Shown one piece after another: positions 1 to 64,000 of a stretch of 64,000 nt of DNA. Where the stretch lies: NCBI GenBank assembly GCA_023269825.1, contig JAGDWI010000001.1, positions 740,492 through 804,491 on the forward strand, in the 5' to 3' direction. This DNA comes from Desulfurococcaceae archaeon (GTDB taxonomy: Archaea > Thermoproteota > Thermoprotei_A > Sulfolobales > Desulfurococcaceae). Under the pieces are notes generated by a model. The model was not told the origin of the DNA and searched no databases. It saw nothing but the letters and a program-made list of their open reading frames with translations. Made by a program: the position numbers and the translations under genes. Numbering within the stretch: position 1 is the stretch's first letter; the number at the start of each line of letters is the position of its first letter.

Positions 1-570
1 GTAATATGGCCCTTAGTGCTTGGAAGAGGTATGCCGGGTTTAGTTGATTGGCCTAAGAGCATTTGGATGATTAGAATAGGTAACTACGTTGCAGATAATT
101 TACGTAAAAGGGGATTAAACATAGATTACATTAACACCGATAATTTCCTATACATCTATAATACCGGAGGAGGTGGAATAATTAGTCCTCGTTTAGATAA
201 GCCTGATGAAATACCGTTAATATATCGGCTTGTCATAGATTCCTCACTATACTGGGCTGAAAGCAAAGGTAAGTCGGGGCAATTCTACTGGTATACTGGT
301 AGCGTGCAAGCATTAGACTATAATACAATACAGAATATACGTGAACAACTCAAAATAAACATATCGAAGCAAATACAGCCAACAGATGTTGTCAGTGTGT
401 CTGAGAGACCGTTGAAAAACGATAACATTCTTAAACCATACGCTGTTATAATGGAACCATTCAAAGACCCTCACACAGGTGAAACCGTTACCGCGACAAT
501 CATGAATTATAGTGGAGTATTATATAGTTTAATAACCATATATGAATTCACATACATACCTGGGAATTAA
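1..570 (+). CDS. Unknown protein, 3' part only
   Basis: The reading frame is open from the first base of the window (V-I-W-P-L-V-L-G-R...), so this is the C-terminal ~189 residues of a longer protein; the GTG at 16 is probably not its start. The fragment is soluble-looking, rich in aromatic residues (FYWYTGS), has a glycine run (NTGGGG) and no membrane segment. I do not recognise the family. A run of ten T residues follows seven bases after the stop, so this is probably the last gene of its transcript. Confidence 0.6.
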   Translation, partial: VIWPLVLGRGMPGLVDWPKSIWMIRIGNYVADNLRKRGLNIDYINTDNFLYIYNTGGGGIISPRLDKPDEIPLIYRLVIDSSLYWAESKGKSGQFYWYTGSVQALDYNTIQNIREQLKINISKQIQPTDVVSVSERPLKNDNILKPYAVIMEPFKDPHTGETVTATIMNYSGVLYSLITIYEFTYIPGN

Positions 571-576
571 AAGTGT

Positions 577-586
577 TTTTTTTTTA
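577..586 (+). terminator. Oligo-T terminator
   Basis: Ten consecutive T residues begin seven bases after the TAA stop of the partial gene. Uninterrupted T-tracts without a hairpin are the usual archaeal transcription stop signal. Confidence 0.6.
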
Positions 587-683
587 GTGCATCTCATCAA
601 CTACAGTTAATTTGTTTTTGAATCCTCCAGGTTTAATCCGAGATCGATTTTAGGGAGAGACCATTATTATGTTAAGAGTCATA

Positions 684-692
684 GTTTATAAA
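684..692 (+). promoter_or_regulatory. TATA box of the cdvB-like gene
   Basis: TTTATAAAC lies about 40 bases upstream of the TTG start. It predicts transcription initiating near 710, leaving a short leader that contains the AAGGGG ribosome-binding site at 714-719. Confidence 0.5.
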
Positions 693-726
693 CAAACGAC
701 CTCGGTATTACCTTAAGGGGTTACAC

Positions 727-1251
727 TTGTTTAAGCGAAAAAAAGACCCTTTGAGAAAAGGATTCGAGTTATTACGAGATGTCAGAATCCTAAAGGACAG
801 AGTTAGTAAAATTCAGAGCAGAATCGATGAAAGAGCCGAGGAACTAAGTAAAAAACTAGTAGATTTACAAATGAAGGGCGAGAAATACCTAGCTGCACGT
901 TACGCTGAGGAAATAGCTAGGTTGAAGGATCTCTCGCAAAGGTTTTCTTTAATCATGTTTATACTAGATAAAGTAGATTTAGCAATCCAACACTCAATCA
1001 TGAGAAACGAATTCCAGGTTCTTGCAGAAGAGTTGAAAGACCTTGTAAAAGAAGTTGTTAAATTACCTGAGGCCCGTATTCCAGATGTAAGCGTACTATT
1101 CGCAGACTTAGAGGCTAGCGTAAGGGAGTTATCTGAGGTCTCTATGAGCGAGTACTCTTTATCATATAATCCCCCAAGCAATAGCGAGGTTAAAGCGATC
1201 TTAGAGGAAGCCAAAGAAGTACTGAGAAAGAAACTGGAACCTGCTTCTTAG
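727..1251 (+). CDS. cdvB: ESCRT-III-like cell division protein (CdvB paralogue)
   Basis: A 174-residue, highly charged, almost wholly alpha-helical protein. It has the basic N-terminus (FKRKKDPLRKGFELLRDVRILKDRVSKIQ), long amphipathic helices and acidic C-terminal helix of archaeal Snf7/ESCRT-III proteins, which polymerise on the membrane at mid-cell during crenarchaeal division. It lacks the C-terminal winged-helix/MIM extension of canonical CdvB, so it resembles the shorter CdvB1/B2/B3 paralogues. The TTG start is supported by AAGGGG seven bases upstream. It is monocistronic and converges, with a 4-base overlap, on the next gene. CdvA and CdvC are not adjacent, as is usual for the extra paralogues. 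Confidence 0.8.
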   Translation: MFKRKKDPLRKGFELLRDVRILKDRVSKIQSRIDERAEELSKKLVDLQMKGEKYLAARYAEEIARLKDLSQRFSLIMFILDKVDLAIQHSIMRNEFQVLAEELKDLVKEVVKLPEARIPDVSVLFADLEASVRELSEVSMSEYSLSYNPPSNSEVKAILEEAKEVLRKKLEPAS

Positions 1252-1964
1252 ATTTGAATAGTGTATCTCCGTTCTTCCTTTATGATGGCTAGTTTAGCGT
1301 TGAACTTATTTAATACATCTATTACTTCCTGCTGAATCCTCCTATATAGTTCACCTGGCACCAGTATAATATACTCTGAGTAGTTTTTGTTCAGTATACA
1401 TGACCCAATTATGTAAGCTAAATACCTATACTGCGTTGAGAGCGGGGATGAAGGATCAATTATCCATATACCAATACTTCTCTCGTCGTCACCTTTCTCC
1501 GCTATCATGTCTGGTTCTAGTGGTTTATTGCTCCTCGAGGGAGTAACATCGAAACCCATTTCCTCAAGGGTTTTTACTACCTCTTCCACTAGTTTCTTCC
1601 TCGTTGTAATCAATCTCTGTGTACCAACGTATTTTTCTAATTCCCCGTGTTCTTCGGGATTATATAGTGTGTACTTTCCCCTCTCTATTCTATATAAGAA
1701 TAGTTTTTCAGGGTCTCTATATTTATCTTTACTGCTACTGTTAACAGTCACTAAGTCTATTTCGAACTCCAAGCTCTCCTCGGATCGAGCTGGATCCCTC
1801 TTTTTTACCTCGGATATGAGCTCTTTACGAGTGAAGTATACTTTTCCGCTTCTATAAATGGACTCCGCTGCCTCCTTTAAAAGAACCCAATTTGGTTTTT
1901 TATCTAAGTCTCCAGTGCTCAAGGGAGCTCCCTTTATCCGGGTTTTTACTTGTTTTAAACTCAT
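1248..1964 (-). CDS. Conserved hypothetical, winged-helix-like N-domain and nuclease-like C-domain
   Basis: 238 residues in two parts. Residues ~20-105 (KEAAESIYRSGKVYFTRKELISEV...FLYRIERGKYTLYNPEEHG) resemble a small winged-helix/DUF7669-type domain. Residues ~120-238 begin with LVEEVVKTLEEMGFDVTPSRS and continue with EPDMIAE and a predicted beta-alpha core, which is reminiscent of PD-(D/E)XK-type folds although no full catalytic motif is evident. The start codon shares one base with the stop of the upstream mrp gene (TAATG), so the two are translationally coupled. That suggests a link to Fe-S carrier function, but the role is unknown. Confidence 0.55.
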   Translation of the reverse strand: MSLKQVKTRIKGAPLSTGDLDKKPNWVLLKEAAESIYRSGKVYFTRKELISEVKKRDPARSEESLEFEIDLVTVNSSSKDKYRDPEKLFLYRIERGKYTLYNPEEHGELEKYVGTQRLITTRKKLVEEVVKTLEEMGFDVTPSRSNKPLEPDMIAEKGDDERSIGIWIIDPSSPLSTQYRYLAYIIGSCILNKNYSEYIILVPGELYRRIQQEVIDVLNKFNAKLAIIKEERRYTIQI

Positions 1965-2809
1965 TATTGATTACTAGTATGTTCAACCAGGTTAATTACT
2001 TTATCGACGATTTCGAGAACCGCTTTCGAGGCCTCTGCTTCACGGTTATATAATATGTAGGGTTCACCTTTATCTAACGCCTCATTTATAGTTGGATCTA
2101 GGGGTATTCTACCTAGAAGATCAACCTTGTATTTTTTTGAAAAGTACTCACTACTCCATTTACCCATTATGTTCGTGGTTTTGCCGCAGTGCGGGCACTT
2201 GAAGTAACTCATGTTTTCAATAACTCCCAGTAGTTTTATTCCCATTGAAGCCGCGAAGTTCGCTGCTTTTGCTACAATTGTTTCAGTCAACGCGTTCGGT
2301 GAAGTAACAAGTATTGCACCAGTTATAGAGGGGAAAACCTGCGCGATTGTTAATGCTACATCTCCTGTTCCCGGAGGCATATCTACTACTAGGTAATCGC
2401 CTTCACCCCATGCAACTTTTGCAGCTAACTCCATTATCGCTTTCCCAACTAAGGGTCCTCGCCAAGCTATAGGGGTATCTGGGGAACTCAGCATTAAGTT
2501 GAAAGCAACTACTTTAATGTTCAATGGTCCATCCACGGGTAAGATTTCGCCCTCCTCATTAGCGTAGTGCCTATAGTTTTGTATTCCCAGAAATATTGGA
2601 ATAGATGAACCATATACATCAGCATCTAACAAAGATACGCTCCTACCATGCATAGCTATTCCCAAGGCCAGCATTGAGGAAATAAAGGATTTACCTACGC
2701 CTCCTTTACCGCTCATTACGAGTATCTTATACTTGAACCTACTCAGCTTGTTCCTCGCTTCATTTAATAGGCTATCTATGGGTTGAAACCTTATTTTTTT
2801 CTCGCTCAT
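1964..2809 (-). CDS. mrp: Mrp/NBP35 family P-loop ATPase, Fe-S cluster carrier
   Basis: 281 residues. The deviant Walker A motif MSGKGGVGKS lies near residue 33, followed by LLDADVYGSSIP (switch region), DMPPGTGDVALT (Walker B region) and CPHCGK, the CxxC that binds the bridging [4Fe-4S] cluster between monomers. Members of this MinD/Mrp family assemble and deliver Fe-S clusters in the cytoplasm. The window holds many likely clients (radical SAM proteins, aldehyde oxidoreductase, polyferredoxin, aconitase X, HypD). It is divergent from mevalonate kinase and shares a 60-base intergenic region with it. Confidence 0.9.
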   Translation of the reverse strand: MSEKKIRFQPIDSLLNEARNKLSRFKYKILVMSGKGGVGKSFISSMLALGIAMHGRSVSLLDADVYGSSIPIFLGIQNYRHYANEEGEILPVDGPLNIKVVAFNLMLSSPDTPIAWRGPLVGKAIMELAAKVAWGEGDYLVVDMPPGTGDVALTIAQVFPSITGAILVTSPNALTETIVAKAANFAASMGIKLLGVIENMSYFKCPHCGKTTNIMGKWSSEYFSKKYKVDLLGRIPLDPTINEALDKGEPYILYNREAEASKAVLEIVDKVINLVEHTSNQ

Positions 2810-2822
2810 TCAGATAACCTAT

Positions 2823-2849
2823 CAATATTTAGCATTAAACCAAATATTG
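2823..2849. promoter_or_regulatory. Inverted repeat between mrp and mevalonate kinase
   Basis: CAATATTT and AAATATTG form a perfect 8-base inverted repeat with an 11-base spacer, in the middle of the only gap between two divergent genes. The spacing of the half-sites would suit a dimeric regulator, and the AT-rich arms could also serve as the TATA elements of both promoters. No regulator is identified. Confidence 0.4.
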
Positions 2850-2875
2850 TTTAAAAGGTTTAAGAGGTTGTGTTC

Positions 2876-3802
2876 ATGAATTGCAGTATTGCTCCAGGCA
2901 AGATCTTACTGTTCGGAGAACACTTCGTTGTCAAAGGGAAACCAGCATTGGGTTTAGCGGTGTCAATGTATGTTCATGTCTGCGTTGAACCAGGTTCCTG
3001 GGTTATTTATTCAAGACAACTAGGATTCATCAATCACGACTCCAAGCATAGATCATTGTTTAACACATTAATTGAGAAAATTATCTCAGAGTATAGTAGT
3101 GTTCAACCTCTAAACATTTATATAGACTCCGAGTTACCCATTGCTTCTGGCATGGGTTCCTCAGCTGCTGTAGCGGTTGCAACTACTCATGCAATACTAT
3201 CATTTATGGGTGTAGAGTTCACGAAGGAAGAGGTATGGAAAATTGCTCATGAAGCCGAGAAAACTGTTCACTATAAGCCAAGCGGTGTTGATACAACCTT
3301 AGCAACCTATGGAGGATTCTTATACTACAGGCAAGGATCCTTCGAAAAACTAGACTTGAAACTCCCCGAGGGCACATCACTGATCATAGTTAATAGCCGC
3401 GTTGGGAGATCAACTGGAGAAGTAGTCAAAGATGTACTAAGTAGATATGAGCATTTAGGGGAAATCGGTGAACTCATATATAGTGCCGCTGAGAAAATAG
3501 TTGAGAAAGCCCTAGATGCCCTGAGAAAGAATGATGCTGAAACACTTGGTGAATTAATGCTCGTCAATCATGGATTACTTTGGGCAATGGGAGCTTCATC
3601 TGAAATTTGCGATAAAATAGTCTATGACTTACTTAAAGCTGGTGCTTTAGGAGGTAAAATTAGTGGAGCAGGTAGAGGCGGAGTCATCATAGGATTAATT
3701 AATAACCAGGAATTACCAAGAGCGCGCGAACTCTTATCTATGAAAAACCATGAATTCTACTTCGTGCACCCAGATTATCAAGGCGTTAGAAGCGTTGAGT
3801 AA
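2876..3802 (+). CDS. mvk: Mevalonate kinase
   Basis: GHMP kinase of ~308 residues that phosphorylates mevalonate to 5-phosphomevalonate. Motif 1 is APGKILLFGEHFVV near the N-terminus. The glycine-rich ATP loop is PIASGMGSSAAVAVAT, a catalytic Asp lies in KPSGVDTTLATYGG, and motif 3 is KISGAGRGGVIIGL. A GTG at 2870 is in frame, but GAGGT at 2864-2868 is correctly spaced only for the ATG at 2876, so that start is preferred. HMG-CoA synthase (45.6 kb) and the dehydratase/decarboxylase operon (60-63 kb) in this window catalyse other steps of the same pathway. Confidence 0.92.
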   Translation: MNCSIAPGKILLFGEHFVVKGKPALGLAVSMYVHVCVEPGSWVIYSRQLGFINHDSKHRSLFNTLIEKIISEYSSVQPLNIYIDSELPIASGMGSSAAVAVATTHAILSFMGVEFTKEEVWKIAHEAEKTVHYKPSGVDTTLATYGGFLYYRQGSFEKLDLKLPEGTSLIIVNSRVGRSTGEVVKDVLSRYEHLGEIGELIYSAAEKIVEKALDALRKNDAETLGELMLVNHGLLWAMGASSEICDKIVYDLLKAGALGGKISGAGRGGVIIGLINNQELPRARELLSMKNHEFYFVHPDYQGVRSVE

Positions 3803-3832
3803 ATAAGACTACAATGCAAATTTAAATAATGG

Positions 3833-3882
3833 ATGATGAAAATAGTGGTCTTTGAAGACGTGATATTACTCCCATGGGCTGA
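3833..3882 (+). ncRNA. C/D box guide sRNA
   Basis: The layout is canonical: C box ATGATGA (3833-3839), 12-base guide, D' box TTGA (3852-3855, one change from CTGA), 4-base linker, C' box GTGATAT (3860-3866), 12-base guide, D box CTGA (3879-3882). Both guide intervals are exactly 12 bases, the spacing known for archaeal 2'-O-methylation guides. The guides are AAATAGTGGTCT and TACTCCCATGGG. It lies 30 bases after the mevalonate kinase stop and six bases before the next start. It may be processed from the mvk transcript or driven by TTTAAATAA at 3821-3829. Targets were not identified. Confidence 0.7.
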
Positions 3883-3888
3883 CACACC

Positions 3889-4311
3889 ATGTTACCTAGC
3901 GGAATGAAGCGTGGAAAAGTATCAATTAAGGAGTCAACGGATATATTGATTAAATTGAATTTAATTATAGGGCAAATACTGCCTGTTTTCTATGAGTACA
4001 ATAATATGATTAAACAACAAGGCTTCTACCTCAAACCAGTACACATGGTTACACGTAGGCTTCAAGATGGAACAATTATAAAGTACTATTACTATGGAAG
4101 GTACTGGTATAAACTCGAGAAAACCCCTACTGGTAGATTAAAGTGGATTTATATAGGTAAAGAGAAACCTTTACCTGAGCTTCCAGATCCCCCGGAAAAT
4201 CCATTAGAAGGAGTTGTAGTTAAAAGAGTCAATGAAACCATCGAAATAATATTTGGGAGCGAGGAATTATTTAGAACTATTTATAGTAGACTATCAAGTA
4301 CTCTGAAGTGA
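3889..4311 (+). CDS. Conserved hypothetical protein
   Basis: 140 residues, unrecognised. The N-terminal ~45 residues are predicted helical. The centre (IIKYYYYGRYWYKLEKTPTGRLKWIYIGKEKPLPELPDPPENP) is tyrosine-rich and looks like a small beta-sheet module ending in the YIGKEKP pattern that recurs in short archaeal proteins that may bind DNA or RNA. A proline-rich linker and a charged C-terminal helix follow. ATG 3889 has no clear ribosome-binding site; ATG 3904 is an alternative. It starts directly behind the C/D box RNA. Confidence 0.5.
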   Translation: MLPSGMKRGKVSIKESTDILIKLNLIIGQILPVFYEYNNMIKQQGFYLKPVHMVTRRLQDGTIIKYYYYGRYWYKLEKTPTGRLKWIYIGKEKPLPELPDPPENPLEGVVVKRVNETIEIIFGSEELFRTIYSRLSSTLK

Positions 4312-4390
4312 TATAACTATATTTGCTCCCGTGAAGTATTACTTTAATAAATATATTCATGTTGTATTTAGTGGTGCTTGGTGTAATTGA

Positions 4391-5503
4391 TTGCAGGAGA
4401 ATGAAGTAGTAAACAGTATACTTGGCTTAGCGTTGATTAGTATAATCGCGTACTCTGCATTGATTACACTTGGATTAACTAGTTATTTTGCGTATAAACC
4501 ACGTAGAGATAGTAAACGCGCTAAGAACGTTGAATTAGTTGTAGTATCCAAAGCTGATCATAAGGTTAGAAACAGCTTGATGGAAACAGTGTCATACCAT
4601 GTAAAAAAATATGGCAAAGTAACAGTGGTGGTGGATGAAGGAGCACCTTTAACAAGTATTCTAGCAAAGATGCGTGGAGTAAGAGTAATCGAGGTACCAT
4701 TTAATTATAGGAGAGATTTAATTGGTAAAGGTAGAGCTCTACAATACTTTGTAGAATGCTGTGTTGAAGAAGATAAATGGTATGTTTTCATAGATGACGA
4801 TAACTTAATACTCGACGATTCTTTTCTCTACGAGATACCTTTCTACGATAGCCAGGGATACGTAGCAGCTAACGGCGTACTCGTGCCTAGGCCTGGAAGA
4901 AGCAACATTGCATATGTTATGGATTGGATTAGATTCATGGACGATGTTTTAATCTACCGGTTTTTCACTGGTCTCCTCGGGAAACCTTTACTGGGTTTAC
5001 ATGGAGACCTGTTGATAGCTAAAGGAGTTGTTTTAAAGAGAATAGGGTTTAATAAGAGAACTCTCACCGAGGATTTCGAGTTCGCATCTGAACTCGTTAA
5101 ACACGGGTACAAGACATGGCAATCCTCAACGAAGGTTTCAATTAAAAGCCCGAATAGCATTAAAGACTTAATTATGCAACGTGGAAGATGGTTTAAGGGA
5201 TTAGTGTACGGTATAAAAAGATGCCCTCTGGGAATGAAGATCGTCGTCATATTGAGGAGTTTTACTTTCAGCGTTGGATTCCTGTTGTTAATGATTTTTC
5301 TACCATTAATCTCCTATGTTGGCTTAATATGGTTTATTCTACCTAGCGGTATCTACTATATGAGTACTTACACTTACGGAGTATATAAATCAAAGAAACC
5401 ATACCTAATTATTCTTTTACCATTTTTTGGATTCATAGAGGCTGCATCTAGATTATGTGGATTTATAACTGTAAATGGGTATATAGTCATAGATAAGAAT
5501 TAG
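4391..5503 (+). CDS. Membrane glycosyltransferase, family 2
   Basis: 370 residues with one N-terminal transmembrane helix (~7-32) and two or three C-terminal ones (~283-345) flanking a cytoplasmic GT2 catalytic domain. Visible motifs are VFIDDDNLIL (DxD-type metal/nucleotide-sugar site), TEDFEFASELVKHGY (catalytic TED) and MQRGRWFKG (QxxRW), the set seen in processive or egghead-like synthases. It probably transfers a sugar to a lipid or polysaccharide for the cell surface or N-glycan. TTG 4391 is the listed start; no better one is visible. It lies 11 bases before the alcohol dehydrogenase gene and is probably cotranscribed with it. Confidence 0.75.
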   Translation: MQENEVVNSILGLALISIIAYSALITLGLTSYFAYKPRRDSKRAKNVELVVVSKADHKVRNSLMETVSYHVKKYGKVTVVVDEGAPLTSILAKMRGVRVIEVPFNYRRDLIGKGRALQYFVECCVEEDKWYVFIDDDNLILDDSFLYEIPFYDSQGYVAANGVLVPRPGRSNIAYVMDWIRFMDDVLIYRFFTGLLGKPLLGLHGDLLIAKGVVLKRIGFNKRTLTEDFEFASELVKHGYKTWQSSTKVSIKSPNSIKDLIMQRGRWFKGLVYGIKRCPLGMKIVVILRSFTFSVGFLLLMIFLPLISYVGLIWFILPSGIYYMSTYTYGVYKSKKPYLIILLPFFGFIEAASRLCGFITVNGYIVIDKN

Positions 5504-5514
5504 CTGGGATAAAA

Positions 5515-6678
5515 ATGTGGAGTAGTAAGTTCTCATTTAAATACGGAGACGTACAAGTATATTTTGGCCCAGGATCATTAGTTGAGAACTTCCCCAATGT
5601 AATCCGGGGATCTAGAAAAGCATTAATTGTTTCAAGTAAGAGTGCAGCAAGGATCTCAGGTGCTTTAAGTGACGTGGAAAAGAACCTCAAGGAGGCAGGT
5701 ATCGAGTATCTCGAGTACAATAAAGTAACGCCTAATCCATCTACTAGCACCGTAGATGAAATTGTTGAATTAATTCAAAACCATGGAGTTGATACAATAA
5801 TAGCGATAGGTGGAGGAAGCGTAATTGATGCTTCCAAAGCAGCTTCGGTTTTACCAGGGACAGGGGTTAAATCACGCGAACTAGTTCTAGGTTATAGACC
5901 CTCTACACGTGGGTTAAAACTCATCGCAGTGAACTTAACTCACGGCACGGGTACCGAGGTTGATAGATTCGCTGTATTAACAATTCATGGGACAATTGAG
6001 AAAAGAGGTTTTCTAATACGTTACACAGACTATAGTTTTGATGATCCAAAGTACACGACTACTCTCAACTATAAGCAAACACTGTATACTTCACTAGACG
6101 CATTTTACCATGCATACGAGTCCGCTACTGCTAAGAGAACTAATCTACTAGTGCAATCTCTCGCTGAAACCTCAGTGAGTAACATAACAAAATACCTGCC
6201 CAGAATCCTAGGAAACCTAGGGGACCTTGAAGCGAGAACAATGCTACTGTACTCCTCAATGCTCTCCGGAATATGCATTGATTTAACGAGTGGTACACAC
6301 TTAATTCACGCACTAGAACACGGGTTTAGTGGGTTTAAGCCTGAATTACCTCATGGAGCGGGTCTCGCGATCCTGGGGCCTTTCGTAGTGTATTATACTC
6401 ATAAAGCTGTCCCAGAAATATCTGCTAGAATTCTGAGACAACTAGATCCAAGTATTAAACCAGTAAGCGAAGACGCTGAAAAAGCAATGAAAGCTGTGGC
6501 TGAGTTTCAGCGAAGTCTGGGTTTCCAGGAGAAACTAAGTGATTATGGCGTAGGGGAGCCTGATTTGAAACCAATACTTGACTTCGTTGAGAGAACAGTG
6601 ATTGAGAGATTTAGTGCAAATATACCGTTCCCTGTTAACCGAAGCATGCTGGAGGAGTTAGCTAGAAAAGCTCTCTAG
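5515..6678 (+). CDS. Iron-type (group III) alcohol dehydrogenase
   Basis: 387 residues. The N-terminal nucleotide domain has the IAIGGGSVIDASKA loop. Metal-site residues are expected in the C-terminal helical domain: DAFYHAYES, GTHLIHALEHGFSGFKPELPHGAGLA supplies the histidines and HGTGTEVDRF lies before it. Family members interconvert aldehydes or ketones and alcohols with NAD(P)H and Fe2+ or Zn2+. GGGAT seven bases upstream supports ATG 5515. In a peptide or sugar fermenter it could dispose of reductant. The downstream gene is convergent, one base away. Confidence 0.85.
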   Translation: MWSSKFSFKYGDVQVYFGPGSLVENFPNVIRGSRKALIVSSKSAARISGALSDVEKNLKEAGIEYLEYNKVTPNPSTSTVDEIVELIQNHGVDTIIAIGGGSVIDASKAASVLPGTGVKSRELVLGYRPSTRGLKLIAVNLTHGTGTEVDRFAVLTIHGTIEKRGFLIRYTDYSFDDPKYTTTLNYKQTLYTSLDAFYHAYESATAKRTNLLVQSLAETSVSNITKYLPRILGNLGDLEARTMLLYSSMLSGICIDLTSGTHLIHALEHGFSGFKPELPHGAGLAILGPFVVYYTHKAVPEISARILRQLDPSIKPVSEDAEKAMKAVAEFQRSLGFQEKLSDYGVGEPDLKPILDFVERTVIERFSANIPFPVNRSMLEELARKAL

Positions 6679-6679
6679 T

Positions 6680-7885
6680 CTAGTTAAGAGTTTGAGTTTT
6701 AACTTTTGAAACGAAAGCCGCGAGATTCCTTAGCATTATTTCTTTTTCTCTATTTCCAGCTTTTACTTCATCGATTAATCTCGTGAAAAACTCTATTGTT
6801 TTATCCAATTCGCGTACTCTGATCCTATATGGAACTCCGTCTTTGCCTCCATGCGCGTAAGCATATAAAAATGGATCCATAGGGTGCGTAGTTGGATCTC
6901 TGAGAGAGGGTTCATAACCATATATTAAATCTGCTACAAGAGCAATCGCTCGAATTGATTCAGGGCCTATGCCTCTGATAAGCAATAAATCCTTAAAGTT
7001 TCTAGGGGCTTCATGTTTAATTATTTCTGCAGCCTGAGCAACTCTTTTAACATCAGTAATAGGCCTGTAGTAAATAGGACATTTCAATGCTTTCTCGCCG
7101 ACATTTACCCAGCTACCTCTTTTTCCCTGAAAACTATTCGCCGCGTATACTGTTATATCCGGTAAATTCTTCAACAACCGGTTAACGCTATGTAAATCCC
7201 TCATTATGGATTCAATGGGTGTTGATTCTATGATCTCAATCAAGGCTCTTCTCGCCCTCTGGGATTCTTGGTCGACGAGGTTTAGAGCAGTAGTAATTAC
7301 ATGCGATGCAACACCAGAGTGCGGATCCTTTTCACATGAAAGTGTTTCATTTTTATCTACCAGTATATGGTATCTTCTAGCTGTCTTTGATTTCAAATTC
7401 ATACCTTGCTGTATAATCAGTGTTTTCTCGTTATCTGTTACTGCTAAACCATGTATATACAGTGTATAACCGTCCTGTAATCCAACGGAATCTACTTTAG
7501 CTGATAATCTACTAGCTGAAACTATTTTAATAGCGTCGATATCACCCTTCAATTGCTCTGCTTCACGCGGAAGATTCCTTGCATCGCTCCCTTTTCCACC
7601 CAGTACTGCGATGTTGTTCTCTTTGAAACTAGATGGAGGGTAAACAGATTTAAGCACATATAAGACTACGGTTGTTGAACCACTACTATCCCAATCCATT
7701 CCAATGACATTATTAAAAGCCTGAAACCACAGTGGATCAGAGAACCTTCTTAAAATTTCGTCTGGACCATAAATTTCAGCCATGTACCTAACTATAATAG
7801 ATCCGAGAAGCTTCATTCTTCTAAGCAAGTAATTCGGTACTCTGCCTTCATGTAAAGGTAGATCAGATATGCCTTCGATGAACAA
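6680..7885 (-). CDS. DUF763 family protein
   Basis: 401 residues beginning with the DUF763 signature GISDLPLHEGRVPNYLLRRMKLLGSIIVRYMAEIYGPDEILRRFSDPLWFQAFNNVIGMDWDSSGSTTVVLYVLK. Also present are VLGGKGSDARN, KIVSASRLSAKVDS and a C-terminal RGIGPESIRALAL-like helix-hairpin-helix (LLIRGIGPESIRAIALVADLIYG), which suggests nucleic-acid binding. The family occurs in archaea and some thermophilic bacteria, and its role is not established. The upstream region contains AGTATTAAATACT (7911-7923), a palindrome that overlaps the probable TATA element. Confidence 0.85.
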   Translation of the reverse strand: MFIEGISDLPLHEGRVPNYLLRRMKLLGSIIVRYMAEIYGPDEILRRFSDPLWFQAFNNVIGMDWDSSGSTTVVLYVLKSVYPPSSFKENNIAVLGGKGSDARNLPREAEQLKGDIDAIKIVSASRLSAKVDSVGLQDGYTLYIHGLAVTDNEKTLIIQQGMNLKSKTARRYHILVDKNETLSCEKDPHSGVASHVITTALNLVDQESQRARRALIEIIESTPIESIMRDLHSVNRLLKNLPDITVYAANSFQGKRGSWVNVGEKALKCPIYYRPITDVKRVAQAAEIIKHEAPRNFKDLLLIRGIGPESIRAIALVADLIYGYEPSLRDPTTHPMDPFLYAYAHGGKDGVPYRIRVRELDKTIEFFTRLIDEVKAGNREKEIMLRNLAAFVSKVKTQTLN

Positions 7886-7950
7886 CCTCTAGTACCCTAA
7901 GCAATAAATTAGTATTAAATACTATTTAAAATTAAGTGAATGAAGCACTA

Positions 7951-9843
7951 TTAATTATTTCTTAAAGCTTCTTTACTGCACGATGGTAGAATTAAGTTTG
8001 CCCCCTTCGATCTATACTCTTCGAGCAAGCTTTGATCTAAGTTAACTATTAATGATGGTTCAGAGATCGCGCCCACATACTTTCTCACGAGTTCCCTAAT
8101 TTCCGATTCCCCGCTGCCCCCTGAATATAGTAATAAGGGAGACGTGAATTTCAAGTCGTCTAAGCAAGGTAGAACAAGTGTATTTAACCCAAGCGCTTGT
8201 CTTAAGGCTTTCTCAATGGCTCCAGGACTTAACCTGTAACCACTTGTTTTCAGCACTCCATCCGTTCTACCTAGAACATATAGATACCCTTCTCGTGAAA
8301 GGTATCCGTAATCACCTGTCCTATAATAGTTATCTTTCCACTTCTCCGCATATTCTGGTGGGTATTCAATGGGCATAGCTGGCCAAGGTTTCAATAATAT
8401 TATTTCTCCGAATCCCTCATTCCCTATTTCTCCTTTTTCACTTAGGATCATTACGTGGAAGCCGGGTATGGGTGTACCGCTGGAACCCGGTGCAATGGGT
8501 GTAAAAGTGTAATTTACAAGGTTTCCGGAAATGAATGTTCCTACCTCGCTCTGAATATACATGTTCACAACTGGTATTCTCCCAGACAGCTGACTGGGTA
8601 TAGATTCTATGAATGAAGTGTAACCAGTTCCCACGACTCTATACGTCCACCACCAAATATCAGCTTCCAAGGGTTCAGCTGTTACAATGATTGCTTTCAG
8701 TGTATCCATGTTATGTCTTCTAACGTTTTCATCGCCTTTTCTGGATAGTAGTCTCAGTGCTCCGCCTGTAGTTAAAAACAGTGTTACAGCGTAGTCTTCT
8801 ATTAGACTCCACCATCTATCCCACGATGGGTAATCGGGTCCACCATCATATAGTAAAACAGTTGAACCAATCATTAGTGGCCCGAAAACCAAGTAGCTTA
8901 CTCCCGTGATCCAGCCTGGCCAAACTGTGCAGAAATATGTATCCCGGGGTCTAATGCCAACCCAGCGACTAGTGGAGTAAACTTGAACTAGGAATCCTCC
9001 CGTGGAGTGTGTTATGGGTTCATAGTCATCCCTATACCCACTATGTAAACCAAATAATGGGTGCTCACTATTTGCGACGTATTCCTCAGTGCTCTCATTA
9101 GTTGAAGTGAAATCATCGAATAAAACTTCATTTTCCCTAAGAGATGGTGCACCTATCCTGCTGTAAACGACTACTTGACCCCTGTAATTAGCTTGTTCTA
9201 CTGCTTTTCTAAGCGTGTTTAGAACATCTATTATTCTCCCTCTCCTATAGAAACCATCAGAGGTAAAAACAAGTTTAGGTTCTCTATGCTTTATTCTTCT
9301 AGCTAATTCCCAGAAACCAAACCCTGTAAACACTGGTTCAAATGGAACTCCTAGTTTAACTGCGGCTAGCATTGTTGCAATCGACTCTATTGTTGGAGAT
9401 GAGTAAATAATAATCCATTCACCTGGTTTAAGTCCATTGTTTTTCATGGAATAAGCTATTTTGTCGACTAATGCGTCTAGTTCCCCATATGTTACTGCCC
9501 TCGCTACTCCTTCTTCTCCCTCCCATATTAATGCCGCTTTACTCCAAATCCATGTCTCCCGGTGTTTACCAATAACATTGTAGTATGCACTAAGTTTTCC
9601 GCCTTTAAACCATGTAGCACGAGGACTGCTACCATCGTAAACCTTGCTCCACGTTGAACACCATGTGAGGTTTCTTGCTTCTCGCTGCCAGAATGAGAAG
9701 ACATCTTTAACGCTTTCCTCGTAAATGGCTTTATATTCCTCAAATTTAACTGTTTTCCACTTCATTGAGGGAGGTACTATTTTTTCATCTCTGTAGAGTT
9801 TCTCGAAAACTATTTTATATGGTTGTTCATTCATGTTCATCAA
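7951..9843 (-). CDS. Acetyl-CoA-synthetase-like protein with eroded catalytic motifs
   Basis: 630 residues aligning end to end with AMP-forming acetyl-CoA synthetases: N-terminal FEEYKAIYEESV..FW, VTYGELDALVDKIA, PVFTGFGFWELARRI, VWPGWITGVSYLVFGPL, YYRTGDYGYL (~507-514), GRTDGVLKTSGYRL. Key elements are missing. The phosphate loop YTSGTTGKPKG is replaced by LHSGYRDDYEP (~266-276) ahead of a retained HSTGG, WWQTETG has become MYIQSEVG, and the C-terminal PKTxSGK motif with the adenylating lysine is absent. It is therefore probably unable to adenylate acetate and may be a binding, scaffold or regulatory pseudoenzyme. It is last in the hypD-C-E operon; its start overlaps the upstream stop by 4 bases. 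Confidence 0.75.
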   Translation of the reverse strand: MMNMNEQPYKIVFEKLYRDEKIVPPSMKWKTVKFEEYKAIYEESVKDVFSFWQREARNLTWCSTWSKVYDGSSPRATWFKGGKLSAYYNVIGKHRETWIWSKAALIWEGEEGVARAVTYGELDALVDKIAYSMKNNGLKPGEWIIIYSSPTIESIATMLAAVKLGVPFEPVFTGFGFWELARRIKHREPKLVFTSDGFYRRGRIIDVLNTLRKAVEQANYRGQVVVYSRIGAPSLRENEVLFDDFTSTNESTEEYVANSEHPLFGLHSGYRDDYEPITHSTGGFLVQVYSTSRWVGIRPRDTYFCTVWPGWITGVSYLVFGPLMIGSTVLLYDGGPDYPSWDRWWSLIEDYAVTLFLTTGGALRLLSRKGDENVRRHNMDTLKAIIVTAEPLEADIWWWTYRVVGTGYTSFIESIPSQLSGRIPVVNMYIQSEVGTFISGNLVNYTFTPIAPGSSGTPIPGFHVMILSEKGEIGNEGFGEIILLKPWPAMPIEYPPEYAEKWKDNYYRTGDYGYLSREGYLYVLGRTDGVLKTSGYRLSPGAIEKALRQALGLNTLVLPCLDDLKFTSPLLLYSGGSGESEIRELVRKYVGAISEPSLIVNLDQSLLEEYRSKGANLILPSCSKEALRNN

Positions 9844-10442
9844 CTCAGCTTAATTACCTGTGTATATGGTTGAGCAATATCTCGGAACCTGTAGTATTGC
9901 TCTACTTTATCGTAGTGTACTGGTATTGTTATCGCTGGCCTAAGGCTTTTAACTACCTCTAAAGCTTCCTCCGGGGTCATCACGTATCCTCCACCGATTG
10001 GTGGTATGAGGATTGTGATCTTTTCATTGATACGTAAGATTTCCTCAATGAAGCTTGTATCACCCATATAGTATATATTGAGGTTGTTTGGGAACCTTAG
10101 AATGTAACCTACACAGCAGCCTTTGGGATGTGGTGGAGCTTCAAAGTATAACTCAGGTTTACTATACGCAGGTACCACTAATATATTAGTGTCTCCAAGT
10201 TGAATGATTCCACCTGGTTCAACTCCTGCATGTGTACTTGGAACTAGAAGTTCCCCCTTAAAACTCGATAAATATTCATAACTACAGTGTTTTACGTGCA
10301 TGTGCGTACATAGTACTATATAGCATTTCTCGATTTCACTGCCTGGATCTATGCAGTATGTTTTATCACCGTGCTGTATTTTCACTCCCACTAATCCTAC
10401 TCTGCTAATAGTGATTCCTCGTAGAGAGAGTTCACGAGGCAA
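9840..10442 (-). CDS. Metallo-beta-lactamase-fold hydrolase (UPF0173-like)
   Basis: About 200 residues. The histidine cluster is VLCTHMHVKHC (HxHxxH, with Lys where most members have Asp). Later metal or substrate-site positions are YYMGDTSF and the terminal ITIPVHYDK. The pattern is closest to UPF0173/UlaG-like metal-dependent hydrolases, whose substrates are mostly unknown. The longer frame opens at 10457, but GGTG is ideally spaced for the TTG at 10442. It sits between hypE and the synthetase-like gene with overlaps or short gaps, so it belongs to the hyp operon. Confidence 0.72.
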   Translation of the reverse strand: MPRELSLRGITISRVGLVGVKIQHGDKTYCIDPGSEIEKCYIVLCTHMHVKHCSYEYLSSFKGELLVPSTHAGVEPGGIIQLGDTNILVVPAYSKPELYFEAPPHPKGCCVGYILRFPNNLNIYYMGDTSFIEEILRINEKITILIPPIGGGYVMTPEEALEVVKSLRPAITIPVHYDKVEQYYRFRDIAQPYTQVIKLS

Positions 10443-10450
10443 GTAAACAC

Positions 10451-11497
10451 CTAGCAAATTCTTGGAACAATCTCTCCGCGTGGAGGCTCAACTAGTCTTA
10501 ACCCACCTATACTGGTCTCAGCTGCAACATAGCCCTTAAACATATCTGTTTGCTTGACTTCACCTATAATCCTCGAGTTTCCGAATCCCAGTTTTTTCGC
10601 GTACTCCACTACTTCATCAGCACACTCTGGTTTAAGCGATAACACCGCTACACCCTCGCTCGCGAGATACAGGGGATCTATTCCAAGCATTTCAGAGTAT
10701 CTCTTAACGGGTTCCCTGATTGGGACTTTATCCTCTGAGATATATATCAGCAACTCGTTTTTCTCAGCCCATTCATTGAGGACTCCGGCTAATCCGCCTC
10801 TCGTTGGGTCTCTTGCAGCGTTTACGCAGTACCGGTACTTAGATAGTAATGGCACCATTAGTTTAGTTAATGGTTTAACATCGCTTCTCAACATGCCTGT
10901 ACTTATTTCCTCTATATCTCTACCTAAACCCATCTGCATTAGAAGAATAACTGCTCCATGGTCACCTACATAGTCGCTTACAAATATCTTGTCCCCTGGG
11001 GCCGGCTTATCTATAATAGGGTTATCTGATATGCCTATGGCTGTTGTCGATATAACTATTTTATCGACTTGTCCACGAGGCATTACTTTGAAGTCTCCTC
11101 CTATCAACGCTACGTTTTCTTCTCTGAGAACTTTAAGCATTGATTCAATAACGGCCTCAAGATCTTTTACTGGGAATCCTTCCTCAACTATTATCGTATC
11201 CAGCATCGCTATTGGTTTACCGCCGAGCATTAGTACATCGTTTATTGAACCAGAGGCCGCTAAAACACCGATATCACCGCCGGGGAAAAATATTGGGTTA
11301 ACAGTGTACGAGTCAACTGATACAACAACGTATCTACCATCTGGTAATGGAATCGCTGCTGCATCATCTGCTATATCGATCCCTACGCCCCCCTCAACGC
11401 GTTTCAGTTTATCGTCGACGCGTTTAAATATGAGTTTCTCTAGTAATTCAAGCATTTCAACTCCTCCAGCACCATGCGCTAATGTAATGTAGTCCAT
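10451..11497 (-). CDS. hypE: Hydrogenase maturation protein HypE
   Basis: 348 residues of the PurM/ThiL-like fold. HypE dehydrates the S-carboxamide on its C-terminal cysteine to thiocyanate, giving the CN ligands of the NiFe active site. The protein ends exactly in PRIC, the conserved C-terminus that carries this cysteine. N-terminal AHGAGG, GGVGIDIADDAAAIPL, SVDSYTVNPIFFPGGDIG and DPTRGGLAGVLNE are the ATP and Mg2+ site motifs. GAGGTG six bases upstream supports ATG 11497. It lies three bases after hypC. HypF, which loads the carbamoyl group, is not in the window. Confidence 0.95.
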   Translation of the reverse strand: MDYITLAHGAGGVEMLELLEKLIFKRVDDKLKRVEGGVGIDIADDAAAIPLPDGRYVVVSVDSYTVNPIFFPGGDIGVLAASGSINDVLMLGGKPIAMLDTIIVEEGFPVKDLEAVIESMLKVLREENVALIGGDFKVMPRGQVDKIVISTTAIGISDNPIIDKPAPGDKIFVSDYVGDHGAVILLMQMGLGRDIEEISTGMLRSDVKPLTKLMVPLLSKYRYCVNAARDPTRGGLAGVLNEWAEKNELLIYISEDKVPIREPVKRYSEMLGIDPLYLASEGVAVLSLKPECADEVVEYAKKLGFGNSRIIGEVKQTDMFKGYVAAETSIGGLRLVEPPRGEIVPRIC

Positions 11498-11500
11498 GGT

Positions 11501-11800
11501 TTACACCTCTCCTTGTCTCAACAACTTGGATTTCTCCAGGAGTAACTCGTAGATAGAGGTGAAGCTAGGGGCATCTTGCCCCAGTACTTCCTCGAAGAAC
11601 TTGACTTGCTCTAATACGTCTTCTTCACTCATCTTTGATACAATAACGCCCGCGTGAACTATCACTATATCGCCTTTATTCACTCTATCACTCGATATTC
11701 CTATTAAGACACTTCTTGGAACACCGTCCCCGTAGTCAACTTTAGCTGTCATTTTATCATAGTCTACTTCCAATATTACTGCAGGTGTACCTAGACACAT
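11501..11800 (-). CDS. hypC: Hydrogenase maturation chaperone HypC
   Basis: 99 residues of the HypC/HupF family. The true N-terminus must be M-C-L-G-T-P, because the processed Cys2 binds the Fe(CN)2CO intermediate. An in-frame GTG four codons upstream (11812) is therefore rejected in favour of ATG 11800, which also has GGTGG at the right distance. The OB-like barrel (VILEVDYDKMTAKVDYGDGVPRSVLIGI..VNKGDIVIVHAGVIV) is followed by a long C-terminal helix. It works with HypD to assemble and deliver the iron-ligand unit. The gene starts one base after the hypD stop. Confidence 0.93.
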   Translation of the reverse strand: MCLGTPAVILEVDYDKMTAKVDYGDGVPRSVLIGISSDRVNKGDIVIVHAGVIVSKMSEEDVLEQVKFFEEVLGQDAPSFTSIYELLLEKSKLLRQGEV

Positions 11801-11801
11801 T

Positions 11802-13013
11802 TTAAGCACCACCTATGTTTCCCTTTAATTCAATAGATAACTTTAAGAGTAAATCTCTTGAACCATACTTAGCCCATATAGCGCATGTTCCTTCTGCTGA
11901 CACCATGCATGGCCCAATTGGTGATGAGGGGGTACACGCTCTTAAAAATAGTGGACACTGTGAGGGGTAAGCTTTTCCAAGTACTACCTCAGCGCACCTA
12001 CACCCTGATGGCATATCATACCCCCAGTCAACTGGAGATAGTTCACGTATACCATACTCCTTGAAAGCATCTTGATCCGAGTAATCTTCCCTCATTCTCA
12101 ACCCACTCTTAGGGAGAAATCCTATACCTCTCCAAGCATCGTCAACGGATTCGAAGACTCTCCAAATAGATGACTGTGCAGCTACATCTCCATGATATGA
12201 TACAGCTCTAACATACTCGATGACTACACTTGGTTTCCCTCTAACTAGTTGCTCCATGATCTTCATTATTGAGACAAGTACATCTACTGGTTCAAAACCA
12301 GATATCACAACGGGTATTCCATAATTCTCCGCTACTGGTTCCCAGGCCTTCGCACCCGTTACAGTGGATACGTGTCCTGGAGCTATTACTCCCTTAACCG
12401 GTGGCTCCGTGGGTTTCTCCTGTGAAACCTCTAACGCGTAGAACATTGCTGGAGGAGTTAACTTAACTAAGCTTAACAGCTTCAAGTTACCTGGAATCAG
12501 CCTCTTGATCACTGCTTGAGCGTAACCAGGTGCAACTGTCTCGAAACCTATGCCCGCGAAAACAGATGGTTTACCGTGTAATTTAGCGTCCTTGATTGCA
12601 GCCAGGAGATCTGATACTACTTTCACGTTTCCCCCTGAAGCATGAGCCTCACTAAGAGAGTAAAAACCTTTCACGCTTCTATGAGATCTTAACTTGTAAA
12701 CATCCCCATAAGTATAGACTGTTACACCATCTAAAGCTAACCTAATTAACTCCTCTACATAATAAGATGGAGTAACACAAACAGGGCACCCTGGACCAGC
12801 CACTAATTCTACACCCCGCGGTAAAAGGCTCCTAATACCATAGTGCGTAATAGTCCACTCATGTGTTCCACAGAAATCCATTATCTTTAAGTGATCTACA
12901 CCTGTCTCCTTCATATATGAAAACCAGTAGTCATTAATCTTTCTCACGATAACTCTAACTAAATCCCTGTTTTTTCTAAGTATGTTTTCAAGCTCGCTCA
13001 GCAACTTCGACAA
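11802..13013 (-). CDS. hypD: Hydrogenase maturation protein HypD
   Basis: 403 residues. Diagnostic motifs are MDFCGTHEWTITHYGIRSLLP (Cys of the iron-binding/redox site), GPGCPVCVTP, GFETVAPG and PVVISGFEPVD. The C-terminal [4Fe-4S] cysteine set is CRCAEVV...QCPLFLRAC...GPCMVSAEGTC. HypD is the redox scaffold on which CN and CO are bound to Fe before transfer to the hydrogenase large subunit. It begins with TTG. First gene of a leftward operon hypD-hypC-hypE-MBL-synthetase-like. No hydrogenase structural genes are visible in the window. Confidence 0.95.
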   Translation of the reverse strand: MSKLLSELENILRKNRDLVRVIVRKINDYWFSYMKETGVDHLKIMDFCGTHEWTITHYGIRSLLPRGVELVAGPGCPVCVTPSYYVEELIRLALDGVTVYTYGDVYKLRSHRSVKGFYSLSEAHASGGNVKVVSDLLAAIKDAKLHGKPSVFAGIGFETVAPGYAQAVIKRLIPGNLKLLSLVKLTPPAMFYALEVSQEKPTEPPVKGVIAPGHVSTVTGAKAWEPVAENYGIPVVISGFEPVDVLVSIMKIMEQLVRGKPSVVIEYVRAVSYHGDVAAQSSIWRVFESVDDAWRGIGFLPKSGLRMREDYSDQDAFKEYGIRELSPVDWGYDMPSGCRCAEVVLGKAYPSQCPLFLRACTPSSPIGPCMVSAEGTCAIWAKYGSRDLLLKLSIELKGNIGGA

Positions 13014-13059
13014 TTAGTCATTCACCAATAACAAAGTTATAAAGATACCAGTTTTTAAG

Positions 13060-13150
13060 CTGGAGAAGCAAAAAAGCTCCAGATTTAGGGGAGCCAACCT
13101 CGGTTCACTCCGCCGCGGGACACGCGGCTGTCACCGAGGCCTTCGAATAA
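13060..13150. ncRNA. GC-rich structured intergenic element (candidate ncRNA)
   Basis: This stretch of the 371-base gap 13014-13384 is far richer in GC than its surroundings. CCTCGGT (13098-13104) pairs with ACCGAGG (13133-13139). Inside, GCCGCG (13112-13117) pairs with CGCGGC (13123-13128) around a GGACA loop, leaving internal loops of 7 and 4 bases, an H/ACA-like shape. On the + strand an ATA triplet follows the putative pocket by 14 bases. CTGGAG/CTCCAG (13060-13082) forms a second small hairpin, and a T6 run on the minus strand (13071-13076) could end a leftward transcript. The strand is undecided. Blocks CACTCCGC, GCTGT and GAGGCC recur at 23.2 kb. Confidence 0.45.
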
Positions 13151-13230
13151 TATTAACTCTTTGAATAACCTAATAACTCTTAACATAATTTACGCGAAGA
13201 GGAAAAATTAGACAATTTACGAGAAAAACA

Positions 13231-13296
13231 CTACTTGCTTTTTCCACACTTTCTCGTCTTCTTTTCCTCCTTTTTCTCCTCTTTCTTAGTTGACAT
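13231..13296 (-). CDS. Possible 21-residue lysine-rich small protein
   Basis: A short frame reads MSTKKEEKKEEKKTRKCGKSK with an ATG preceded by GGGGAT six bases upstream. Its composition (half Lys/Glu, one Cys) could equally reflect a purine-rich strand. It lies in the 13014-13384 gap, and no other coding signal is seen there. Low confidence. Confidence 0.25.
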   Translation of the reverse strand: MSTKKEEKKEEKKTRKCGKSK

Positions 13297-13384
13297 TTAC
13301 ATCCCCATAGATAATACTTAACGGCTGACTTAAAACAAGTGAGCCGTATAAGGACAGATTCTCCTCAAGAATTCTACATTGTTG

Positions 13385-13672
13385 CTACCTGTGAAGACTC
13401 CCCATGTATTCTCTTGTTCTTCTATTGATGTAAATCATTAGTGCAAACGCTATGATCATTAGTGTGAGCGTCAGTATTATAGCAATTATTGCCATGTGTA
13501 ATGCGTATTCACCTGATCCAAAGCATATTGGAATAAACCCTATGAGTATGCATCCACCTGTTGAAATATGTACTCCTTCACTTACAGCGATAAATAGGGG
13601 TATTATGGCTGCAATAAACGCTATTAATACCCCGGTGAACAATAGTATTAAGCCCGTTTTAAACAATTTCAA
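13385..13672 (-). CDS. Two-helix membrane protein, DUF131-like
   Basis: 95 residues: transmembrane helix ~8-31, a short loop with GGCILIGFIPICFGSGE, a second helix ~58-82 and a basic tail. The loop matches the pattern GGVIIIGPLPIVVGTS of the upstream neighbour, so the pair probably arose by duplication within the DUF131 (TIGR00304) group of archaeal membrane proteins of unknown role. It begins five bases after the stop of that neighbour and is cotranscribed with it. Confidence 0.6.
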   Translation of the reverse strand: MKLFKTGLILLFTGVLIAFIAAIIPLFIAVSEGVHISTGGCILIGFIPICFGSGEYALHMAIIAIILTLTLMIIAFALMIYINRRTREYMGSLHR

Positions 13673-13677
13673 TCAGA

Positions 13678-13941
13678 TCACCTCAATAGAAATATGTACG
13701 TTGCAACAACCACTATGAATAAAAGCATTGCCATTATTAATAAAACACGCGTCACTCTCTCACTAGTACCCACAACTATGGGTAAAGGCCCAATAATTAT
13801 TACTCCTCCTCCCTCAACGCGTTTACCTTCGCTTTGACTATTTTCAATTTCTTTAAACATCGATATCATTATAAGCACTATACCTAGTAGAATCATTATA
13901 AACGCGACTATAAATAATACTAGTAAAACCAATCCGAGCAT
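13678..13941 (-). CDS. DUF131 family membrane protein
   Basis: 87 residues with hydrophobic helices at ~2-27 and ~65-86 separated by a polar loop carrying the family signature EGGGVIIIGPLPIVVGTSERV. The small archaeal DUF131/TIGR00304 proteins have no assigned function. First gene of a two-gene leftward unit, divergent from the YkgJ-like gene, with the TATA region at ~14027-14042 between them. Confidence 0.65.
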   Translation of the reverse strand: MLGLVLLVLFIVAFIMILLGIVLIMISMFKEIENSQSEGKRVEGGGVIIIGPLPIVVGTSERVTRVLLIMAMLLFIVVVATYIFLLR

Positions 13942-14084
13942 TTAAACCCCTTGTAATCTATACAAGTAGAGGTTTTTAGTCATTAGTTCCTCTTTCACTA
14001 CGAGTAATGGTGGAATGATCGCCGTTTAAATATTTAAATACTTGTAAAAACGCTCCTTAAAGATTGAGCATTGGCGAATAAAAC

Positions 14085-14573
14085 ATGAGTAAACCCGCGT
14101 ATAGATTGAGGTTCGTCGACTTCAAAAACATATGTAGTGAATGCACTGTAAACTGTTGCAAAAGACTCTACGCTGTTTTATTACCCGAGGAGGAGGAAGA
14201 TTTCAAAGAAGCATCATTCGAGGTTAAAACAGATAAGGGAGTTGTAAAGTGCATAGGTTCATATGGAGGGAAGCCGTGCCCGTTTCTAAATGATCAAGGT
14301 TACTGCACAATATACGAGAAAAGACCATTTGATTGCCGACTATGGCCAGTAGTGATTTACATCGACTTCAAGACCCGAGATAAAGTAGTCTACTTAGATC
14401 TTGATTGCCCCGCCGTCAAAAACGGTAAAATATCAATTGACCTCATCAACAAGATAATTGACTCCATTAAAGACTATGAACTCGATGAAAAATGGCTTGA
14501 AAAGTATACTCTAGCACCGTGGGCGAACAATTTCATTGAGATTCATCGATTCAAACAAGTTAAATCAAGTTAA
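14085..14573 (+). CDS. YkgJ family cysteine-cluster protein
   Basis: 162 residues. Cysteines CSECTVNCCKR (~17-25) and GKPCPFLNDQGYCTIYEKRPFDCRLWP (~65-90) form the CxxCxxxCC...C...C...C pattern of the UPF0153/YkgJ family, which probably binds a metal or Fe-S cluster. Function is not established; some relatives are annotated as Fe-S oxidoreductases. The promoter region TTTAAATATTTAAATAC (14026-14042) lies upstream. Its prepilin peptidase neighbour starts 42 bases downstream after a small ATGGGT/ACCCAT inverted repeat. Confidence 0.75.
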   Translation: MSKPAYRLRFVDFKNICSECTVNCCKRLYAVLLPEEEEDFKEASFEVKTDKGVVKCIGSYGGKPCPFLNDQGYCTIYEKRPFDCRLWPVVIYIDFKTRDKVVYLDLDCPAVKNGKISIDLINKIIDSIKDYELDEKWLEKYTLAPWANNFIEIHRFKQVKSS

Positions 14574-14615
14574 ATACATGGGTTCACCCATAGATTAAAT
14601 TAAAGGCTAGAGTAT

Positions 14616-15407
14616 ATGTTCTCGCTGAGTTTTCTCTTGGACTCCATTAAGATATTATCTACTTTTATTACACTATTAGTGCTCAGCATACAGGATTGGA
14701 GAACACGTGAACTAGATGCTCGAATAGTATACTTCTATCTCATTTTATCTATATTATTGTTTTTTGCTTCCACAATAATACTTGATACCCCTTTATACAT
14801 GCGTTTATTCTACGCGGGTATCTCGCTGTTCACAACTGCAGGGTTATTTATACTACTATATAAAACAGGGCTTATAGGTGATGGAGACGTTTACATTGCG
14901 ACAGCGCTAGGATTAATGTTTCCATACTCGGATACATATAAGCTTACTCTGCAAGCATATGGTTTACTTCCTCCATCGATGGTGATTATTTTCTACGCCA
15001 GTGTTTCAGCTTTGGTAATAATGTTAACTAATGTTCTACAAGTGATTATGAGGTATAGGGGTGCTTTAGAGAGGCTTCCCCAAGGATATAGGATCATAGT
15101 TCCTCTTTTAGGTAGACCAGTGAAAATACGTGACTACTTAAATGGAAAATTCAAGCACTATTATCCTTTACAATCCTTCGAGTTAGATGGAGAAAAATTA
15201 ACTGTAAAATTCAGATTAGTTACTGGGGTTGATAACGCTGAAATCAATGATCTGCGTAATATTGTGGAACGCGGGTTATTAAACCCCGATGACTACATTT
15301 GGATTACTCCAGGTTTACCGTTCATTCTACATTTGTTAATAGGATTCATACTTGTACTGCTGGTTGGTGATAAACCATTATTGACATTAATTTCTAAAGT
15401 AATCTAA
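14616..15407 (+). CDS. Prepilin/prearchaellin peptidase (A24 family)
   Basis: 263-residue integral membrane aspartate protease that cleaves class III signal peptides of archaeal pilins, archaellins and sugar-binding proteins. The two catalytic aspartates are visible as QDWRTRELD (first Asp, residue ~24) and the GxGD box TGLIGDGDVYIATALGLMFP (second Asp). Six or so hydrophobic segments are present, with a ~75-residue soluble insert (~170-240) before the last helix. The insert is typical of the longer crenarchaeal members. The 3' end overlaps the convergent phosphate permease gene by 14 bases. Confidence 0.82.
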   Translation: MFSLSFLLDSIKILSTFITLLVLSIQDWRTRELDARIVYFYLILSILLFFASTIILDTPLYMRLFYAGISLFTTAGLFILLYKTGLIGDGDVYIATALGLMFPYSDTYKLTLQAYGLLPPSMVIIFYASVSALVIMLTNVLQVIMRYRGALERLPQGYRIIVPLLGRPVKIRDYLNGKFKHYYPLQSFELDGEKLTVKFRLVTGVDNAEINDLRNIVERGLLNPDDYIWITPGLPFILHLLIGFILVLLVGDKPLLTLISKVI

Positions 15408-16581
15408 TTGAAACAGATGTAAAAGCATATGATATCAAAATAGTTAAAGGTACTCCTATTATCCATAACATATTGATCTCCAATAGCGTTCTTGTGTTAA
15501 CGTACTGTAATCCCCTCGCGTAACCTACACCAGCTATAGCTCCAAGTAACGCTAACGTGAGAGAACTAGGAATATTTAAACCCACGAGTAGAATAACAGT
15601 GAAAGCTGTGCTCAATTGAACGATGAAACTTGTAGCTGGAGTTAAAGGAGTTATTCTGCCACCAATAGTCTCAGCGATCCTATACCCCCACAATAATGCA
15701 CCAAGTAGAAATGCTATCGAAGAATATGTAATAGCTATTGTTGACTTCAAGGATTCGTTAGAAGCCTCCTTATTAATTGTCTCCAAGAAGACTGTTAATG
15801 GCCCTGCTGCATTTCCAACATCGTGTGCACCATAGCTAAAAGCCAGCATGAAAGACGTTAAAGTCGTTGCGTAACTGTAAAACCAGTCGCCATTGATGGT
15901 GCCTACGCGTCGATGAATATTGAGCACAATCATATATGATACCAGTGTTAATATAAGTGATAATGAAGTAGCGAGGATCACCGCTATGATAGATGGAAAG
16001 ATCCTTAAATAAATCAAGCACTGTACTGTAAACATCGCTGTGTATACATAGATGAACCCTATTTTTGAACTTAAGCTATGTCTACTGTGCTCTATTAGGA
16101 TACTTAATCTATAGAGCATAATGGATAGTAGCATCGCTATTAACGGAGTCGTTATCCAAGATAGCGTGATAATGAAGACTCTATCCCAGAATACGCACTC
16201 ATAACCACATGAAGCTAAACCAGATCCAAGTATTCCCCCTACAGCTAGTTGACTAATACTCACAGGAATTTTATACGTTACAGATAGCAACGCTAATAGG
16301 AGAGTTGAAGCCACTGCGGAAAGTAAGCTTATAATTATTCTTCGAGGATCAATCATTGACCCGAAGTCCACTATGCCTCTAGCATAGGTTCTAGAAACAT
16401 ACTCACCTATGAGAACTGCTCCAGTTGACATAGCGATCGCGTTTAATAAATACGCTCTCCTGGTATTCACTATCCTCGCACCCGATAATACTCCTACTAA
16501 TTTACCAATGTCGTTTGCACCGTTGATCATAGCTAATAAGAACACCATTATGGCTCCCAAAGTAATGCTCTCTATGTACAA
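15394..16581 (-). CDS. pitA: Inorganic phosphate transporter, PiT family
   Basis: 395 residues, about ten transmembrane helices. The two PiT signatures are present in inverted-repeat halves: AMINGANDIGKLVG near the N-terminus and SYGAHDVGNAAGPLTVF near residue 240. PiT proteins import phosphate, usually as a metal-phosphate or with Na+/H+. The start is TTG with GGTG seven bases upstream. A TGTACA-ATTA-TGTACA element covers the start region. The second signature has His instead of Asn (GAHD), a variation also known in the family. Confidence 0.88.
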   Translation of the reverse strand: MYIESITLGAIMVFLLAMINGANDIGKLVGVLSGARIVNTRRAYLLNAIAMSTGAVLIGEYVSRTYARGIVDFGSMIDPRRIIISLLSAVASTLLLALLSVTYKIPVSISQLAVGGILGSGLASCGYECVFWDRVFIITLSWITTPLIAMLLSIMLYRLSILIEHSRHSLSSKIGFIYVYTAMFTVQCLIYLRIFPSIIAVILATSLSLILTLVSYMIVLNIHRRVGTINGDWFYSYATTLTSFMLAFSYGAHDVGNAAGPLTVFLETINKEASNESLKSTIAITYSSIAFLLGALLWGYRIAETIGGRITPLTPATSFIVQLSTAFTVILLVGLNIPSSLTLALLGAIAGVGYARGLQYVNTRTLLEINMLWIIGVPLTILISYAFTSVSIRLL

Positions 16582-16590
16582 TTATGTACA
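16575..16590. promoter_or_regulatory. TGTACA inverted repeat over the pitA start
   Basis: TGTACA-N4-TGTACA (each arm self-complementary) covers the TTG start and the space to the ribosome-binding site of the phosphate permease gene. A repressor bound here, or a small mRNA hairpin, would block initiation. No binding protein is known. Confidence 0.35.
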
Positions 16591-16700
16591 CCTATTTAGA
16601 CTATATAGATAATCCTAGTTGATGATAATTTAAAATACGGCATAGCTTATAAGCTTTAATCAAGGAGAGTAGCTGTAATTAAAAACAGTGTTTTCGTTCA

Positions 16701-17609
16701 CTATGCTTGTTCTCTTTGATAAGGTGTACCAGTAAACGCTGGAGGCCTAGATTTACCTATTAACCCTGCTACTACTAGTAGTGTAGCAATGTAGGGGATC
16801 GTGTTTATTAGTGGTAATGGTATCAGTGCTTTAGCTGATTCAATGTTCTTTAAATACTCGGTTAACGTCCACAATGAACCAAACAAGAAGCTTCCGCCAA
16901 GAGCATATATGGGATTCCAGTTTGCGAAGTTCACTAAGGCGAGAGCAATGAATCCTCTTCCAGCAGGTAACTCTTTCGTAATGGTGGCTAACCAATCAAT
17001 ACTCAATACAGCACCTGCGAGACCAGTAACAGCTGCACCTATAATTGTCGCTATGAACTGTGTTTTCTCAACGGGTATCCCCACAACGTCGGCTGCCTCC
17101 GGGTTTTCACCGCATGCTCTGACCTTTAAACCATAATCTGTCCTATAGATAACAATGTAGAACAGTATGACTAGTAGCATTGACGCTAGGAATAGTGGTG
17201 AAATCCCTAATCCAGGCATTCTTGGTACTTTTGCCTCATATCTGGGATTATAGTATCCTCTTACTCCCCACACGACTTCTATTCCATAAGCAACGAATCC
17301 TGTAGCAAACATGTTTATTCCTATGCCACTTATAATGTGGTTTCCTTTCAAGTAAACAGTTATGAATGCGTGAATAGCACCTATGAATGCACCCATAGCT
17401 ACTGCCGCTAATACTCCAAGCCACGGGTTCACTGTTTTATCTGCAATAGCTACTGCGGTGAAAGCCGATAGCAACATTATGCCTTCTAAACCAATATTTA
17501 CTACCCCGCTCCTCTCAGCGAATATTTCACCTAGAGTAGCAAGCAGTATTGGAGTCATCGCCCACGTTGACTGAGTAACTATGTCTAGAATTAATCCCTG
17601 CTCAGGCAC
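16701..17609 (-). CDS. ABC transporter permease, nucleoside/BMP type (second permease)
   Basis: About 302 residues with eight to nine hydrophobic helices. The coupling region is VGIPVEKTQFIATIIGAAVTGLAGAVLSID, and LGEIFAERSGVVNIGLEGIML is the signature of the YufQ/BmpC-like permeases paired with BMP-family receptors. A longer frame opens at 17684, but GGTGA precedes the GTG at 17609 by five bases, leaving an 8-base overlap with the upstream permease. It forms the import channel with that permease. Confidence 0.85.
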   Translation of the reverse strand: MPEQGLILDIVTQSTWAMTPILLATLGEIFAERSGVVNIGLEGIMLLSAFTAVAIADKTVNPWLGVLAAVAMGAFIGAIHAFITVYLKGNHIISGIGINMFATGFVAYGIEVVWGVRGYYNPRYEAKVPRMPGLGISPLFLASMLLVILFYIVIYRTDYGLKVRACGENPEAADVVGIPVEKTQFIATIIGAAVTGLAGAVLSIDWLATITKELPAGRGFIALALVNFANWNPIYALGGSFLFGSLWTLTEYLKNIESAKALIPLPLINTIPYIATLLVVAGLIGKSRPPAFTGTPYQREQA

Positions 17610-18681
17610 TGGTTTCACCTCGTAGAGCTCTTCTAATCCTCCATTTCCTCCACATGTACGTGAAACCTGGAACTGCGAGAGCAATAACTATTAATCCTTG
17701 AACAGCTTTAACCATTTCGAGAGGTACACCTGCTCTTATTTGCATTCCACGTGATCCAGCATTTAATGCACCTATAATGATTGCAGCCGGTATAATGAAT
17801 ATAGGGTGATTTAATCCAAGTAAAGACACGGAGATACCGCTGAACCCGAGGCCTGCTAAATTTGATGCACCCGTCGTTATAGCGTATGTTGGGGGGCGAC
17901 CACATATTTCAAGTACACCGGCAAGTCCTGAAACCACTCCACCTAGGACAAATACGTTTAACATAGTAATCCATGGGTTTATCCCAGCGTATCTAGCTGT
18001 TTTTAACCCTATGCCAACTACTCTCATGCTGTACCCGAGGCGTGTACGCCACATTATCAAGTAGATTAGTATTGTTACAAGCAATGCTATTATGAAAGAC
18101 GCAGTTAACTCGCTACCAGGCATAAGAACCGGTAAGACTCCAGAGCGCGGCATACTTATAGTTTTCTCCGGCCTATATGGATCATAGTAAACATATATTC
18201 TCGCGTACTCAACTATCCAGAATGCAATCCAGTTCAACATTATGGTTACAACAACTTCGTTTACTCCCCTTAGAACTTTAAATAAACCAGCTATGAACCC
18301 CCATAAAGCCCCCATCAAGATCCCCATTAGTAAAGCTAAAGGTAAGTAAAGTGCATCAGGTAGCTTCATGGAAGCTATTATTATTGCCCCTAATGCGCCC
18401 ATGAAAACCTGGCCTTCGGCACCAATATTGAATACGCCGGCTCTAGCAGATATCGCGAACGTTAAAGCCGTTAACATCATTGGAGTAGCGTAACTGAGAG
18501 TCATAGCTAGATAGTATGGATCCGCTAAGTTAAGTGAGGTTTCAAATAAACCCCTATAAGCAGCTACAGGGTCGTAACCTCCCCAGCTAATGATAATAGC
18601 ACCTAGAGCTAAACCCGCGATTAATGCTAGTACAACATTACCTAGGTATGTTAAGTACTCTAACTTACTTGAGGAACTCAT
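17602..18681 (-). CDS. ABC transporter permease, nucleoside/BMP type (first permease)
   Basis: About 359 residues, eight to ten transmembrane helices. LTFAISARAGVFNIGAEGQVFMGALGAI is the conserved N-terminal signature, and RVVGIGLKTARYAGINPWITMLNVFVLGGVVSGLAGVLEICGR carries the EAA-like loop contacting the ATPase. It is the YufP-type partner of the second permease. The frame can start at GTG 18690, overlapping the ATPase stop, but ATG 18681 has the better-spaced GAGTGAT element. Confidence 0.85.
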   Translation of the reverse strand: MSSSSKLEYLTYLGNVVLALIAGLALGAIIISWGGYDPVAAYRGLFETSLNLADPYYLAMTLSYATPMMLTALTFAISARAGVFNIGAEGQVFMGALGAIIIASMKLPDALYLPLALLMGILMGALWGFIAGLFKVLRGVNEVVVTIMLNWIAFWIVEYARIYVYYDPYRPEKTISMPRSGVLPVLMPGSELTASFIIALLVTILIYLIMWRTRLGYSMRVVGIGLKTARYAGINPWITMLNVFVLGGVVSGLAGVLEICGRPPTYAITTGASNLAGLGFSGISVSLLGLNHPIFIIPAAIIIGALNAGSRGMQIRAGVPLEMVKAVQGLIVIALAVPGFTYMWRKWRIRRALRGETSA

Positions 18682-18682
18682 T

Positions 18683-20218
18683 TCAATCACTCATACCATG
18701 CTTTATTTCTTCAATAGTGTATCCACCCATCATTAATCCAACTTCTTCTTCGGTGACTTTCCTGGGATCAACTATTCCAGTGAATCTTCCTTCATACATG
18801 ATGGCCATTCTATCGCTTAAACTCATAGCTTCATCTAGATCGGATGAAATCAGTATAACGGCTTTACCCTCATCTCTCATTTTGACTAAGAGTTTTCTAA
18901 TGTACTCGGTTGCACCCACATCTAGGCCCCGTGTTGGTTGAACAGCTAGTATAACGCTTGGTTCCCTACTCAGTTCTCTCCCTACTACTAGTTTCTGCTG
19001 GTTTCCACCGCTAAGAGTTCTAGCTGGAGATGATAACGCGGATACAACGATTTCGAAGTCCTTCACGAGTTTCCCAGCGTATTTCAAAATCTCGTTAAAT
19101 CTCAGGAATCCTGCTTTATTCACTAAGTTTTTATCATATGTGATCCGAGTTAACACGGAATTCTCTGCTACGGACATATCCATGGCTAAACCAGTTCTCC
19201 TATCTTCAGGTATATATGATAACCCCATTGAATACCTCTCTTTTGTACTTGCATGTGTTATATCTCTACCTCCCAGTATTATTCTTCCTTTCAATATTCT
19301 CCTAATGCCTGCAATTGCTTCAGCTAATTCTATTTGACCATTTCCTTCAACTCCCCCTATTCCGAATATTTCACCGTATTTAACACTAAATGATACTCCT
19401 CTTACAGCGCTTACACCTGTGTCTCCAATCACGTGGAGATCCTCTACTTCTACTGCTACCTCGCCGGGAAGTCTAGGCGACTTCTCTATTTCGAATATTA
19501 CTTCACGGCCTACCATTAGTTTAGCTAATTCCCTTGAATTAGTCTTAGTTGTTTCAACGGATCCTACAACTCTCCCTTTTCTTAAGACAGTTACTCTATC
19601 AGTGACTTCTAGAACCTCGCGTATTTTATGAGTGATTAAAACAATTGTTTTACCCTGCTCCTTTAAGTTTCGTAAACTCTTGAAGAGTTCTCTTGTTTCA
19701 ATAGGGGAGAGATTCGTTGTTGGCTCATCGAGTATCAGTACATCAACGTTTCTCACCAGCATTTTTAGGATTTCCGCTCTTTGCCTCACTCCCAGCGATA
19801 AATTCTCGGTCACAGAGTCTAAGGGTACTTTTAGCCCCGTGGTGTTCATTAATTTCTCGATTTCCACTTTCGACGGTTTTGCTCCCTTCAAACCTAGCAC
19901 GATGTTCTCGTATACAGTGAATACTGGTACAAGAGATAAGTGTTGGTGAACCATTCCAATACCCAAGCTTAGAGCGTGAGCCGGGTTTCTCAAGGAGATC
20001 CTTTTACCCTTAATGTATATTTCTCCACGCGTTGGCTTAATCAAACCAGATAAAATCTTCATTAATGTTGTTTTACCTGCACCATTCTCTCCCAGTAACC
20101 CATGTATCTCTCCTTTTCTCAGTTCGAGATCCACTCCTCTGAGTGCTAGTGTACCGTCAGGGTATATTTTCACTATGTTCTTCAATAATACTATGTTGCT
20201 GTCGTCTCCAGTATTCAA
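18683..20218 (-). CDS. ABC transporter ATPase, tandem domains (nucleoside/BMP type)
   Basis: 511 residues with two nucleotide-binding domains, as in MglA/RbsA/YufO. The first has GLLGENGAGKTTLMK, LSLGVRQRAEI and VLILDEPTTNLSPIETRELF. The second has a degenerate Walker A (FGIGGVEGNGQIELAEAI), LSGGNQQKLVVGREL and VILAVQPTRGLDVGATE (no catalytic Glu). This asymmetric pair is normal for the family. TTG start with AGGTG seven bases upstream. It overlaps the next gene by a few bases. A T-rich tract separates it from the receptor gene. Confidence 0.9.
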   Translation of the reverse strand: MNTGDDSNIVLLKNIVKIYPDGTLALRGVDLELRKGEIHGLLGENGAGKTTLMKILSGLIKPTRGEIYIKGKRISLRNPAHALSLGIGMVHQHLSLVPVFTVYENIVLGLKGAKPSKVEIEKLMNTTGLKVPLDSVTENLSLGVRQRAEILKMLVRNVDVLILDEPTTNLSPIETRELFKSLRNLKEQGKTIVLITHKIREVLEVTDRVTVLRKGRVVGSVETTKTNSRELAKLMVGREVIFEIEKSPRLPGEVAVEVEDLHVIGDTGVSAVRGVSFSVKYGEIFGIGGVEGNGQIELAEAIAGIRRILKGRIILGGRDITHASTKERYSMGLSYIPEDRRTGLAMDMSVAENSVLTRITYDKNLVNKAGFLRFNEILKYAGKLVKDFEIVVSALSSPARTLSGGNQQKLVVGRELSREPSVILAVQPTRGLDVGATEYIRKLLVKMRDEGKAVILISSDLDEAMSLSDRMAIMYEGRFTGIVDPRKVTEEEVGLMMGGYTIEEIKHGMSD

Positions 20219-20278
20219 TTATTTACACCTAACCACTACACACTGTATCCGAGCACGATTTAATTTAAGAAAGATAAG

Positions 20279-20292
20279 GAAAAAAATAAAAG
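20279..20292 (-). terminator. T-rich tract after the receptor gene
   Basis: TTTTATTTTTTTCC-type sequence on the minus strand lies just after the BMP receptor stop and before the ATPase gene. Partial termination here would give more receptor than ATPase or permease transcripts, as is common in ABC operons. Confidence 0.4.
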
Positions 20293-20296
20293 TTCT

Positions 20297-21610
20297 TTAA
20301 CCAACATTAAGTGTTGACCTTACTGCTTGTATTGACTCCGATGAATAAGGTACTTTCGCAGCTATGTCGGAGAATGTTAAACCATATACTTGTACTCCAC
20401 CTGGGTTACTCTTGAGTTGCTCCTCTAGTTTCTTCACTTCATCCCATATCCATGAGGGTATAGATTCCCTTATTGCTTTAACCTTCGCGTAAACTTCATC
20501 TCTATTAATGTCTTTTCTACCAGCTTGTATAGCGATTGCTAGGAACGTGTCTAAGTCATCTAGAGTGCTAACTGCTATGCCACCTTCTTTGAGGCCTAGT
20601 TCTAGTACACCACCATATGTGCTCACTTTACCAGCATAGTAGTCTAGGGCTCTTTTAACCGCTTGATATACACCGACATCAACTCTTTTCATCATGGATG
20701 CTATTATGAATCCCGGCTTAATCCAGTCTTGGTCAGCGTCAACACCAATAGCGAATGGAGGTCCCTGAGTTTTGCCTCGGGATTTACAGTATTCTTCAAC
20801 GGCTTCAAATATACCTAGACCCGTGGCCCCCGCAACATTATATACTACTCCCGCACCCATTCCAATCTGTGCTTGAGTAGCTGTTTTACCTCTAGCGGGG
20901 TCGTTGAATGCACCAGTATAAGTGTACAGTATTTTGAGAGGCGTCGATGCGCTGACTCCTGTTTTATCAGCGTATACTTTTTCTCCATACCTGATACCCC
21001 AGTAGTAGCCTGCTTCGAATTTATATAGCACCGGTATCTCCATTCCTAATACGACACCAACAGCTGAGTAATTATAATATCGTGCAACCATAGCTGCGAG
21101 TGCTCCAACTAACGCGCTTCCCTCGTGTTCCTTAAATAAAACACTTAGAACATTTGGTTTTTCAACGTAACCATCAATTATAGCGAATAATTGATTCGGG
21201 TACTCGTCTGCAACTTGAGCCACTGCATCAGTCATGAGGAACCCGACTGCAACTATGACTAAGTATTTTCCCTCTTTTGAAAGTGTTCTAAGGTTCGGTA
21301 AGTAATCCTGCTCAGTTGTACTTTGAACTTCTTTTAACTCTAAACCAAAATCTTTAGCAGCTCTACTCCCACCTAGATAAGCCATGTCGTTGAAGCTTAA
21401 GTCTCCTCTACCACCAATATCGTATACTACAGCTATTGCTGTTTTCCCAGGAGTAACAGTGGTAGTAGGCGTTATGATTGTTGGAGTCGTCGGAGTTGTT
21501 GTAGTTGTTGGTTGTGTTGACATTATATATGCTATTATTCCAATTGCAGCCACTACGACAACTATTACGAGGATTAATGCAGTTGTTTTAGTTAAACCTA
21601 CATACTTCAA
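20297..21610 (-). CDS. BMP-family substrate-binding protein, membrane-anchored
   Basis: About 437 residues from the preferred TTG 21610 (GGTGG five bases upstream; the frame itself opens at 21703). One hydrophobic helix (TTALILVIVVVVAAIGIIAYI) is followed by a Thr/Pro-rich stalk (~20 residues, nearly all T and P) and a BMP/TmpC/PnrA-type receptor domain: VVYDIGGRGDLSFNDMAYLGG, FKEHEGSALVGALAAMVAR and GVDADQDWIKP are family motifs. Relatives bind purine nucleosides. The stalk is typical of crenarchaeal receptors fixed to the outside of the membrane and probably O-glycosylated. Together with the two permeases and ATPase it makes a complete importer, and the divergent kinase supports a nucleoside or sugar substrate. 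Confidence 0.88.
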   Translation of the reverse strand: MKYVGLTKTTALILVIVVVVAAIGIIAYIMSTQPTTTTTPTTPTIITPTTTVTPGKTAIAVVYDIGGRGDLSFNDMAYLGGSRAAKDFGLELKEVQSTTEQDYLPNLRTLSKEGKYLVIVAVGFLMTDAVAQVADEYPNQLFAIIDGYVEKPNVLSVLFKEHEGSALVGALAAMVARYYNYSAVGVVLGMEIPVLYKFEAGYYWGIRYGEKVYADKTGVSASTPLKILYTYTGAFNDPARGKTATQAQIGMGAGVVYNVAGATGLGIFEAVEEYCKSRGKTQGPPFAIGVDADQDWIKPGFIIASMMKRVDVGVYQAVKRALDYYAGKVSTYGGVLELGLKEGGIAVSTLDDLDTFLAIAIQAGRKDINRDEVYAKVKAIRESIPSWIWDEVKKLEEQLKSNPGGVQVYGLTFSDIAAKVPYSSESIQAVRSTLNVG

Positions 21611-21722
21611 AGAATCCACCTTGACTTGATATAAATAACTCCAGTTGAATTTAAATATCTTTCCATGACAAAATCCTTTAATTGGTAAACAATTGGATTT
21701 CACCTAGTTGAGGTTGCAAGTA
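21611..21722. promoter_or_regulatory. Divergent promoter region, receptor gene / PfkB kinase
   Basis: The ~110 bases between the two preferred start codons hold all control signals for the transporter and the kinase. On the minus strand ATATTTAAAT (~21648-21657) and TTATTTATATC (~21629-21639) are TATA candidates. GAGGT at 21710-21714 is the ribosome-binding site for the kinase. A shared region suggests joint regulation, possibly by the PadR protein beyond the kinase. Confidence 0.45.
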
Positions 21723-22682
21723 ATGGGAGAACAATGCGATGTATTACTATACGGAGATCTCGTACTAGATATTATCTTTTACTTAAAGGATCAACTCGTA
21801 ATAACGAGTGGATCCTATATTGTTGAGAACGCTTATGTATCACCTGGTGGAGCAGCGGCGAATACTGCTGTCGCATTATCTAGACTTGGAGTAAGCTCCT
21901 GCCTAATTTCCGCAGTGGGGTACGATGTAGTTGGTAAATACTTGCTCGAAGACCTTGTTAAAGAAAATGTCTCAATAAAATATGTCAAAGTGCTAGAAGA
22001 TAAGAGCAGTGGCATAGTTGTTTCCATAGTTACCAGTAGGAGAGAGAAAACTCTTTTATCCTATAGAAATGCATGCAGAGAAAACATTGTTCCATTAATC
22101 GAGGTCTTAAATGAATTAAAACAAGCTAAAATAGTATATGCATCAGGCTACATGTTCGACAACGTTGATCAAGGATTATCCCTTGTGAAATTATTTAACA
22201 CTACACGTGAATACGGCGTGAAAACTTTCCTCGAATTAGGTGGTTTACCATTTAATAAAGTAAAAGCGCTGAGTGAACTGAAGGGACTCGTAGATTTTAT
22301 TACGTTAAACGAGTGGGAACTAGGAGCTTATTTCAAAGCACTCGATGCCTCACAAGCACTCATAAAACTACATGAAATGTTAAGACCTGAAATAGTATTC
22401 GTCAAGATGGGTGATAAGGGGAGCATCCTTTATGATGGCCATGAAACCGAAGTTGTTCCACCCTGTAACGTGAACGCGGTTGACCCAACGGGTTGCGGTG
22501 ATGCTTATAATGCAGGAGTAATCTATGGGTTAATCCATGGATTAAACCCAGTTAAAGCTGCACAAGTAGGTAATGCCATGGGTGCATACAAGATCATGGG
22601 TCATGGAGCGAGGTTTTTCCCCATGAACATATCTGAACTCGAAGCATTCATGGAGAAAAATTGCCCATGGAACCTAGGCTAA
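21723..22682 (+). CDS. PfkB family sugar/nucleoside kinase
   Basis: About 319 residues of the ribokinase fold. The N-terminal motif is YVSPGGAAANTAVALSRLGV, and the C-terminal signature NAVDPTGCGDAYNAGVIYGLIHG contains the anion hole and catalytic Asp. An in-frame TTG at 21708 is rejected in favour of ATG 21723, eight bases after GAGGT. Divergence from a BMP-type importer suggests phosphorylation of the imported nucleoside or ribose; the substrate cannot be read from the sequence. It ends within the last codon of the convergent PadR gene. Confidence 0.85.
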   Translation: MGEQCDVLLYGDLVLDIIFYLKDQLVITSGSYIVENAYVSPGGAAANTAVALSRLGVSSCLISAVGYDVVGKYLLEDLVKENVSIKYVKVLEDKSSGIVVSIVTSRREKTLLSYRNACRENIVPLIEVLNELKQAKIVYASGYMFDNVDQGLSLVKLFNTTREYGVKTFLELGGLPFNKVKALSELKGLVDFITLNEWELGAYFKALDASQALIKLHEMLRPEIVFVKMGDKGSILYDGHETEVVPPCNVNAVDPTGCGDAYNAGVIYGLIHGLNPVKAAQVGNAMGAYKIMGHGARFFPMNISELEAFMEKNCPWNLG

Positions 22683-23053
22683 TTACTCGTCTCAGCCAGG
22701 TAATCCAGTATCTTCCTAATGGATTTTATGGCACTAACTTTTTCTTTAAGGTATTCAGCTCCTTCGCTTGTAATTGAGTATGTTTTAAGCGGGGAACCAT
22801 CTTCACTTTTATCCCATTTCGAGTAAACTAGTCCTCTCCCCTCAAGATTCTTGAGTATAATGTATATAACCGCGCTTGGAACATCTAGTCCAAAAATTTC
22901 CTTAATACGCTTCTTCACGTCAATTCCACGCATTGAATTCTCACTTAGAATCTTCAATATTGTTAAATGTAGTAACCCCCTGAAAGGTAATGGGTACTTG
23001 CCTCCATGGTGTTTATATGGGTGAATTCCTTGATCATCATTGTGAAACTGCAA
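22679..23053 (-). CDS. PadR family transcriptional regulator
   Basis: About 124 residues: winged helix (LLHLTILKILSENSMRGIDVKKRIKEIFGLDVPSAVIYIILKNLEGRGLVYSKW..GSPLKTYSITSEGAEYLKE) plus a C-terminal dimerisation helix. The N-terminal tail (QFHNDDQGIHPYKHHGGKYP) is rich in His and Asp, which might bind a metal. TTG 23053 is preferred (GGTG six bases upstream) over GTG 23062. Position beside the kinase and transporter suggests it controls them or itself. Confidence 0.8.
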   Translation of the reverse strand: MQFHNDDQGIHPYKHHGGKYPLPFRGLLHLTILKILSENSMRGIDVKKRIKEIFGLDVPSAVIYIILKNLEGRGLVYSKWDKSEDGSPLKTYSITSEGAEYLKEKVSAIKSIRKILDYLAETSN

Positions 23054-23157
23054 GAATAACACCTATTAATACCTATTTAATTTATTTAATTAAGTTACTT
23101 ATATATTTTGCATAGATTGTAACCTTGGAGAGGACGAACACCGTTGATAACCACAAA

Positions 23158-23166
23158 GATATAAAT
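23158..23166 (+). promoter_or_regulatory. TATA box of the candidate ncRNA
   Basis: GATATAAAT with purine-rich CAAA upstream. An archaeal start site about 26 bases downstream would fall at ~23188, exactly where the GC-rich structured block begins. Confidence 0.45.
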
Positions 23167-23188
23167 CTAGTTAGATAATAATTTAACT

Positions 23189-23262
23189 CAGAGCCGCGAC
23201 ACTCCGCAGAGAGTCCCGTAGAGGACGCTGTGAAGCGGAGGCCCTACTCTACTTAAATTTTC
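23189..23262 (+). ncRNA. Candidate structured ncRNA
   Basis: A GC-rich island inside the AT-rich gap 23054-23444, with a TATA box 23 bases upstream and a T4 run at 23258-23261. Two folds compete. In A, CTCCGC (23202-23207) pairs with GCGGAG (23235-23240), enclosing GTCC/GGAC. In B, GTAGAG (23218-23223) pairs with CTCTAC (23247-23252) and encloses CGCT-GTGA-AGCG, a GNRA tetraloop hairpin. It shares CACTCCGC, GCTGT and GAGGCC in the same order with the element at 13.1 kb. Not recognised as tRNA, SRP RNA, RNase P or a C/D RNA. The rest of the gap (23265-23444) shows only GGAGTTTATGCTCC and AT-rich sequence. Confidence 0.5.
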
Positions 23263-23444
23263 TAGGTTACTTGAAGACTAGTAAACCTATCTTAATCCAA
23301 GGAGTTTATGCTCCACGGGAGTTCAGAAGCTGTATTCTCGATGGATTAATTCACGTGGAGGGAATTGAGAAAACCGTGACGGGTAACAATGCGAGTTGAA
23401 ACATAGATAATTACTTAATTAAAGGCTTTTTCCTAAAAATCAAC

Positions 23445-23696
23445 ATGAAGGGGTTGAATTTGGAGAGTAATCGTAAGTTGAAGTGTCCTTTGTGCGGGTA
23501 TGAGGGCTTCAAGGAGGAGTTCACATATATTTATGAAGTCACACTCTACTACATTGACTCAAGTATTGAGAGAGAGGGGCGTGAAAGACCGGTTTTAGTT
23601 ATATGTCCTCGATGTAAACAGGGTTTCTTCTTAGAAGACCCATACCGTAGGTTCAAGGAGAGTGAACTTTATAAAGTAAATAAGCTATATAGGTGA
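23445..23696 (+). CDS. Zinc-ribbon protein
   Basis: 83 residues with two CxxC knuckles, KCPLCGYEGF (~residue 14) and VICPRCKQGFF (~63), separated by a beta-rich segment, so a single zinc ribbon is likely. The function is unknown. ATG 23445 opens the frame, but AAGGGG at 23448-23453 is correctly spaced for the TTG at 23460, which may be the real start. It precedes the HD phosphohydrolase gene by 23 bases and may be cotranscribed with it. Confidence 0.6.
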   Translation: MKGLNLESNRKLKCPLCGYEGFKEEFTYIYEVTLYYIDSSIEREGRERPVLVICPRCKQGFFLEDPYRRFKESELYKVNKLYR

Positions 23697-23719
23697 CTTG
23701 ATCACTGTTAGAAGGATTC

Positions 23720-25369
23720 ATGATGGAGGATGCACTTCACTCAGTACTAGGTGGAATAATGACCATGTCTCAGGAAAGTGAAAGCAGTCGAGCACTACTT
23801 ATACCGTTCAATGGACAAGTTAGAGACCCGATCTACGGTTATATCGATTACATTAAGGAACTTGAAGGAGTACTAATGGATTCATGGTTTTTGCAGAGAC
23901 TCAGATATATTTATCAACTACAAGCTGCTCACTTTGTTTATCCAGGTGCTACTCACACGAGGTTTTCTCACGCTATTGGAGTATTATTTGCTTCATACAA
24001 ATACATGACTTTCCTGTTGAGATCAACTTATGCATCAAATCTACCCGATGAAGTATTAAGAGAAGCGAGTAATAAGAATAGGGAAATATTACTAGCTGCT
24101 AGAATATTGGGATTACTGCATGATATAGGCCATGGCCCCTTTAGCCACGCTTTCGACAAGTATGTGTATAAAACCAAGTTGTTCCTAAATTACAAAGTCG
24201 GCAACCATGAAGTAGTAGGTTATTTAATTTACAGAGACCACGTTAGAAGTTTAATCGAGAAAAGCGTCATGGAGAACAAGCATGACTTAAATATTGACGC
24301 TGAGTACTTATTAAACTTACTTGACGCTGGAATGAAGCCTCCTAAGGGTATGGAACCCTTCACGGATCTAATATCGAAGAGCCTACTTGGTAGAAACGAG
24401 TTCTATGATCAATCCTTTAGCGGCTTTGGAAGAATTGTTAGAATGATTGTTAGAGATTACCTATATACAAGTGACATCATGGATTACTTAAAGAGAGATA
24501 GTTACTTTACAGGTGTCCCCATCGGTCAAATAAACGACGACTGGATTGTTAGAAACTCGTTTATTTTAAGTAAGGATGGTAAATTAACACTAGCAATAGC
24601 ATCTAAAGCCCTGGATGAAGTCGCTAGGTTATTTGACGCGAGGAAATTGATGTACAAGTATGTTTACTTACACCCAGTAAACGTAGCGTTCATTGAAACT
24701 ATAGGTTCATTATTGACATGTATTAGAAGCCGGATAACTGATATCTTGGAAAAAATGTTTACTTCCACGGATAAGTTACCACACTACATTTCTCTAACAG
24801 ATCACTCGATGTATGCAGCCTTACAAGAGTTATTAATTAAGGGCATGTCTGAATACGAATGCGAGGACAAAGAATTCGCGAAAACAGCTCTTGAAAGCCT
24901 CTTCTACCTGAGAAAGCCCGTATGGAAACTAGTTAAAAGGTTCACCTATGACCTAGAGGAAGCTAAAGTTCTATTCGGGGAGATAGGTGATCTAGTCCAA
25001 AAAGCTATGACTGAACGCGTTAAAGACGAGATCGCCCATAGATTAAATAATAAGGGGTTAACGGAGAGTGATGTAAATATCGTTATAGATAAAATAGACG
25101 TGTTTCCAACATCGGCTACTGAGATATTGGATAAAGTCGAAGTAGTTGATGTTAAAGATGGAAAAGTCATATATGAAGAATCAAAAACTTATAATGAATT
25201 CGCGTCTGAGTACGGGCTTAAATCAGAAGCTCTTATATCATTATACATTAATAGGAGAAAATACAGAAACCTCAGCGGAGGAGACCTAGAGAACATAATA
25301 GATATCGCTGAAGCAATAATAATGAACTCAATAAAAGGTAAGAGGAGAGAAGCACCTGAGACCAGTTAA
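23720..25369 (+). CDS. HD-domain phosphohydrolase (SAMHD1/dNTPase-like, COG1078)
   Basis: 549 residues. The HD metal-site motifs are THTRFSHAIGVLFAS (His ~84) and RILGLLHDIGHGPFSHAFD (His-Asp 134-135), with a conserved segment DPIYGYIDYIKELEGVLMDSWFLQRLRYIYQLQAAHFVYPGA before them. Homologues hydrolyse dNTPs to nucleosides and triphosphate or act on related nucleotides. The C-terminal ~200 residues are a helical/beta extension common in archaeal members. Several N-terminal ATGs exist; GGTGG upstream of ATG 23759 makes a start there possible, with the conserved core unaffected. Confidence 0.82.
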   Translation: MMEDALHSVLGGIMTMSQESESSRALLIPFNGQVRDPIYGYIDYIKELEGVLMDSWFLQRLRYIYQLQAAHFVYPGATHTRFSHAIGVLFASYKYMTFLLRSTYASNLPDEVLREASNKNREILLAARILGLLHDIGHGPFSHAFDKYVYKTKLFLNYKVGNHEVVGYLIYRDHVRSLIEKSVMENKHDLNIDAEYLLNLLDAGMKPPKGMEPFTDLISKSLLGRNEFYDQSFSGFGRIVRMIVRDYLYTSDIMDYLKRDSYFTGVPIGQINDDWIVRNSFILSKDGKLTLAIASKALDEVARLFDARKLMYKYVYLHPVNVAFIETIGSLLTCIRSRITDILEKMFTSTDKLPHYISLTDHSMYAALQELLIKGMSEYECEDKEFAKTALESLFYLRKPVWKLVKRFTYDLEEAKVLFGEIGDLVQKAMTERVKDEIAHRLNNKGLTESDVNIVIDKIDVFPTSATEILDKVEVVDVKDGKVIYEESKTYNEFASEYGLKSEALISLYINRRKYRNLSGGDLENIIDIAEAIIMNSIKGKRREAPETS

Positions 25370-25448
25370 ACCTAGTGAAAGAGGGTAATAGATTCATTGA
25401 TCTCTGAGAATATTTCATTTCATGTTCCATGGTTTATATACTTACAAG

Positions 25449-25575
25449 TGAAACCCATGCTTTTCAATGCGGGGATGGAGAGAAATGCTCATAAATCTAT
25501 TTGTGTGCACGTTTGGTAATGTATCTGGTAAAGTTGAAGTGCTCTTCCTTTAGGGAGGAGGCCTGCCTCTCAGCA
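25449..25575 (+). mobile_element. Decayed IS200/IS605-type right end (tnpB tail and hairpin)
   Basis: The frame from 25450 reads VKPMLFNAGMERNAHK... then stops. The VKPxxxNAGxE pattern is, from memory, typical of archaeal TnpB C-termini. About 25 bases later CTCTTCC-TTTAG-GGAGGAG forms a hairpin followed by GCCTGCCTCTCAGC, like the subterminal hairpin of IS605 right ends and the 3' end of omega RNAs. No body of tnpB remains upstream, where the HD gene ends at 25369. A TATA-like TTTATATAC at 25432-25440 precedes it. The rest of the 25370-25621 gap shows no other feature. Confidence 0.4.
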
Positions 25576-25621
25576 ATAAATTAAAATAAACATTGATACT
25601 CATATTTGAATGGGTGAATCT

Positions 25622-26113
25622 ATGAATAAAGCGGATTTCGCGATTGCCGTGTTACTAGCATTCATGCCTATTAGTGAAGTAAGGGGGGCTATACCCTTTG
25701 TTTTATATAAATCGAACAACACCGTGGCTGTAACTGCGGGCATAGTGTTATCCATTGTTTCAAATATGATAGTGCCGTTTGCAGCATACTTTGTCCTCGA
25801 TTTACTGGATAAACTTGTTAAATCAAAGTATTCTCCTTTGTTACTGAAGAGAATTTACTCGAAAATATTGAATCTAGGTGTGAAACGCTCACTTAAAATG
25901 AAAAAGATAAGTTATTTTGCATTAGCATTATTCGTGGGGATACCTCTCCCAGCCACTGGTGCTTGGACAGGGACACTTGTAGCCTATGTTTTGGGATTAG
26001 ATAGAAGGAAGTCAATTATAGCTATTGAAGTAGGAGTATTAATGGCGTCATTAATTGTTCTAATAGTTGCATACACTGGAATAGAGATATTGGCGAAGAT
26101 ATTTTTGTCTTAG
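25622..26113 (+). CDS. Small membrane protein, COG2426 / putative small multidrug export family
   Basis: 163 residues with four to five transmembrane helices and the family motif FMPISEVRGAIPFVL near the N-terminus plus FVGIPLPATGAWTGTLVAYVLGL in the second half. These two related half-motifs are reminiscent of DedA-type transporters. The transported substrate is not known. ATG 25622 has GGGTGA five bases upstream, so the earlier in-frame ATG 25610 is rejected. Confidence 0.75.
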   Translation: MNKADFAIAVLLAFMPISEVRGAIPFVLYKSNNTVAVTAGIVLSIVSNMIVPFAAYFVLDLLDKLVKSKYSPLLLKRIYSKILNLGVKRSLKMKKISYFALALFVGIPLPATGAWTGTLVAYVLGLDRRKSIIAIEVGVLMASLIVLIVAYTGIEILAKIFLS

Positions 26114-26193
26114 CTTCAAGAATATGAATAACGTAAGTGAACACTATGATGAAACCCGGGGAAAACATAATTAAAACACACAGGGCCGAGTTT

Positions 26194-26243
26194 TCAGCAA
26201 CCCACTGTTACCTCATCATTTCAGCTCCAAAAGTCTTCATCAT
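26194..26243 (-). ncRNA. C/D box guide sRNA in the 3' end of the aminotransferase transcript
   Basis: On the minus strand: C box ATGATGA (26243-26237), 12-base guide AGACTTTTGGAG, D' box CTGA (26224-26221), one base, C' box ATGATGA (26219-26213), 15-base guide GGTAACAGTGGGTTG, D box CTGA (26197-26194). All four boxes match the consensus perfectly. The C box begins immediately after the TAA stop of the aminotransferase gene, so the RNA is probably processed from that mRNA. Guide targets were not determined. Confidence 0.75.
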
Positions 26244-27455
26244 TTAATCAATGCCCACTTTAGCGTTATCCACTTCGCTCATCAGTAACTCTATATCTTC
26301 AACTGTGTTATATAAGTGTGGTGACACTCTAATTCCTCCTAATCCTTTAGCTCCCCTATAAGACACCATTACCCTTTTACTCCTCAAAGTTTTAACGAGA
26401 TCCATATCTTTTTTCAAACCACGACCCGTCGCGAACAATAATATTGGTGAAAATCTATTAGCATTCTCCAGTGAACTCATGATAGAAAACCCTTTCTCAA
26501 GAAGCCTCTCCACTAGGATGCTTCTAAGCTTTAACACATGGTTTTGAATACTCTTTACTTCTATATTATTAATTAACTCCACGGATTTCCAAAGTGCCGC
26601 TATTGGAATAAAGGGTGATCCACCACCCCACTCATATTTATCCGCGGTAATAGATACCTCTGGCAGATGCCACGGATCTTTACTTGGATCAGGCCAGTAA
26701 TTACTCCACTTGTATTCCGGTTCTTTCCTATTCAGTATTCCATAGGGAGGTAGATCTAGTTTACTGATTAATTCTTCTTTAATATACATAAATCCTATCC
26801 CATAATATGGTGTTAAAATCCATTTTTCACCTCCACAGCATAGAACATCAGCGTCTTCTTTTCTAACATCGATGCTTAATGCTCCAACATGTTGTACTCC
26901 ATCTACTATCAATATTCCTCCATGTTCATGAACTATTCTCGAGACTTCTTTGATGTCTAATTTAAACCCTGTTATCCAGTTTACTGAAGAAATGAGCACA
27001 ATGTACTTGGAGAAGACACTATTTTTAATCGCTTCCTCTATTTCATCCTCAAGGTTTTCTTCGAAATTAGTGTTTAAGACTAATTGTTTACAGTTTCTGA
27101 ATTCACATATTGATTCAATTGATGATGTAACAGTGGGAAACTCTATGTCAACTGATATAATCGCTGTTTTATTATCAGGATTAGACATCAGTAAAGCTTT
27201 CTTCACGCACTCAGTTGTTTGAACCATGAACGCTATCTCGCTGGGTTTAGCATTTATTAATTTAGAGATCTCGCGTTTAGCATTACTTTTGATTTCATTC
27301 AAGTACTCGTCGAGATCAGTGTTTATGCTTGCTTCAGACACTAATCTATGTATAAATTCAACGGTTGTTGATGGCATTAAACCCGTTGATGCAGTGTTTA
27401 AGTATGCTTTGTAATTGCCTAGCGCAGGAAAAAATAGTCTAATAGATTTATTCAA
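26244..27455 (-). CDS. Class V aminotransferase (cysteine-desulfurase-like fold)
   Basis: About 403 residues. Motifs are AYLNTASTGLMP at the N-terminus, HEHGGILIVDGVQHVGALSIDV (PLP ring Asp and Gln-His) and DVLCCGGEKWILTPYYGIGFMYI with the Schiff-base lysine, plus GGIRVSPHLYNTVEDIELL at the end. No NifS-type catalytic cysteine loop is evident, so an isopenicillin-N-epimerase-like or kynureninase-like role is as likely as sulfur transfer. TTG 27455 (GGTG six bases upstream) is preferred to GTG 27464. The gene is directly followed by a C/D box RNA. Confidence 0.75.
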   Translation of the reverse strand: MNKSIRLFFPALGNYKAYLNTASTGLMPSTTVEFIHRLVSEASINTDLDEYLNEIKSNAKREISKLINAKPSEIAFMVQTTECVKKALLMSNPDNKTAIISVDIEFPTVTSSIESICEFRNCKQLVLNTNFEENLEDEIEEAIKNSVFSKYIVLISSVNWITGFKLDIKEVSRIVHEHGGILIVDGVQHVGALSIDVRKEDADVLCCGGEKWILTPYYGIGFMYIKEELISKLDLPPYGILNRKEPEYKWSNYWPDPSKDPWHLPEVSITADKYEWGGGSPFIPIAALWKSVELINNIEVKSIQNHVLKLRSILVERLLEKGFSIMSSLENANRFSPILLFATGRGLKKDMDLVKTLRSKRVMVSYRGAKGLGGIRVSPHLYNTVEDIELLMSEVDNAKVGID

Positions 27456-27506
27456 TTCAAGCACCTGACTTAATATGTGTCAAATCTATGAAGTAGAGAT
27501 AAAAAA

Positions 27507-30158
27507 TCACTTTCTTTTAACTAGGATACCTATACTTAAACCAATGAGGAACACAGCTATCGCAGTGACAATTGTTATAATGAGCTCGAGCATCCTCTTC
27601 ACAGCTCTCTCAGCAGCTATCGCAGTGACAATTGTTATATCGTACTTAATTGTTTCAACGGTGTTAGTCAAGGTGTGAGTAGAGGTAGCTATTTCTGTTA
27701 AGACTCTAGTTGATGTAGCTACGCTTGTCGTTACCGCTGTTGTTGTTTGAGTAACCGTGTGCGTGTGAGTAACCGGCATGGTAACTGTCTGCGTTAGAGT
27801 CTCCGTCATGGTTGTTTTTAATGTTATAGTAGTGGTGTTTGGTATGCTCGCCGTGTCAAGCCATATTGGGTTATTAATGGCCCTATTACCCATGGTATCA
27901 TAAGCGATGAACACTACGTATCCATTCATTGTATTGTTCGTAACATCCAGTACTCGCAATTGTAACTCTATGTCTATGCTCTTAGTCTTATTCAGCAATA
28001 TTGTTTTAAGGAGTTTCCCCGATTTAACATATATTTCTAGTTTATCTAAGCCGTAGACAGAGAATAATTTTACGTTTACATTAATTGTGTCATTTAAGCT
28101 CCTAGCTGAAACAGTTGATCCTGGCAACGGATCCGTGAAAATGAATGGGCCATAAGTAATGAAAGTACGTCCATATTTCTCAGCTTGAGCTAACGCCATT
28201 GGGTCAGCTCCTGCAGGCAAATAAGCAACTACTCTTGGTTTACCACTATAAGCCTGAGTAATCACATCGTGTACATCGCTGCCAGCAGTCAAGTATTTCC
28301 TGATGCCTACATCCCATAACATAAACATTTTACTCAGAGTTCTAGCATCATCGCTGCCCCATGGTCCATTTATTTCTGCATTATCCCAGTCCTCGTAGTA
28401 GCCTCCGGGGATGTTGTTTGATTCCTGCGCTATGAATAACCCTCCAATATAGGGGTGATTTGCTCTTATGACTATTGCTCCTGCGTTTCTCGCAGCGCTA
28501 ATTATTTCTCTAAGTGTACCTCTATACTTGAGTTTCTCTGGATACAATATGGGGTAAGCGTTGAAATGCGCCCAGTCGGGTGAAATCTCGACTCCACAAA
28601 TAAATGGAGTGTTTCTAATTTTAGCATAGTCCTCTATTACGGGGCAGTTACCCACGTAATCGTGGTCGCTCACAAAGATAAAGTCTAGTGCTGAAGCCAA
28701 CTGTGATACGACCAGTAGATTCGGCGGGGTTTTCCCATCCATGTAGTCTGAGTGATGGTGTAAATCAGCCATGTACCATCCATAATTCTGTGGTTTAAAT
28801 AATACTTCGATCGATACATTTACTTCAACTGTTTTCTCTGGTTCAATACTAACCGGTAATGAGACTGGTAAACTAATGAAACCCGCCCCATGATCAATTG
28901 TTACGTTGTAGTTCCCTGGCGCGAGATTTATCTCAGCTAATCCAACTTTAATTAAATCCGTGTATGCGGTTGAAACCACCATGTATTGAACTGGTGGAAT
29001 GTATCCTCCACTAATCAATATCCTTGCATCAACTGGTCTACCTGTATCATTTCTATACACACTTAGTACGAGCTTACCGGGGGGAACAATGTCCTGGAAA
29101 TCAACCGTAAATCTATCTCCCGGCATTAACGTAACATTAGACCAACCACTTGGCCCATGAGCTTTTGCAACAGCTCTCAGATTATAGTCTCCTGGTGCCG
29201 GAACCGGCATGAAGTATTCTCCTTTCATATTCGTTATACTCCAGCAGTATGGGTTACTGCCATTATACGCTATGACTGCTGATCCAGGTAATGCTTCTCC
29301 CCTAATATTACGTACTGTTCCATTGATGTAGGCTAGCGCTCCACCTCTCATTTGCTGAATGTACTCCACGACTTTACATGTATCTGGTTCACTTGATACA
29401 ATGATATATGCTTCAAACAACCTACTCTCACCCGGCATCAAAGTAACCTGGTAGAATGGGTCTACGAAATATGTCGATAGTGATATATGCGAGTAACCTG
29501 GAACATACAATCCAATAACGTAATCCTCGTGGTAACCTAAAACCCAGTCTTCCGTTATACCAGCACTTGATTTCGGACTAGTTGGTATTCTACCTGTTCC
29601 ATACCCAGGTACAAAAGTCCACCCTCTTTCGAATGTAATAGCGGGGCCCATGATGAGGTTGGAGTATGTGTTTGTATCGGTATTAGTGACGTTTACTATT
29701 ACTTTGAGGTAGGGTTTACCTGATTCCAGGATATACGTGTACTCCACTTGAAGCCCTTTCCATGTGCCCAAAGCTTTAACAACACCCTTTTGAGTAGTAT
29801 TTTCAATAATATCAAACTTATTGATTGTAGCCCAGTTACCCCAATCATTCAATGGAAAACTAAACTGAGCAACTACATCCGACATTTTTTCACTTACGGG
29901 TGCAATATCAATTATGTGACCAGTTGGTATTCCCCAGGGTGGCATTGTACTTATGCCAAAAGCAACTGCTAAATACTCGTTCATTAATGTAACATCGTTT
30001 GGACCTTTAGCTTCCCCCTCCATTATGGGCGTCGGACCCACTATGACTTTAACTCCTGTATTTGCTTGTTGAGCCGTCGACAACAGTGGTAGAATTATTG
30101 CAGCCGTTATCATTAGAGCTAATACTATGAAGTAGGAGTACTCATAGTGTTTCTTCAT
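27507..30158 (-). CDS. Secreted, membrane-anchored PHP-domain metallohydrolase (CehA/McbA-like)
   Basis: 883 residues. Signal peptide ~9-31, beta-rich N-terminal domain (~35-280), carboxypeptidase-regulatory-like beta domain (~280-345: GTVRNIRGEALPGSAVIAYN...NMKGEYFMPVPAPGDYNLRA), another beta domain, then a PHP phosphoesterase-like domain (~465-720) with ADLHHHSDYMDGK, FVSDHDYVG, RANHP and TAGSDVHD metal ligands. A Thr/Val-rich stalk and a C-terminal transmembrane helix (LIITIVTAIAVFLIGLSIGILV) end it. CehA/McbA-type PHP proteins hydrolyse phosphoester or carbamate bonds; the substrate is unknown here. The last ~50 codons contain an exact 26-base duplication. Confidence 0.8.
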   Translation of the reverse strand: MKKHYEYSYFIVLALMITAAIILPLLSTAQQANTGVKVIVGPTPIMEGEAKGPNDVTLMNEYLAVAFGISTMPPWGIPTGHIIDIAPVSEKMSDVVAQFSFPLNDWGNWATINKFDIIENTTQKGVVKALGTWKGLQVEYTYILESGKPYLKVIVNVTNTDTNTYSNLIMGPAITFERGWTFVPGYGTGRIPTSPKSSAGITEDWVLGYHEDYVIGLYVPGYSHISLSTYFVDPFYQVTLMPGESRLFEAYIIVSSEPDTCKVVEYIQQMRGGALAYINGTVRNIRGEALPGSAVIAYNGSNPYCWSITNMKGEYFMPVPAPGDYNLRAVAKAHGPSGWSNVTLMPGDRFTVDFQDIVPPGKLVLSVYRNDTGRPVDARILISGGYIPPVQYMVVSTAYTDLIKVGLAEINLAPGNYNVTIDHGAGFISLPVSLPVSIEPEKTVEVNVSIEVLFKPQNYGWYMADLHHHSDYMDGKTPPNLLVVSQLASALDFIFVSDHDYVGNCPVIEDYAKIRNTPFICGVEISPDWAHFNAYPILYPEKLKYRGTLREIISAARNAGAIVIRANHPYIGGLFIAQESNNIPGGYYEDWDNAEINGPWGSDDARTLSKMFMLWDVGIRKYLTAGSDVHDVITQAYSGKPRVVAYLPAGADPMALAQAEKYGRTFITYGPFIFTDPLPGSTVSARSLNDTINVNVKLFSVYGLDKLEIYVKSGKLLKTILLNKTKSIDIELQLRVLDVTNNTMNGYVVFIAYDTMGNRAINNPIWLDTASIPNTTTITLKTTMTETLTQTVTMPVTHTHTVTQTTTAVTTSVATSTRVLTEIATSTHTLTNTVETIKYDITIVTAIAAERAVKRMLELIITIVTAIAVFLIGLSIGILVKRK
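27554..27639 (-). repeat. 26-base direct repeat inside the PHP protein gene
   Basis: The same 26 bases occur at 27554-27579 and 27614-27639, 60 bases apart and in the same frame, giving ITIVTAIA twice, 20 residues apart. One copy lies in the C-terminal transmembrane helix and the other just before it, so the anchor region has grown or shifted by an in-frame duplication. Confidence 0.8.
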
Positions 30159-30276
30159 ACTACTACTACACCTTGAATTATTATAAGAAACTTTAGTTTA
30201 AAAACAGCTTAGTGCGAGCTGGAGTAGTTTAAGTAACTAAATAGTGTTTTAAACGTAATTAATTCATGGTGGAAAT

Positions 30277-30732
30277 ATGCCTAAGGTTATCATTGGATCA
30301 GATGATTTATATGCTTGTGCAAAAGAAGCAGCCAATTATTTAGCGAAGAAAGGTTTCGAAGTGGAATTAGCGGGCTCTCTGAGAACCGGGAAACCTGAGC
30401 CATGGGTAGATGTAGCACACGAGGTCGCTGTAGCTGTGTCAAGAGGCAACGCTGATTTCGGAGTCTTAGTGTGCTACACTGGAACCGGTGTATCAATAGT
30501 TGCTAACAAAGTACCAGGAATTAGAGCGGCGCTGTGCAATGATCCCGAAACAGCTAAGGGAGCGAGACTTTGGAACGACGCTAACGTACTAGCTATGAGC
30601 GGTAGGTTAGTTACGGATATACTAGCACGAGAAATAATTGAAGCATGGTTATCAATTAAAGAACCAGATGCCTCCGAGAAGCAAAACATCGATAAACTTA
30701 AGGAAATAGATGAGAAATATAGAAAAATATAA
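30277..30732 (+). CDS. RpiB/LacAB family sugar-phosphate isomerase
   Basis: 151 residues of the ribose-5-phosphate isomerase B / galactose-6-phosphate isomerase fold. VLVCYTGTGVSIVANKVPGIRAALCND contains the catalytic Cys and phosphate loop, and VIIGSDD..CAKEAANYLAKKGFEV the N-terminal substrate loop. Two usual histidines are replaced: GSDHAG is GSDDLY, and the HNxANVL motif is RLWNDANVLAMSGR. The ring-opening histidine of E. coli RpiB is thus absent, so the substrate or mechanism may differ from a standard RpiB. GGTGG upstream supports ATG 30277. Confidence 0.8.
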   Translation: MPKVIIGSDDLYACAKEAANYLAKKGFEVELAGSLRTGKPEPWVDVAHEVAVAVSRGNADFGVLVCYTGTGVSIVANKVPGIRAALCNDPETAKGARLWNDANVLAMSGRLVTDILAREIIEAWLSIKEPDASEKQNIDKLKEIDEKYRKI

Positions 30733-30764
30733 TCAGTTTTCTCCCCAACATTATTTACATCTGA

Positions 30765-30960
30765 CCTCCTCTCCGCCCTAAAGGGCGAGGCTTTTGGTTG
30801 TGATCAATGTGTGGAGGTATCAAGGGCTCTCCTCCCGTTAAATTAACGTACTTTACGCCTGTTTTTCCCAATGTCTCTCGCAATTCCCAGTTTTTCCTGA
30901 GACTTAGCTCTTTCCGCCCCTGAACCTATATCTATAGCAATGCATGCAGTCAAGATTATA
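30765..30960 (-). mobile_element. Decayed IS200/IS605-type right end with hairpin
   Basis: On the minus strand a ~50-codon open segment (...LTACIAIDIGSGAERAKSQEKLGIARD...) stops near 30850. It is followed by GCCTCGCCCTTTAGGGCG (hairpin CGCCC/GGGCG, 30774-30787) and GAGAGGAGGTCAGATG, close to the right-end hairpin and GAGGTCA-type border of archaeal IS605 elements, where the omega RNA 3' end maps. Nothing of tnpA or the tnpB catalytic core remains. It lies in the 349-base gap 30733-31081; the remaining ~120 bases hold the promoter region of the GH57 gene. Confidence 0.45.
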
Positions 30961-31081
30961 CTCTCCTGTGAGGATCCAGATATTGGACTCAGGTTTCTTC
31001 AACTATATCGCTATAAAATATTTATACCAATATTGATTTAATGTATTTCCTGCTGTTAAATAAAACCTGGTGCTTCGCTGA

Positions 31082-32629
31082 ATGCACAGTGGAGAACTAT
31101 ACATTGTCTTAGATTCACCAGTACATAGAACCGGTGACTTAGCGAAGATATATGTTCTCGCAAGCGGAAGTGAGCAAACCAGTGTTAATTTAGAGATTAG
31201 AGATTACAAAGGTGTTCTTGCACACGTTAACCTCAACGTGAAACCCGGTGAACATGTTGTACATAGCTTAGAGTTTCAGGTTCCAAAAATACCTGGTAAA
31301 TACGAGTTACTACTGGTGAATAACGGGGAAGTATATGATAAAGTATCATATAGAGTAATCGAGGAGAACGAGTTCCCCGTGGAGAAATACGTTGTTTTCA
31401 CGTGGCATAATCACCAAGCACCAAACTACTTACCGAGCGGAAAGTATTATTTTCCATGGGCATTTAAACATGTCTACGAAAAAGAACTAGCACCTTATGG
31501 TAGAGGGCCCTATCATTACCACGCTTTAATACTTGAAAAATTCCCAAATTACAAGTGCACATATAATCTCAGTCCAAGCCTCCTAGCGCAGTGGACCGAG
31601 TTAATTGATAAAGGAGTGGTGTTCGCTGATGGTGGATCAATTGATAAATCGAGCTCGGAGGCAAGTATTGTCAAAGAAACACTTGAACTCTATAGGAAAT
31701 CTGCTTTAAGTGGACAAATAGATGTGTTAACAAGCATATATGCTCACACAATAGCTGGTTACATTATTGAATTCCTTGGAGCAGAGGACATTATCAGAGA
31801 GGAAGTAGAGTACGGAATTGAGATCACTAGGAGTGTAATAGGGTTGGAACCAAGGGGCATTTGGACCCCGGAAATGGCTTTCACCATGAAACTAGTGGAT
31901 ATATACAGTGACTTAGGGTTAACTTACACAATACTGGATCAAAAGTGTCACTTGGAAAAATCCACTGGAGATAAAAGTAATCACCTTGAACCATACTTAG
32001 TAAAAGGCTCTAAAGGCGAATTAATCATTTTCTTCAGAGACACTGACCTCAGCAACTACGTTAGTTTTAAGAATAACTTTAGAAGCGAGTTACACGCTTG
32101 GAAATCCGCATATGATTTAGCGTACAAGATAATTGAAAAACTTGACACAAGAGGAGTATTAACAATAGCTCTAGATGGCGAGAACTGGATGATATTTGCT
32201 AAGTCACCGCCTTTAACTGCATATTTCTACAGTAGACTCGTTGAGTACCTCGTTAAAATACAGGAAACAGGTTACTTGAAAACCACTAATCACAGAGAAT
32301 TAATAGATAAGTGGACTCCTCGTAGAACCTTGAAACATGTACCAACAACAACATGGCTCTGTAGCTTCACTAAATGGCATGGAGAAGTCAAAGAACACCA
32401 TGATTACTGGGAGAAAGCGAAACATGCTTATAGTTTAATTAAGGAATACGAGGAGAAATATGGTAAAAACGAAAAATCTAAACAAGCTAGACGGGCCCTA
32501 TGGCATTTATTGGATAGTGATTACTGGTGGGCAGAGTTTTGGGAATCCAAGATAATTGACATATGGCTCTGCGAGGTATATAAGCAACTTGAAGTCGGAG
32601 AAACATACTGTAGAGTTGAAAAAACATGA
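31082..32629 (+). CDS. Glycoside hydrolase family 57
   Basis: 515 residues. The N-terminal ~95 residues form a beta-sandwich, then comes the GH57 barrel. Conserved regions are TWHNHQAPNYL (109-114), GIWTPEMAF with the nucleophile Glu (~264), FRDTDLSNYVSF with the acid Asp (~320), and LDGENW (~365). Family members are alpha-amylases, 4-alpha-glucanotransferases, amylopullulanases or branching enzymes; the exact specificity cannot be read here. No signal peptide is seen, so it probably works on intracellular or storage glucan. Confidence 0.85.
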   Translation: MHSGELYIVLDSPVHRTGDLAKIYVLASGSEQTSVNLEIRDYKGVLAHVNLNVKPGEHVVHSLEFQVPKIPGKYELLLVNNGEVYDKVSYRVIEENEFPVEKYVVFTWHNHQAPNYLPSGKYYFPWAFKHVYEKELAPYGRGPYHYHALILEKFPNYKCTYNLSPSLLAQWTELIDKGVVFADGGSIDKSSSEASIVKETLELYRKSALSGQIDVLTSIYAHTIAGYIIEFLGAEDIIREEVEYGIEITRSVIGLEPRGIWTPEMAFTMKLVDIYSDLGLTYTILDQKCHLEKSTGDKSNHLEPYLVKGSKGELIIFFRDTDLSNYVSFKNNFRSELHAWKSAYDLAYKIIEKLDTRGVLTIALDGENWMIFAKSPPLTAYFYSRLVEYLVKIQETGYLKTTNHRELIDKWTPRRTLKHVPTTTWLCSFTKWHGEVKEHHDYWEKAKHAYSLIKEYEEKYGKNEKSKQARRALWHLLDSDYWWAEFWESKIIDIWLCEVYKQLEVGETYCRVEKT

Positions 32630-32680
32630 ATACATACTCACTCACATTTATTATAAGTAATGCAGATTGGTTAAGCCGCG

Positions 32681-33490
32681 ATGAAAAATAACTTAGTTGA
32701 CTCTACTTGCATAAATACTAGGGTAAAATGGAATCTCCATAAATATGTGCTCAGAATAGCTAGTTTACTTGGCGTTAAACAGCATAGAGTAGACTTAACT
32801 TTCGCTAATAGAAGACTTAGATTCGTTATTCCCTCACCTTATGTCGAAGAAGCATTCAACAACCTCGAACACATCGTAGTTGACTGTGATTACTACATTA
32901 TACCGTATACCAGGCCTAACCGCGGTGACCGCATACTAGATGCAGGGGCCTTCCTAGGCTTCTACACTGTTACATCCTGGTTACTAGCAGAGCCGAGTGG
33001 ACGTGTTTACTCCGTTGAACCAAATAAACTCGTGTTGCCTTTTCTACGCTATAACATTGAATTAAATAAAGTAAGAGGAGGCACGATTATTCCATTCGCA
33101 ATATGCCCAAGTAGTGGAGTGAAGAGATTATTCATTGGAGATTACTCAGCAGTATCCTCTCTGATAAGGGAACACGTTGAACAACACAGTGCAGTAGTTT
33201 CCGAGCTGGAAGTTAAATGCGTGAGACTCAGCAGTATTCTCAAATACTTAGGGTACACTGAAATATTGAAACTAGACATTGAGGGATTAGAGTTAGAGGT
33301 TCTCAGAGAAGCCCTAGGAGAACTCTGGAGAGTTAAAAGCATCGTTGTAGAAGCACACACGGATATCGTTGATGTACGTGAGGTTGAGGCTGTTCTAGAA
33401 AAAACAGGGTTCACTAAAATGTTTATACTTGCTTCGAGTGAAATGCCTTATCAAGCAGTAATTCACGCTACGCACTCTTCACCACGATGA
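32681..33490 (+). CDS. FkbM family methyltransferase
   Basis: 269 residues. The SAM-binding Rossmann motif I is GDRILDAGAFLGFYTVTSWLL, motif II VYSVEPNKLVLPFLRYNIELN, then EILKLDIEGLELEVLREA, the FkbM-specific pattern, and IVVEAH. The ~70-residue N-terminal extension is helical and basic. FkbM-type enzymes O-methylate sugars and other small molecules; a role in modifying surface glycans is plausible but unproven. It follows the GH57 gene by 51 bases on the same strand. Confidence 0.8.
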   Translation: MKNNLVDSTCINTRVKWNLHKYVLRIASLLGVKQHRVDLTFANRRLRFVIPSPYVEEAFNNLEHIVVDCDYYIIPYTRPNRGDRILDAGAFLGFYTVTSWLLAEPSGRVYSVEPNKLVLPFLRYNIELNKVRGGTIIPFAICPSSGVKRLFIGDYSAVSSLIREHVEQHSAVVSELEVKCVRLSSILKYLGYTEILKLDIEGLELEVLREALGELWRVKSIVVEAHTDIVDVREVEAVLEKTGFTKMFILASSEMPYQAVIHATHSSPR

Positions 33491-33537
33491 GTTTGTTAAA
33501 GCGTTCTTTATTATCTTTATTAACATGCAACTATTAC

Positions 33538-35130
33538 TCAGTGATATGTTAGAATTATTGCTTTGCTTGGACACATTGATACGCAGGCTGGTTCTAATCC
33601 TCCTTTCCTCAGCTGTGAGCATAGATCGCAGTTAACTATATCGCCCCTACTTAGCTTTATGACTTTAACTGGGCAAGCTGTTAGGCAATCCAGGCATTTA
33701 TTACACTTCTTGTAATCTATTACTATTTCTCCGAGTTCACCACGCGTTATAGCTTTCCTCTTGCATACTGATTGACAACTCGCATTCGTACAGTGAAGAC
33801 ATGCAGTTGGGTAAACTAATCCATCCTCTAATTTATTGATTTTAATCATTGATCTACCATCATGAACAAAACCGCAGACCGCGTTACATGTCTCGCAACC
33901 CATGCATTTCGAGTAATCGAACACCCTTGTGAAAGGAGATGCATTTAAGCATTTATCATAGTTAAACACATTGTAGGTATCTAAGTACTTGCATATTTCT
34001 TCGCCATAAACAGGCTTCCACTCAGTTCTCTTGATTACTGCTTGCTTGACTGGTTTCAACTTGCTGAGCAATGTGGAAACAGAGATTCTCTCGCCTGTTA
34101 TGGATTGATCTATTACTCTAGCAGCTCTTAACGCGTGATCTACCGCTAACCCTATCTTAGATGGCCCTGTTACAACGTCTCCAACAGCATATATGTTTGT
34201 ACCAGGTATCCTATAATTTGCATCTACGATTATTCTCCCCGAATTATCTAAGTACTTGATTAACTCACCGGAGTATATTGGGGGCGTAGATGTTTCTCCA
34301 ACAGCGACTATTATGAGATCGGCTTCGAGAATGAACTCTGAGCCAGGGATTGGTTTAGGTCTAGGTCTCCCGGTTTCATCGGGTTCCCCTAACTCTACTC
34401 TAAGGAACTCTACTCCTCTAGCATATCCTCCATCCGTTAGTATTTTCTTTGGTTGAGCTAGCTCAATCCATTTAACACCGCTTTTAAAGAGTTCCCGAAT
34501 CCTATGTGAACCTGCGGGTGCTTCCTTGATGCTTCTCCTATAAACCATGTATACTTCACTTACGCCCATGGAGACACATTCCTCCGCTGCATCTACAGCT
34601 GATAAACCAGCACCTATAACTACTACTTTACGGTAGTTAAGTGAAGTCCCTTCTTTAGCTAAACCTAGTTCACTTAATCTACGGTGATACAGGAAACTTA
34701 GAGCCGACACCACGTTACTAGCATTTTCTCCTTCAACCCCCAATCTCCTTGATCTCCAAGTGCCTGTAGCTAGTATTAAAGCATCATATTTCCCTGATAA
34801 ATCCATGAGACTGATCTTTTTCTCAGCGAACTCGTCGCCTTCATCGCTACCTTCACCCAGTGAAACCTTAGTTCTCATATTGAATTTAACGTTGAAGTTT
34901 TGCTCGAGATCCCTCCACCCTTCAATTACCTCTTCTAAAGTTATCCTACTCCTAGGAATAGCGAACACCATGAGGCCTCCGGGTAGTGGTAGTTTATCGT
35001 AGACATCTACATTGTAGCCTCTGCAAACAAAGTAACCTGTTACTGTTAGCCCAGCTGGTCCAGCGCCTATTACCGCGATGTTTCTCCCTACATGCGAGAA
35101 AGGCTCCCTACAGATAAAACTAAATTTCAT
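33538..35130 (-). CDS. Fused FAD/NAD(P) oxidoreductase and polyferredoxin
   Basis: About 530 residues. Residues ~15-350 form a GltD-like flavoprotein: AVIGAGPAGLTVTGYFVCRGYNVDVYDKLPLPGGLMVFAIP (FAD), VVIGAGLSAVDAAEECVSMG (NAD(P)) and GTNIYAVGDVVTGPSKIG. The C-terminal part, from ~385, has many cysteines (KCMGCETCNAVC, CLHCTNASCQSVC, KCNKCLDCLTACP, CDLCSQL...CVSMCP), enough for about four [4Fe-4S] clusters, as in the AorA/HycB-type electron carriers. The gene is divergent from an aldehyde:ferredoxin oxidoreductase, so it probably links that enzyme, or ferredoxin, to NAD(P). ATG 35130, nine bases after GAGG, is preferred to TTG 35145. Confidence 0.82.
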   Translation of the reverse strand: MKFSFICREPFSHVGRNIAVIGAGPAGLTVTGYFVCRGYNVDVYDKLPLPGGLMVFAIPRSRITLEEVIEGWRDLEQNFNVKFNMRTKVSLGEGSDEGDEFAEKKISLMDLSGKYDALILATGTWRSRRLGVEGENASNVVSALSFLYHRRLSELGLAKEGTSLNYRKVVVIGAGLSAVDAAEECVSMGVSEVYMVYRRSIKEAPAGSHRIRELFKSGVKWIELAQPKKILTDGGYARGVEFLRVELGEPDETGRPRPKPIPGSEFILEADLIIVAVGETSTPPIYSGELIKYLDNSGRIIVDANYRIPGTNIYAVGDVVTGPSKIGLAVDHALRAARVIDQSITGERISVSTLLSKLKPVKQAVIKRTEWKPVYGEEICKYLDTYNVFNYDKCLNASPFTRVFDYSKCMGCETCNAVCGFVHDGRSMIKINKLEDGLVYPTACLHCTNASCQSVCKRKAITRGELGEIVIDYKKCNKCLDCLTACPVKVIKLSRGDIVNCDLCSQLRKGGLEPACVSMCPSKAIILTYH

Positions 35131-35154
35131 TAGAAACGTCCTCAATAGTTGTAC

Positions 35155-35164
35155 CTACATGTAG
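35155..35164. promoter_or_regulatory. Palindrome in the leader of the flavin/polyferredoxin gene
   Basis: CTACATGTAG, a perfect 10-base palindrome, lies between the minus-strand TATA region (AAATTTATATATTTTA, ~35176-35191) and the start codon, a repressor-like position. Confidence 0.35.
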
Positions 35165-35360
35165 ATGAATCTATTAATAAAATATATAAATTTTACATAA
35201 ATATACGATCACCAACCATCTTAACCCACGTGACGAGAACACCTAACTCCCAATAATTTAAAGAGAAATGGAGTCTGCGGAAACATCGATACGATATCCG
35301 AGTTTTTATGCAGGATACTCTACTGATCAAGCACTTCACAACTCTTTTTAAACCATTTGC

Positions 35361-35376
35361 ACATAGTTCTCTATGT
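35361..35376. promoter_or_regulatory. Inverted repeat upstream of the aldehyde oxidoreductase TATA box
   Basis: ACATAG-TTCT-CTATGT is a perfect 6-4-6 inverted repeat about 15 bases upstream of TTTATATA (35395-35402), the better-spaced TATA box. A second TATA-like run is at 35415-35424. The position suits an archaeal activator. Apart from these signals the 35146-35446 gap shows no gene. Confidence 0.45.
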
Positions 35377-35446
35377 CACACATACATGGTAAAAATTTAT
35401 ATATGGTTAATACGTATATATAAATCTTTGAAGATGGGTGACACAT

Positions 35447-37357
35447 TTGTCTTCTACGGGTTCAAGTAAATTCTATGGGTATAAGGGCAAGATCCTGAGA
35501 CTAGACTTAACAAATAAGAAAGCTGTAAAAATGGAGCCTTCACCAGAGCTCGTTAGAAACTTCATTAGTGCTAGAGGGTTTGGTGCGAAAATCCTCTGGG
35601 ATGAAATGAAACCCGGAACAGATCCGTTATCACCTGAGAGCAAGGTGGTTATATCTTGGAGCCCGTTGACCGGTACAACTGCTCAAAGCTTTCACAGGGT
35701 CTTTGTAGTATTCAAGTCTCCTCTCACAGGTGGATACTTTAGAAGCGTTGGAGGAGGGTTCTTCGCGGCCGAGATGAAGTTCGCTGGATACGATGGAATA
35801 ATAATTGAGGGTAGAGCAGAGAAACCTACATATGTTTGGATTCACGATGACGAAGTTGAATTCAGAGATGCTACACATGTTTGGGGTATGACCATAGATG
35901 GAACCACAGAGTTCCTGAGAGATGAAACAGATAAGGAAGCTAGACTCCTTGGGATAGGGCCAGCAGGCGAAAGACTAGTTCGCTTTGCATGCTTAGTCAC
36001 TGATGACTACAGGACACCTGGTAGAGGCGGCGGTGGTGCAGTCTGGGGTGCTAAGAACCTGAAAGCTATAATTGTTAAAGCTTCAAGTAGGGAAGTTGAA
36101 TTATTTAACCCAGATGCATTCGATAAACTAGTTGAAGAACAAACAAACGTGTACATGAAGAGCCCATTATTCGAGAGCTTTAATAAGTTTGGTACAGGTG
36201 GAGTTACATATAACTTTTACACATTAGGTCATAATCCAACATATAACTTTAAGCAAATTGAACTAGAAAACATTGAAGTATTCAAAACAGAGGTACAGGA
36301 AAAATACATTGTTAAACACACAGGTTGCTATGGTTGCAAAATATCTTGCGGAAAGAAATGGAAGCTCACCAAAGGCCCATATGCGGGATATGTTTGGGAC
36401 TTCCCCGAGTACGAGACACAGTGGAGCTTCGGCTCTACGTGCGGTGTAACAAACCTCGAAGCAATCTTAGTAGCTAACAATATATGCGATAGATACGGTG
36501 TTGATACCATATCAGCAGGTGCTGCTATAGCTTTCGCCATGGAGCTCTACGAAAAAGGCATTATAACCGAGAAGGAAACAGATGGTTTGAAGCTACGTTG
36601 GGGAGATGGAGACGTAGTTATAGAGCTAGTTAGAAAAATCGCTTTGAGAGAAGGCATTGGAAACATATTAGCTGAGGGCACGAAGAGAGCGGCTGAAATT
36701 ATTGGAAGAGGCGCTGAGAAATACGCTATGCATGCTAAAGCACTTGAACTACCCGCGTATGATCCAAGGGCGGCTAAAGCCCATGGGTTAAGCTATGCTA
36801 CATCAAATATTGGAGGAAGCCACATGATTGGCTGGAACCACTATGAGATACTGGGCGTACCTAAGAAAGTTGATCCATTCACCACGGAGGGTAAAGGTGA
36901 ATTAGCTAAGAGAGTTCAAGACTTCATAGCTGGCTACGAGTCAGCGGGATTCTGCGCATTCGGTGGATTAGTGACTGTTGGATACTACAATGACGAAGAC
37001 AAAATGTTTGAATTAATATCTGGGCTACTATACGCTGCAACAGGTATTGAAGAATTCAAGAACCCGAAGTACTTGTGGTTAGTGGGTGAAAGAATATACA
37101 ACTTGGAGAGAGCATTCAACGCACGTGAAGGTTTCACGAGGAAAGATGACTGGGTACCAGAAAGAATTCAGAAAGTGCCCGTTCCAAGGCCTCCAGCAAA
37201 GGGACAAATATTCGAGCTAGATAAACTATTAGATGATTACTATAAAGCCAGAGGCTGGGACATTAAAACAGGTATACCGACGAGGAGAAAACTCGAAGAA
37301 ATAGGATTAAAACAAGTTGCAGACGAGCTTGAAAAACTAGGTAAACTACCTTCCTAA
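35447..37357 (+). CDS. aor: Aldehyde:ferredoxin oxidoreductase family, probable tungsten enzyme
   Basis: About 636 residues. The AOR N-terminal domain (YGYKGKILRLDLTN, ARGFGAKILWDE, TGTTAQSFHRVFVVFKSPLTGG) has pterin-contact segments RTPGRGGGGAVWGAKNLKAI. The [4Fe-4S] ligands are CYGCKISC (Cys 297, 300, 304 in the longer numbering) and CAF (Cys ~506). Such enzymes oxidise aldehydes to acids, reducing ferredoxin and using a tungsto- or molybdo-bispterin. GGGTGA at 35436-35441 is spaced for TTG 35447, so that start is preferred to GTG 35438. A MoaD/ThiS protein follows 64 bases later and a redox partner is divergent. Confidence 0.9.
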   Translation: MSSTGSSKFYGYKGKILRLDLTNKKAVKMEPSPELVRNFISARGFGAKILWDEMKPGTDPLSPESKVVISWSPLTGTTAQSFHRVFVVFKSPLTGGYFRSVGGGFFAAEMKFAGYDGIIIEGRAEKPTYVWIHDDEVEFRDATHVWGMTIDGTTEFLRDETDKEARLLGIGPAGERLVRFACLVTDDYRTPGRGGGGAVWGAKNLKAIIVKASSREVELFNPDAFDKLVEEQTNVYMKSPLFESFNKFGTGGVTYNFYTLGHNPTYNFKQIELENIEVFKTEVQEKYIVKHTGCYGCKISCGKKWKLTKGPYAGYVWDFPEYETQWSFGSTCGVTNLEAILVANNICDRYGVDTISAGAAIAFAMELYEKGIITEKETDGLKLRWGDGDVVIELVRKIALREGIGNILAEGTKRAAEIIGRGAEKYAMHAKALELPAYDPRAAKAHGLSYATSNIGGSHMIGWNHYEILGVPKKVDPFTTEGKGELAKRVQDFIAGYESAGFCAFGGLVTVGYYNDEDKMFELISGLLYAATGIEEFKNPKYLWLVGERIYNLERAFNAREGFTRKDDWVPERIQKVPVPRPPAKGQIFELDKLLDDYYKARGWDIKTGIPTRRKLEEIGLKQVADELEKLGKLPS

Positions 37358-37421
37358 AGCTAATCAAGTTAAATCTTTTTTACATATTTCCTCGCTCATC
37401 AATTAAACACATGGTGTTAAA

Positions 37422-37694
37422 ATGAAAATATACATTGAGTTCCTGAGTTGGGCTTCGCTGAAGACGGGTCGTTCATGGATGTGGCTTGAAGTACCTGGGG
37501 GTATCAAAGTAAGAGACTTGTTACTGAAAGAGTTACCTAATGCTCTAGGGCAAGATGTCGCCAAAGTAATCATAGACTCTATTCTCAATGGAACACTAGT
37601 AGTACTAGTCAACGGTTACGCTATACCCAGCCTTGACTATGATCTAAACGATGGGGATAAAATATACCTACAGCCTCTAGCTGCTGGAGGATAA
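37422..37694 (+). CDS. MoaD/ThiS ubiquitin-like sulfur carrier
   Basis: 90 residues of beta-grasp type ending in LAAGG. The C-terminal Gly-Gly is the site of adenylation and thiocarboxylation in MoaD, ThiS and SAMP proteins. Middle motifs VLVNGYAIPSLDYDLNDGDKIYLQPLAAGG match the MoaD family. Location directly behind the aldehyde oxidoreductase gene indicates a role in molybdopterin (tungstopterin) dithiolene formation. Start supported by GGTG five bases before ATG. Confidence 0.85.
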   Translation: MKIYIEFLSWASLKTGRSWMWLEVPGGIKVRDLLLKELPNALGQDVAKVIIDSILNGTLVVLVNGYAIPSLDYDLNDGDKIYLQPLAAGG

Positions 37695-37813
37695 AGCAGA
37701 GTACAGTAGGATTACATCTAATAATTAGTCGTGACCATTAATTTTTGATTCAACCACGATCAGTTACCATTAGTAACCGTTAAGATACCTGATGTGTTTT
37801 CAAGGATAAGTTA

Positions 37814-37820
37814 AAAAAAG
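37814..37820 (-). terminator. T7 terminator of the secreted-protein gene
   Basis: Seven T residues on the minus strand, about 25 bases after the stop codon of the leftward gene. Confidence 0.45.
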
Positions 37821-37843
37821 TTGATTCAAAGTATCTATTACTA

Positions 37844-39028
37844 CTATTTACCTCTAGACATGGGTCGCGGCGGAGGATTTAGTTGTTGCATCACTCGTTC
37901 TCTCGCCTGCTCCTGTAATCTATTGGCTAACTCCGTAAGTACTTTCTTCGCTAAATCTATTCCCCTATATCCCTGCGCATAGTACTTTTCAACTAGTTTA
38001 TCTAAGTCTTCATCGCTCACATTAATATTCCTGAATTCCTTCTTGAGGTTTCCAACCATGTTTTTAACAGCTATTTTCAAGTTTTCTTTCTCTCTTTCCC
38101 TTAATTGCTCGCGAATCTTCATCGCCTCATCTTTAATTACTTTGATGATCTCACCCATACTCTTCAACTCTCCTTTCTCAACTCTCTCTCTGATCATGTC
38201 TCTGATTTGAATAGGTAGCACGTTGAAGAGTTTTTTCGCTGGAGGTTCCTTGACTTCGATGAGTACCGCTGTTAACGGCTTCACTTGCTCTCTCATGAAT
38301 TGCGCTATTACAGTTTTAACTAATACGGCGAAGGCTCTAACATATATTCTATAAGCTGAAACAGCTGATCTAAATGCACATGTTACATTGCCTTGGCTAA
38401 GTAACTCCTCTGCTTCACGTAGTTTTTCATCTCCATTTCCCAATAGTGATTCAGCAACAGTTGTATTGTAACCTAGTCCACGCGCATAGCTTACTGCATT
38501 AAGTAGGTGAACTCTTAATTCATACGCTGTCTCATTCACTGCCCTAACTGTTTCCTCCGTGATCGTGTTGTTCTCCCCCAAATTTTCATGTATTACTCTT
38601 CCTAGAACAGGGTTCGCTAGTGCTGGTGCATGACTGTAGTGTATGGCTGCTACGAACGCATATACAGCAGCTTCCCTAGGTGATTCACTGCTGACTACTA
38701 GTGATTTATTAAGGAACTTGTCTCCCTGTTTGAGCTGAACTTCTGCCGCACTTATATTGTATCCTATTTCCCACTCGAATAAATCATATGTTAAATTCCT
38801 GACAATGTATGATAGATTCAATGCTTCCTCGTAGCTAATATTGAATAAGAATCCTACTTTTAGTCTTCCCCAGCCACCGCTAACTACGAATATTGGCATA
38901 TCTCTATCTGGTTCACTCGTTGGAGTCACTGTCTCCTGCTGTGCAATGGCTAATGTTGCTATTGGAGCCGTCAACGATAACAATAATACTCCCATTACGA
39001 TTAAACCCGTATACTTCAACCACTTCAC
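37844..39028 (-). CDS. Secreted glycoprotein-like protein of unknown function
   Basis: 394 residues with a classic signal peptide (MKWLKYTGLIVMGVLLLSLTAPIATLAIAQ, cleavage near 29). The mature part is alpha-helical and holds many N-glycosylation sequons (NLS, NLT, NIS, NKS, NNT, NET, NTT, NVT). The C-terminal ~130 residues are strongly charged helices (EREKENLKIAVKNMV..ARERVMQQLNPPPRPMSRGK) without a membrane anchor. I do not recognise the family. GTG start with GGTGAT upstream. The 138-base upstream gap is packed with inverted repeats. Confidence 0.6.
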   Translation of the reverse strand: MKWLKYTGLIVMGVLLLSLTAPIATLAIAQQETVTPTSEPDRDMPIFVVSGGWGRLKVGFLFNISYEEALNLSYIVRNLTYDLFEWEIGYNISAAEVQLKQGDKFLNKSLVVSSESPREAAVYAFVAAIHYSHAPALANPVLGRVIHENLGENNTITEETVRAVNETAYELRVHLLNAVSYARGLGYNTTVAESLLGNGDEKLREAEELLSQGNVTCAFRSAVSAYRIYVRAFAVLVKTVIAQFMREQVKPLTAVLIEVKEPPAKKLFNVLPIQIRDMIRERVEKGELKSMGEIIKVIKDEAMKIREQLREREKENLKIAVKNMVGNLKKEFRNINVSDEDLDKLVEKYYAQGYRGIDLAKKVLTELANRLQEQARERVMQQLNPPPRPMSRGK

Positions 39029-39074
39029 TTATATCACCCAACATTTCATTTGTGATTCGTTAAAAATAAGGGAC

Positions 39075-39159
39075 AACGTGAAACAGTGGCTGAAACAGTC
39101 TTCACGTTATTTCCAGATCGCTCCAGATCGTTGCTTACAATTGAAACGATCTAGTGAAC
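39075..39159. repeat. Two adjacent perfect inverted repeats and a tandem repeat
   Basis: AACGTGAA (39075-39082) pairs with TTCACGTT (39101-39108). Then TCCAGATCGC/TCCAGATCGT is tandemly repeated (~39112-39131). AGATCGTT pairs with AACGATCT about 12 bases further on (~39124-39152). The block fills the gap between the thioesterase stop and the secreted-protein promoter. It may combine a terminator and an operator, or encode a small RNA. Confidence 0.5.
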
Positions 39160-39166
39160 AATAAAT

Positions 39167-39580
39167 TTAATAGAGCTTCCTAAGTTTCTCAACGAATTTC
39201 TCTCTCTCAACTATGAAACGTTCATGTAGTCCTTCGCCTATTAATTTATCCTTATAATATGCTTTAACCTCGAACAATAATCTTCTCCCATCTCTAGCTA
39301 TAAGTTTAGATTCAACTATGACTACGCCGCTTGTTGGTGCTGGGTTTAAATGCTTAACGTTGATAACAGTGCCAACAGTCGTATACTCTGGTGGTAGATA
39401 TTTTTGAACGCATTTCATCGACGTTCTCTCCATGAAAGCTATCATTGAGGGAGTAGATAGAACCTTTACATCCCCGCTTCCCAAGTGCTTTGCAGCATGT
39501 TCATCTCCTAAAACATGTTCCTCAACGCATGTTAAGTTAATAGGTATATTGAACATGTTGTTGCTACTCATTTGCTTCAC
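39167..39580 (-). CDS. Hot-dog thioesterase (FlK-like)
   Basis: 137 residues of the fluoroacetyl-CoA-thioesterase-like hot-dog family. The Thr-Glu-His set is recognisable as VLSTPSMIAFMERTSM (Thr and Glu) and VINVKHLNPAP (His). Family members hydrolyse acyl-CoA esters, and several remove damaged or toxic CoA thioesters. The preferred start among GTG 39580 and ATG 39571 is uncertain. It is not close enough to the DUF2192 gene (50 bases) to be sure of cotranscription. Confidence 0.75.
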   Translation of the reverse strand: MKQMSSNNMFNIPINLTCVEEHVLGDEHAAKHLGSGDVKVLSTPSMIAFMERTSMKCVQKYLPPEYTTVGTVINVKHLNPAPTSGVVIVESKLIARDGRRLLFEVKAYYKDKLIGEGLHERFIVEREKFVEKLRKLY

Positions 39581-39629
39581 ACTCTTAGATTAAATAATCT
39601 CACGTTAATCTTATGGGGGAAAACACTTA

Positions 39630-40388
39630 TTATTGCTGACTCTTAGTGGTATCTTCACGAGTAGGTGATGAAGCATCTTTCCTCGAGCTTAGAACTCTAT
39701 CCAGTAACTTATCATTGATGTTAAATACTGATTTAGCTATTGCTCTCACGTAGTCATCGCTTGGAGTAGACTTGGGGAAACCCGTTCTAATCGCTAATGC
39801 TTTCTTCAAGGCTTCTTTCTCCTCTTTAGATTTAACTTCGCCTCTCCGAATAGCCTCAGAGAGTTTCAATCCCACGAAGAATCTAGCGTAATTACTCACC
39901 GTTTTCTCCTCCTCTGGGAATGCTTCTAGAACTCTATGTAGAACGTTCTTGAACTCTTCTTCTTGAATGAACCCTAGGATAAGTTTAGTTAGAGGTACTC
40001 TGAGAAGTCTCGCGATCACATTGCTGTCAATAGTTCCGGATGGTGATACGCTTTTCAGGATTTCACGGGCTTCCTCGTATTTGGATTCAAGTATCTTGTT
40101 AATTGCTTCCTCTAAATTCCTCTCTAAGTAAAATATCCTCTCAAATAATTCCGGGTAATCTTGATCTAGCTTTAAACCATACTTACCAATAACATATAGT
40201 GTCGCTAATTCCTTATCATAGATATCTGGTGGTTGCGCTTTACCACGTATTGGTTGCATTTTCTTTGCTTGATACGTCTTCTTCAGGATTTCAACTGCTT
40301 TAACTCTGTCGAGATCCTCAATAGACTTCGTGAACTCCCCTAGCAGTGCAACTGCTACTTGTATTCTGTTCTTGTGGGGTGTTTTCAT
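39630..40388 (-). CDS. DUF2192 family protein
   Basis: 252 residues, nearly all alpha-helical and charged, similar to the crenarchaeal DUF2192 proteins of unknown role (KNRIQVAVALLGEFTKSIEDLDRVKAVEILKKTY at the N-terminus, KALAIRTGFPKSTPSDDYVRAIAKSVFNIN near the end). The last ~15 residues are a polar Ser/Thr tail. It overlaps the upstream gene by 4 bases and is the last member of a four-gene leftward operon led by a helix-turn-helix protein. Confidence 0.6.
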   Translation of the reverse strand: MKTPHKNRIQVAVALLGEFTKSIEDLDRVKAVEILKKTYQAKKMQPIRGKAQPPDIYDKELATLYVIGKYGLKLDQDYPELFERIFYLERNLEEAINKILESKYEEAREILKSVSPSGTIDSNVIARLLRVPLTKLILGFIQEEEFKNVLHRVLEAFPEEEKTVSNYARFFVGLKLSEAIRRGEVKSKEEKEALKKALAIRTGFPKSTPSDDYVRAIAKSVFNINDKLLDRVLSSRKDASSPTREDTTKSQQ

Positions 40389-40669
40389 GGATTATCAGCC
40401 ATTCTACTTAGCTCTCGCTTAATAAACCTCTTGAGCCTGAGATCGAAGCTCGTTTTACCCGTGAAAACCCTTATTTTATCTTTGTTTTTGTTGATAATAA
40501 TTTTAACCGTGGATAACTCTGCGATGTTTTTATCTAGTTTAAGGTACACCTCGAATTTGGATTTCTTCTCTCTCACTTCACACGAAGATACATTGATGTT
40601 TTCACGGCTCAGGTATCGAGCTAGTTTTTCCACGAGGGTATTTATTGTTTCATGCTTCAAGGCTTCCAC
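40385..40669 (-). CDS. Small hypothetical protein, operon with HTH gene
   Basis: 94 residues, unrecognised. Predicted alpha/beta with alternating strands (NINVSSCEVREKKSKFEVYLKLD, STVKIIINKNKDKIRVFTG) and a basic C-terminal helix (RLKRFIKRELSRM), which could bind nucleic acid. Its 5' end overlaps the upstream gene by 13 bases and its 3' end overlaps DUF2192 by 4. Confidence 0.55.
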   Translation of the reverse strand: MEALKHETINTLVEKLARYLSRENINVSSCEVREKKSKFEVYLKLDKNIAELSTVKIIINKNKDKIRVFTGKTSFDLRLKRFIKRELSRMADNP

Positions 40670-41034
40670 GCGGATTTTAATTTAACATAACCAAGTGTTT
40701 CAAGTATCTCGACGTACCACCCAGTTAACTGAATTAACAACATTCTTCTTGCATCCTCGCAATCCGCTGCAATATTGAAAACTTGTTTAAAAGCCTCAAC
40801 ACATAGATCACAGTATACTTGATTCTCGTATTTTCCCTTGATGTAATCAAGTAATTGCTCGAAAGTAATAGCGCCTTTCTCTATTTTTTCCAGTAGCTCG
40901 TCCAATGTTTGAGAAGTAGGAATAATGTTTGAACAATCTAAACCTTTATTTTTGCATTTCTTCATGTACTCAAGTAGAAGTGAGTAGTCTTCAATAATGC
41001 TCCTAGAGGATAAAAAAGGTTTATTCTCCATCAC
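40657..41034 (-). CDS. Hypothetical cysteine-containing helical protein
   Basis: 125 residues, mainly alpha-helical. Cysteines occur as CKNKGLDC (~27-34) and YCDLC (~74-78), with another in ADCEDARR; they could bind zinc but do not form a standard finger. Not recognised. It lies two bases after the HTH gene and overlaps the next gene, so all four are one transcript. Confidence 0.55.
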   Translation of the reverse strand: MMENKPFLSSRSIIEDYSLLLEYMKKCKNKGLDCSNIIPTSQTLDELLEKIEKGAITFEQLLDYIKGKYENQVYCDLCVEAFKQVFNIAADCEDARRMLLIQLTGWYVEILETLGYVKLKSAWKP

Positions 41035-41036
41035 TC

Positions 41037-41378
41037 CTATGACCCTAGTATTCTCGCGAGTTTTTCTCTTATTTCCTTTTTGTGTTTTTCGTCCACGGCA
41101 TTATATAGTTTACTTATGGCTTCAGCGAGGTCCTCGATGATCAGGGATATTATTGCATCTCTCTCATATGCTTCTGCTCTTTGAATAGCAGTAGCCAAGA
41201 TCTCGTCACTTGGATGAGATACTCTCTTAACATATTTTCGCACAGCAGTTGGTGAAACACCAAGTACTCTAGCTAGCTCCGTAATGCTTCTCGTTGAAAG
41301 CATTAACTCTATGACTCTATACCTAGCACTCTTACTGACCCAGTGAACGGGGAACTTGTTCTCATCTCCACTACTCAT
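41037..41378 (-). CDS. Helix-turn-helix DNA-binding protein
   Basis: 113 residues. Residues ~16-52 (KSARYRVIELMLSTRSITELARVLGVSPTAVRKYVKR) form a clear HTH with recognition helix SPTAVRKYVKR. The rest is a helical domain (ILATAIQRAEAYERDAIISLIIEDLAEAISKLYNA) probably for dimerisation. It may act as an autoregulator of its operon or a chromatin- or replication-associated factor, but nothing decides between these. ATG with GGTG seven bases upstream. Divergent from the dehydrogenase-like gene. Confidence 0.65.
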   Translation of the reverse strand: MSSGDENKFPVHWVSKSARYRVIELMLSTRSITELARVLGVSPTAVRKYVKRVSHPSDEILATAIQRAEAYERDAIISLIIEDLAEAISKLYNAVDEKHKKEIREKLARILGS

Positions 41379-41466
41379 TCATCAACACCAGTAGAATACT
41401 CTGTTCGTAATTCTATCATGCTAATAAAGAGATATACTTATAAATATTATTTAAGGTGATTTACTG

Positions 41467-42339
41467 GTGAAAGAGAAAACACTGATATATAGCGGTGTCC
41501 TAGAAGTAATTGAGTACCCTGGTGTAATATTCAAGGAGAGTATTCTAGTGAAACCACTCTATGTATATATAGGCGACATCGAGAAAGAGATAGTTACAGG
41601 TCATCTACCAATCAATAAACCCATTAAGTTGGGTTCAATGGGTGTTGTCAGAGTAGTTGAAGTCCAGGGATCTAACACCGAGTACTCTGGTCAAACATAT
41701 ACTGTTTCACCTTTCGGGAGTAAGGGATTACTTGGCATTAGTGAAGACGGTATATTAGCAAACTTTTCATCAATTCACCCATCTTACCTCGATGAACCCC
41801 TACTTGAAGTTACACCAATGGATGCTTTGAGACCACTAATTAAACATGGATTTGAATTAGCTAAAAATAGCGTTGAACCAGTTTTAATTGAAGGATGCGG
41901 TTTAATTGGTTTAATTACAGGGTTAAGTCTACGCTCTCTTGGTATGGAACCCTTATTCTACTGCGAGGAGGGATCTAGAGTTGCTTCGAGCTACGGGTTC
42001 ACATGTACATCTCACTTAGGTAATATCAGCAAGAAGTGGGGTAGCATCATATTAACAAGCAGTAACATGGCTTCAAAGCACCGTATCTTAGTTAATTTAG
42101 ATTACAGCAGACTCGTGTTATCTAGGCTCTCGCACACAACATGGATACCGTTGAAAAATGATTTCTCAAGCGTGCAAATAGTGCTCGTAGGTAAAGGTGG
42201 AAACCTAGATCAAAGAATTTATAGACAAATAATGAACGATATTGGTAAAAGGATTAAAGTATATGAGGCAGTCGATTTAAATGATGCATTGGGTTTGTTT
42301 CCTCCCAGAGGCCTCGGTTTTATTCTATCAATTAAGTAG
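41467..42339 (+). CDS. Degenerate medium-chain dehydrogenase-like protein
   Basis: 290 residues. The layout follows zinc alcohol dehydrogenases: an N-terminal GroES-like half (VTGHLPINKPIKLGSMGVVRVVEVQGSN in the place of GHExxGxVxxVG) and a Rossmann half (VLIEGCGLIGLITGLSLRSLGMEPLFYCEE). The Cys and His-Glu ligands of the catalytic zinc are missing, the structural zinc loop is absent and the protein is ~50 residues short. It may use NAD(P) without zinc or be non-catalytic. GTG start with AAGGTGAT upstream. Confidence 0.6.
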   Translation: MKEKTLIYSGVLEVIEYPGVIFKESILVKPLYVYIGDIEKEIVTGHLPINKPIKLGSMGVVRVVEVQGSNTEYSGQTYTVSPFGSKGLLGISEDGILANFSSIHPSYLDEPLLEVTPMDALRPLIKHGFELAKNSVEPVLIEGCGLIGLITGLSLRSLGMEPLFYCEEGSRVASSYGFTCTSHLGNISKKWGSIILTSSNMASKHRILVNLDYSRLVLSRLSHTTWIPLKNDFSSVQIVLVGKGGNLDQRIYRQIMNDIGKRIKVYEAVDLNDALGLFPPRGLGFILSIK

Positions 42340-42347
42340 TCAAAGTT

Positions 42348-43583
42348 CTAATTTGTGCTTTCTAGTATCAATTTAGCTAGTCTTTGTACTCCTATATGTA
42401 TTTGTTCGTGTGATGGGTAACTGTAGTTTAACCTCATACTGTTTTTACCATGTCCGTCAACGTGGAAACTTCCACCAGGTACATATGCTACTTTATATAA
42501 GTCTATAGCTTTCTTCAATAAAGCCCCCGAGTCGAAGCCCTCTCGATGTATGTATGCGAACACGAATAATCCTCCAATTGGTTTAGAATACCATACGTAG
42601 TCAGGGAAATTCTCTTTCATCGCTTTCAACATTGTATCACGCTTCGACTTATACATTGGTAGCGCTTTAGCTAGCACTTTATCTATTATCCCCTGTTTAA
42701 TTGCCTCGGATAAAATAATCTGAGATAGTGATGGTGAATGCAAGTCAACATATTGCTTAACTAACTCTATTCTCCTAGCTATATCTGTGCTTGAAACCAC
42801 CCATCCTATTCTTAAACCAGGTGACAGTATTTTGCTCGCTGTTCCAAGGTATATTACGCGGTTCTCTTTATCCATGCTCTTTAAATTCGTTTTATCAACT
42901 CCTTCCTCGAAAACAAGGTAGCTGTATGGATCATCCTCCACTATGAGTAAATTATACTCAGAAGCGATTTCCATTAAGTGTTTCTTCCTATCAAAACTCA
43001 TTGATACTCCAGCTGGGTTCTGCGCGATTGGATTAGTGTATATGTATTTCACTCTTTCTATTTGCTCTTTGGGCATTTCCATTAGTTTCTTCTCCAGCAA
43101 ATCTGTCCTCATGCCTTTATCATCTAGGGGGATACCGATAATTCTTGCTCCAGCATTTTTGAATGCTCCTATTGCCGCTAAGTACGTTGGATTCTCAGTT
43201 ATAACGATGTCTCCTGGATCTATGAATACTCTTGCAATAAGGTCTAGTGCCGACTGACTACCTGTAGTGATCACTATTCCCTCGGGTTCACAATGTATAT
43301 TCTTCTTCTTATGTAAGTAGTCACATAGTGTTTCTCTAACTTCGCGAATTCCCTTTGTCTCAGAGTACTGTAACGCTACGTCACCATATCTTAGAATCAC
43401 GTCTCTCGCTATCTCGGCTAGTTCCTCTCTAGGTAATAGAGCTGGATCCGGTATTCCACCCGCGAAACTTATTACTTCCTTTCGTTGAGAGATTATTGCC
43501 AGTAACTCTCTGACTTCAGATGCTTTAATACCTGTTGCTAACTTACTATAATATTTAGAGTAATCAATCATACCCTCAACCAA
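42348..43583 (-). CDS. PLP-dependent aminotransferase, fold type I (2-aminoadipate/aromatic type)
   Basis: 411 residues. The conserved N-terminal segment ISFAGGIPDPALLPREEL is typical of the LysN/MocR-like/aromatic aminotransferase subgroup. PLP-site motifs are TTGSQSALDLIARVFIDPGD, NPAGVSMSFDRKKHLMEIASEYNLLIVEDDPYSYL and YLGTASKILSPGLRIGWVV with the Schiff-base lysine. Likely substrates are branched-chain, aromatic or 2-aminoadipate amino acids. In a peptide fermenter it would start amino acid degradation. The short divergent promoter contains GTATATAAATG (43607-43617). Confidence 0.85.
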   Translation of the reverse strand: MVEGMIDYSKYYSKLATGIKASEVRELLAIISQRKEVISFAGGIPDPALLPREELAEIARDVILRYGDVALQYSETKGIREVRETLCDYLHKKKNIHCEPEGIVITTGSQSALDLIARVFIDPGDIVITENPTYLAAIGAFKNAGARIIGIPLDDKGMRTDLLEKKLMEMPKEQIERVKYIYTNPIAQNPAGVSMSFDRKKHLMEIASEYNLLIVEDDPYSYLVFEEGVDKTNLKSMDKENRVIYLGTASKILSPGLRIGWVVSSTDIARRIELVKQYVDLHSPSLSQIILSEAIKQGIIDKVLAKALPMYKSKRDTMLKAMKENFPDYVWYSKPIGGLFVFAYIHREGFDSGALLKKAIDLYKVAYVPGGSFHVDGHGKNSMRLNYSYPSHEQIHIGVQRLAKLILESTN

Positions 43584-43626
43584 TTAATCTATACTTGTAT
43601 GTAGGGTATATAAATGTTTAAACGAG

Positions 43627-45213
43627 ATGAGTAACCGCATGGAGATCAATACGTATAGAAAAAACTTTTCCAGAATTAAGGCGAGGGTTGCTTACGTATA
43701 TCCAAGTATATACAGAGTGATGATCTCAGGGCTCTCCGCTGACATAATATATGGATTACTTAACCGAGAGGATGAAGTCTTCGCGGAGAGATTCTGCTGC
43801 AGTAAGCTCTACGGGCAAGAAGGGGAACCCCGCAGCCTGGAGACAGGCAGCAAGTTAAAGGATTTCCCCTTAATTATAACCTCACTACATTACGAGCCCG
43901 ACATAGTTAATTTAGCTAGATTATTGAATGCGAGTGGAATAGAGTTGTTATCCAAAAATAGAAAGAAGCATGTGATCATAGCTGGGGGGCCAGCGTGCAT
44001 GGAGAACCCTATACCATATAGCGATATCGTTGACGCTTTTGTAATTGGAGAAGCAGAGGATACAATGCCCCATATTGTTAAATTATGGCTTGAATACGGT
44101 GACTCCAAGCAGCGTTTCCTAGAAGAATTAGCTAATTTGAAATACATGTATGTTCCAGGCTTAACTAACGGCAGTGTTATTAAGAATTACGCAACTGACT
44201 TAAACACGGCGTTCTACCCTATTAGACAAGTTGAAAACATGAATGTGGAACCAATATATGGTCGAGGGTACAAATTAGAGGCTTCAAGGGGGTGTTTATT
44301 CTGGTGTAGTTTCTGTATTGAAACACGTTTATTTAATCCATATAGGGAGCGTTCCCTTAGTGTTTTAAAGAGCATAATTGATAAAGGATTATCTTACTCT
44401 GTGAGCGGTAAGAGAGTAATTGTTTTCTCAATGGTTTTCCCTGTTAGTAAAACACACTATGATCTACTAGAGTACTTGAAACGTGAAGGATTTATTGCTT
44501 CACTGCCCTCACTCAGGATAACTTCCTACCTAGAGAAAGCTATTGAGATAATAAGAGAACTTGGCCAAGAAACACTTACACTTGCACCTGAGTCTTTTTC
44601 ACCTCTAGTTCACTCAGTTATCGCGAAGTACCCGGGTATGCTTGATTACGCCAAGAACTTGATCGAGGAGTTGCTTAGATCAAAGTATAGTATCAAACTG
44701 TACTTAATATATGGTTTCAAGGGGTTGACTCATGTAGAAGTAGATGAAAACATTGCTCATTTAAATGAGCTCATTAAATTAGCTAAAAAACATAGAGGCA
44801 GAATATCCGTGAGTTTAAACCCACTCATACCTAAACCTCACACAATGTTCCAATGGGTAGGAATGCTGAGTAAAGAGAGATTGCAAAGCATATTGAGAAT
44901 ATACAGAGAGAAATTAAAGAGTTTCATAGATACAAGAACATATGATATAGACTGGGCCATTATTCAAGCGCAATTGGCTTTATCCTCTAAACCTATGGGT
45001 ACCTTTATTTCCAAGTGGGCTACCTATGGTGGTGGATTATCTGGTTGGCGCAAAGCAGTTAAAGAACTTGGATTCAACTATAGCTACGTGTTCACAGGTT
45101 ACAGTGAGAACAGTGATTTAACCTGGAGTTTCATAAGACTAGGCGAATACGTTGATAAAGTGAACTTATCGCAGTATGAATTATATAAAAAATTAACTAG
45201 TACTCTTAAGTAA
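43627..45213 (+). CDS. B12-binding-domain radical SAM protein
   Basis: 528 residues. The N-terminal ~170 residues resemble a cobalamin-binding-like Rossmann domain (ARVAYVYPSIYRVMISGLSADIIYGLLN, IIAGGPACMENPIPYSDIVDAFVIGEAEDTMP). The radical SAM cluster motif is ASRGCLFWCSFCIETRLFNPYRERS (CxxxCxxC). A TIM-barrel and a C-terminal domain follow. Function unknown; relatives include tRNA and lipid methylthio- or methyltransferases. The 3' end overlaps the convergent DUF35 gene by 21 bases. Confidence 0.8.
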   Translation: MSNRMEINTYRKNFSRIKARVAYVYPSIYRVMISGLSADIIYGLLNREDEVFAERFCCSKLYGQEGEPRSLETGSKLKDFPLIITSLHYEPDIVNLARLLNASGIELLSKNRKKHVIIAGGPACMENPIPYSDIVDAFVIGEAEDTMPHIVKLWLEYGDSKQRFLEELANLKYMYVPGLTNGSVIKNYATDLNTAFYPIRQVENMNVEPIYGRGYKLEASRGCLFWCSFCIETRLFNPYRERSLSVLKSIIDKGLSYSVSGKRVIVFSMVFPVSKTHYDLLEYLKREGFIASLPSLRITSYLEKAIEIIRELGQETLTLAPESFSPLVHSVIAKYPGMLDYAKNLIEELLRSKYSIKLYLIYGFKGLTHVEVDENIAHLNELIKLAKKHRGRISVSLNPLIPKPHTMFQWVGMLSKERLQSILRIYREKLKSFIDTRTYDIDWAIIQAQLALSSKPMGTFISKWATYGGGLSGWRKAVKELGFNYSYVFTGYSENSDLTWSFIRLGEYVDKVNLSQYELYKKLTSTLK

Positions 45214-45609
45214 TGGTCTATAAGATACACCGTAATGTATTAAGCCATGGCCTCCTTCATTAATAATTCTCCTAAGCACGGGTTCCATCATTAACCCAAC
45301 ACGGAGTTCCTCGGGTGTTGTATCTGTGAGTGGCGCCATTACTCTAGCTTTAGTGTTAACTGTTTCAAGTATGCCGAGAACAACTGGTCTCTTTTCCTCG
45401 AAGCCCTCCATTGCGCTGTAAATTATTGTCCAAGTAATTAGTCTCGCTTTCTCATCTATTAAATCAATGAACTCTACTTCCCTGGATCCACAGTATCTAC
45501 AAATATTGGAGGGCGGGTATGCTGCTCTACCACATTTTTTGCACTTTGTTGCTGTTAACCTATACCTATAAATCCTCGTTCTCCAACTAGGTGGGATACT
45601 GATTCTCAC
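45193..45609 (-). CDS. DUF35 OB-fold zinc-ribbon acyl-CoA-associated protein
   Basis: 138 residues. Zinc ribbon CKKCGRAAYPPSNICRYCG (CxxC...CxxC) followed by an OB-fold. DUF35 proteins bridge thiolase and HMG-CoA synthase in the archaeal complex and channel acetoacetyl-CoA. It lies 11 bases after the HMG-CoA synthase gene with GAGGTGAT before the GTG start, exactly the expected context. The acetoacetyl-CoA thiolase partner is not in the window. Confidence 0.88.
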   Translation of the reverse strand: MRISIPPSWRTRIYRYRLTATKCKKCGRAAYPPSNICRYCGSREVEFIDLIDEKARLITWTIIYSAMEGFEEKRPVVLGILETVNTKARVMAPLTDTTPEELRVGLMMEPVLRRIINEGGHGLIHYGVSYRPLLKSTS

Positions 45610-45620
45610 GCTTAATCACC

Positions 45621-46679
45621 TCAATCTATTCTATTAATTAATCTACGGTATTTAGCGTATAACGCGTAGCTAATTAACTGTTTTCTATTCAAGTAGTCTT
45701 CAACTTTTGGAGCTTTATCTCTCTTTTCCATCACTTTATCTGTGACAACTATGCTGAATGCATCAGAGCCTGCTCCACTCCCAAATGGTGCTAGTAGGAT
45801 CCTCTGCCCTGGTGCGGCTTGATCCAGTATTTTCGATAACCCTATTAACGCTGATGAGTTGTAACTATTACCAATGAGTGGTGTTACAAGTCCTGGTAAA
45901 ACTTTTTCCTTGGTAAATCCAAGTATTTCAGCTACTCTTATAGGGAAAGTTCCATTTGGTTGGTGAAATACTGCGTAGTCGAAATCGCTGGGTTTTAAAC
46001 CTGTCTTTGCGAATAATGCTTTAACGGCTCCAATTATGTGTTTGAAGTAAGCGGGTTCACCGGTAAACGCTTCTCCATGCAAGGGATACCGTGAATTATC
46101 TCTTCTCCAGAAATCAGGTGTATCGGTGACATAGCTTGCACTTGCTTCGAAATAAGCTGCTGCCTCCTCTCTTCTACCAATAACTAACGCTGTGGCAGCT
46201 GATGAAGCTGTTAACTCTAATACGTCGCCTGGGTTAGCTTGAGCAGTATCACTACCAATAACTAAAGCATACTTTATCAACCCTGATGCAACGACGCCTA
46301 TACTTGTCCTCAGTGCTTCACTAGCAGCTCTACATGCAAACTCCCAATCTGTTGCCATAGCGTTGGGCGTGATGCCTAGAGCCTCTGCTATGATTGTCGC
46401 GGAGGGTTTAACAGCGTATGGTTTGCTTTCTGTTCCAAACCAAACAGCCCCGATCTCCTTAGGGTTTACGCCTGCTCTAGCTAAAGCGTTTCTAGCAGCT
46501 TCCCAAGCCATTGTAACAGCGTCCTCATCTACTCCTGCAACGCTTTTCTCAACTACTCTTAGCTCCTTAGGTTGCTCCGGGTTAAAACCCCAGGTTTCAA
46601 CGATCTCCTCTAAGGTTATTCTCCACCTTGGAACATATGAACCCCAACCCACTATACCAGTGTTTTCTTCTGGTAGCAA
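45621..46679 (-). CDS. Hydroxymethylglutaryl-CoA synthase
   Basis: About 352 residues. Condenses acetyl-CoA with acetoacetyl-CoA in the mevalonate pathway. Motifs are [14 protein letters not shown] at the start, [14 protein letters not shown] with the catalytic Cys, [18 protein letters not shown] with the catalytic His, and [17 protein letters not shown]. The frame extends upstream to 46763 but has no ribosome-binding site there and would overlap the divergent gene; GGTG six bases before TTG 46679 fixes the start. Forms an operon with DUF35. Confidence 0.9.
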
Positions 46680-46752
46680 TAGTAACACCTTGAATGAATT
46701 ATTTAGGAGAGAGTAAATAAATCTCAATAATGGATAATCATCAATGTGATTC

Positions 46753-47796
46753 ATGATGATCAAATTCTTAGGGGAGTACCGTGATGGCAGAGTAGTTTAC
46801 TATATCGATGACGATTTACCTGTTTTTGGTTACATTGCTTTCGGAGTAATTGATCGAGGAACAAATGTTTTACAAGTAAGGCCTACAACTATTTGTCCCC
46901 AGAATTGCATATTTTGCAGCGTTGATGCTGGTTTAAAATCTGAACATAGGTGGGCTGAATACATAGTAAAACCTGACTTATTAATTAGAGGCGTTGAAGA
47001 AGCTATTGAGGAGAAAGGTTGCAGCGTTGAACTATTAATAGATACTATTGGAGACGCTTTAACTTACCCTTACTTAACCGAGTTAATATCAAGGTTGAAG
47101 AAGATAAGTGGAGTTAGAGCAGTCGCATTGGAGACACATGGACTACTATTATCGAGGAAATTAATTGATAAGTTAAACGAAGCAGGCCTTGATAGAATCA
47201 ACTTAAGCTTGGAAACACTTAATCCCGAGAAAGCTAAATACCTTTATGGAAACACCGCGTACGATGTGAAAAAAGTAGTTGATTCAGCCGAGTACGCTGT
47301 CAAGGAGACACACATAGATCTACATGTAACACCCTTATGGTTACCCGGAGTAAATGATGATGATTTAGTAAATGTGATTAATTGGGCGTTGAAAATAGGT
47401 GCGGGTAAAAGATGGCCCCCGGTCACTGTTCAGAAATTCATTAAGCATAAGTATGGACGCGGAAAAAGCTTGAAAGAAGTTTCCTGGAGAGAATTCTGGG
47501 GTTTCATAGATAAACTCGAAGTTAAACTTGGAGTAAGATTAAGGTGGTCGATGGAGGAATGGGGTATGCACTATGCAAAACGCATACACCCCGTGTTGAG
47601 AAGAGGAGACTTCATAGAAGTAGAAGCATTAGCTCGTGGATGGCTTCGAGGAGAATACCTTGGTAAGTACGCGAATAAAGCATTAGTAACCTTGCTACCT
47701 AGACCCGGTTTAAAGATTTCCCCAGGTAGTACGTATTTAGTGAGAGTCTTAGACACCAAGGACAATTTATACATAGCGAGAGTTGAAAAACAATAA
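46753..47796 (+). CDS. Radical SAM protein (COG2100-like)
   Basis: 347 residues. Cluster motif [16 protein letters not shown] (CxxxCxxC), then SAM-barrel motifs [37 protein letters not shown] and [15 protein letters not shown], and a C-terminal ~60-residue beta-barrel ([45 protein letters not shown]) resembling a TRAM or OB RNA-binding domain. That fusion suggests RNA modification, but the substrate is not known. Divergent from HMG-CoA synthase. Confidence 0.78.
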
Positions 47797-47812
47797 TCAA
47801 CTAGCTCTACGT

Positions 47813-48937
47813 TTACTTTGGTTTAGCGTAAAGCCAGCATGCAACGTAGCGCCCGCGCTCTACCTCAACGAGAGGTGGTTCCTTCTTTGTGCAGAGCTCT
47901 GCGAGTTCCGGCCTTTGATCAAGCACAACGCATCTAGGGTGGAATCTACATCCACTTGGAACATTAACGGGTGATGGAACTTCGCCCTTAATGGGTAGTT
48001 CTTTGATAACATGCCTTCTCTCAGGGTCAGGCTCCGGGATCGCTTCTACGAGTGCCTTAGTGTATGGGTGAAATGGGGTTTCAATTACCCTCCTAGCATC
48101 CCCCAGTTCAACTATTTTACCAAGATACATTATGGCGATTCTATTAGCAATGTATCTCGCAAGTGCTAAATCGTGAGTTATGAACACGTAGGTTAATCCC
48201 AGTTTCTTCTTTAAATCCATCATTAATTGAAGGATCTCAGCTCTTATAGAGACATCTAGCATTGAAACCGGTTCATCTGCTACTACTAGTGTTGGATTAA
48301 GTATTAATGCTCTAGCTATAACTATTCTCTGCCTTTGACCACCTGAAAGCATGTGAGGGTAACGATACATGAAATCCTCGGGAGGAGTTAACTTAACTGC
48401 CTCCAGCATTTTCGCTATCAAATCATATCTCTCTTCCCTAGTAGAGCCAACGTTGTGTATGTCTAGTGGTTCCTCCAAGATCTCGTATATCGTTCTCCTC
48501 GGATTTAAGCTACCGAATGGGTCTTGCCATATCATCTGTATCTCTGCTCTAAATGGCTTAAAGAATTTCTCTGGTATAGAGTTTAAGTCTACGTGTCCAT
48601 CTTGAGTTAATTTATTGACTCCTGGGATGCTGTTTAATTCTTCAATTAATTTCTTGGACGGTAAGTAACCGATAACTCCACTCGTTATAGGCGTTAATCT
48701 CAGTATTGATTTACCTGTTGTAGTCTTCCCGCACCCTGATTCTCCCGCTAGTGCTAATACTTCTCCTTTCCTCACATCGAATGAGACTCCGTCAACTGCT
48801 TTAACGTTTAGTCTCGGTCTTCCCCTTAAAACATCCATTATCGATCTTCTAAGCGGGAAGTATACTTTTAAGTTCTCAACATACAATATTGTCTCACTTG
48901 TTTTCTGGGGTTCATAAGTGTATTGGAGTTCAGCCAC
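47813..48937 (-). CDS. Oligopeptide ABC transporter ATPase (OppF/DppF)
   Basis: About 374 residues: Walker A GESGCGKTTTGK, signature LSGGQRQRIVIARAL, Walker B PTLVVADEPVSMLDVSIRA, switch FITHDLALAR, and the C-terminal oligopeptide-specific extension with CRFHPRCVVLDQRPELAELCTKKEPPLVEVERGRYVACWLY. This extension binds a [4Fe-4S] cluster in related transporters (the four Cys are present). GTG 48937 with GGTGG five bases upstream is preferred over 48967. Last gene of the transporter cluster. Confidence 0.9.
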   Translation of the reverse strand: MAELQYTYEPQKTSETILYVENLKVYFPLRRSIMDVLRGRPRLNVKAVDGVSFDVRKGEVLALAGESGCGKTTTGKSILRLTPITSGVIGYLPSKKLIEELNSIPGVNKLTQDGHVDLNSIPEKFFKPFRAEIQMIWQDPFGSLNPRRTIYEILEEPLDIHNVGSTREERYDLIAKMLEAVKLTPPEDFMYRYPHMLSGGQRQRIVIARALILNPTLVVADEPVSMLDVSIRAEILQLMMDLKKKLGLTYVFITHDLALARYIANRIAIMYLGKIVELGDARRVIETPFHPYTKALVEAIPEPDPERRHVIKELPIKGEVPSPVNVPSGCRFHPRCVVLDQRPELAELCTKKEPPLVEVERGRYVACWLYAKPK

Positions 48938-48948
48938 ATCTCCCACCT

Positions 48949-49908
48949 TTAAGCATATAGCCAACACGCAACATAGTGACCTCTCTCAATCTCGATCACC
49001 GGTGGTTCTCTATTACATTTTTCGCTTGCATACTTGCATCTTGGAGCAAACCTGCATCCTGGAGGAGGATTCGAGAGATCCGGGGGTACACCTGGTATCC
49101 ACGTGAGGTCTCTTATTTCACCCTTCAACCTGGGAATACTACCCAGTAATCCCTGAGTATATGGGTGCTTGGGGTTTAAGTATATGTGTTCACTGAGGCC
49201 TAATTCAGCTATTTTACCCCCATACATTATAGCTACTTTATCAGCTATCTCAGCAATTAAGCTTAGGTCGTGCGATATAAGTATTATGGATATTCCTAGT
49301 TCATTCTTAAGTTTCTTCAGTAGGTTCATAATTTGAGCTTGAACTACGACATCTAGAGCTGTTGTCGGCTCATCAGCTATCACTAGTGGAGGCCTAAGTG
49401 CGAGAGCCATTGCGATCACCACTCTTTGCTTCATCCCACCACTGAGTTCATGTGGGTAACTCTTCACTCTCCTAGGATCTATTCCAACCATTTCGAGGAG
49501 TTTCTTTGCTTCTTCGAGCGCTTCTTTCTTAGTGTAATTTCTATGTATAATCATTATCTCGGAGATCTGATCACCAATTGTGTAAACTGGGTTTAAAGCA
49601 TTCATCGCTCCCTGAAATATCATTGAAATACCTTTCCACCTTACATTCCTTCTGAAATCCTCTTCACTTAGATCTAGAACGTTTTTACCCATGAAGCTTA
49701 TTTGTCCATCAACTATTCTACCGGGAGCGGGGACTAAGCGAATAATGCTGAACGCTAATGTGCTTTTACCACACCCAGATTCACCGGCTATTCCCAAACT
49801 TTCTCCCTTATTGAGTTCGAAGTCTACTCCATCAACTGCTTTAACTACTCCTTTCAAGGTGTAAAAGTATGTTTTAAGTCCCCTCACTTCGAGTAATTTC
49901 TCGCTCAC
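48949..49908 (-). CDS. Oligopeptide ABC transporter ATPase (OppD/DppD)
   Basis: 319 residues: GESGCGKSTLAFSII, LSGGMKQRVVIAMALALRPPLVIADEPTTALDVVVQAQ, LISHDLSLIAEIADKVAIMYGGKIAELG, and the C-terminal cysteine motif CRFAPRCKYASEKCNREPPVIEIERGHYVACWLYA. Pairs with the OppF-like ATPase. Its upstream region contains TTTTAAATATC on the minus strand, so the two ATPase genes may have their own promoter as well as readthrough from the permeases. Confidence 0.9.
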   Translation of the reverse strand: MSEKLLEVRGLKTYFYTLKGVVKAVDGVDFELNKGESLGIAGESGCGKSTLAFSIIRLVPAPGRIVDGQISFMGKNVLDLSEEDFRRNVRWKGISMIFQGAMNALNPVYTIGDQISEIMIIHRNYTKKEALEEAKKLLEMVGIDPRRVKSYPHELSGGMKQRVVIAMALALRPPLVIADEPTTALDVVVQAQIMNLLKKLKNELGISIILISHDLSLIAEIADKVAIMYGGKIAELGLSEHIYLNPKHPYTQGLLGSIPRLKGEIRDLTWIPGVPPDLSNPPPGCRFAPRCKYASEKCNREPPVIEIERGHYVACWLYA

Positions 49909-50022
49909 AGCTCACTACCTTCTTTTACTGTCTTCTTAACTATTTACAAGATATTTAAAATCTTTTCCCATATTAATGGTTTATGAAAAACTCTTAGAGT
50001 TCAACTATGTTACTCGGTATTA

Positions 50023-51975
50023 TTACAGAGTTCTTAGTCTTGGCTCAACTATTCTCTCTATCGCTAATCCTAGTAACACGAATGTCAATGATGTCAGTGA
50101 GAGCATTAATCCTGGTGGAATAATCCACCACCATATATCATACCGGTATTCTGCTCTAGCATCAGCTAGTAGTGAACCCCACGTGGGCCACCCATGTCTA
50201 AGTCCTAGAACACTTAGCCCTGCTTCCGTGAGGATCGCGTCTGGAACTCTAAACACTAACGCCGCAGTAGCGTACATCATTACCTGTGGGAATATGTGTC
50301 TAAATATTATTCTAGTATTTGAGGCCCCAAGTGCTCTAGCGGCTTCAACGTATGGTTCCTCTTTAATGCTTAAAGTCATAGCTCTCACGGTTATCGCTAA
50401 ACCACCCCAACTAAAGATGATTAATATCACTAAGTACAGTAAGATAATATAAAGAGATCTTGCCTCTCCAGTAAAAGATTTCTGCGCAATACTACCTATG
50501 ATTATCATCAACGGGAGAAACGGAATATTGCTAAGTATATCAACAGTTCTCTGTATAGCTTCGTCTACTAAACCTCCATAGTACCCGCTAACTATTCCAG
50601 CTACTACGCCGATCATAACTGATGCTACAGCAGCTACTAAACCTATTAGTAAAGCTATTGGAGTACCATATAATATGACTGACGCTATGTCGATTCCTTT
50701 AGCAGCTGTTCCAAGTATACCGTAGCAACCACCTTTCACAATGAACCCTATTCTCATATTCACTTGCTCCGGTTTAGTAGGTAACCCTGAATAAACTAAG
50801 TTCACTGTAACCTTGTAGTCTCCTTGCAGTGGTTTAAAAGTAACAACTGGATATATTAATTCCGTGGTGGAAGTTATGGTTTCAATGTACTTATTCAACT
50901 TTTCTCTAGCATCCTGCATTCTTGTCCTCAAATCACCTGGAACCCGAGCATCTGGATCCATCGACCACTTGATCGCTTGATCGAGCGAGTTCCTCGCATT
51001 AGTTAAATCATCAACGAAATCTGAGTATGTAGCTAATTGAATGCTACTTAGTAATACTGTGATATTATTAACAGCGTTATTGAGGTTCTCTAATACCACG
51101 CGCCTTGAGAACGTGTCTACATTATCTGATTTCAACGCTGCAAGTAACTCGGATAAAGTGATTTTAAAAGATGATAGAGTTGAATTTTGCTCAGTACTCC
51201 TTAATGTAACACTAACACGGTCTGGTGTAACAAATACTGAGGGCGTGGTCAAATACCTGTTCTCTAATTCAGACCTAATAGTAGTCCTCAATATGGCTGA
51301 AACAGTTGACGTGTGTGACTTATTATACCCAATTATATCCTCGGGTACAGTTATATTGTACTTGGTGAGCATTTCATTTATTAAAGAAGCTAAGTTGAAG
51401 CTTTCTTTACCGGTTTTATACGTTAGCAGTGACCCGCAAGTGATGTTCTCAGCGTATCTTAGTGTTACATGCCATGCTTCAAACACTATTCCATCTGGTC
51501 TCTCCACAACAACTCTTAATTCCGGTGTTACTCTGACTTCTTCACCGTACTGATTCTTATAACATAAGAGCGGTGCGTTTACTTTGATATAAATATCCTG
51601 CGGTAATTTATCGACATCTAGATTATAGTTGAAGGCTTGTTCAGCTGTTAATGCATTGCCTTCAAACAATACTTGATTAGGCTCACTAGTATATGCTTGA
51701 AGTGTTGCTGGTACCTTGTACCCGAAGGAGCTAACCCAGCATGGTGGTGCGACAACTGGATTATCCTCCCAGTATGTCGGAGACTCCCACTTCGTTATAA
51801 AATCAGCTGGTATTATCGTAACCGCTACTATTGACATTGCTATTAAAAATACTAGTAATACTATGGCTACTTTACCTGGAGTCATTCTCCATATTTCTCC
51901 GAAAATAGGTTTTAACGATTGAACTATTTTTATACTTTTTTGTGTTTTAGGATTCGAGCCCGGTGGAACACTCAT
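50023..51975 (-). CDS. Oligopeptide ABC transporter permease (OppC/DppC) with large extracellular insertion
   Basis: 650 residues, more than twice the usual ~300. TM1 (~34-56) is followed by ~370 residues predicted outside the membrane, rich in N-glycosylation sequons and helical in part (SDNVDTFSRRVVLENLNNAVNNITVLLSS...ARNSLDQAIKW), then the normal core from GCYGILGTAAKGIDIASVILYGTPIAL onward, with ARALGASNTRIIFRHIFPQ as the EAA loop and GLSVLGLRHG. The standard GTDxxGRD segment is altered to GTAAKGIDI. The insertion may help capture peptides or contact the receptor. Confidence 0.88.
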   Translation of the reverse strand: MSVPPGSNPKTQKSIKIVQSLKPIFGEIWRMTPGKVAIVLLVFLIAMSIVAVTIIPADFITKWESPTYWEDNPVVAPPCWVSSFGYKVPATLQAYTSEPNQVLFEGNALTAEQAFNYNLDVDKLPQDIYIKVNAPLLCYKNQYGEEVRVTPELRVVVERPDGIVFEAWHVTLRYAENITCGSLLTYKTGKESFNLASLINEMLTKYNITVPEDIIGYNKSHTSTVSAILRTTIRSELENRYLTTPSVFVTPDRVSVTLRSTEQNSTLSSFKITLSELLAALKSDNVDTFSRRVVLENLNNAVNNITVLLSSIQLATYSDFVDDLTNARNSLDQAIKWSMDPDARVPGDLRTRMQDAREKLNKYIETITSTTELIYPVVTFKPLQGDYKVTVNLVYSGLPTKPEQVNMRIGFIVKGGCYGILGTAAKGIDIASVILYGTPIALLIGLVAAVASVMIGVVAGIVSGYYGGLVDEAIQRTVDILSNIPFLPLMIIIGSIAQKSFTGEARSLYIILLYLVILIIFSWGGLAITVRAMTLSIKEEPYVEAARALGASNTRIIFRHIFPQVMMYATAALVFRVPDAILTEAGLSVLGLRHGWPTWGSLLADARAEYRYDIWWWIIPPGLMLSLTSLTFVLLGLAIERIVEPRLRTL

Positions 51976-51983
51976 GTTCTCAC

Positions 51984-53087
51984 CTACTTTACTCTTACTC
52001 TTGGATCTATGATGATGTATAGTATTTCAAGTATGAACCTCGCTATCAAGTATACTCCAACATAGACAACGAATAATCCCATTATGGTTTGCGAATCAGC
52101 TGCGGTTATTGCATTGTAATATAGTGTACCCATACCCGGCCAGTCGAACACTGACTCCGTTATAATCATGCCTCCGAGCGAGGAAGCTAAAGCTAGTATT
52201 ACGTTAGTTAGAACTGGTGCAAGCGATACTCTTAATACATACTTTCTCGTTATATCCTTCTCTGGTAAACCCTTAGCTTTAGCTACAGTAACATAGTCTT
52301 CTCTTACGACTCTCAATAGCATTGCCCGTAATCCATATAACCATGACCCTAGTGACCATATTACGAAAACTGTTATTGGGAGAGTTATATACTTTAATAC
52401 CTCTATGAAGTTCAATAATGGATTATCCCAGAATTTATTGAGAACTGTTGCAACACCTCTGAGACTTGTGGGGAATAAACCTAGCTGATACCCGAAGATC
52501 TGAATAAATATCATTGCAAGCCACCATATTGGAATCGCTGTGAAAATAGCAGCGTAAGCAACTACTAGTCTATCTACTAGTGTACCATGCCTATATGCTA
52601 TCCTTGGAGCTAGTAAAAGAGCAATAATTACTACTATTAATTCACCCACAGTAACAACTATAATTGTCCTAGGCAAAACAGTAGCAATTATCTCGAATAC
52701 ACTTGCAGGTGCTATTGTTGGAACAACATTCGCAACTTCGACTTTATCAGTTTTACCCAGGTCTAAAGTCAAAGCTCGTTTAACTAGATTCCACATTCTT
52801 ACATATGGAGGTATCTCACGGCCCTGCTCATCAATTAATCCATACATTTTTCTATAATATATCGTGAGGTTTTCACGATACTCCCTAATAAAGGAGTCCG
52901 TAACATTCGGATTGCCTCTTCTCAAAGCCATTATTTCTGCATTAACGCTTTCTCTCACTAGAGCATCATATATATCCTTTGAGTAACCAGAACCTTCAAT
53001 TATAGCTGATATAATTACAATAATTAATATGAATGAAAACAATAATATTAATCCACGCCTCGCAATTACTGTGCCTGCACCTGGCAT
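51984..53087 (-). CDS. Oligopeptide ABC transporter permease (OppB/DppB)
   Basis: 367 residues: TM1 ~10-28, a ~100-residue extracellular loop, then five helices. KAKGLPEKDITRKYVLRVSLAPVLTNV is the EAA coupling loop, and ESVFDWPGMGTLYYNAITAADSQTIMGL is the conserved C-terminal motif. ATG 53087 has GGTGA just upstream. It carries its own TATAAAATT and a 14-base palindrome, and follows the receptor gene after a hairpin/T-tract. Confidence 0.9.
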   Translation of the reverse strand: MPGAGTVIARRGLILLFSFILIIVIISAIIEGSGYSKDIYDALVRESVNAEIMALRRGNPNVTDSFIREYRENLTIYYRKMYGLIDEQGREIPPYVRMWNLVKRALTLDLGKTDKVEVANVVPTIAPASVFEIIATVLPRTIIVVTVGELIVVIIALLLAPRIAYRHGTLVDRLVVAYAAIFTAIPIWWLAMIFIQIFGYQLGLFPTSLRGVATVLNKFWDNPLLNFIEVLKYITLPITVFVIWSLGSWLYGLRAMLLRVVREDYVTVAKAKGLPEKDITRKYVLRVSLAPVLTNVILALASSLGGMIITESVFDWPGMGTLYYNAITAADSQTIMGLFVVYVGVYLIARFILEILYIIIDPRVRVK

Positions 53088-53122
53088 TTTTCACCACTCC
53101 CTAGCTGTAATTTTATAGTAAA

Positions 53123-53136
53123 TAACCTTAAGGTTA
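53123..53136. promoter_or_regulatory. 14-base perfect palindrome upstream of oppB
   Basis: TAACCTTAAGGTTA sits five bases upstream of a minus-strand TATA box (TATAAAATT, 53109-53117) and ~36 bases before the oppB start. The placement fits an activator, or a repressor overlapping the BRE, acting on a secondary promoter for the permease genes. Confidence 0.5.
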
Positions 53137-53184
53137 CCGATTAAAAGGTGTTAGAGGGCTTTAAAAAACTTTTACTATGGAACT

Positions 53185-53225
53185 ACCTAGAATTAATATG
53201 AATTATCTAGGTTAAAGGAAAAAAA
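53185..53225 (-). terminator. Hairpin and T7 tract between oppA and oppB
   Basis: On the minus strand a T7 run (53225-53219) follows the receptor stop by about 20 bases, then ACCTAGA...TCTAGGT (53185-53191 with 53206-53212) can form a stem. This would stop most transcripts after the receptor gene and allow high receptor output. Confidence 0.5.
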
Positions 53226-53245
53226 GAAACGTTATTGTATATTTG

Positions 53246-55996
53246 TTATTTCTTCCTAAGCATTAGCACTACTGCAATTAGCACAACGACAACAATAACT
53301 GCAACCAAATATGGCATTATCGAAGGTGCAGGAGCCGGGGTAGTTACCGGAGTAGTTGGAGCCGGCGATGTAGTAGGCGGAGTAGTTGTAGTGGTTGGCG
53401 TCGTGGTTGTAGGTGTTGTAGGCAGAGTAGTTGGAGTCGCCTCGTATTTAGTTGCTACTAGCACTTGCCTCACCACACCGGGTTCTGCAACTTGCTCAGA
53501 TACTCCTATAAGTATCAATGTGTATGGAGTATCTGGTTTCAGGTTCTTTGTTAAATCAGCGGTTAGTTTAACTACGAATGTATCCTCAGCTGCTTTTTCA
53601 CCATATCCTGTTGCAATGATGTTGCCAGCAGGGTCTCTTAATATGTACTTTAATGATAGCGGTGGTAAACCACTCAGTTTCGCTGTGATAGTAGCATCGT
53701 AACCTATTGCTACTTTGTCTTTAACAGGTGACGATAACTGAACGCCCACTATTTCTGTTCTAACAGGGTATCCGAAATACCAGTCACCTTTCTTGAAAGG
53801 ATATGTGGGGTCTCTGAACGCTGTTAACTCTAATATCTGCGCACTGGTATCTAGTTTCGTTAACATGAATGGCCCTTGACTAATCCACGCTAATCCATAT
53901 GTGTTGATCCAGTTTACATCTGCATCTATTCTACTATTCCACTCACTCATACTCATTCTTCCATCAGTTAATTTGTTGACTTTACTCAGTATGTCATTGT
54001 TGTTCTTGTACTTTAGCAACGTGTCTTTCACTAGTGAAACATGTTTAGGTACCACCAAGCTTAAGGTTTCGTAACCAGACCTCCTGTAGAACACCATGTT
54101 TGTTTCGTTTCTCCTATCTAGTACTAGCTCGAAGCTTGCCACATGTACCTCCAGCGGGTTTATCGGTGTTACTACGGCCCATGCACCAATATAGTTTTCA
54201 TCGAAGTGCCAGTAGTCAACGTAGACTGTCATCGTTTTCGCTTGATCATTGAACTCCCAGCCCTTAATAGTATCCATCCAAGGTTTGTTATTAGATGCTA
54301 CTCTGGGCTCTAATGCACTGTAAGCAGGGTCATATGTTATCTCATACCATAATGCAATGTATCCAACAATGTCAGCCATCGTGATCCTCATTCCGTTGTG
54401 CCATTTTGCGTCAATAAACTTACTTAGATCTATAACGACTTTGCTTTTTGCTTTAACACCTGGTCCAACACTCACCCATTCATTCTTATTGACATCCCAT
54501 ACTTTAGCTGTGGGCGGTACATCTAGTTGACCATCTGGACCTGCAGTGAAAACAGCCCATTGCGCTCTAAATGGTATTGGTCTACCGTTAAACGGGTGGT
54601 TCCAAGACGATGGATCATATGTTACACGCTCCCAGTCAACACTGTATACATCTGTAAACCCTCCGAAAACGTTCCACTCGCTGGTAGCCGTCCACACGTA
54701 TAGGTGTCCAACATTCAAAGTGTTTCTGCCTTCAACATACATTTCTCTCATGTTCCATATTCCTCTTAACCCAGCACCAACGTCTAGTGTTACGCCTTTC
54801 ACTTCCTCTCTAACAGGCCAGGTATCGAGTCTAGCGGCAACCCATATTCTAATCGATTCCTGTATGCATAATTCTGTTGCATTTCTATATAGTGCATCTC
54901 TTTCCTCTTTACTCTTGAAGTCTCCAGCATATATTCTCTGAGTTAAATTATCTAAGACATCGTTCTTGTAGTTCCAGAACGAAGTCTCACCCCAGCCAGG
55001 CATGTAGCCAACCCATGGAGCACAGAATTGAGCAATAGTACCACTATCATATTTATCAATACCGCTTTTACCCCAACCAGCAGTATATACATGCCACTCG
55101 AAGTCCTTGGGATCAGTACCATAAATAGTGTCTATCGCTTGAGCGAAAGGTAATTCCCTAGGAGTAGTGTCAAAGCCGAGAAGCTTCAACTCCGCGTTAA
55201 ACATGTAACCGAGATCTCTTCTCTCGTCTTCAGGCCTAATAATTAGTATAACGTTTACTGGTTTACCCTCATATTTCCATACTCCTCCCTCCATTGCTGC
55301 ACCTATATCCTTCATAACTCCCTCTACTATTTGTTTTGCATACGTTGGGTTATACTCGAACTCGTACTTAGCCACTATATCTGCTACCAACGCGTAGTCT
55401 GGGTCATATGGGCTTAAGAACATGTACATTGGTACAGCGAAGCCTCTCATAACCGCGGAAGCGAAAGATGCTCTATCTACAATATAGTTCATCGCTAATC
55501 TAATTTCCCTGAATGCAAATGGGTTAACCCCCTTGCCTGGGAACGCTCCGAACTCTGCAACAGTGTATGTTGTAGCATTTTCCTCCTCATAGTACAAGTT
55601 CACGAGTGCTCTACGCGGTACATTTATGCCTCTCTGCTTCAACTGCGCAATTACATCATCTGCTGTTAATTTCCCAGGTAATCTTTCAATGTGAACGGGT
55701 GCATTGTTCAAAGTTAACTCAATGAGACCCGCGGCCGCGGAGATCAATTTTACTCCTGGAACACCTCTGAGTTGCTCAGCTTGAGCTGGTCTAAGAGAGA
55801 ATAGGTACGCGTCGATTTCTCCTTTAGCCATGACTGTTGGAACATCCGCTATCGCATATCTTCTAGCAATAATTTTATCAACTGCGGGCCCTGGTTGAAC
55901 TGCTTGAGCTTCACTTATAGGTAGTATGGCTAACATCGATAATATTACTCCGATCATTAGTATTAATGGAAATGTATATTTCTTATACCTATTCAA
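53246..55996 (-). CDS. Oligopeptide-binding protein (OppA-like), membrane-anchored
   Basis: 916 residues, longer than bacterial OppA (~540). Signal peptide ~8-31 (FPLILMIGVILSMLAILPISEAQA), an extracellular SBP_bac_5-type domain with the conserved pattern PFAFREIRLAMNYIVDRASFA and LKLLGFDTTPRELPF, further beta-rich domains, then a Thr/Pro stalk (~60 residues) and a C-terminal transmembrane helix ending in RKK. Archaeal receptors with this anchor-stalk layout feed OppBCDF. TTG start supported by GGGTGA six bases upstream. Confidence 0.88.
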   Translation of the reverse strand: MNRYKKYTFPLILMIGVILSMLAILPISEAQAVQPGPAVDKIIARRYAIADVPTVMAKGEIDAYLFSLRPAQAEQLRGVPGVKLISAAAGLIELTLNNAPVHIERLPGKLTADDVIAQLKQRGINVPRRALVNLYYEEENATTYTVAEFGAFPGKGVNPFAFREIRLAMNYIVDRASFASAVMRGFAVPMYMFLSPYDPDYALVADIVAKYEFEYNPTYAKQIVEGVMKDIGAAMEGGVWKYEGKPVNVILIIRPEDERRDLGYMFNAELKLLGFDTTPRELPFAQAIDTIYGTDPKDFEWHVYTAGWGKSGIDKYDSGTIAQFCAPWVGYMPGWGETSFWNYKNDVLDNLTQRIYAGDFKSKEERDALYRNATELCIQESIRIWVAARLDTWPVREEVKGVTLDVGAGLRGIWNMREMYVEGRNTLNVGHLYVWTATSEWNVFGGFTDVYSVDWERVTYDPSSWNHPFNGRPIPFRAQWAVFTAGPDGQLDVPPTAKVWDVNKNEWVSVGPGVKAKSKVVIDLSKFIDAKWHNGMRITMADIVGYIALWYEITYDPAYSALEPRVASNNKPWMDTIKGWEFNDQAKTMTVYVDYWHFDENYIGAWAVVTPINPLEVHVASFELVLDRRNETNMVFYRRSGYETLSLVVPKHVSLVKDTLLKYKNNNDILSKVNKLTDGRMSMSEWNSRIDADVNWINTYGLAWISQGPFMLTKLDTSAQILELTAFRDPTYPFKKGDWYFGYPVRTEIVGVQLSSPVKDKVAIGYDATITAKLSGLPPLSLKYILRDPAGNIIATGYGEKAAEDTFVVKLTADLTKNLKPDTPYTLILIGVSEQVAEPGVVRQVLVATKYEATPTTLPTTPTTTTPTTTTTPPTTSPAPTTPVTTPAPAPSIMPYLVAVIVVVVLIAVVLMLRKK

Positions 55997-56078
55997 GACA
56001 TTTCACCCACAATCGTTTAATTTTATATTCCACTGGTATATAAATGTTTTCCAAATAGATTATTCAAGGGAAGAACAC
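55997..56078. promoter_or_regulatory. Bidirectional promoter, oppA-like / small membrane protein
   Basis: GGTATATAAATG (56035-56046) is a near-symmetric TATA element between two divergent TTG-started genes. On the minus strand GAATATAAAATT is a second TATA candidate nearer to the receptor gene. Confidence 0.5.
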
Positions 56079-56582
56079 TTGTCCAGTAAACTGTTATTAG
56101 CTGTAGCTGTGACATTAGTAACGCTATCTATCCCTCTAGCTTTCATAGCGAGCATACAAGTAGATGAAATCAATTATTTCACAGCGGAAACAACTCTTAC
56201 ACCAGGGGACTTTAAGTCACTGATACAGATATTTGAAACAGCTGAAATATACAATGGTAAAGTAGTAAACATCACGATAATTAATCTAAGTGGTGAAACC
56301 GCTCTAATTACTGTTTCATGCATGAACGAATCCACAGAGTACGCTATGAAGCCCGGCGACGCATACACTATTAACAGCCCTTATACTCCTTGCACATTGT
56401 CGTCTAAGAACACTTCATCCCGATTAAGAATAACACTAGTAAACACTGTGGAAACAATGCCGTATAAGTGGTTAACGGTGATCTCCCTAAGTTTCTTCAT
56501 CGCTGGAACATCTCTAATGATGACATATGTCGCCTATAGAGTAAGCGAAAAAACAATGGAAAAGAATAGTGAATCAAATTAA
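56079..56582 (+). CDS. Small two-helix membrane protein, unknown
   Basis: 167 residues from TTG 56079, with AGGG eight bases upstream; the frame opens at 55926 but that part lies inside the divergent receptor gene and looks non-coding. Transmembrane helix ~4-26, an extracellular beta-rich domain of ~95 residues with N-glycosylation sequons and two cysteines (SCMNES, TPCTLSS) that may form a disulfide, and a second helix ~130-155. Not recognised. Its 3' end overlaps the convergent gene by 86 bases. Confidence 0.55.
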   Translation: MSSKLLLAVAVTLVTLSIPLAFIASIQVDEINYFTAETTLTPGDFKSLIQIFETAEIYNGKVVNITIINLSGETALITVSCMNESTEYAMKPGDAYTINSPYTPCTLSSKNTSSRLRITLVNTVETMPYKWLTVISLSFFIAGTSLMMTYVAYRVSEKTMEKNSESN

Positions 56583-57465
56583 ACTCGATAAGTCTCGTAT
56601 TTAGTTTCACATTCCCCCTGGCTTGTTTCCTTCGAGGCTTTCTCTTGTGCACTTGCTTCCTACCACATATCTTTACCGCTGAGAGTAAGAGCGAAATATC
56701 GATAACAGCGATAACTACGTATATTAAATTCGATAACCTCAAATACGCTTTACCGTTCTCAACTTTAATCTCGAATAACGGGTAAGCCATTTTCTCCTCC
56801 CTTATTAAAATCTTGGTAACTCCCGAGAACTCGATGCTCATGTTACTGTTTCGTTTGACAACGTATTCCTTGCTTGAAGCTTTTCCATCGACGTAGAGGG
56901 TTTCAAGCAGTGCCTTTAAGTCAGCTGGTTCGCTGTTAATTATGGTTAACACGGGATCAACATAATAGTAGCATAGCTGCACCGTGGTATTGAGCTGCTC
57001 TGCTAGATAGTAAAATAGTATGTAGCATCCATTATGATCCAAAGCGACAGCGTTTGCTGGTATTGGAACATATCCTTTTAAATCAACGTATAATTTAACC
57101 TCTGGAAAAACACTTACATTTAATTCCTCGCTTCTGAATTCCCTAGATGTATTGAATTCAAATAATACGGGAGTATTGTCACTAGTTAAATTGATCCAGG
57201 CAAGTTGCAGAGTAATGTTCCCAACAAGTAATTCAACTAGCGCGTGATCTACATTAATGAATAGAGGTGGTTTAAACCAACCCTCACCACTAATTACAAC
57301 GTAGTAGTCGCTGCTGTGAACATCGTACTCTATCCGCGGTTCATGAACATGTATCACTGGATCCATTGCTAATGCAACGTAAATAACCAACAAGTTCACA
57401 ACAACTATGAACACCGTGAACTTCGCAAAACATTTTCCACGAATTCCTAGTTTCAAGCACTGCAC
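56497..57465 (-). CDS. Two-helix membrane protein with extracellular domain, unknown
   Basis: 322 residues: N-terminal helix ~15-35 (FTVFIVVVNLLVIYVALAM), ~200-residue extracellular beta-rich domain (sequons NIT, NLT, NTS, NVS, NTT), second helix ~245-266, then a strongly basic cytoplasmic tail (GRKQVHKRKPRRKQARGNVK). The last ~28 residues overlap the convergent neighbour. The similar helix-domain-helix plan suggests the two may work together at the cell surface. Confidence 0.5.
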   Translation of the reverse strand: MQCLKLGIRGKCFAKFTVFIVVVNLLVIYVALAMDPVIHVHEPRIEYDVHSSDYYVVISGEGWFKPPLFINVDHALVELLVGNITLQLAWINLTSDNTPVLFEFNTSREFRSEELNVSVFPEVKLYVDLKGYVPIPANAVALDHNGCYILFYYLAEQLNTTVQLCYYYVDPVLTIINSEPADLKALLETLYVDGKASSKEYVVKRNSNMSIEFSGVTKILIREEKMAYPLFEIKVENGKAYLRLSNLIYVVIAVIDISLLLSAVKICGRKQVHKRKPRRKQARGNVKLNTRLIEFNLIHYSFPLFFRLLYRRHMSSLEMFQR

Positions 57466-57554
57466 CTCTACACAGCTACCCGGGAAGCTAATACAGTATA
57501 AACTAATATATCATGGTACTCTAAAATGGTAATCAATGAGAAGAATTACGGGGA

Positions 57555-57639
57555 TGCGGGGGGTGGGATTTGAACCCACGCAGGCCTACGCCATCGGGTC
57601 CTAAACCCGACCCCTTTGACCAAGCTCGGGCACCCCCGC
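57555..57639 (-). tRNA. tRNA-Leu (anticodon UAG)
   Basis: 85 bases folding into a complete cloverleaf: acceptor GCGGGGG/CCCCCGC, anticodon stem-loop TCGGG-TTTAGGA-CCCGA with TAG at 34-36, a type II variable arm (TGGCGTAGGCC region) and T arm GTGGG-TTCAAAT-CCCAC. Discriminator A, CCA not encoded, no intron. It begins four bases after the stop codon of the FAU-1 gene on the same strand. Confidence 0.95.
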
Positions 57640-57643
57640 ACCA

Positions 57644-59080
57644 TTAAATTCTATGATTCTTTAAAGGGTTAAAAACGTAATCACCTGGATTTAGTAGAAT
57701 TCTTTGAGCAGTTCTCTCAGCGTACTCATATAGCTCCCTCGTAATAATGCCTTCTTCGTAGAATTCACGGAGTTCCTCAGTGTCAATAACTTTTACTTCA
57801 CCGCTTGGATATATTACTACATCTAGGATTAAATCATGGTACTTAATCGTGTTTAGTGATATTTCTGGAGGCGTGTTCACGTTAACATATGATCCAATCC
57901 AGTTACCGTCTCTAAAGTAATTGTGTTGGAGAACGGGTTTACTTGAATCTACTACGAGGTAGTCAACATCTCCTGGTTTCTTCTCGACACTTAATCCATC
58001 GTAAATTCCCGGCGATTTAATAAAGCGCTCTAGTACGATGATCAACTTGTTGTCATCAACTTTTACATCTACAACTCTCCCTGGTTGAAGTTTTATTGTT
58101 TCCCCTGTTGGCTTCACGTGTAGAATCTCTATTCTAGGTGATCCCCTGAGTTTCTTAGCAAGGTAGTTTAAAACCCCTTTCTCAGTTCTCTCCCCTTTAC
58201 CGTTAATAGTCGGCGGTAAAACCTCTTCGGCGAAATCAACCAAGTCGCTTAAACCCATGGATTTTAAGCTATGATGTTTACTAATAGTTGATACTACTAG
58301 TCTTCTATACTTATCTAATTCCTCTTTCGCGAGACTCGTTAAACTCATTATTCCTATGTATTCACCACTATGTAGTTTCCTCGGGGACAGGTTCTCTTGT
58401 AGGGTTTGATTAATCATTCTACATTCCTCGATTAGTTTCTCCAGCTCCCTGATCAACTCATCCTTATCCGCGTACTTGGAGCTGCTTCGAAAGTGAACTC
58501 CTAGCCCGGTACCCATTAATTTAGCGGCTGCGATCGCTGATAGTTTCGCCTTAATATCTGCACCGTGAATGTGCTCTGAGAACGTTATTTTGGGTTCTCC
58601 ATATGTGAGAGCAACGTATTTACCAATTAACCTAAAGTTTTTCGTTAGAACAAGTCTATCACCTGGTTTAATTGGGGCTTGTTTAACTCCAACAATGATT
58701 CTTGCTCCAGTGTCTTCTCTACAGGGATATAGTGCTCCTTTAACTTCACCTAAGTCCAATAAGCAGTAATCCCCTTTCTTCTCCACCACGATACCTAAGT
58801 ATATGGAGTGTAGCTCTATTCTTGACTCCCATTTAAACACATACTTTAACTTCTCCACTAATAGGTTGAAAACTCTTCTAGCTTCATCAGGGAAACCAAT
58901 CACTAGTACTTCATCAGGGTTCTCTGTATCCTTAACCGTTACATCGCACGGTGTAGTATCAAAATCTACTCCTAGTCTTTCACGTATTTTATCGCTTACA
59001 TCAACTAATTTGAACCCATTGTCAAGCAAGATCTTCGAGATAGCTGTCGAATATATTCCCCTAACTCTAACGGTTACCAT
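57644..59080 (-). CDS. fau-1: FAU-1 family RNA-binding protein (putative ribonuclease G/E-like, DUF402)
   Basis: 478 residues. N-terminal region (VRVRGIYSTAISKILLDNGFKLVDVSDKIRERLG), an S1-like/OB segment (IYLGIVVEKKGDYCLLDLGEVKGALYP, then GDRLVLTKN) similar to RNase E/G, and C-terminal DUF402 (YFRDGNWIGSYVNVNTPPEISLNTIKYHDLILDVVIYPSGEVKVIDTEEL). FAU-1 binds AU-rich RNA, and archaeal members are proposed to process rRNA. Start ATG with AGAGGAT upstream. A tRNA-Leu gene follows after four bases, so mRNA and tRNA are likely one primary transcript. Confidence 0.88.
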   Translation of the reverse strand: MVTVRVRGIYSTAISKILLDNGFKLVDVSDKIRERLGVDFDTTPCDVTVKDTENPDEVLVIGFPDEARRVFNLLVEKLKYVFKWESRIELHSIYLGIVVEKKGDYCLLDLGEVKGALYPCREDTGARIIVGVKQAPIKPGDRLVLTKNFRLIGKYVALTYGEPKITFSEHIHGADIKAKLSAIAAAKLMGTGLGVHFRSSSKYADKDELIRELEKLIEECRMINQTLQENLSPRKLHSGEYIGIMSLTSLAKEELDKYRRLVVSTISKHHSLKSMGLSDLVDFAEEVLPPTINGKGERTEKGVLNYLAKKLRGSPRIEILHVKPTGETIKLQPGRVVDVKVDDNKLIIVLERFIKSPGIYDGLSVEKKPGDVDYLVVDSSKPVLQHNYFRDGNWIGSYVNVNTPPEISLNTIKYHDLILDVVIYPSGEVKVIDTEELREFYEEGIITRELYEYAERTAQRILLNPGDYVFNPLKNHRI

Positions 59081-59142
59081 GAAAAATCCTCTCGATTTAA
59101 CTAGTGCTCGAAAAACAGTGTTTTACTTAAAAGTACGGAGGC

Positions 59143-59412
59143 TTAGTCTTTAATGGTTTCAAGAAGAGCAATAATTTGCCATATTCTTGTTCTAGCACTG
59201 AGAGGCATGTTTGGATCTTGACTAACCTGGTCTAATGCACTTACAGCGTTCGCAGCCCTCACACCTGGAGAATACCTTTCATCTCTTAGATGATTTAATG
59301 CTTCAGTCGCAGCTCTCCTAATATTCCTGGGAACAGCTGTATCGTTGATGATTGTTACGAGCATGTAAATAGCGTTCTTGATTTTTGCTTCATTATCTAT
59401 GATCCTACTCAT
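59143..59412 (-). CDS. UPF0147 family protein
   Basis: 89 residues, all helical, matching the archaeal UPF0147 family (MLVTIINDTAVPRNIRRAATEALNHLRDERYSPGVRAANAVSALDQVSQDPNMPLSARTRIWQIIALLE). Conserved across archaea, function unknown. ATG start with GGTGAT upstream. It precedes FAU-1 by 62 bases on the same strand. Confidence 0.9.
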   Translation of the reverse strand: MSRIIDNEAKIKNAIYMLVTIINDTAVPRNIRRAATEALNHLRDERYSPGVRAANAVSALDQVSQDPNMPLSARTRIWQIIALLETIKD

Positions 59413-59507
59413 TTAGATCACCACACTCACTGTTTATAAACGGGGATTACTGTTTTCTTGTTTGAAAAAGTAATTATTTAACTTATATGTTTTTAAGCGG
59501 TGAAAAA

Positions 59508-59864
59508 TTGATGGAACAAGCAGGTGACCCCGTTAAGATCATGGCCGAACTCCTGAAGTCAGGTGCAGTTATGCTAGCTGAGATTTGCCCCGTTGAAGGC
59601 TGTAATCTACCATTATTCAAGCTTAAAAGCGGAGAAATAGTTTGCCCAGTTCACGGAAAAGTACATGTTGTTAAAACTGATGAAGAAGCACGAGAAGTGT
59701 ATTCTAGGACTTACGTGTCTTATGTTCTAGACCGCTTGGAATCACTCGCTTTAAAAACTATTGAGTCACTCAGTAATACCCCTGACGTTGATCCAACTGA
59801 TCTAATTAAATGGCTTGAAGTAGTTGAAAGAATTCAGAGATTGAGATCTATGATCAAGAAATAG
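59508..59864 (+). CDS. Sjogren/scleroderma autoantigen-1 family zinc protein
   Basis: About 118 residues. AELLKSGAVMLAEICPVEGCNLPLFKLKSGEIVCPVHGKV contains the zinc ligands of the autoantigen p27/UPF0176-type archaeal family, followed by two helices. Function in archaea unknown. GGTGA is spaced for TTG 59508 or ATG 59511; the upstream ATG 59487 is less likely. The 3' end overlaps thymidylate kinase by 11 bases. Confidence 0.78.
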   Translation: MMEQAGDPVKIMAELLKSGAVMLAEICPVEGCNLPLFKLKSGEIVCPVHGKVHVVKTDEEAREVYSRTYVSYVLDRLESLALKTIESLSNTPDVDPTDLIKWLEVVERIQRLRSMIKK

Positions 59865-60489
59865 GTCTAGACGAGATCCTGCTCAATACAAAGTTTTCTA
59901 CATCACGGTATACTTCATCAATATTCCTTGAAGCATCAACCATTACTAGTAGTCCTCGTTTAACCATGTCTAAATATATGCTTCTAACTTTCTCCATGAG
60001 CTCTATTCTCTCAAACTCCGGGAATCTCGATGAAACAGCAACTTTGCGTTTTAACGCTATTTCTGGCTCCACATCTAAGTATATAGCTAAGTCTGGTTTT
60101 AATGCCCACTTATTCAACTCAATTACCCAATCCATTGGGGCCCCTGATGCTGTTTGATATGCGACACTGCTGTAGAAGTATCTATCTGAGATAACTATGA
60201 AACCTTTATCTAGCAATGGCTTAATTCTCGTTTTAACGTGTATTAGTCTATCTAGAGCAAAAGTCAACGCATCTATATAAGGATCCCTGTACTCATTGTA
60301 CTTTGCTTTAATAACTTCCACTATCTCGGAGTCCGTGGGTTCAAATGTATACATGGTCTTATAACCCATGGAATTCAGTTTTTCAATTAGTTTTTTAGCC
60401 ATAGTTGTTTTCCCAGAGCCATCAATACCCTCAAGCACTATGAAAAACCCCTTACTCGAGGCTGCAGAGGTAGTGCTCATTTCCTTCAA
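59854..60489 (-). CDS. tmk: Thymidylate kinase
   Basis: 211 residues. P-loop FIVLEGIDGSGKTTMAKKL, DR motif VISDRYFYSSVAYQ (substrate site), LAIYLDVEPEIALKR and the LID region. Phosphorylates dTMP to dTDP. Starts at TTG 60489 or ATG 60480. The 5' part overlaps the dehydratase small-subunit gene by 38 bases, so it is the last gene of the isoprenoid operon. Confidence 0.9.
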   Translation of the reverse strand: MKEMSTTSAASSKGFFIVLEGIDGSGKTTMAKKLIEKLNSMGYKTMYTFEPTDSEIVEVIKAKYNEYRDPYIDALTFALDRLIHVKTRIKPLLDKGFIVISDRYFYSSVAYQTASGAPMDWVIELNKWALKPDLAIYLDVEPEIALKRKVAVSSRFPEFERIELMEKVRSIYLDMVKRGLLVMVDASRNIDEVYRDVENFVLSRISSRPIS

Positions 60490-60859
60490 CCCTCACCTCG
60501 ACTGTTTTCCCATTTAATTCATCGACAAGTACATTAAATGAATTAATCAAATATAAGGGGATTTCGCTGAGAACACATCCAGCAATTAGTAGTGGTTCTA
60601 CTTCTTCAGCAATAATGCAAATGGGGTGATTATCGTGTTTCCTAAGCGCGTACAGTATGTATGGTCCAACAGTGCTACCCCTACTACCCTTAAAGATAAA
60701 TACCTTACCACTCAAACATATCCCAGGATCTTCCCTTAAACACCCAGTCTCCGGGTCTATTTCACCGAAGAAACTAATGTACTTATCCAACACTAATGCT
60801 ACGCCTCTACAGTTGCCGGGTATAATTGGTTTAACTTTAATTCGCTCCACGAGAGACAA
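60452..60859 (-). CDS. Phosphomevalonate dehydratase small subunit (aconitase X swivel, DUF126)
   Basis: About 135 residues. DUF126/aconitase-X swivel domain: PGNCRGVALVLDKYISFFGEIDPETG, GKVFIFKGSRGSTVGPYILYALRK and ICIIAEEVEPLLIAGCVL. With the large subunit it dehydrates (R)-5-phosphomevalonate to trans-anhydromevalonate 5-phosphate. TTG 60859 with GAGGT eight bases upstream is preferred to ATG 60874; it overlaps the large-subunit gene by 23 bases. Confidence 0.88.
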   Translation of the reverse strand: MSLVERIKVKPIIPGNCRGVALVLDKYISFFGEIDPETGCLREDPGICLSGKVFIFKGSRGSTVGPYILYALRKHDNHPICIIAEEVEPLLIAGCVLSEIPLYLINSFNVLVDELNGKTVEVRVEGNEHYLCSLE

Positions 60860-62015
60860 GTTTAACAACCTCACTTATCTCAGCGATCCTTGTTTTAACT
60901 CCATGTATTTTACGTAGGTAAAAAGCCGCTTTTCCACTATTAGTTACAACTACATCGTATTTCCCATGGAAAACAGATACAACAGGGCAAGTGCCTGCAG
61001 CTACGTCTACTCCACGAGCTTTCAGCTCGTGTAATATGTGCTTGAATTTAGACATGTACTCTATTGGAACAGTGATAAGTAGTTTTCCACGCCTAATGGA
61101 TCCATGTTTTCTCACGAGGTGAACTATTTCGAGGAGTTCGAATGGGTGTAAGTGAGGGCATCCAATATATCCAAGTATATTATCACTTGTAGTTACTTCG
61201 TCTCCCACATAGTCTTCAACCATGTTTTTCTCAACGTAGATCTTGTCCTCTACTTCTAAACTATACGTATACCTGGGTGTAATATCTTCGAGAACAACGA
61301 GGCCGTGACTACCGCTGGCTGCCATAGAGGATAGAAGTATTTTTAAATTACTATAATTCATTTTATTAGTACCTTTAATTATGGGCAATGTTTTCACATG
61401 ATCTCCAATCCATAACCCAATAGCGCCAATAGGTATACTCAAAGTCCCCGGTGAAAAGTTTACTTCTACGCGTGCAACTCTGTTCTCGGGTAAATGAAGC
61501 CCAGCCATGTAAGTATAACCTGTTATAGATGCAGCTAAAGCTATTGGGCCTCCTTCTCTATTGGTGCATGCTCCGAAAATGGAGTTCGCGTAGATCACCG
61601 CGCTACTTTCACCCCATGCTAAGTGCTCTCCACTTATAGGAGGCCTATAATAGTATGGAATACACGTGAATACTGGTTTAAAGCCCATACCTATGAATGC
61701 ACTATCTATTTGTAGTTGTTCCCGAATAAACTTGTTGTCAATGATACTAGAGTAACCGGAGTAGTCAACGCATCCAGGGTTTATGGTAGTATATATTCTA
61801 GCCTTGCCACCGCTCCTGTAGAAGTCTAATATGAATTCTAATCCATATTTCCCTATATTTGAGTAGGATACACCTGATACATGTGCATGCTTAACCTCTA
61901 TTAACCTAGGTGCATTTAATGCTTCACCTATTCTCACCAATAGCTCCATTGCTTTAGCAACACTCCACCCATACTCTCCACTCAACATTTTCTCTTGTTC
62001 CAAGGTGAGATACAT
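60837..62015 (-). CDS. Phosphomevalonate dehydratase large subunit (aconitase X catalytic, DUF521)
   Basis: 392 residues. Aconitase X type: YLTLEQEKMLSGEYGWSVAKAMELLVRIGEALNAPRLIEVKHAHVSGVSYSNIG at the N-terminus, SIFGACTNREGGPIALAASITGY and GTCPVVSV with candidate Fe-S cysteines. Family members in archaea were shown to catalyse phosphomevalonate dehydration in the modified mevalonate pathway. It begins directly after the decarboxylase stop (TAAATG). The small subunit and decarboxylase on either side strongly support the assignment. Confidence 0.88.
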   Translation of the reverse strand: MYLTLEQEKMLSGEYGWSVAKAMELLVRIGEALNAPRLIEVKHAHVSGVSYSNIGKYGLEFILDFYRSGGKARIYTTINPGCVDYSGYSSIIDNKFIREQLQIDSAFIGMGFKPVFTCIPYYYRPPISGEHLAWGESSAVIYANSIFGACTNREGGPIALAASITGYTYMAGLHLPENRVARVEVNFSPGTLSIPIGAIGLWIGDHVKTLPIIKGTNKMNYSNLKILLSSMAASGSHGLVVLEDITPRYTYSLEVEDKIYVEKNMVEDYVGDEVTTSDNILGYIGCPHLHPFELLEIVHLVRKHGSIRRGKLLITVPIEYMSKFKHILHELKARGVDVAAGTCPVVSVFHGKYDVVVTNSGKAAFYLRKIHGVKTRIAEISEVVKLVSRGAN

Positions 62016-63305
62016 TTATTTAGGTACCTCGATACGCCTGTACTTATCGTAGGTTTCACTTCTAGGTGTTATAGCTAGAACAATGACTTTGTCTCCTATT
62101 CCGTTTCTACCCCTAGGCTCCAAGGTGCTTCCGCGTATGTCCTTTAATACAATAATGTTCTCGCTTCCCTTAAGCCTAGTTGCAATAGCCCACTCTACTG
62201 CTAGGTTATCTTCTAAGTTCACATCATCATCAACGACGACGACGTGCTTAATGCTTGGGTGAGCAGCTATTGCAGCTATAGCAGCTAATTTAGCGTCACC
62301 CTCTGAGCACTCTCTACTCACAGATATAAGGCAGTGAAGCCACATTCCACTACTCTCCGTTAATTTAACCTCCTTAACGCATGGTGTTACTCTCTTAGCT
62401 TCCATGTATATATGGGCCTCTCGGGGGAACCCCATTAGTAACTGGTGCTCCCATAAACCCGGTACTATTGCATGTATTACCGGTGGTTTCTGCCTCGAAA
62501 CATAGATATGCTCGACTTCGAAGACTGGTTGCTCTCTCTCGTTATCAAGCAGCATTAATATATCTGTAAAAGGACCCTCACGTGCTTTCTCCTCTCTCGA
62601 TATGAAGCCCTCAACAACTACTCCTGCGCTTACTGGAACAGGTATACTGTAAACTGGTGTCTTAGCAACGCGTTTCTCTCCACCTAACGACGCGCCAATT
62701 TCCACTTCGAATACTCCTAGGGGAGGTGACATCGCAGCTGCTATTTCATGGTATGGATCTACTCCGAGAACGAGAGCGACTGGTGCATTTCTTCCCTTCT
62801 CGAAATACCTTGACATAATGTAATTTAAGTGACGTGGAACAATTCTAAGTGTTGCTTTACCACTAGATAAGAACATTGTTCTATGATAACTAGCATTACA
62901 TATGTTCTCGTAGCATGCAATGTAAATAGAGCTCGTTAAGTAGCGACCACCATCCTCCCTATAATACTTAATGAAGGGTATTCTAGATAAGTCTGGTTCT
63001 GCTTCGACGAAGTATTCCCTAAAATCAACTAATTCAAGCTGGCTACGTGGTTGATGCGATTTCTCAATAATACCATATGCTTCCTCAAGGCTCCCCGCGT
63101 TAAGTAACTTAACTAAATCGCTCCTCCACGTGAACAAGTTCGCGTATACAGGGTAATCTTCACACCCCTTAATCCTCGCATAGATCAATGAGTTCCTGGA
63201 TTCGTAGCTGAGTCTCGTTATATCGTAATCCGAGTTGATCACTCCGCCATCAATAGTTTTCTTACCTAATTTAGAAGCATAACTCATCAAATCATGTAAA
63301 TTCAC
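62016..63305 (-). CDS. UbiD family decarboxylase, anhydromevalonate phosphate decarboxylase
   Basis: 429 residues of the UbiD family: DFREYFVEAEPDLSRIPFIKYYREDGGRYLTSSIYIA, the Glu-Arg-Glu-type active-site region near FEVEIGASLGGEKRV and FISREEKAREGPFTDI. UbiD enzymes need prenylated FMN made by a UbiX-type enzyme, not seen here. In archaea the UbiD homologue linked to aconitase X decarboxylates trans-anhydromevalonate phosphate to isopentenyl phosphate. GAGGTG seven bases before GTG supports the start. Operon partner of both dehydratase subunits. Confidence 0.88.
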   Translation of the reverse strand: MNLHDLMSYASKLGKKTIDGGVINSDYDITRLSYESRNSLIYARIKGCEDYPVYANLFTWRSDLVKLLNAGSLEEAYGIIEKSHQPRSQLELVDFREYFVEAEPDLSRIPFIKYYREDGGRYLTSSIYIACYENICNASYHRTMFLSSGKATLRIVPRHLNYIMSRYFEKGRNAPVALVLGVDPYHEIAAAMSPPLGVFEVEIGASLGGEKRVAKTPVYSIPVPVSAGVVVEGFISREEKAREGPFTDILMLLDNEREQPVFEVEHIYVSRQKPPVIHAIVPGLWEHQLLMGFPREAHIYMEAKRVTPCVKEVKLTESSGMWLHCLISVSRECSEGDAKLAAIAAIAAHPSIKHVVVVDDDVNLEDNLAVEWAIATRLKGSENIIVLKDIRGSTLEPRGRNGIGDKVIVLAITPRSETYDKYRRIEVPK

Positions 63306-63309
63306 GAGT

Positions 63310-64000
63310 TTACACCTCTAGATATTCTTCAGTGAAATCCTGTGTCAACTTTACTCTTGATAATTTAAGAACTTCTATTTTACCATTATATTTTGCTCTT
63401 ATAACGATTTCACGTGATTCAAAATCGAATTTTTCAACTAAGCATGGGTGATCTCCTTCACCTATTATCCCCACGGCGCAGTATAAACCTTTCTCGAAAC
63501 CCATAGGGTAAATCCTTACTTTCTCGAATCCCCTCTTCTTTAGTTCCTCGCTCTGATAGCTTTTAATTAATCCATAAACATTGAGTTGACCGGGTAGCCT
63601 GGAGGCATAAATGATTTTTCCATCGAACATGCTCTCTATGCTCGAAGCATCTACTTCAACACCTTGTAGTAAACTACATCCTTGAACTAAGATATCCTTA
63701 ACTTTTAATTTTTGAACAGGCGCGTTCTCAAGGAATTCTCTGTACTTAAGGCTTCTGAGCATTCTACGTTCTTCGCGACTACGTGTTTTCCTATACACGG
63801 GGGCGTTTAACTCGTAGACATAAATGCCTAGCTTGGAGAACTGCTTAAATACATCTCTTAGTTCTTCACCTAAAACCACTATGACATCTGGTTTTAACTC
63901 TTCAATTAGTGCAAACTTATAGTTTATTCCCGCTTCCTCTCTCACCCATCCATCTGTATCCACTACTACGCTATCATATTCTTTACTAAGTGCTTTTTCA
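63310..64000 (-). CDS. Clp1/Grc3-type polynucleotide 5'-kinase, C-terminal part
   Basis: Open to the window edge, so the N-terminus and P-loop are missing. The visible ~230 residues start with YDSVVVDTDGWV, the DTDGW motif of the Clp1/Grc3 kinase domain, then ALIEELKPDVIVVLGEELRDVFK, RSREERRMLRSLKYREFL (lid/basic motif) and a C-terminal beta domain. Archaeal members phosphorylate RNA or DNA 5'-hydroxyl ends. First visible gene of the operon ending in tmk; its link with isoprenoid genes looks incidental. Confidence 0.8.
   Translation of the reverse strand, partial: EKALSKEYDSVVVDTDGWVREEAGINYKFALIEELKPDVIVVLGEELRDVFKQFSKLGIYVYELNAPVYRKTRSREERRMLRSLKYREFLENAPVQKLKVKDILVQGCSLLQGVEVDASSIESMFDGKIIYASRLPGQLNVYGLIKSYQSEELKKRGFEKVRIYPMGFEKGLYCAVGIIGEGDHPCLVEKFDFESREIVIRAKYNGKIEVLKLSRVKLTQDFTEEYLEV

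Follow-up and report, generated by a model that had tools for sequence, protein, structure and literature searches.

To our knowledge, no anaerobic enzyme is known for the CO ligand of [NiFe]-hydrogenase. In aerobic maturation, CO is made by HypX via formyl-CoA (PMC6802093, PMC12134894), and formyl-CoA has been weighed in a review as a possible precursor in anaerobes (PMC6802093 / PMC12134894). Canonical acetyl-CoA synthetase (Acs) works in two steps: ATP and the acid give acyl-AMP, and acyl-AMP and CoA then give acyl-CoA (PMC10455477). Mutagenesis has shown that the Arg191/Arg526/Arg584 triad of Acs is needed for the use of CoA (PMC10455477).

We analysed a stretch of 64,000 nucleotides (hereafter the window) from a Desulfurococcaceae archaeon, in which a gene for an acetyl-CoA-synthetase-like (ACS-like) protein ends an operon of hydrogenase-maturation (hyp) genes. 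With a probability of roughly 0.6, we regard this protein as a dedicated archaeal [NiFe]-hydrogenase-maturation accessory, derived from ACS, that has lost the ATP half of the enzyme and retained the half binding CoA and the adenylate phosphate. The features concerned are the following.

6680..7885, minus strand: DUF763 protein, on the same strand as the ACS-like gene and directly downstream of it (Pfam)
7951..9843, minus strand: ACS-like half-synthetase gene, 630 codons from TTG (Pfam/NCBIfam, alignment, model)
9840..10457, minus strand: metallo-beta-lactamase (MBL)-fold partner (Pfam/NCBIfam, alignment, model)
10451..11497, minus strand: HypE, with the C-terminal PRIC present (TIGR02124, 333 bits, above cut-off)
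11501..11812, minus strand: HypC chaperone (PF01455)
11802..13013, minus strand: HypD, in a clade with all 17 sampled HypDs of ACS-like-bearing genomes (Pfam/NCBIfam, tree)

Pfam and NCBIfam identify the neighbours and give the order hypD-hypC-hypE-MBL-ACSlike, the genes being separated by 3 bases or overlapping. This agrees with a preliminary description of the window, which had placed the ACS-like gene last in a tightly spaced series after hypD-hypC-hypE and an MBL-fold gene. The DUF763 gene probably lies outside the ACS-like/hyp module; it adjoins the ACS-like gene in genome G005 as well, and none of the other loci read shows the pairing. The ACS-like frame is open for 630 codons with TTG at 9843. 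Judging from the sequence, the true start is probably an ATG near 9834, giving 627 aa, because the orthologue L002 starts at a Met that matches M4 of the window protein.

The ACS-like protein has the fold of the ANL (AMP-binding) superfamily: the AMP-binding domain scores 125 bits against a PF00501 gathering score of 29.9, the acetyl-CoA synthetase N-terminal domain is also recognized by Pfam, and the predicted structure has a TM score of 0.86 to 1PG4. Against NCBIfam TIGR02188 (acetate--CoA ligase) it reaches 375.4 bits, short of the curated cut-off of 724.95. When 398 Thermoproteota genomes were searched with a profile, the family turned up in 32, with members scoring ~640-1108 bits; the proteins of G123, G163 and G212 (463-468 bits) have P-loop and A10 intact and belong to canonical ACS. 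Full-length or nearly full-length copies occur in 9 of the 61 genomes that comprise the window's own and 60 relatives. The eight other copies are 46-72% identical to the window protein, and canonical ACS come next at <39%. In a phylogenetic tree all 32 sequences form one clade (support 100), cleanly apart from canonical ACS, so that the P-loop and A10 losses described below are most simply explained by a single event. Members are found in the window's order, in Thermoproteaceae, including the cultivated Pyrobaculum oguniense, and in further groups. Contigs of 84,980 species gave matches in Thermoproteota only, in a scan that was incomplete and missed several known members.

Pairwise dN/dS values of 0.09-0.14 indicate purifying selection on the family. 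Together with intact frames in nearly all members they rule out a pseudogene, and the preliminary description was right to see in the open 630-codon frame a gene under selection. A frameshift or assembly error mimicking the altered motif is ruled out by the identical motif in independent genomes. Nor is this an ordinary ACS with a few changes, since the nearest canonical ACS keep P-loop and A10 and the two groups split cleanly in the tree. With both of these defining motifs examined and absent, the ACS-like family is placed outside ACS proper, as a new branch that derives from acetyl-CoA synthetase and is associated with Hyp. A literature search of limited coverage found no hyp-linked ACS relative.

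Residues were counted in an alignment of the 32 members with 15 canonical relatives, one row being cut by a contig end. The correspondence to Salmonella Acs is one that we assume from motif alignment and the Acs sequence. In the window protein the P-loop YTSGTTGKPKG is replaced by LHSGYRDDYEP with one residue deleted, the A5 motif WWQTETG reads MYIQSEVG and the A10 motif PKTRSGK is missing, whereas TGD, GRTDG and SGYR are retained; the alignment thus reproduces the losses and retentions first noted by eye. They turn out to be common to the family. The A3 phosphate loop [ST]SG[ST]TGxPK is found in 0/32 members, with its conserved Thr deleted in 32/32 and its conserved Gly changed to Asp or Glu in 27/32, and the A10 catalytic lysine (Lys609) is likewise found in 0/32. 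An orthologue with an intact P-loop and catalytic lysine was sought among these 32 members and none was found. Both A5 and the sequence replacing the P-loop are variable in L170-L172, the three most diverged members.

The residues retained are of a different kind. The arginine triad is represented by R200 (= Arg191) in 32/32 members, R537 (= Arg526) in 31/32 and R587 (= Arg584) in 31/32, the gap being the truncated row. In window numbering, D511 (motif III), E433, R526 and E390 are each present in 32/32; the motif III Asp, the A5 Glu and the R515 equivalent are kept in 31-32 of 32, again with one row truncated. Since the P-loop and the A10 lysine serve the adenylation step and the retained residues serve the thioester step, what is left in the ACS-like protein resembles the half of a synthetase that handles CoA. 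In other words, ordinary ATP-dependent adenylation is very probably beyond it, as far as its motifs tell. It might still be an acetate/propionate--CoA ligase that handles ATP via an alternative loop, as the intact fold and A7/A8 motifs would permit, but the acidic residue at the conserved P-loop glycine, the A10 lysine missing from every member, the score of 375 bits against a 725-bit cut-off and the tie to hyp genes make this highly improbable.

Family-specific substitutions have remodelled the acyl pocket. Trp414 of the acetate pocket is replaced by Ile in 31/32 members and by Val in 1/32; Val386 is changed to Thr, and Gly387 to Ala in 32/32. The Ile and Ala replacements suggest altered chemistry, and the P-loop and A10 lysine are gone from all members, both of which would suit a non-catalytic pseudoenzyme, either a scaffold holding HypCDE and the MBL protein or a sensor of acetyl-CoA/AMP gating maturation by energy state. 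The retained CoA and adenylate contacts would suit a sensor equally. We consider this reading possible but doubtful, because the whole thioester-forming site is strictly retained and the conserved rebuilt pocket (T388, I430, 'CTVWPGW') looks functional. The term pseudoenzyme, used in the preliminary description, is apt for the ATP-activating half, which is lost in 32/32 members, but too blunt for a protein that retains the CoA/adenylate half in which the thioester is formed.

The AlphaFold2 model of the ACS-like protein, built with 31 sequences (pLDDT 92.9, pTM 0.93), bears out the expected ACS fold. Superposition on Acs structures from Salmonella, among them 2P2F (CoA-bound and thioester-forming), gives an rmsd of 2.2-2.5 and a TM score of 0.86, whereas the fit to the adenylate-forming 1RY2 is poorer (rmsd 9.3, TM 0.73). 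The modelled match to the thioester-forming conformation lends weak support to a CoA half, since AlphaFold tends to favour the commonest conformation in the PDB and most solved Acs structures are thioester-forming.

The association with hyp genes extends well beyond the window. In the set of 61 genomes, hypD lies ~2 kb from the ACS-like gene in 9/9 carriers, with the order hypD-C-E-MBL-ACSlike. When all loci read are considered, 30 of 33 have one or more genes of the hyp, nickel-regulator, HypB-like or hydrogenase type within 8 kb, with several different gene orders and a linkage that extends across taxonomic orders; in three genomes (G154, G069 and G219) the gene stands away from hyp genes. 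HypD is present in 31/32 ACS-like genomes versus 251/398 overall (one-sided Fisher 4e-6, ignoring shared ancestry). The tie to hydrogenase maturation that had been proposed from the window's gene order is supported for the family. In the one carrier that lacks HypD, G411, the ACS-like copy is frame-broken at a contig end (L177 / L082, G411:C18:5-1168). This would be expected if the gene decayed once the pathway was lost, though a faulty assembly could also account for it. HypD, a strong MBL hit and the ACS-like gene are jointly missing from four genomes of g58, the genus to which P. oguniense belongs. On the other hand, ~220 of the 251 HypD-bearing genomes have no ACS-like gene. Consequently, it is not a general requirement for maturation, and a universal CO-ligand enzyme is ruled out. 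The same figure would suit an operon hitchhiker with an unrelated function in the cell, but linkage that endures across orders and gene orders, the joint loss with hyp in g58 and the broken copy in G411 render such a passenger very improbable.

The HypD tree points to a dedicated accessory as well. HypDs sampled from carriers group in a single clade with support 85, separate from those of non-carriers in the same taxonomic family, which argues that the ACS-like/MBL pair marks a distinct Hyp lineage. Two HypD groups are thus seen within one archaeal family, the pair-associated one spanning several orders (window 11802-13013, L031-L060, L178-L197), a pattern suggesting that entire hyp operons were transferred or replaced. 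Right after HypA, at the place expected for HypB, Thermoproteales encode a NUBPL/Mrp-type P-loop protein (L077:7199-7990, L152:10559-11332, L153:195-968). With HypF above cut-off in each of the nine carriers in the set of 61 genomes, the cyanide branch seems to be intact. The ACS-like protein could conceivably belong to that branch, binding carbamoyl-AMP, which is isosteric with acetyl-AMP, and passing the carbamoyl group to the C-terminal cysteine of HypE; adenylate-side residues are retained, and a HypE gene is near in most loci. However, HypF already does this job, and a peptide thiol needs no conserved arginine for the CoA 3'-phosphate (the Arg584 equivalent), so that we find such a role improbable.

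The MBL partner is co-inherited with the ACS-like protein, even when the two genes are unlinked. Its scores are separated by a gap, with 30 genomes at 151-298 bits and generic relatives at ≤140. As many as 29 of these 30 genomes also carry the ACS-like gene, the exception being G378, a genome 73% complete. Carriers without a strong MBL are G411, already mentioned, and G159 and G076, which have weak copies that are adjacent or hyp-linked. In G154 the MBL and ACS-like genes are ~0.78 Mb apart and both retained, and in G069 and G219 the MBL gene is still beside the ACS-like gene despite the distance from hyp genes. The protein keeps invariant metal ligands, five His and one Asp, although in the HxHxxH motif the usual second-metal Asp (HxHxDH) is Lys or Arg in most members. 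Near this motif are two invariant cysteines, C35 and C45, specific to the family. Its score against PRK00685 (61.6 bits) is below the cut-off of 144; the model (pLDDT 92.8) finds its closest solved structures among UPF0173 hydrolases.

Taken as a maturation accessory, the ACS-like protein would descend from an AMP-forming acetyl-CoA synthetase that lost its ATP-activating half (P-loop and A10 lysine). With the CoA- and adenylate-phosphate-binding half retained, it may bind CoA or a small acyl-CoA and presumably works together with the MBL protein and HypCDE in a distinct lineage of the archaeal Hyp system. It is tempting to go further and speculate that it supplies a precursor of the CO ligand to the hydrogenase. 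The idea is worth stating because HypX uses formyl-CoA, no anaerobic enzyme is known to us and formyl-CoA has been raised in the review mentioned above. By analogy, the ACS-like and MBL proteins might do in anaerobes what HypX does: the ACS-like protein would hold formyl-CoA (or a different C1-CoA thioester) in its retained thioester site and, with the MBL protein, release CO to the Fe of HypCD, a proposal that we hold to be rather unlikely as it stands. Against it speaks that the majority of HypD-bearing archaea manage without the ACS-like protein. As to whether the pair replaces another source of CO, the CODH/prismane family PF03063 is found in 4/32 ACS-like genomes versus 130/398 overall, a difference confounded by deep phylogeny: in genus g18 it is present in carriers and non-carriers alike, and most family-f1 genomes lack it, carrier or not.

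The ACS-like/MBL pair is conserved and co-inherited with hypCDE, including in P. oguniense, and this lasting association with hyp genes makes the ACS-like protein a candidate for an overlooked part in building the cofactor. If true, the analogy with HypX would give one answer to the anaerobic source of the CO ligand in [NiFe]-hydrogenase, and the question would be approachable with two purified proteins, ACS-like and MBL. There is also a practical side. Automated annotation would name the protein acetyl-CoA synthetase, and since it is the sole PF00501 (AMP-binding) protein found in the window's genome (G000), any acetate activation derived from that name is probably wrong.

How, then, does the system compare with those already described? 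With Acs (TIGR02188; PDB 1PG4/2P2F, 8RPL) the ACS-like protein shares full-length homology, the fold and the CoA/adenylate-phosphate contacts. It differs in the missing P-loop and A10 lysine, in the replacement of Trp414 by Ile and in an identity of only ~25-29% to the solved structures; unlike Acs, the family is monophyletic and Hyp-linked. With HypX, which acts through formyl-CoA (PMC6802093, PMC12134894), the common point is a Hyp-linked protein, in our case a predicted CoA binder. However, the folds are unrelated, and the formyl-THF transferase and enoyl-CoA-hydratase-like domains of HypX are absent from the ACS-like protein, in which Pfam finds only AMP-binding and ACAS_N. The MBL partner shares with UPF0173 hydrolases and ascorbate-6-phosphate lactonase the MBL fold, the HxH..H motif and the Asp and final His ligands, whereas Lys or Arg in place of the second-metal Asp (in most members) and the two invariant cysteines set it apart. 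Finally, the carriers have HypC, HypD, HypE and HypF as in the canonical HypA-F system, but add to it the MBL and ACS-like pair, and their HypD belongs to a separate clade.
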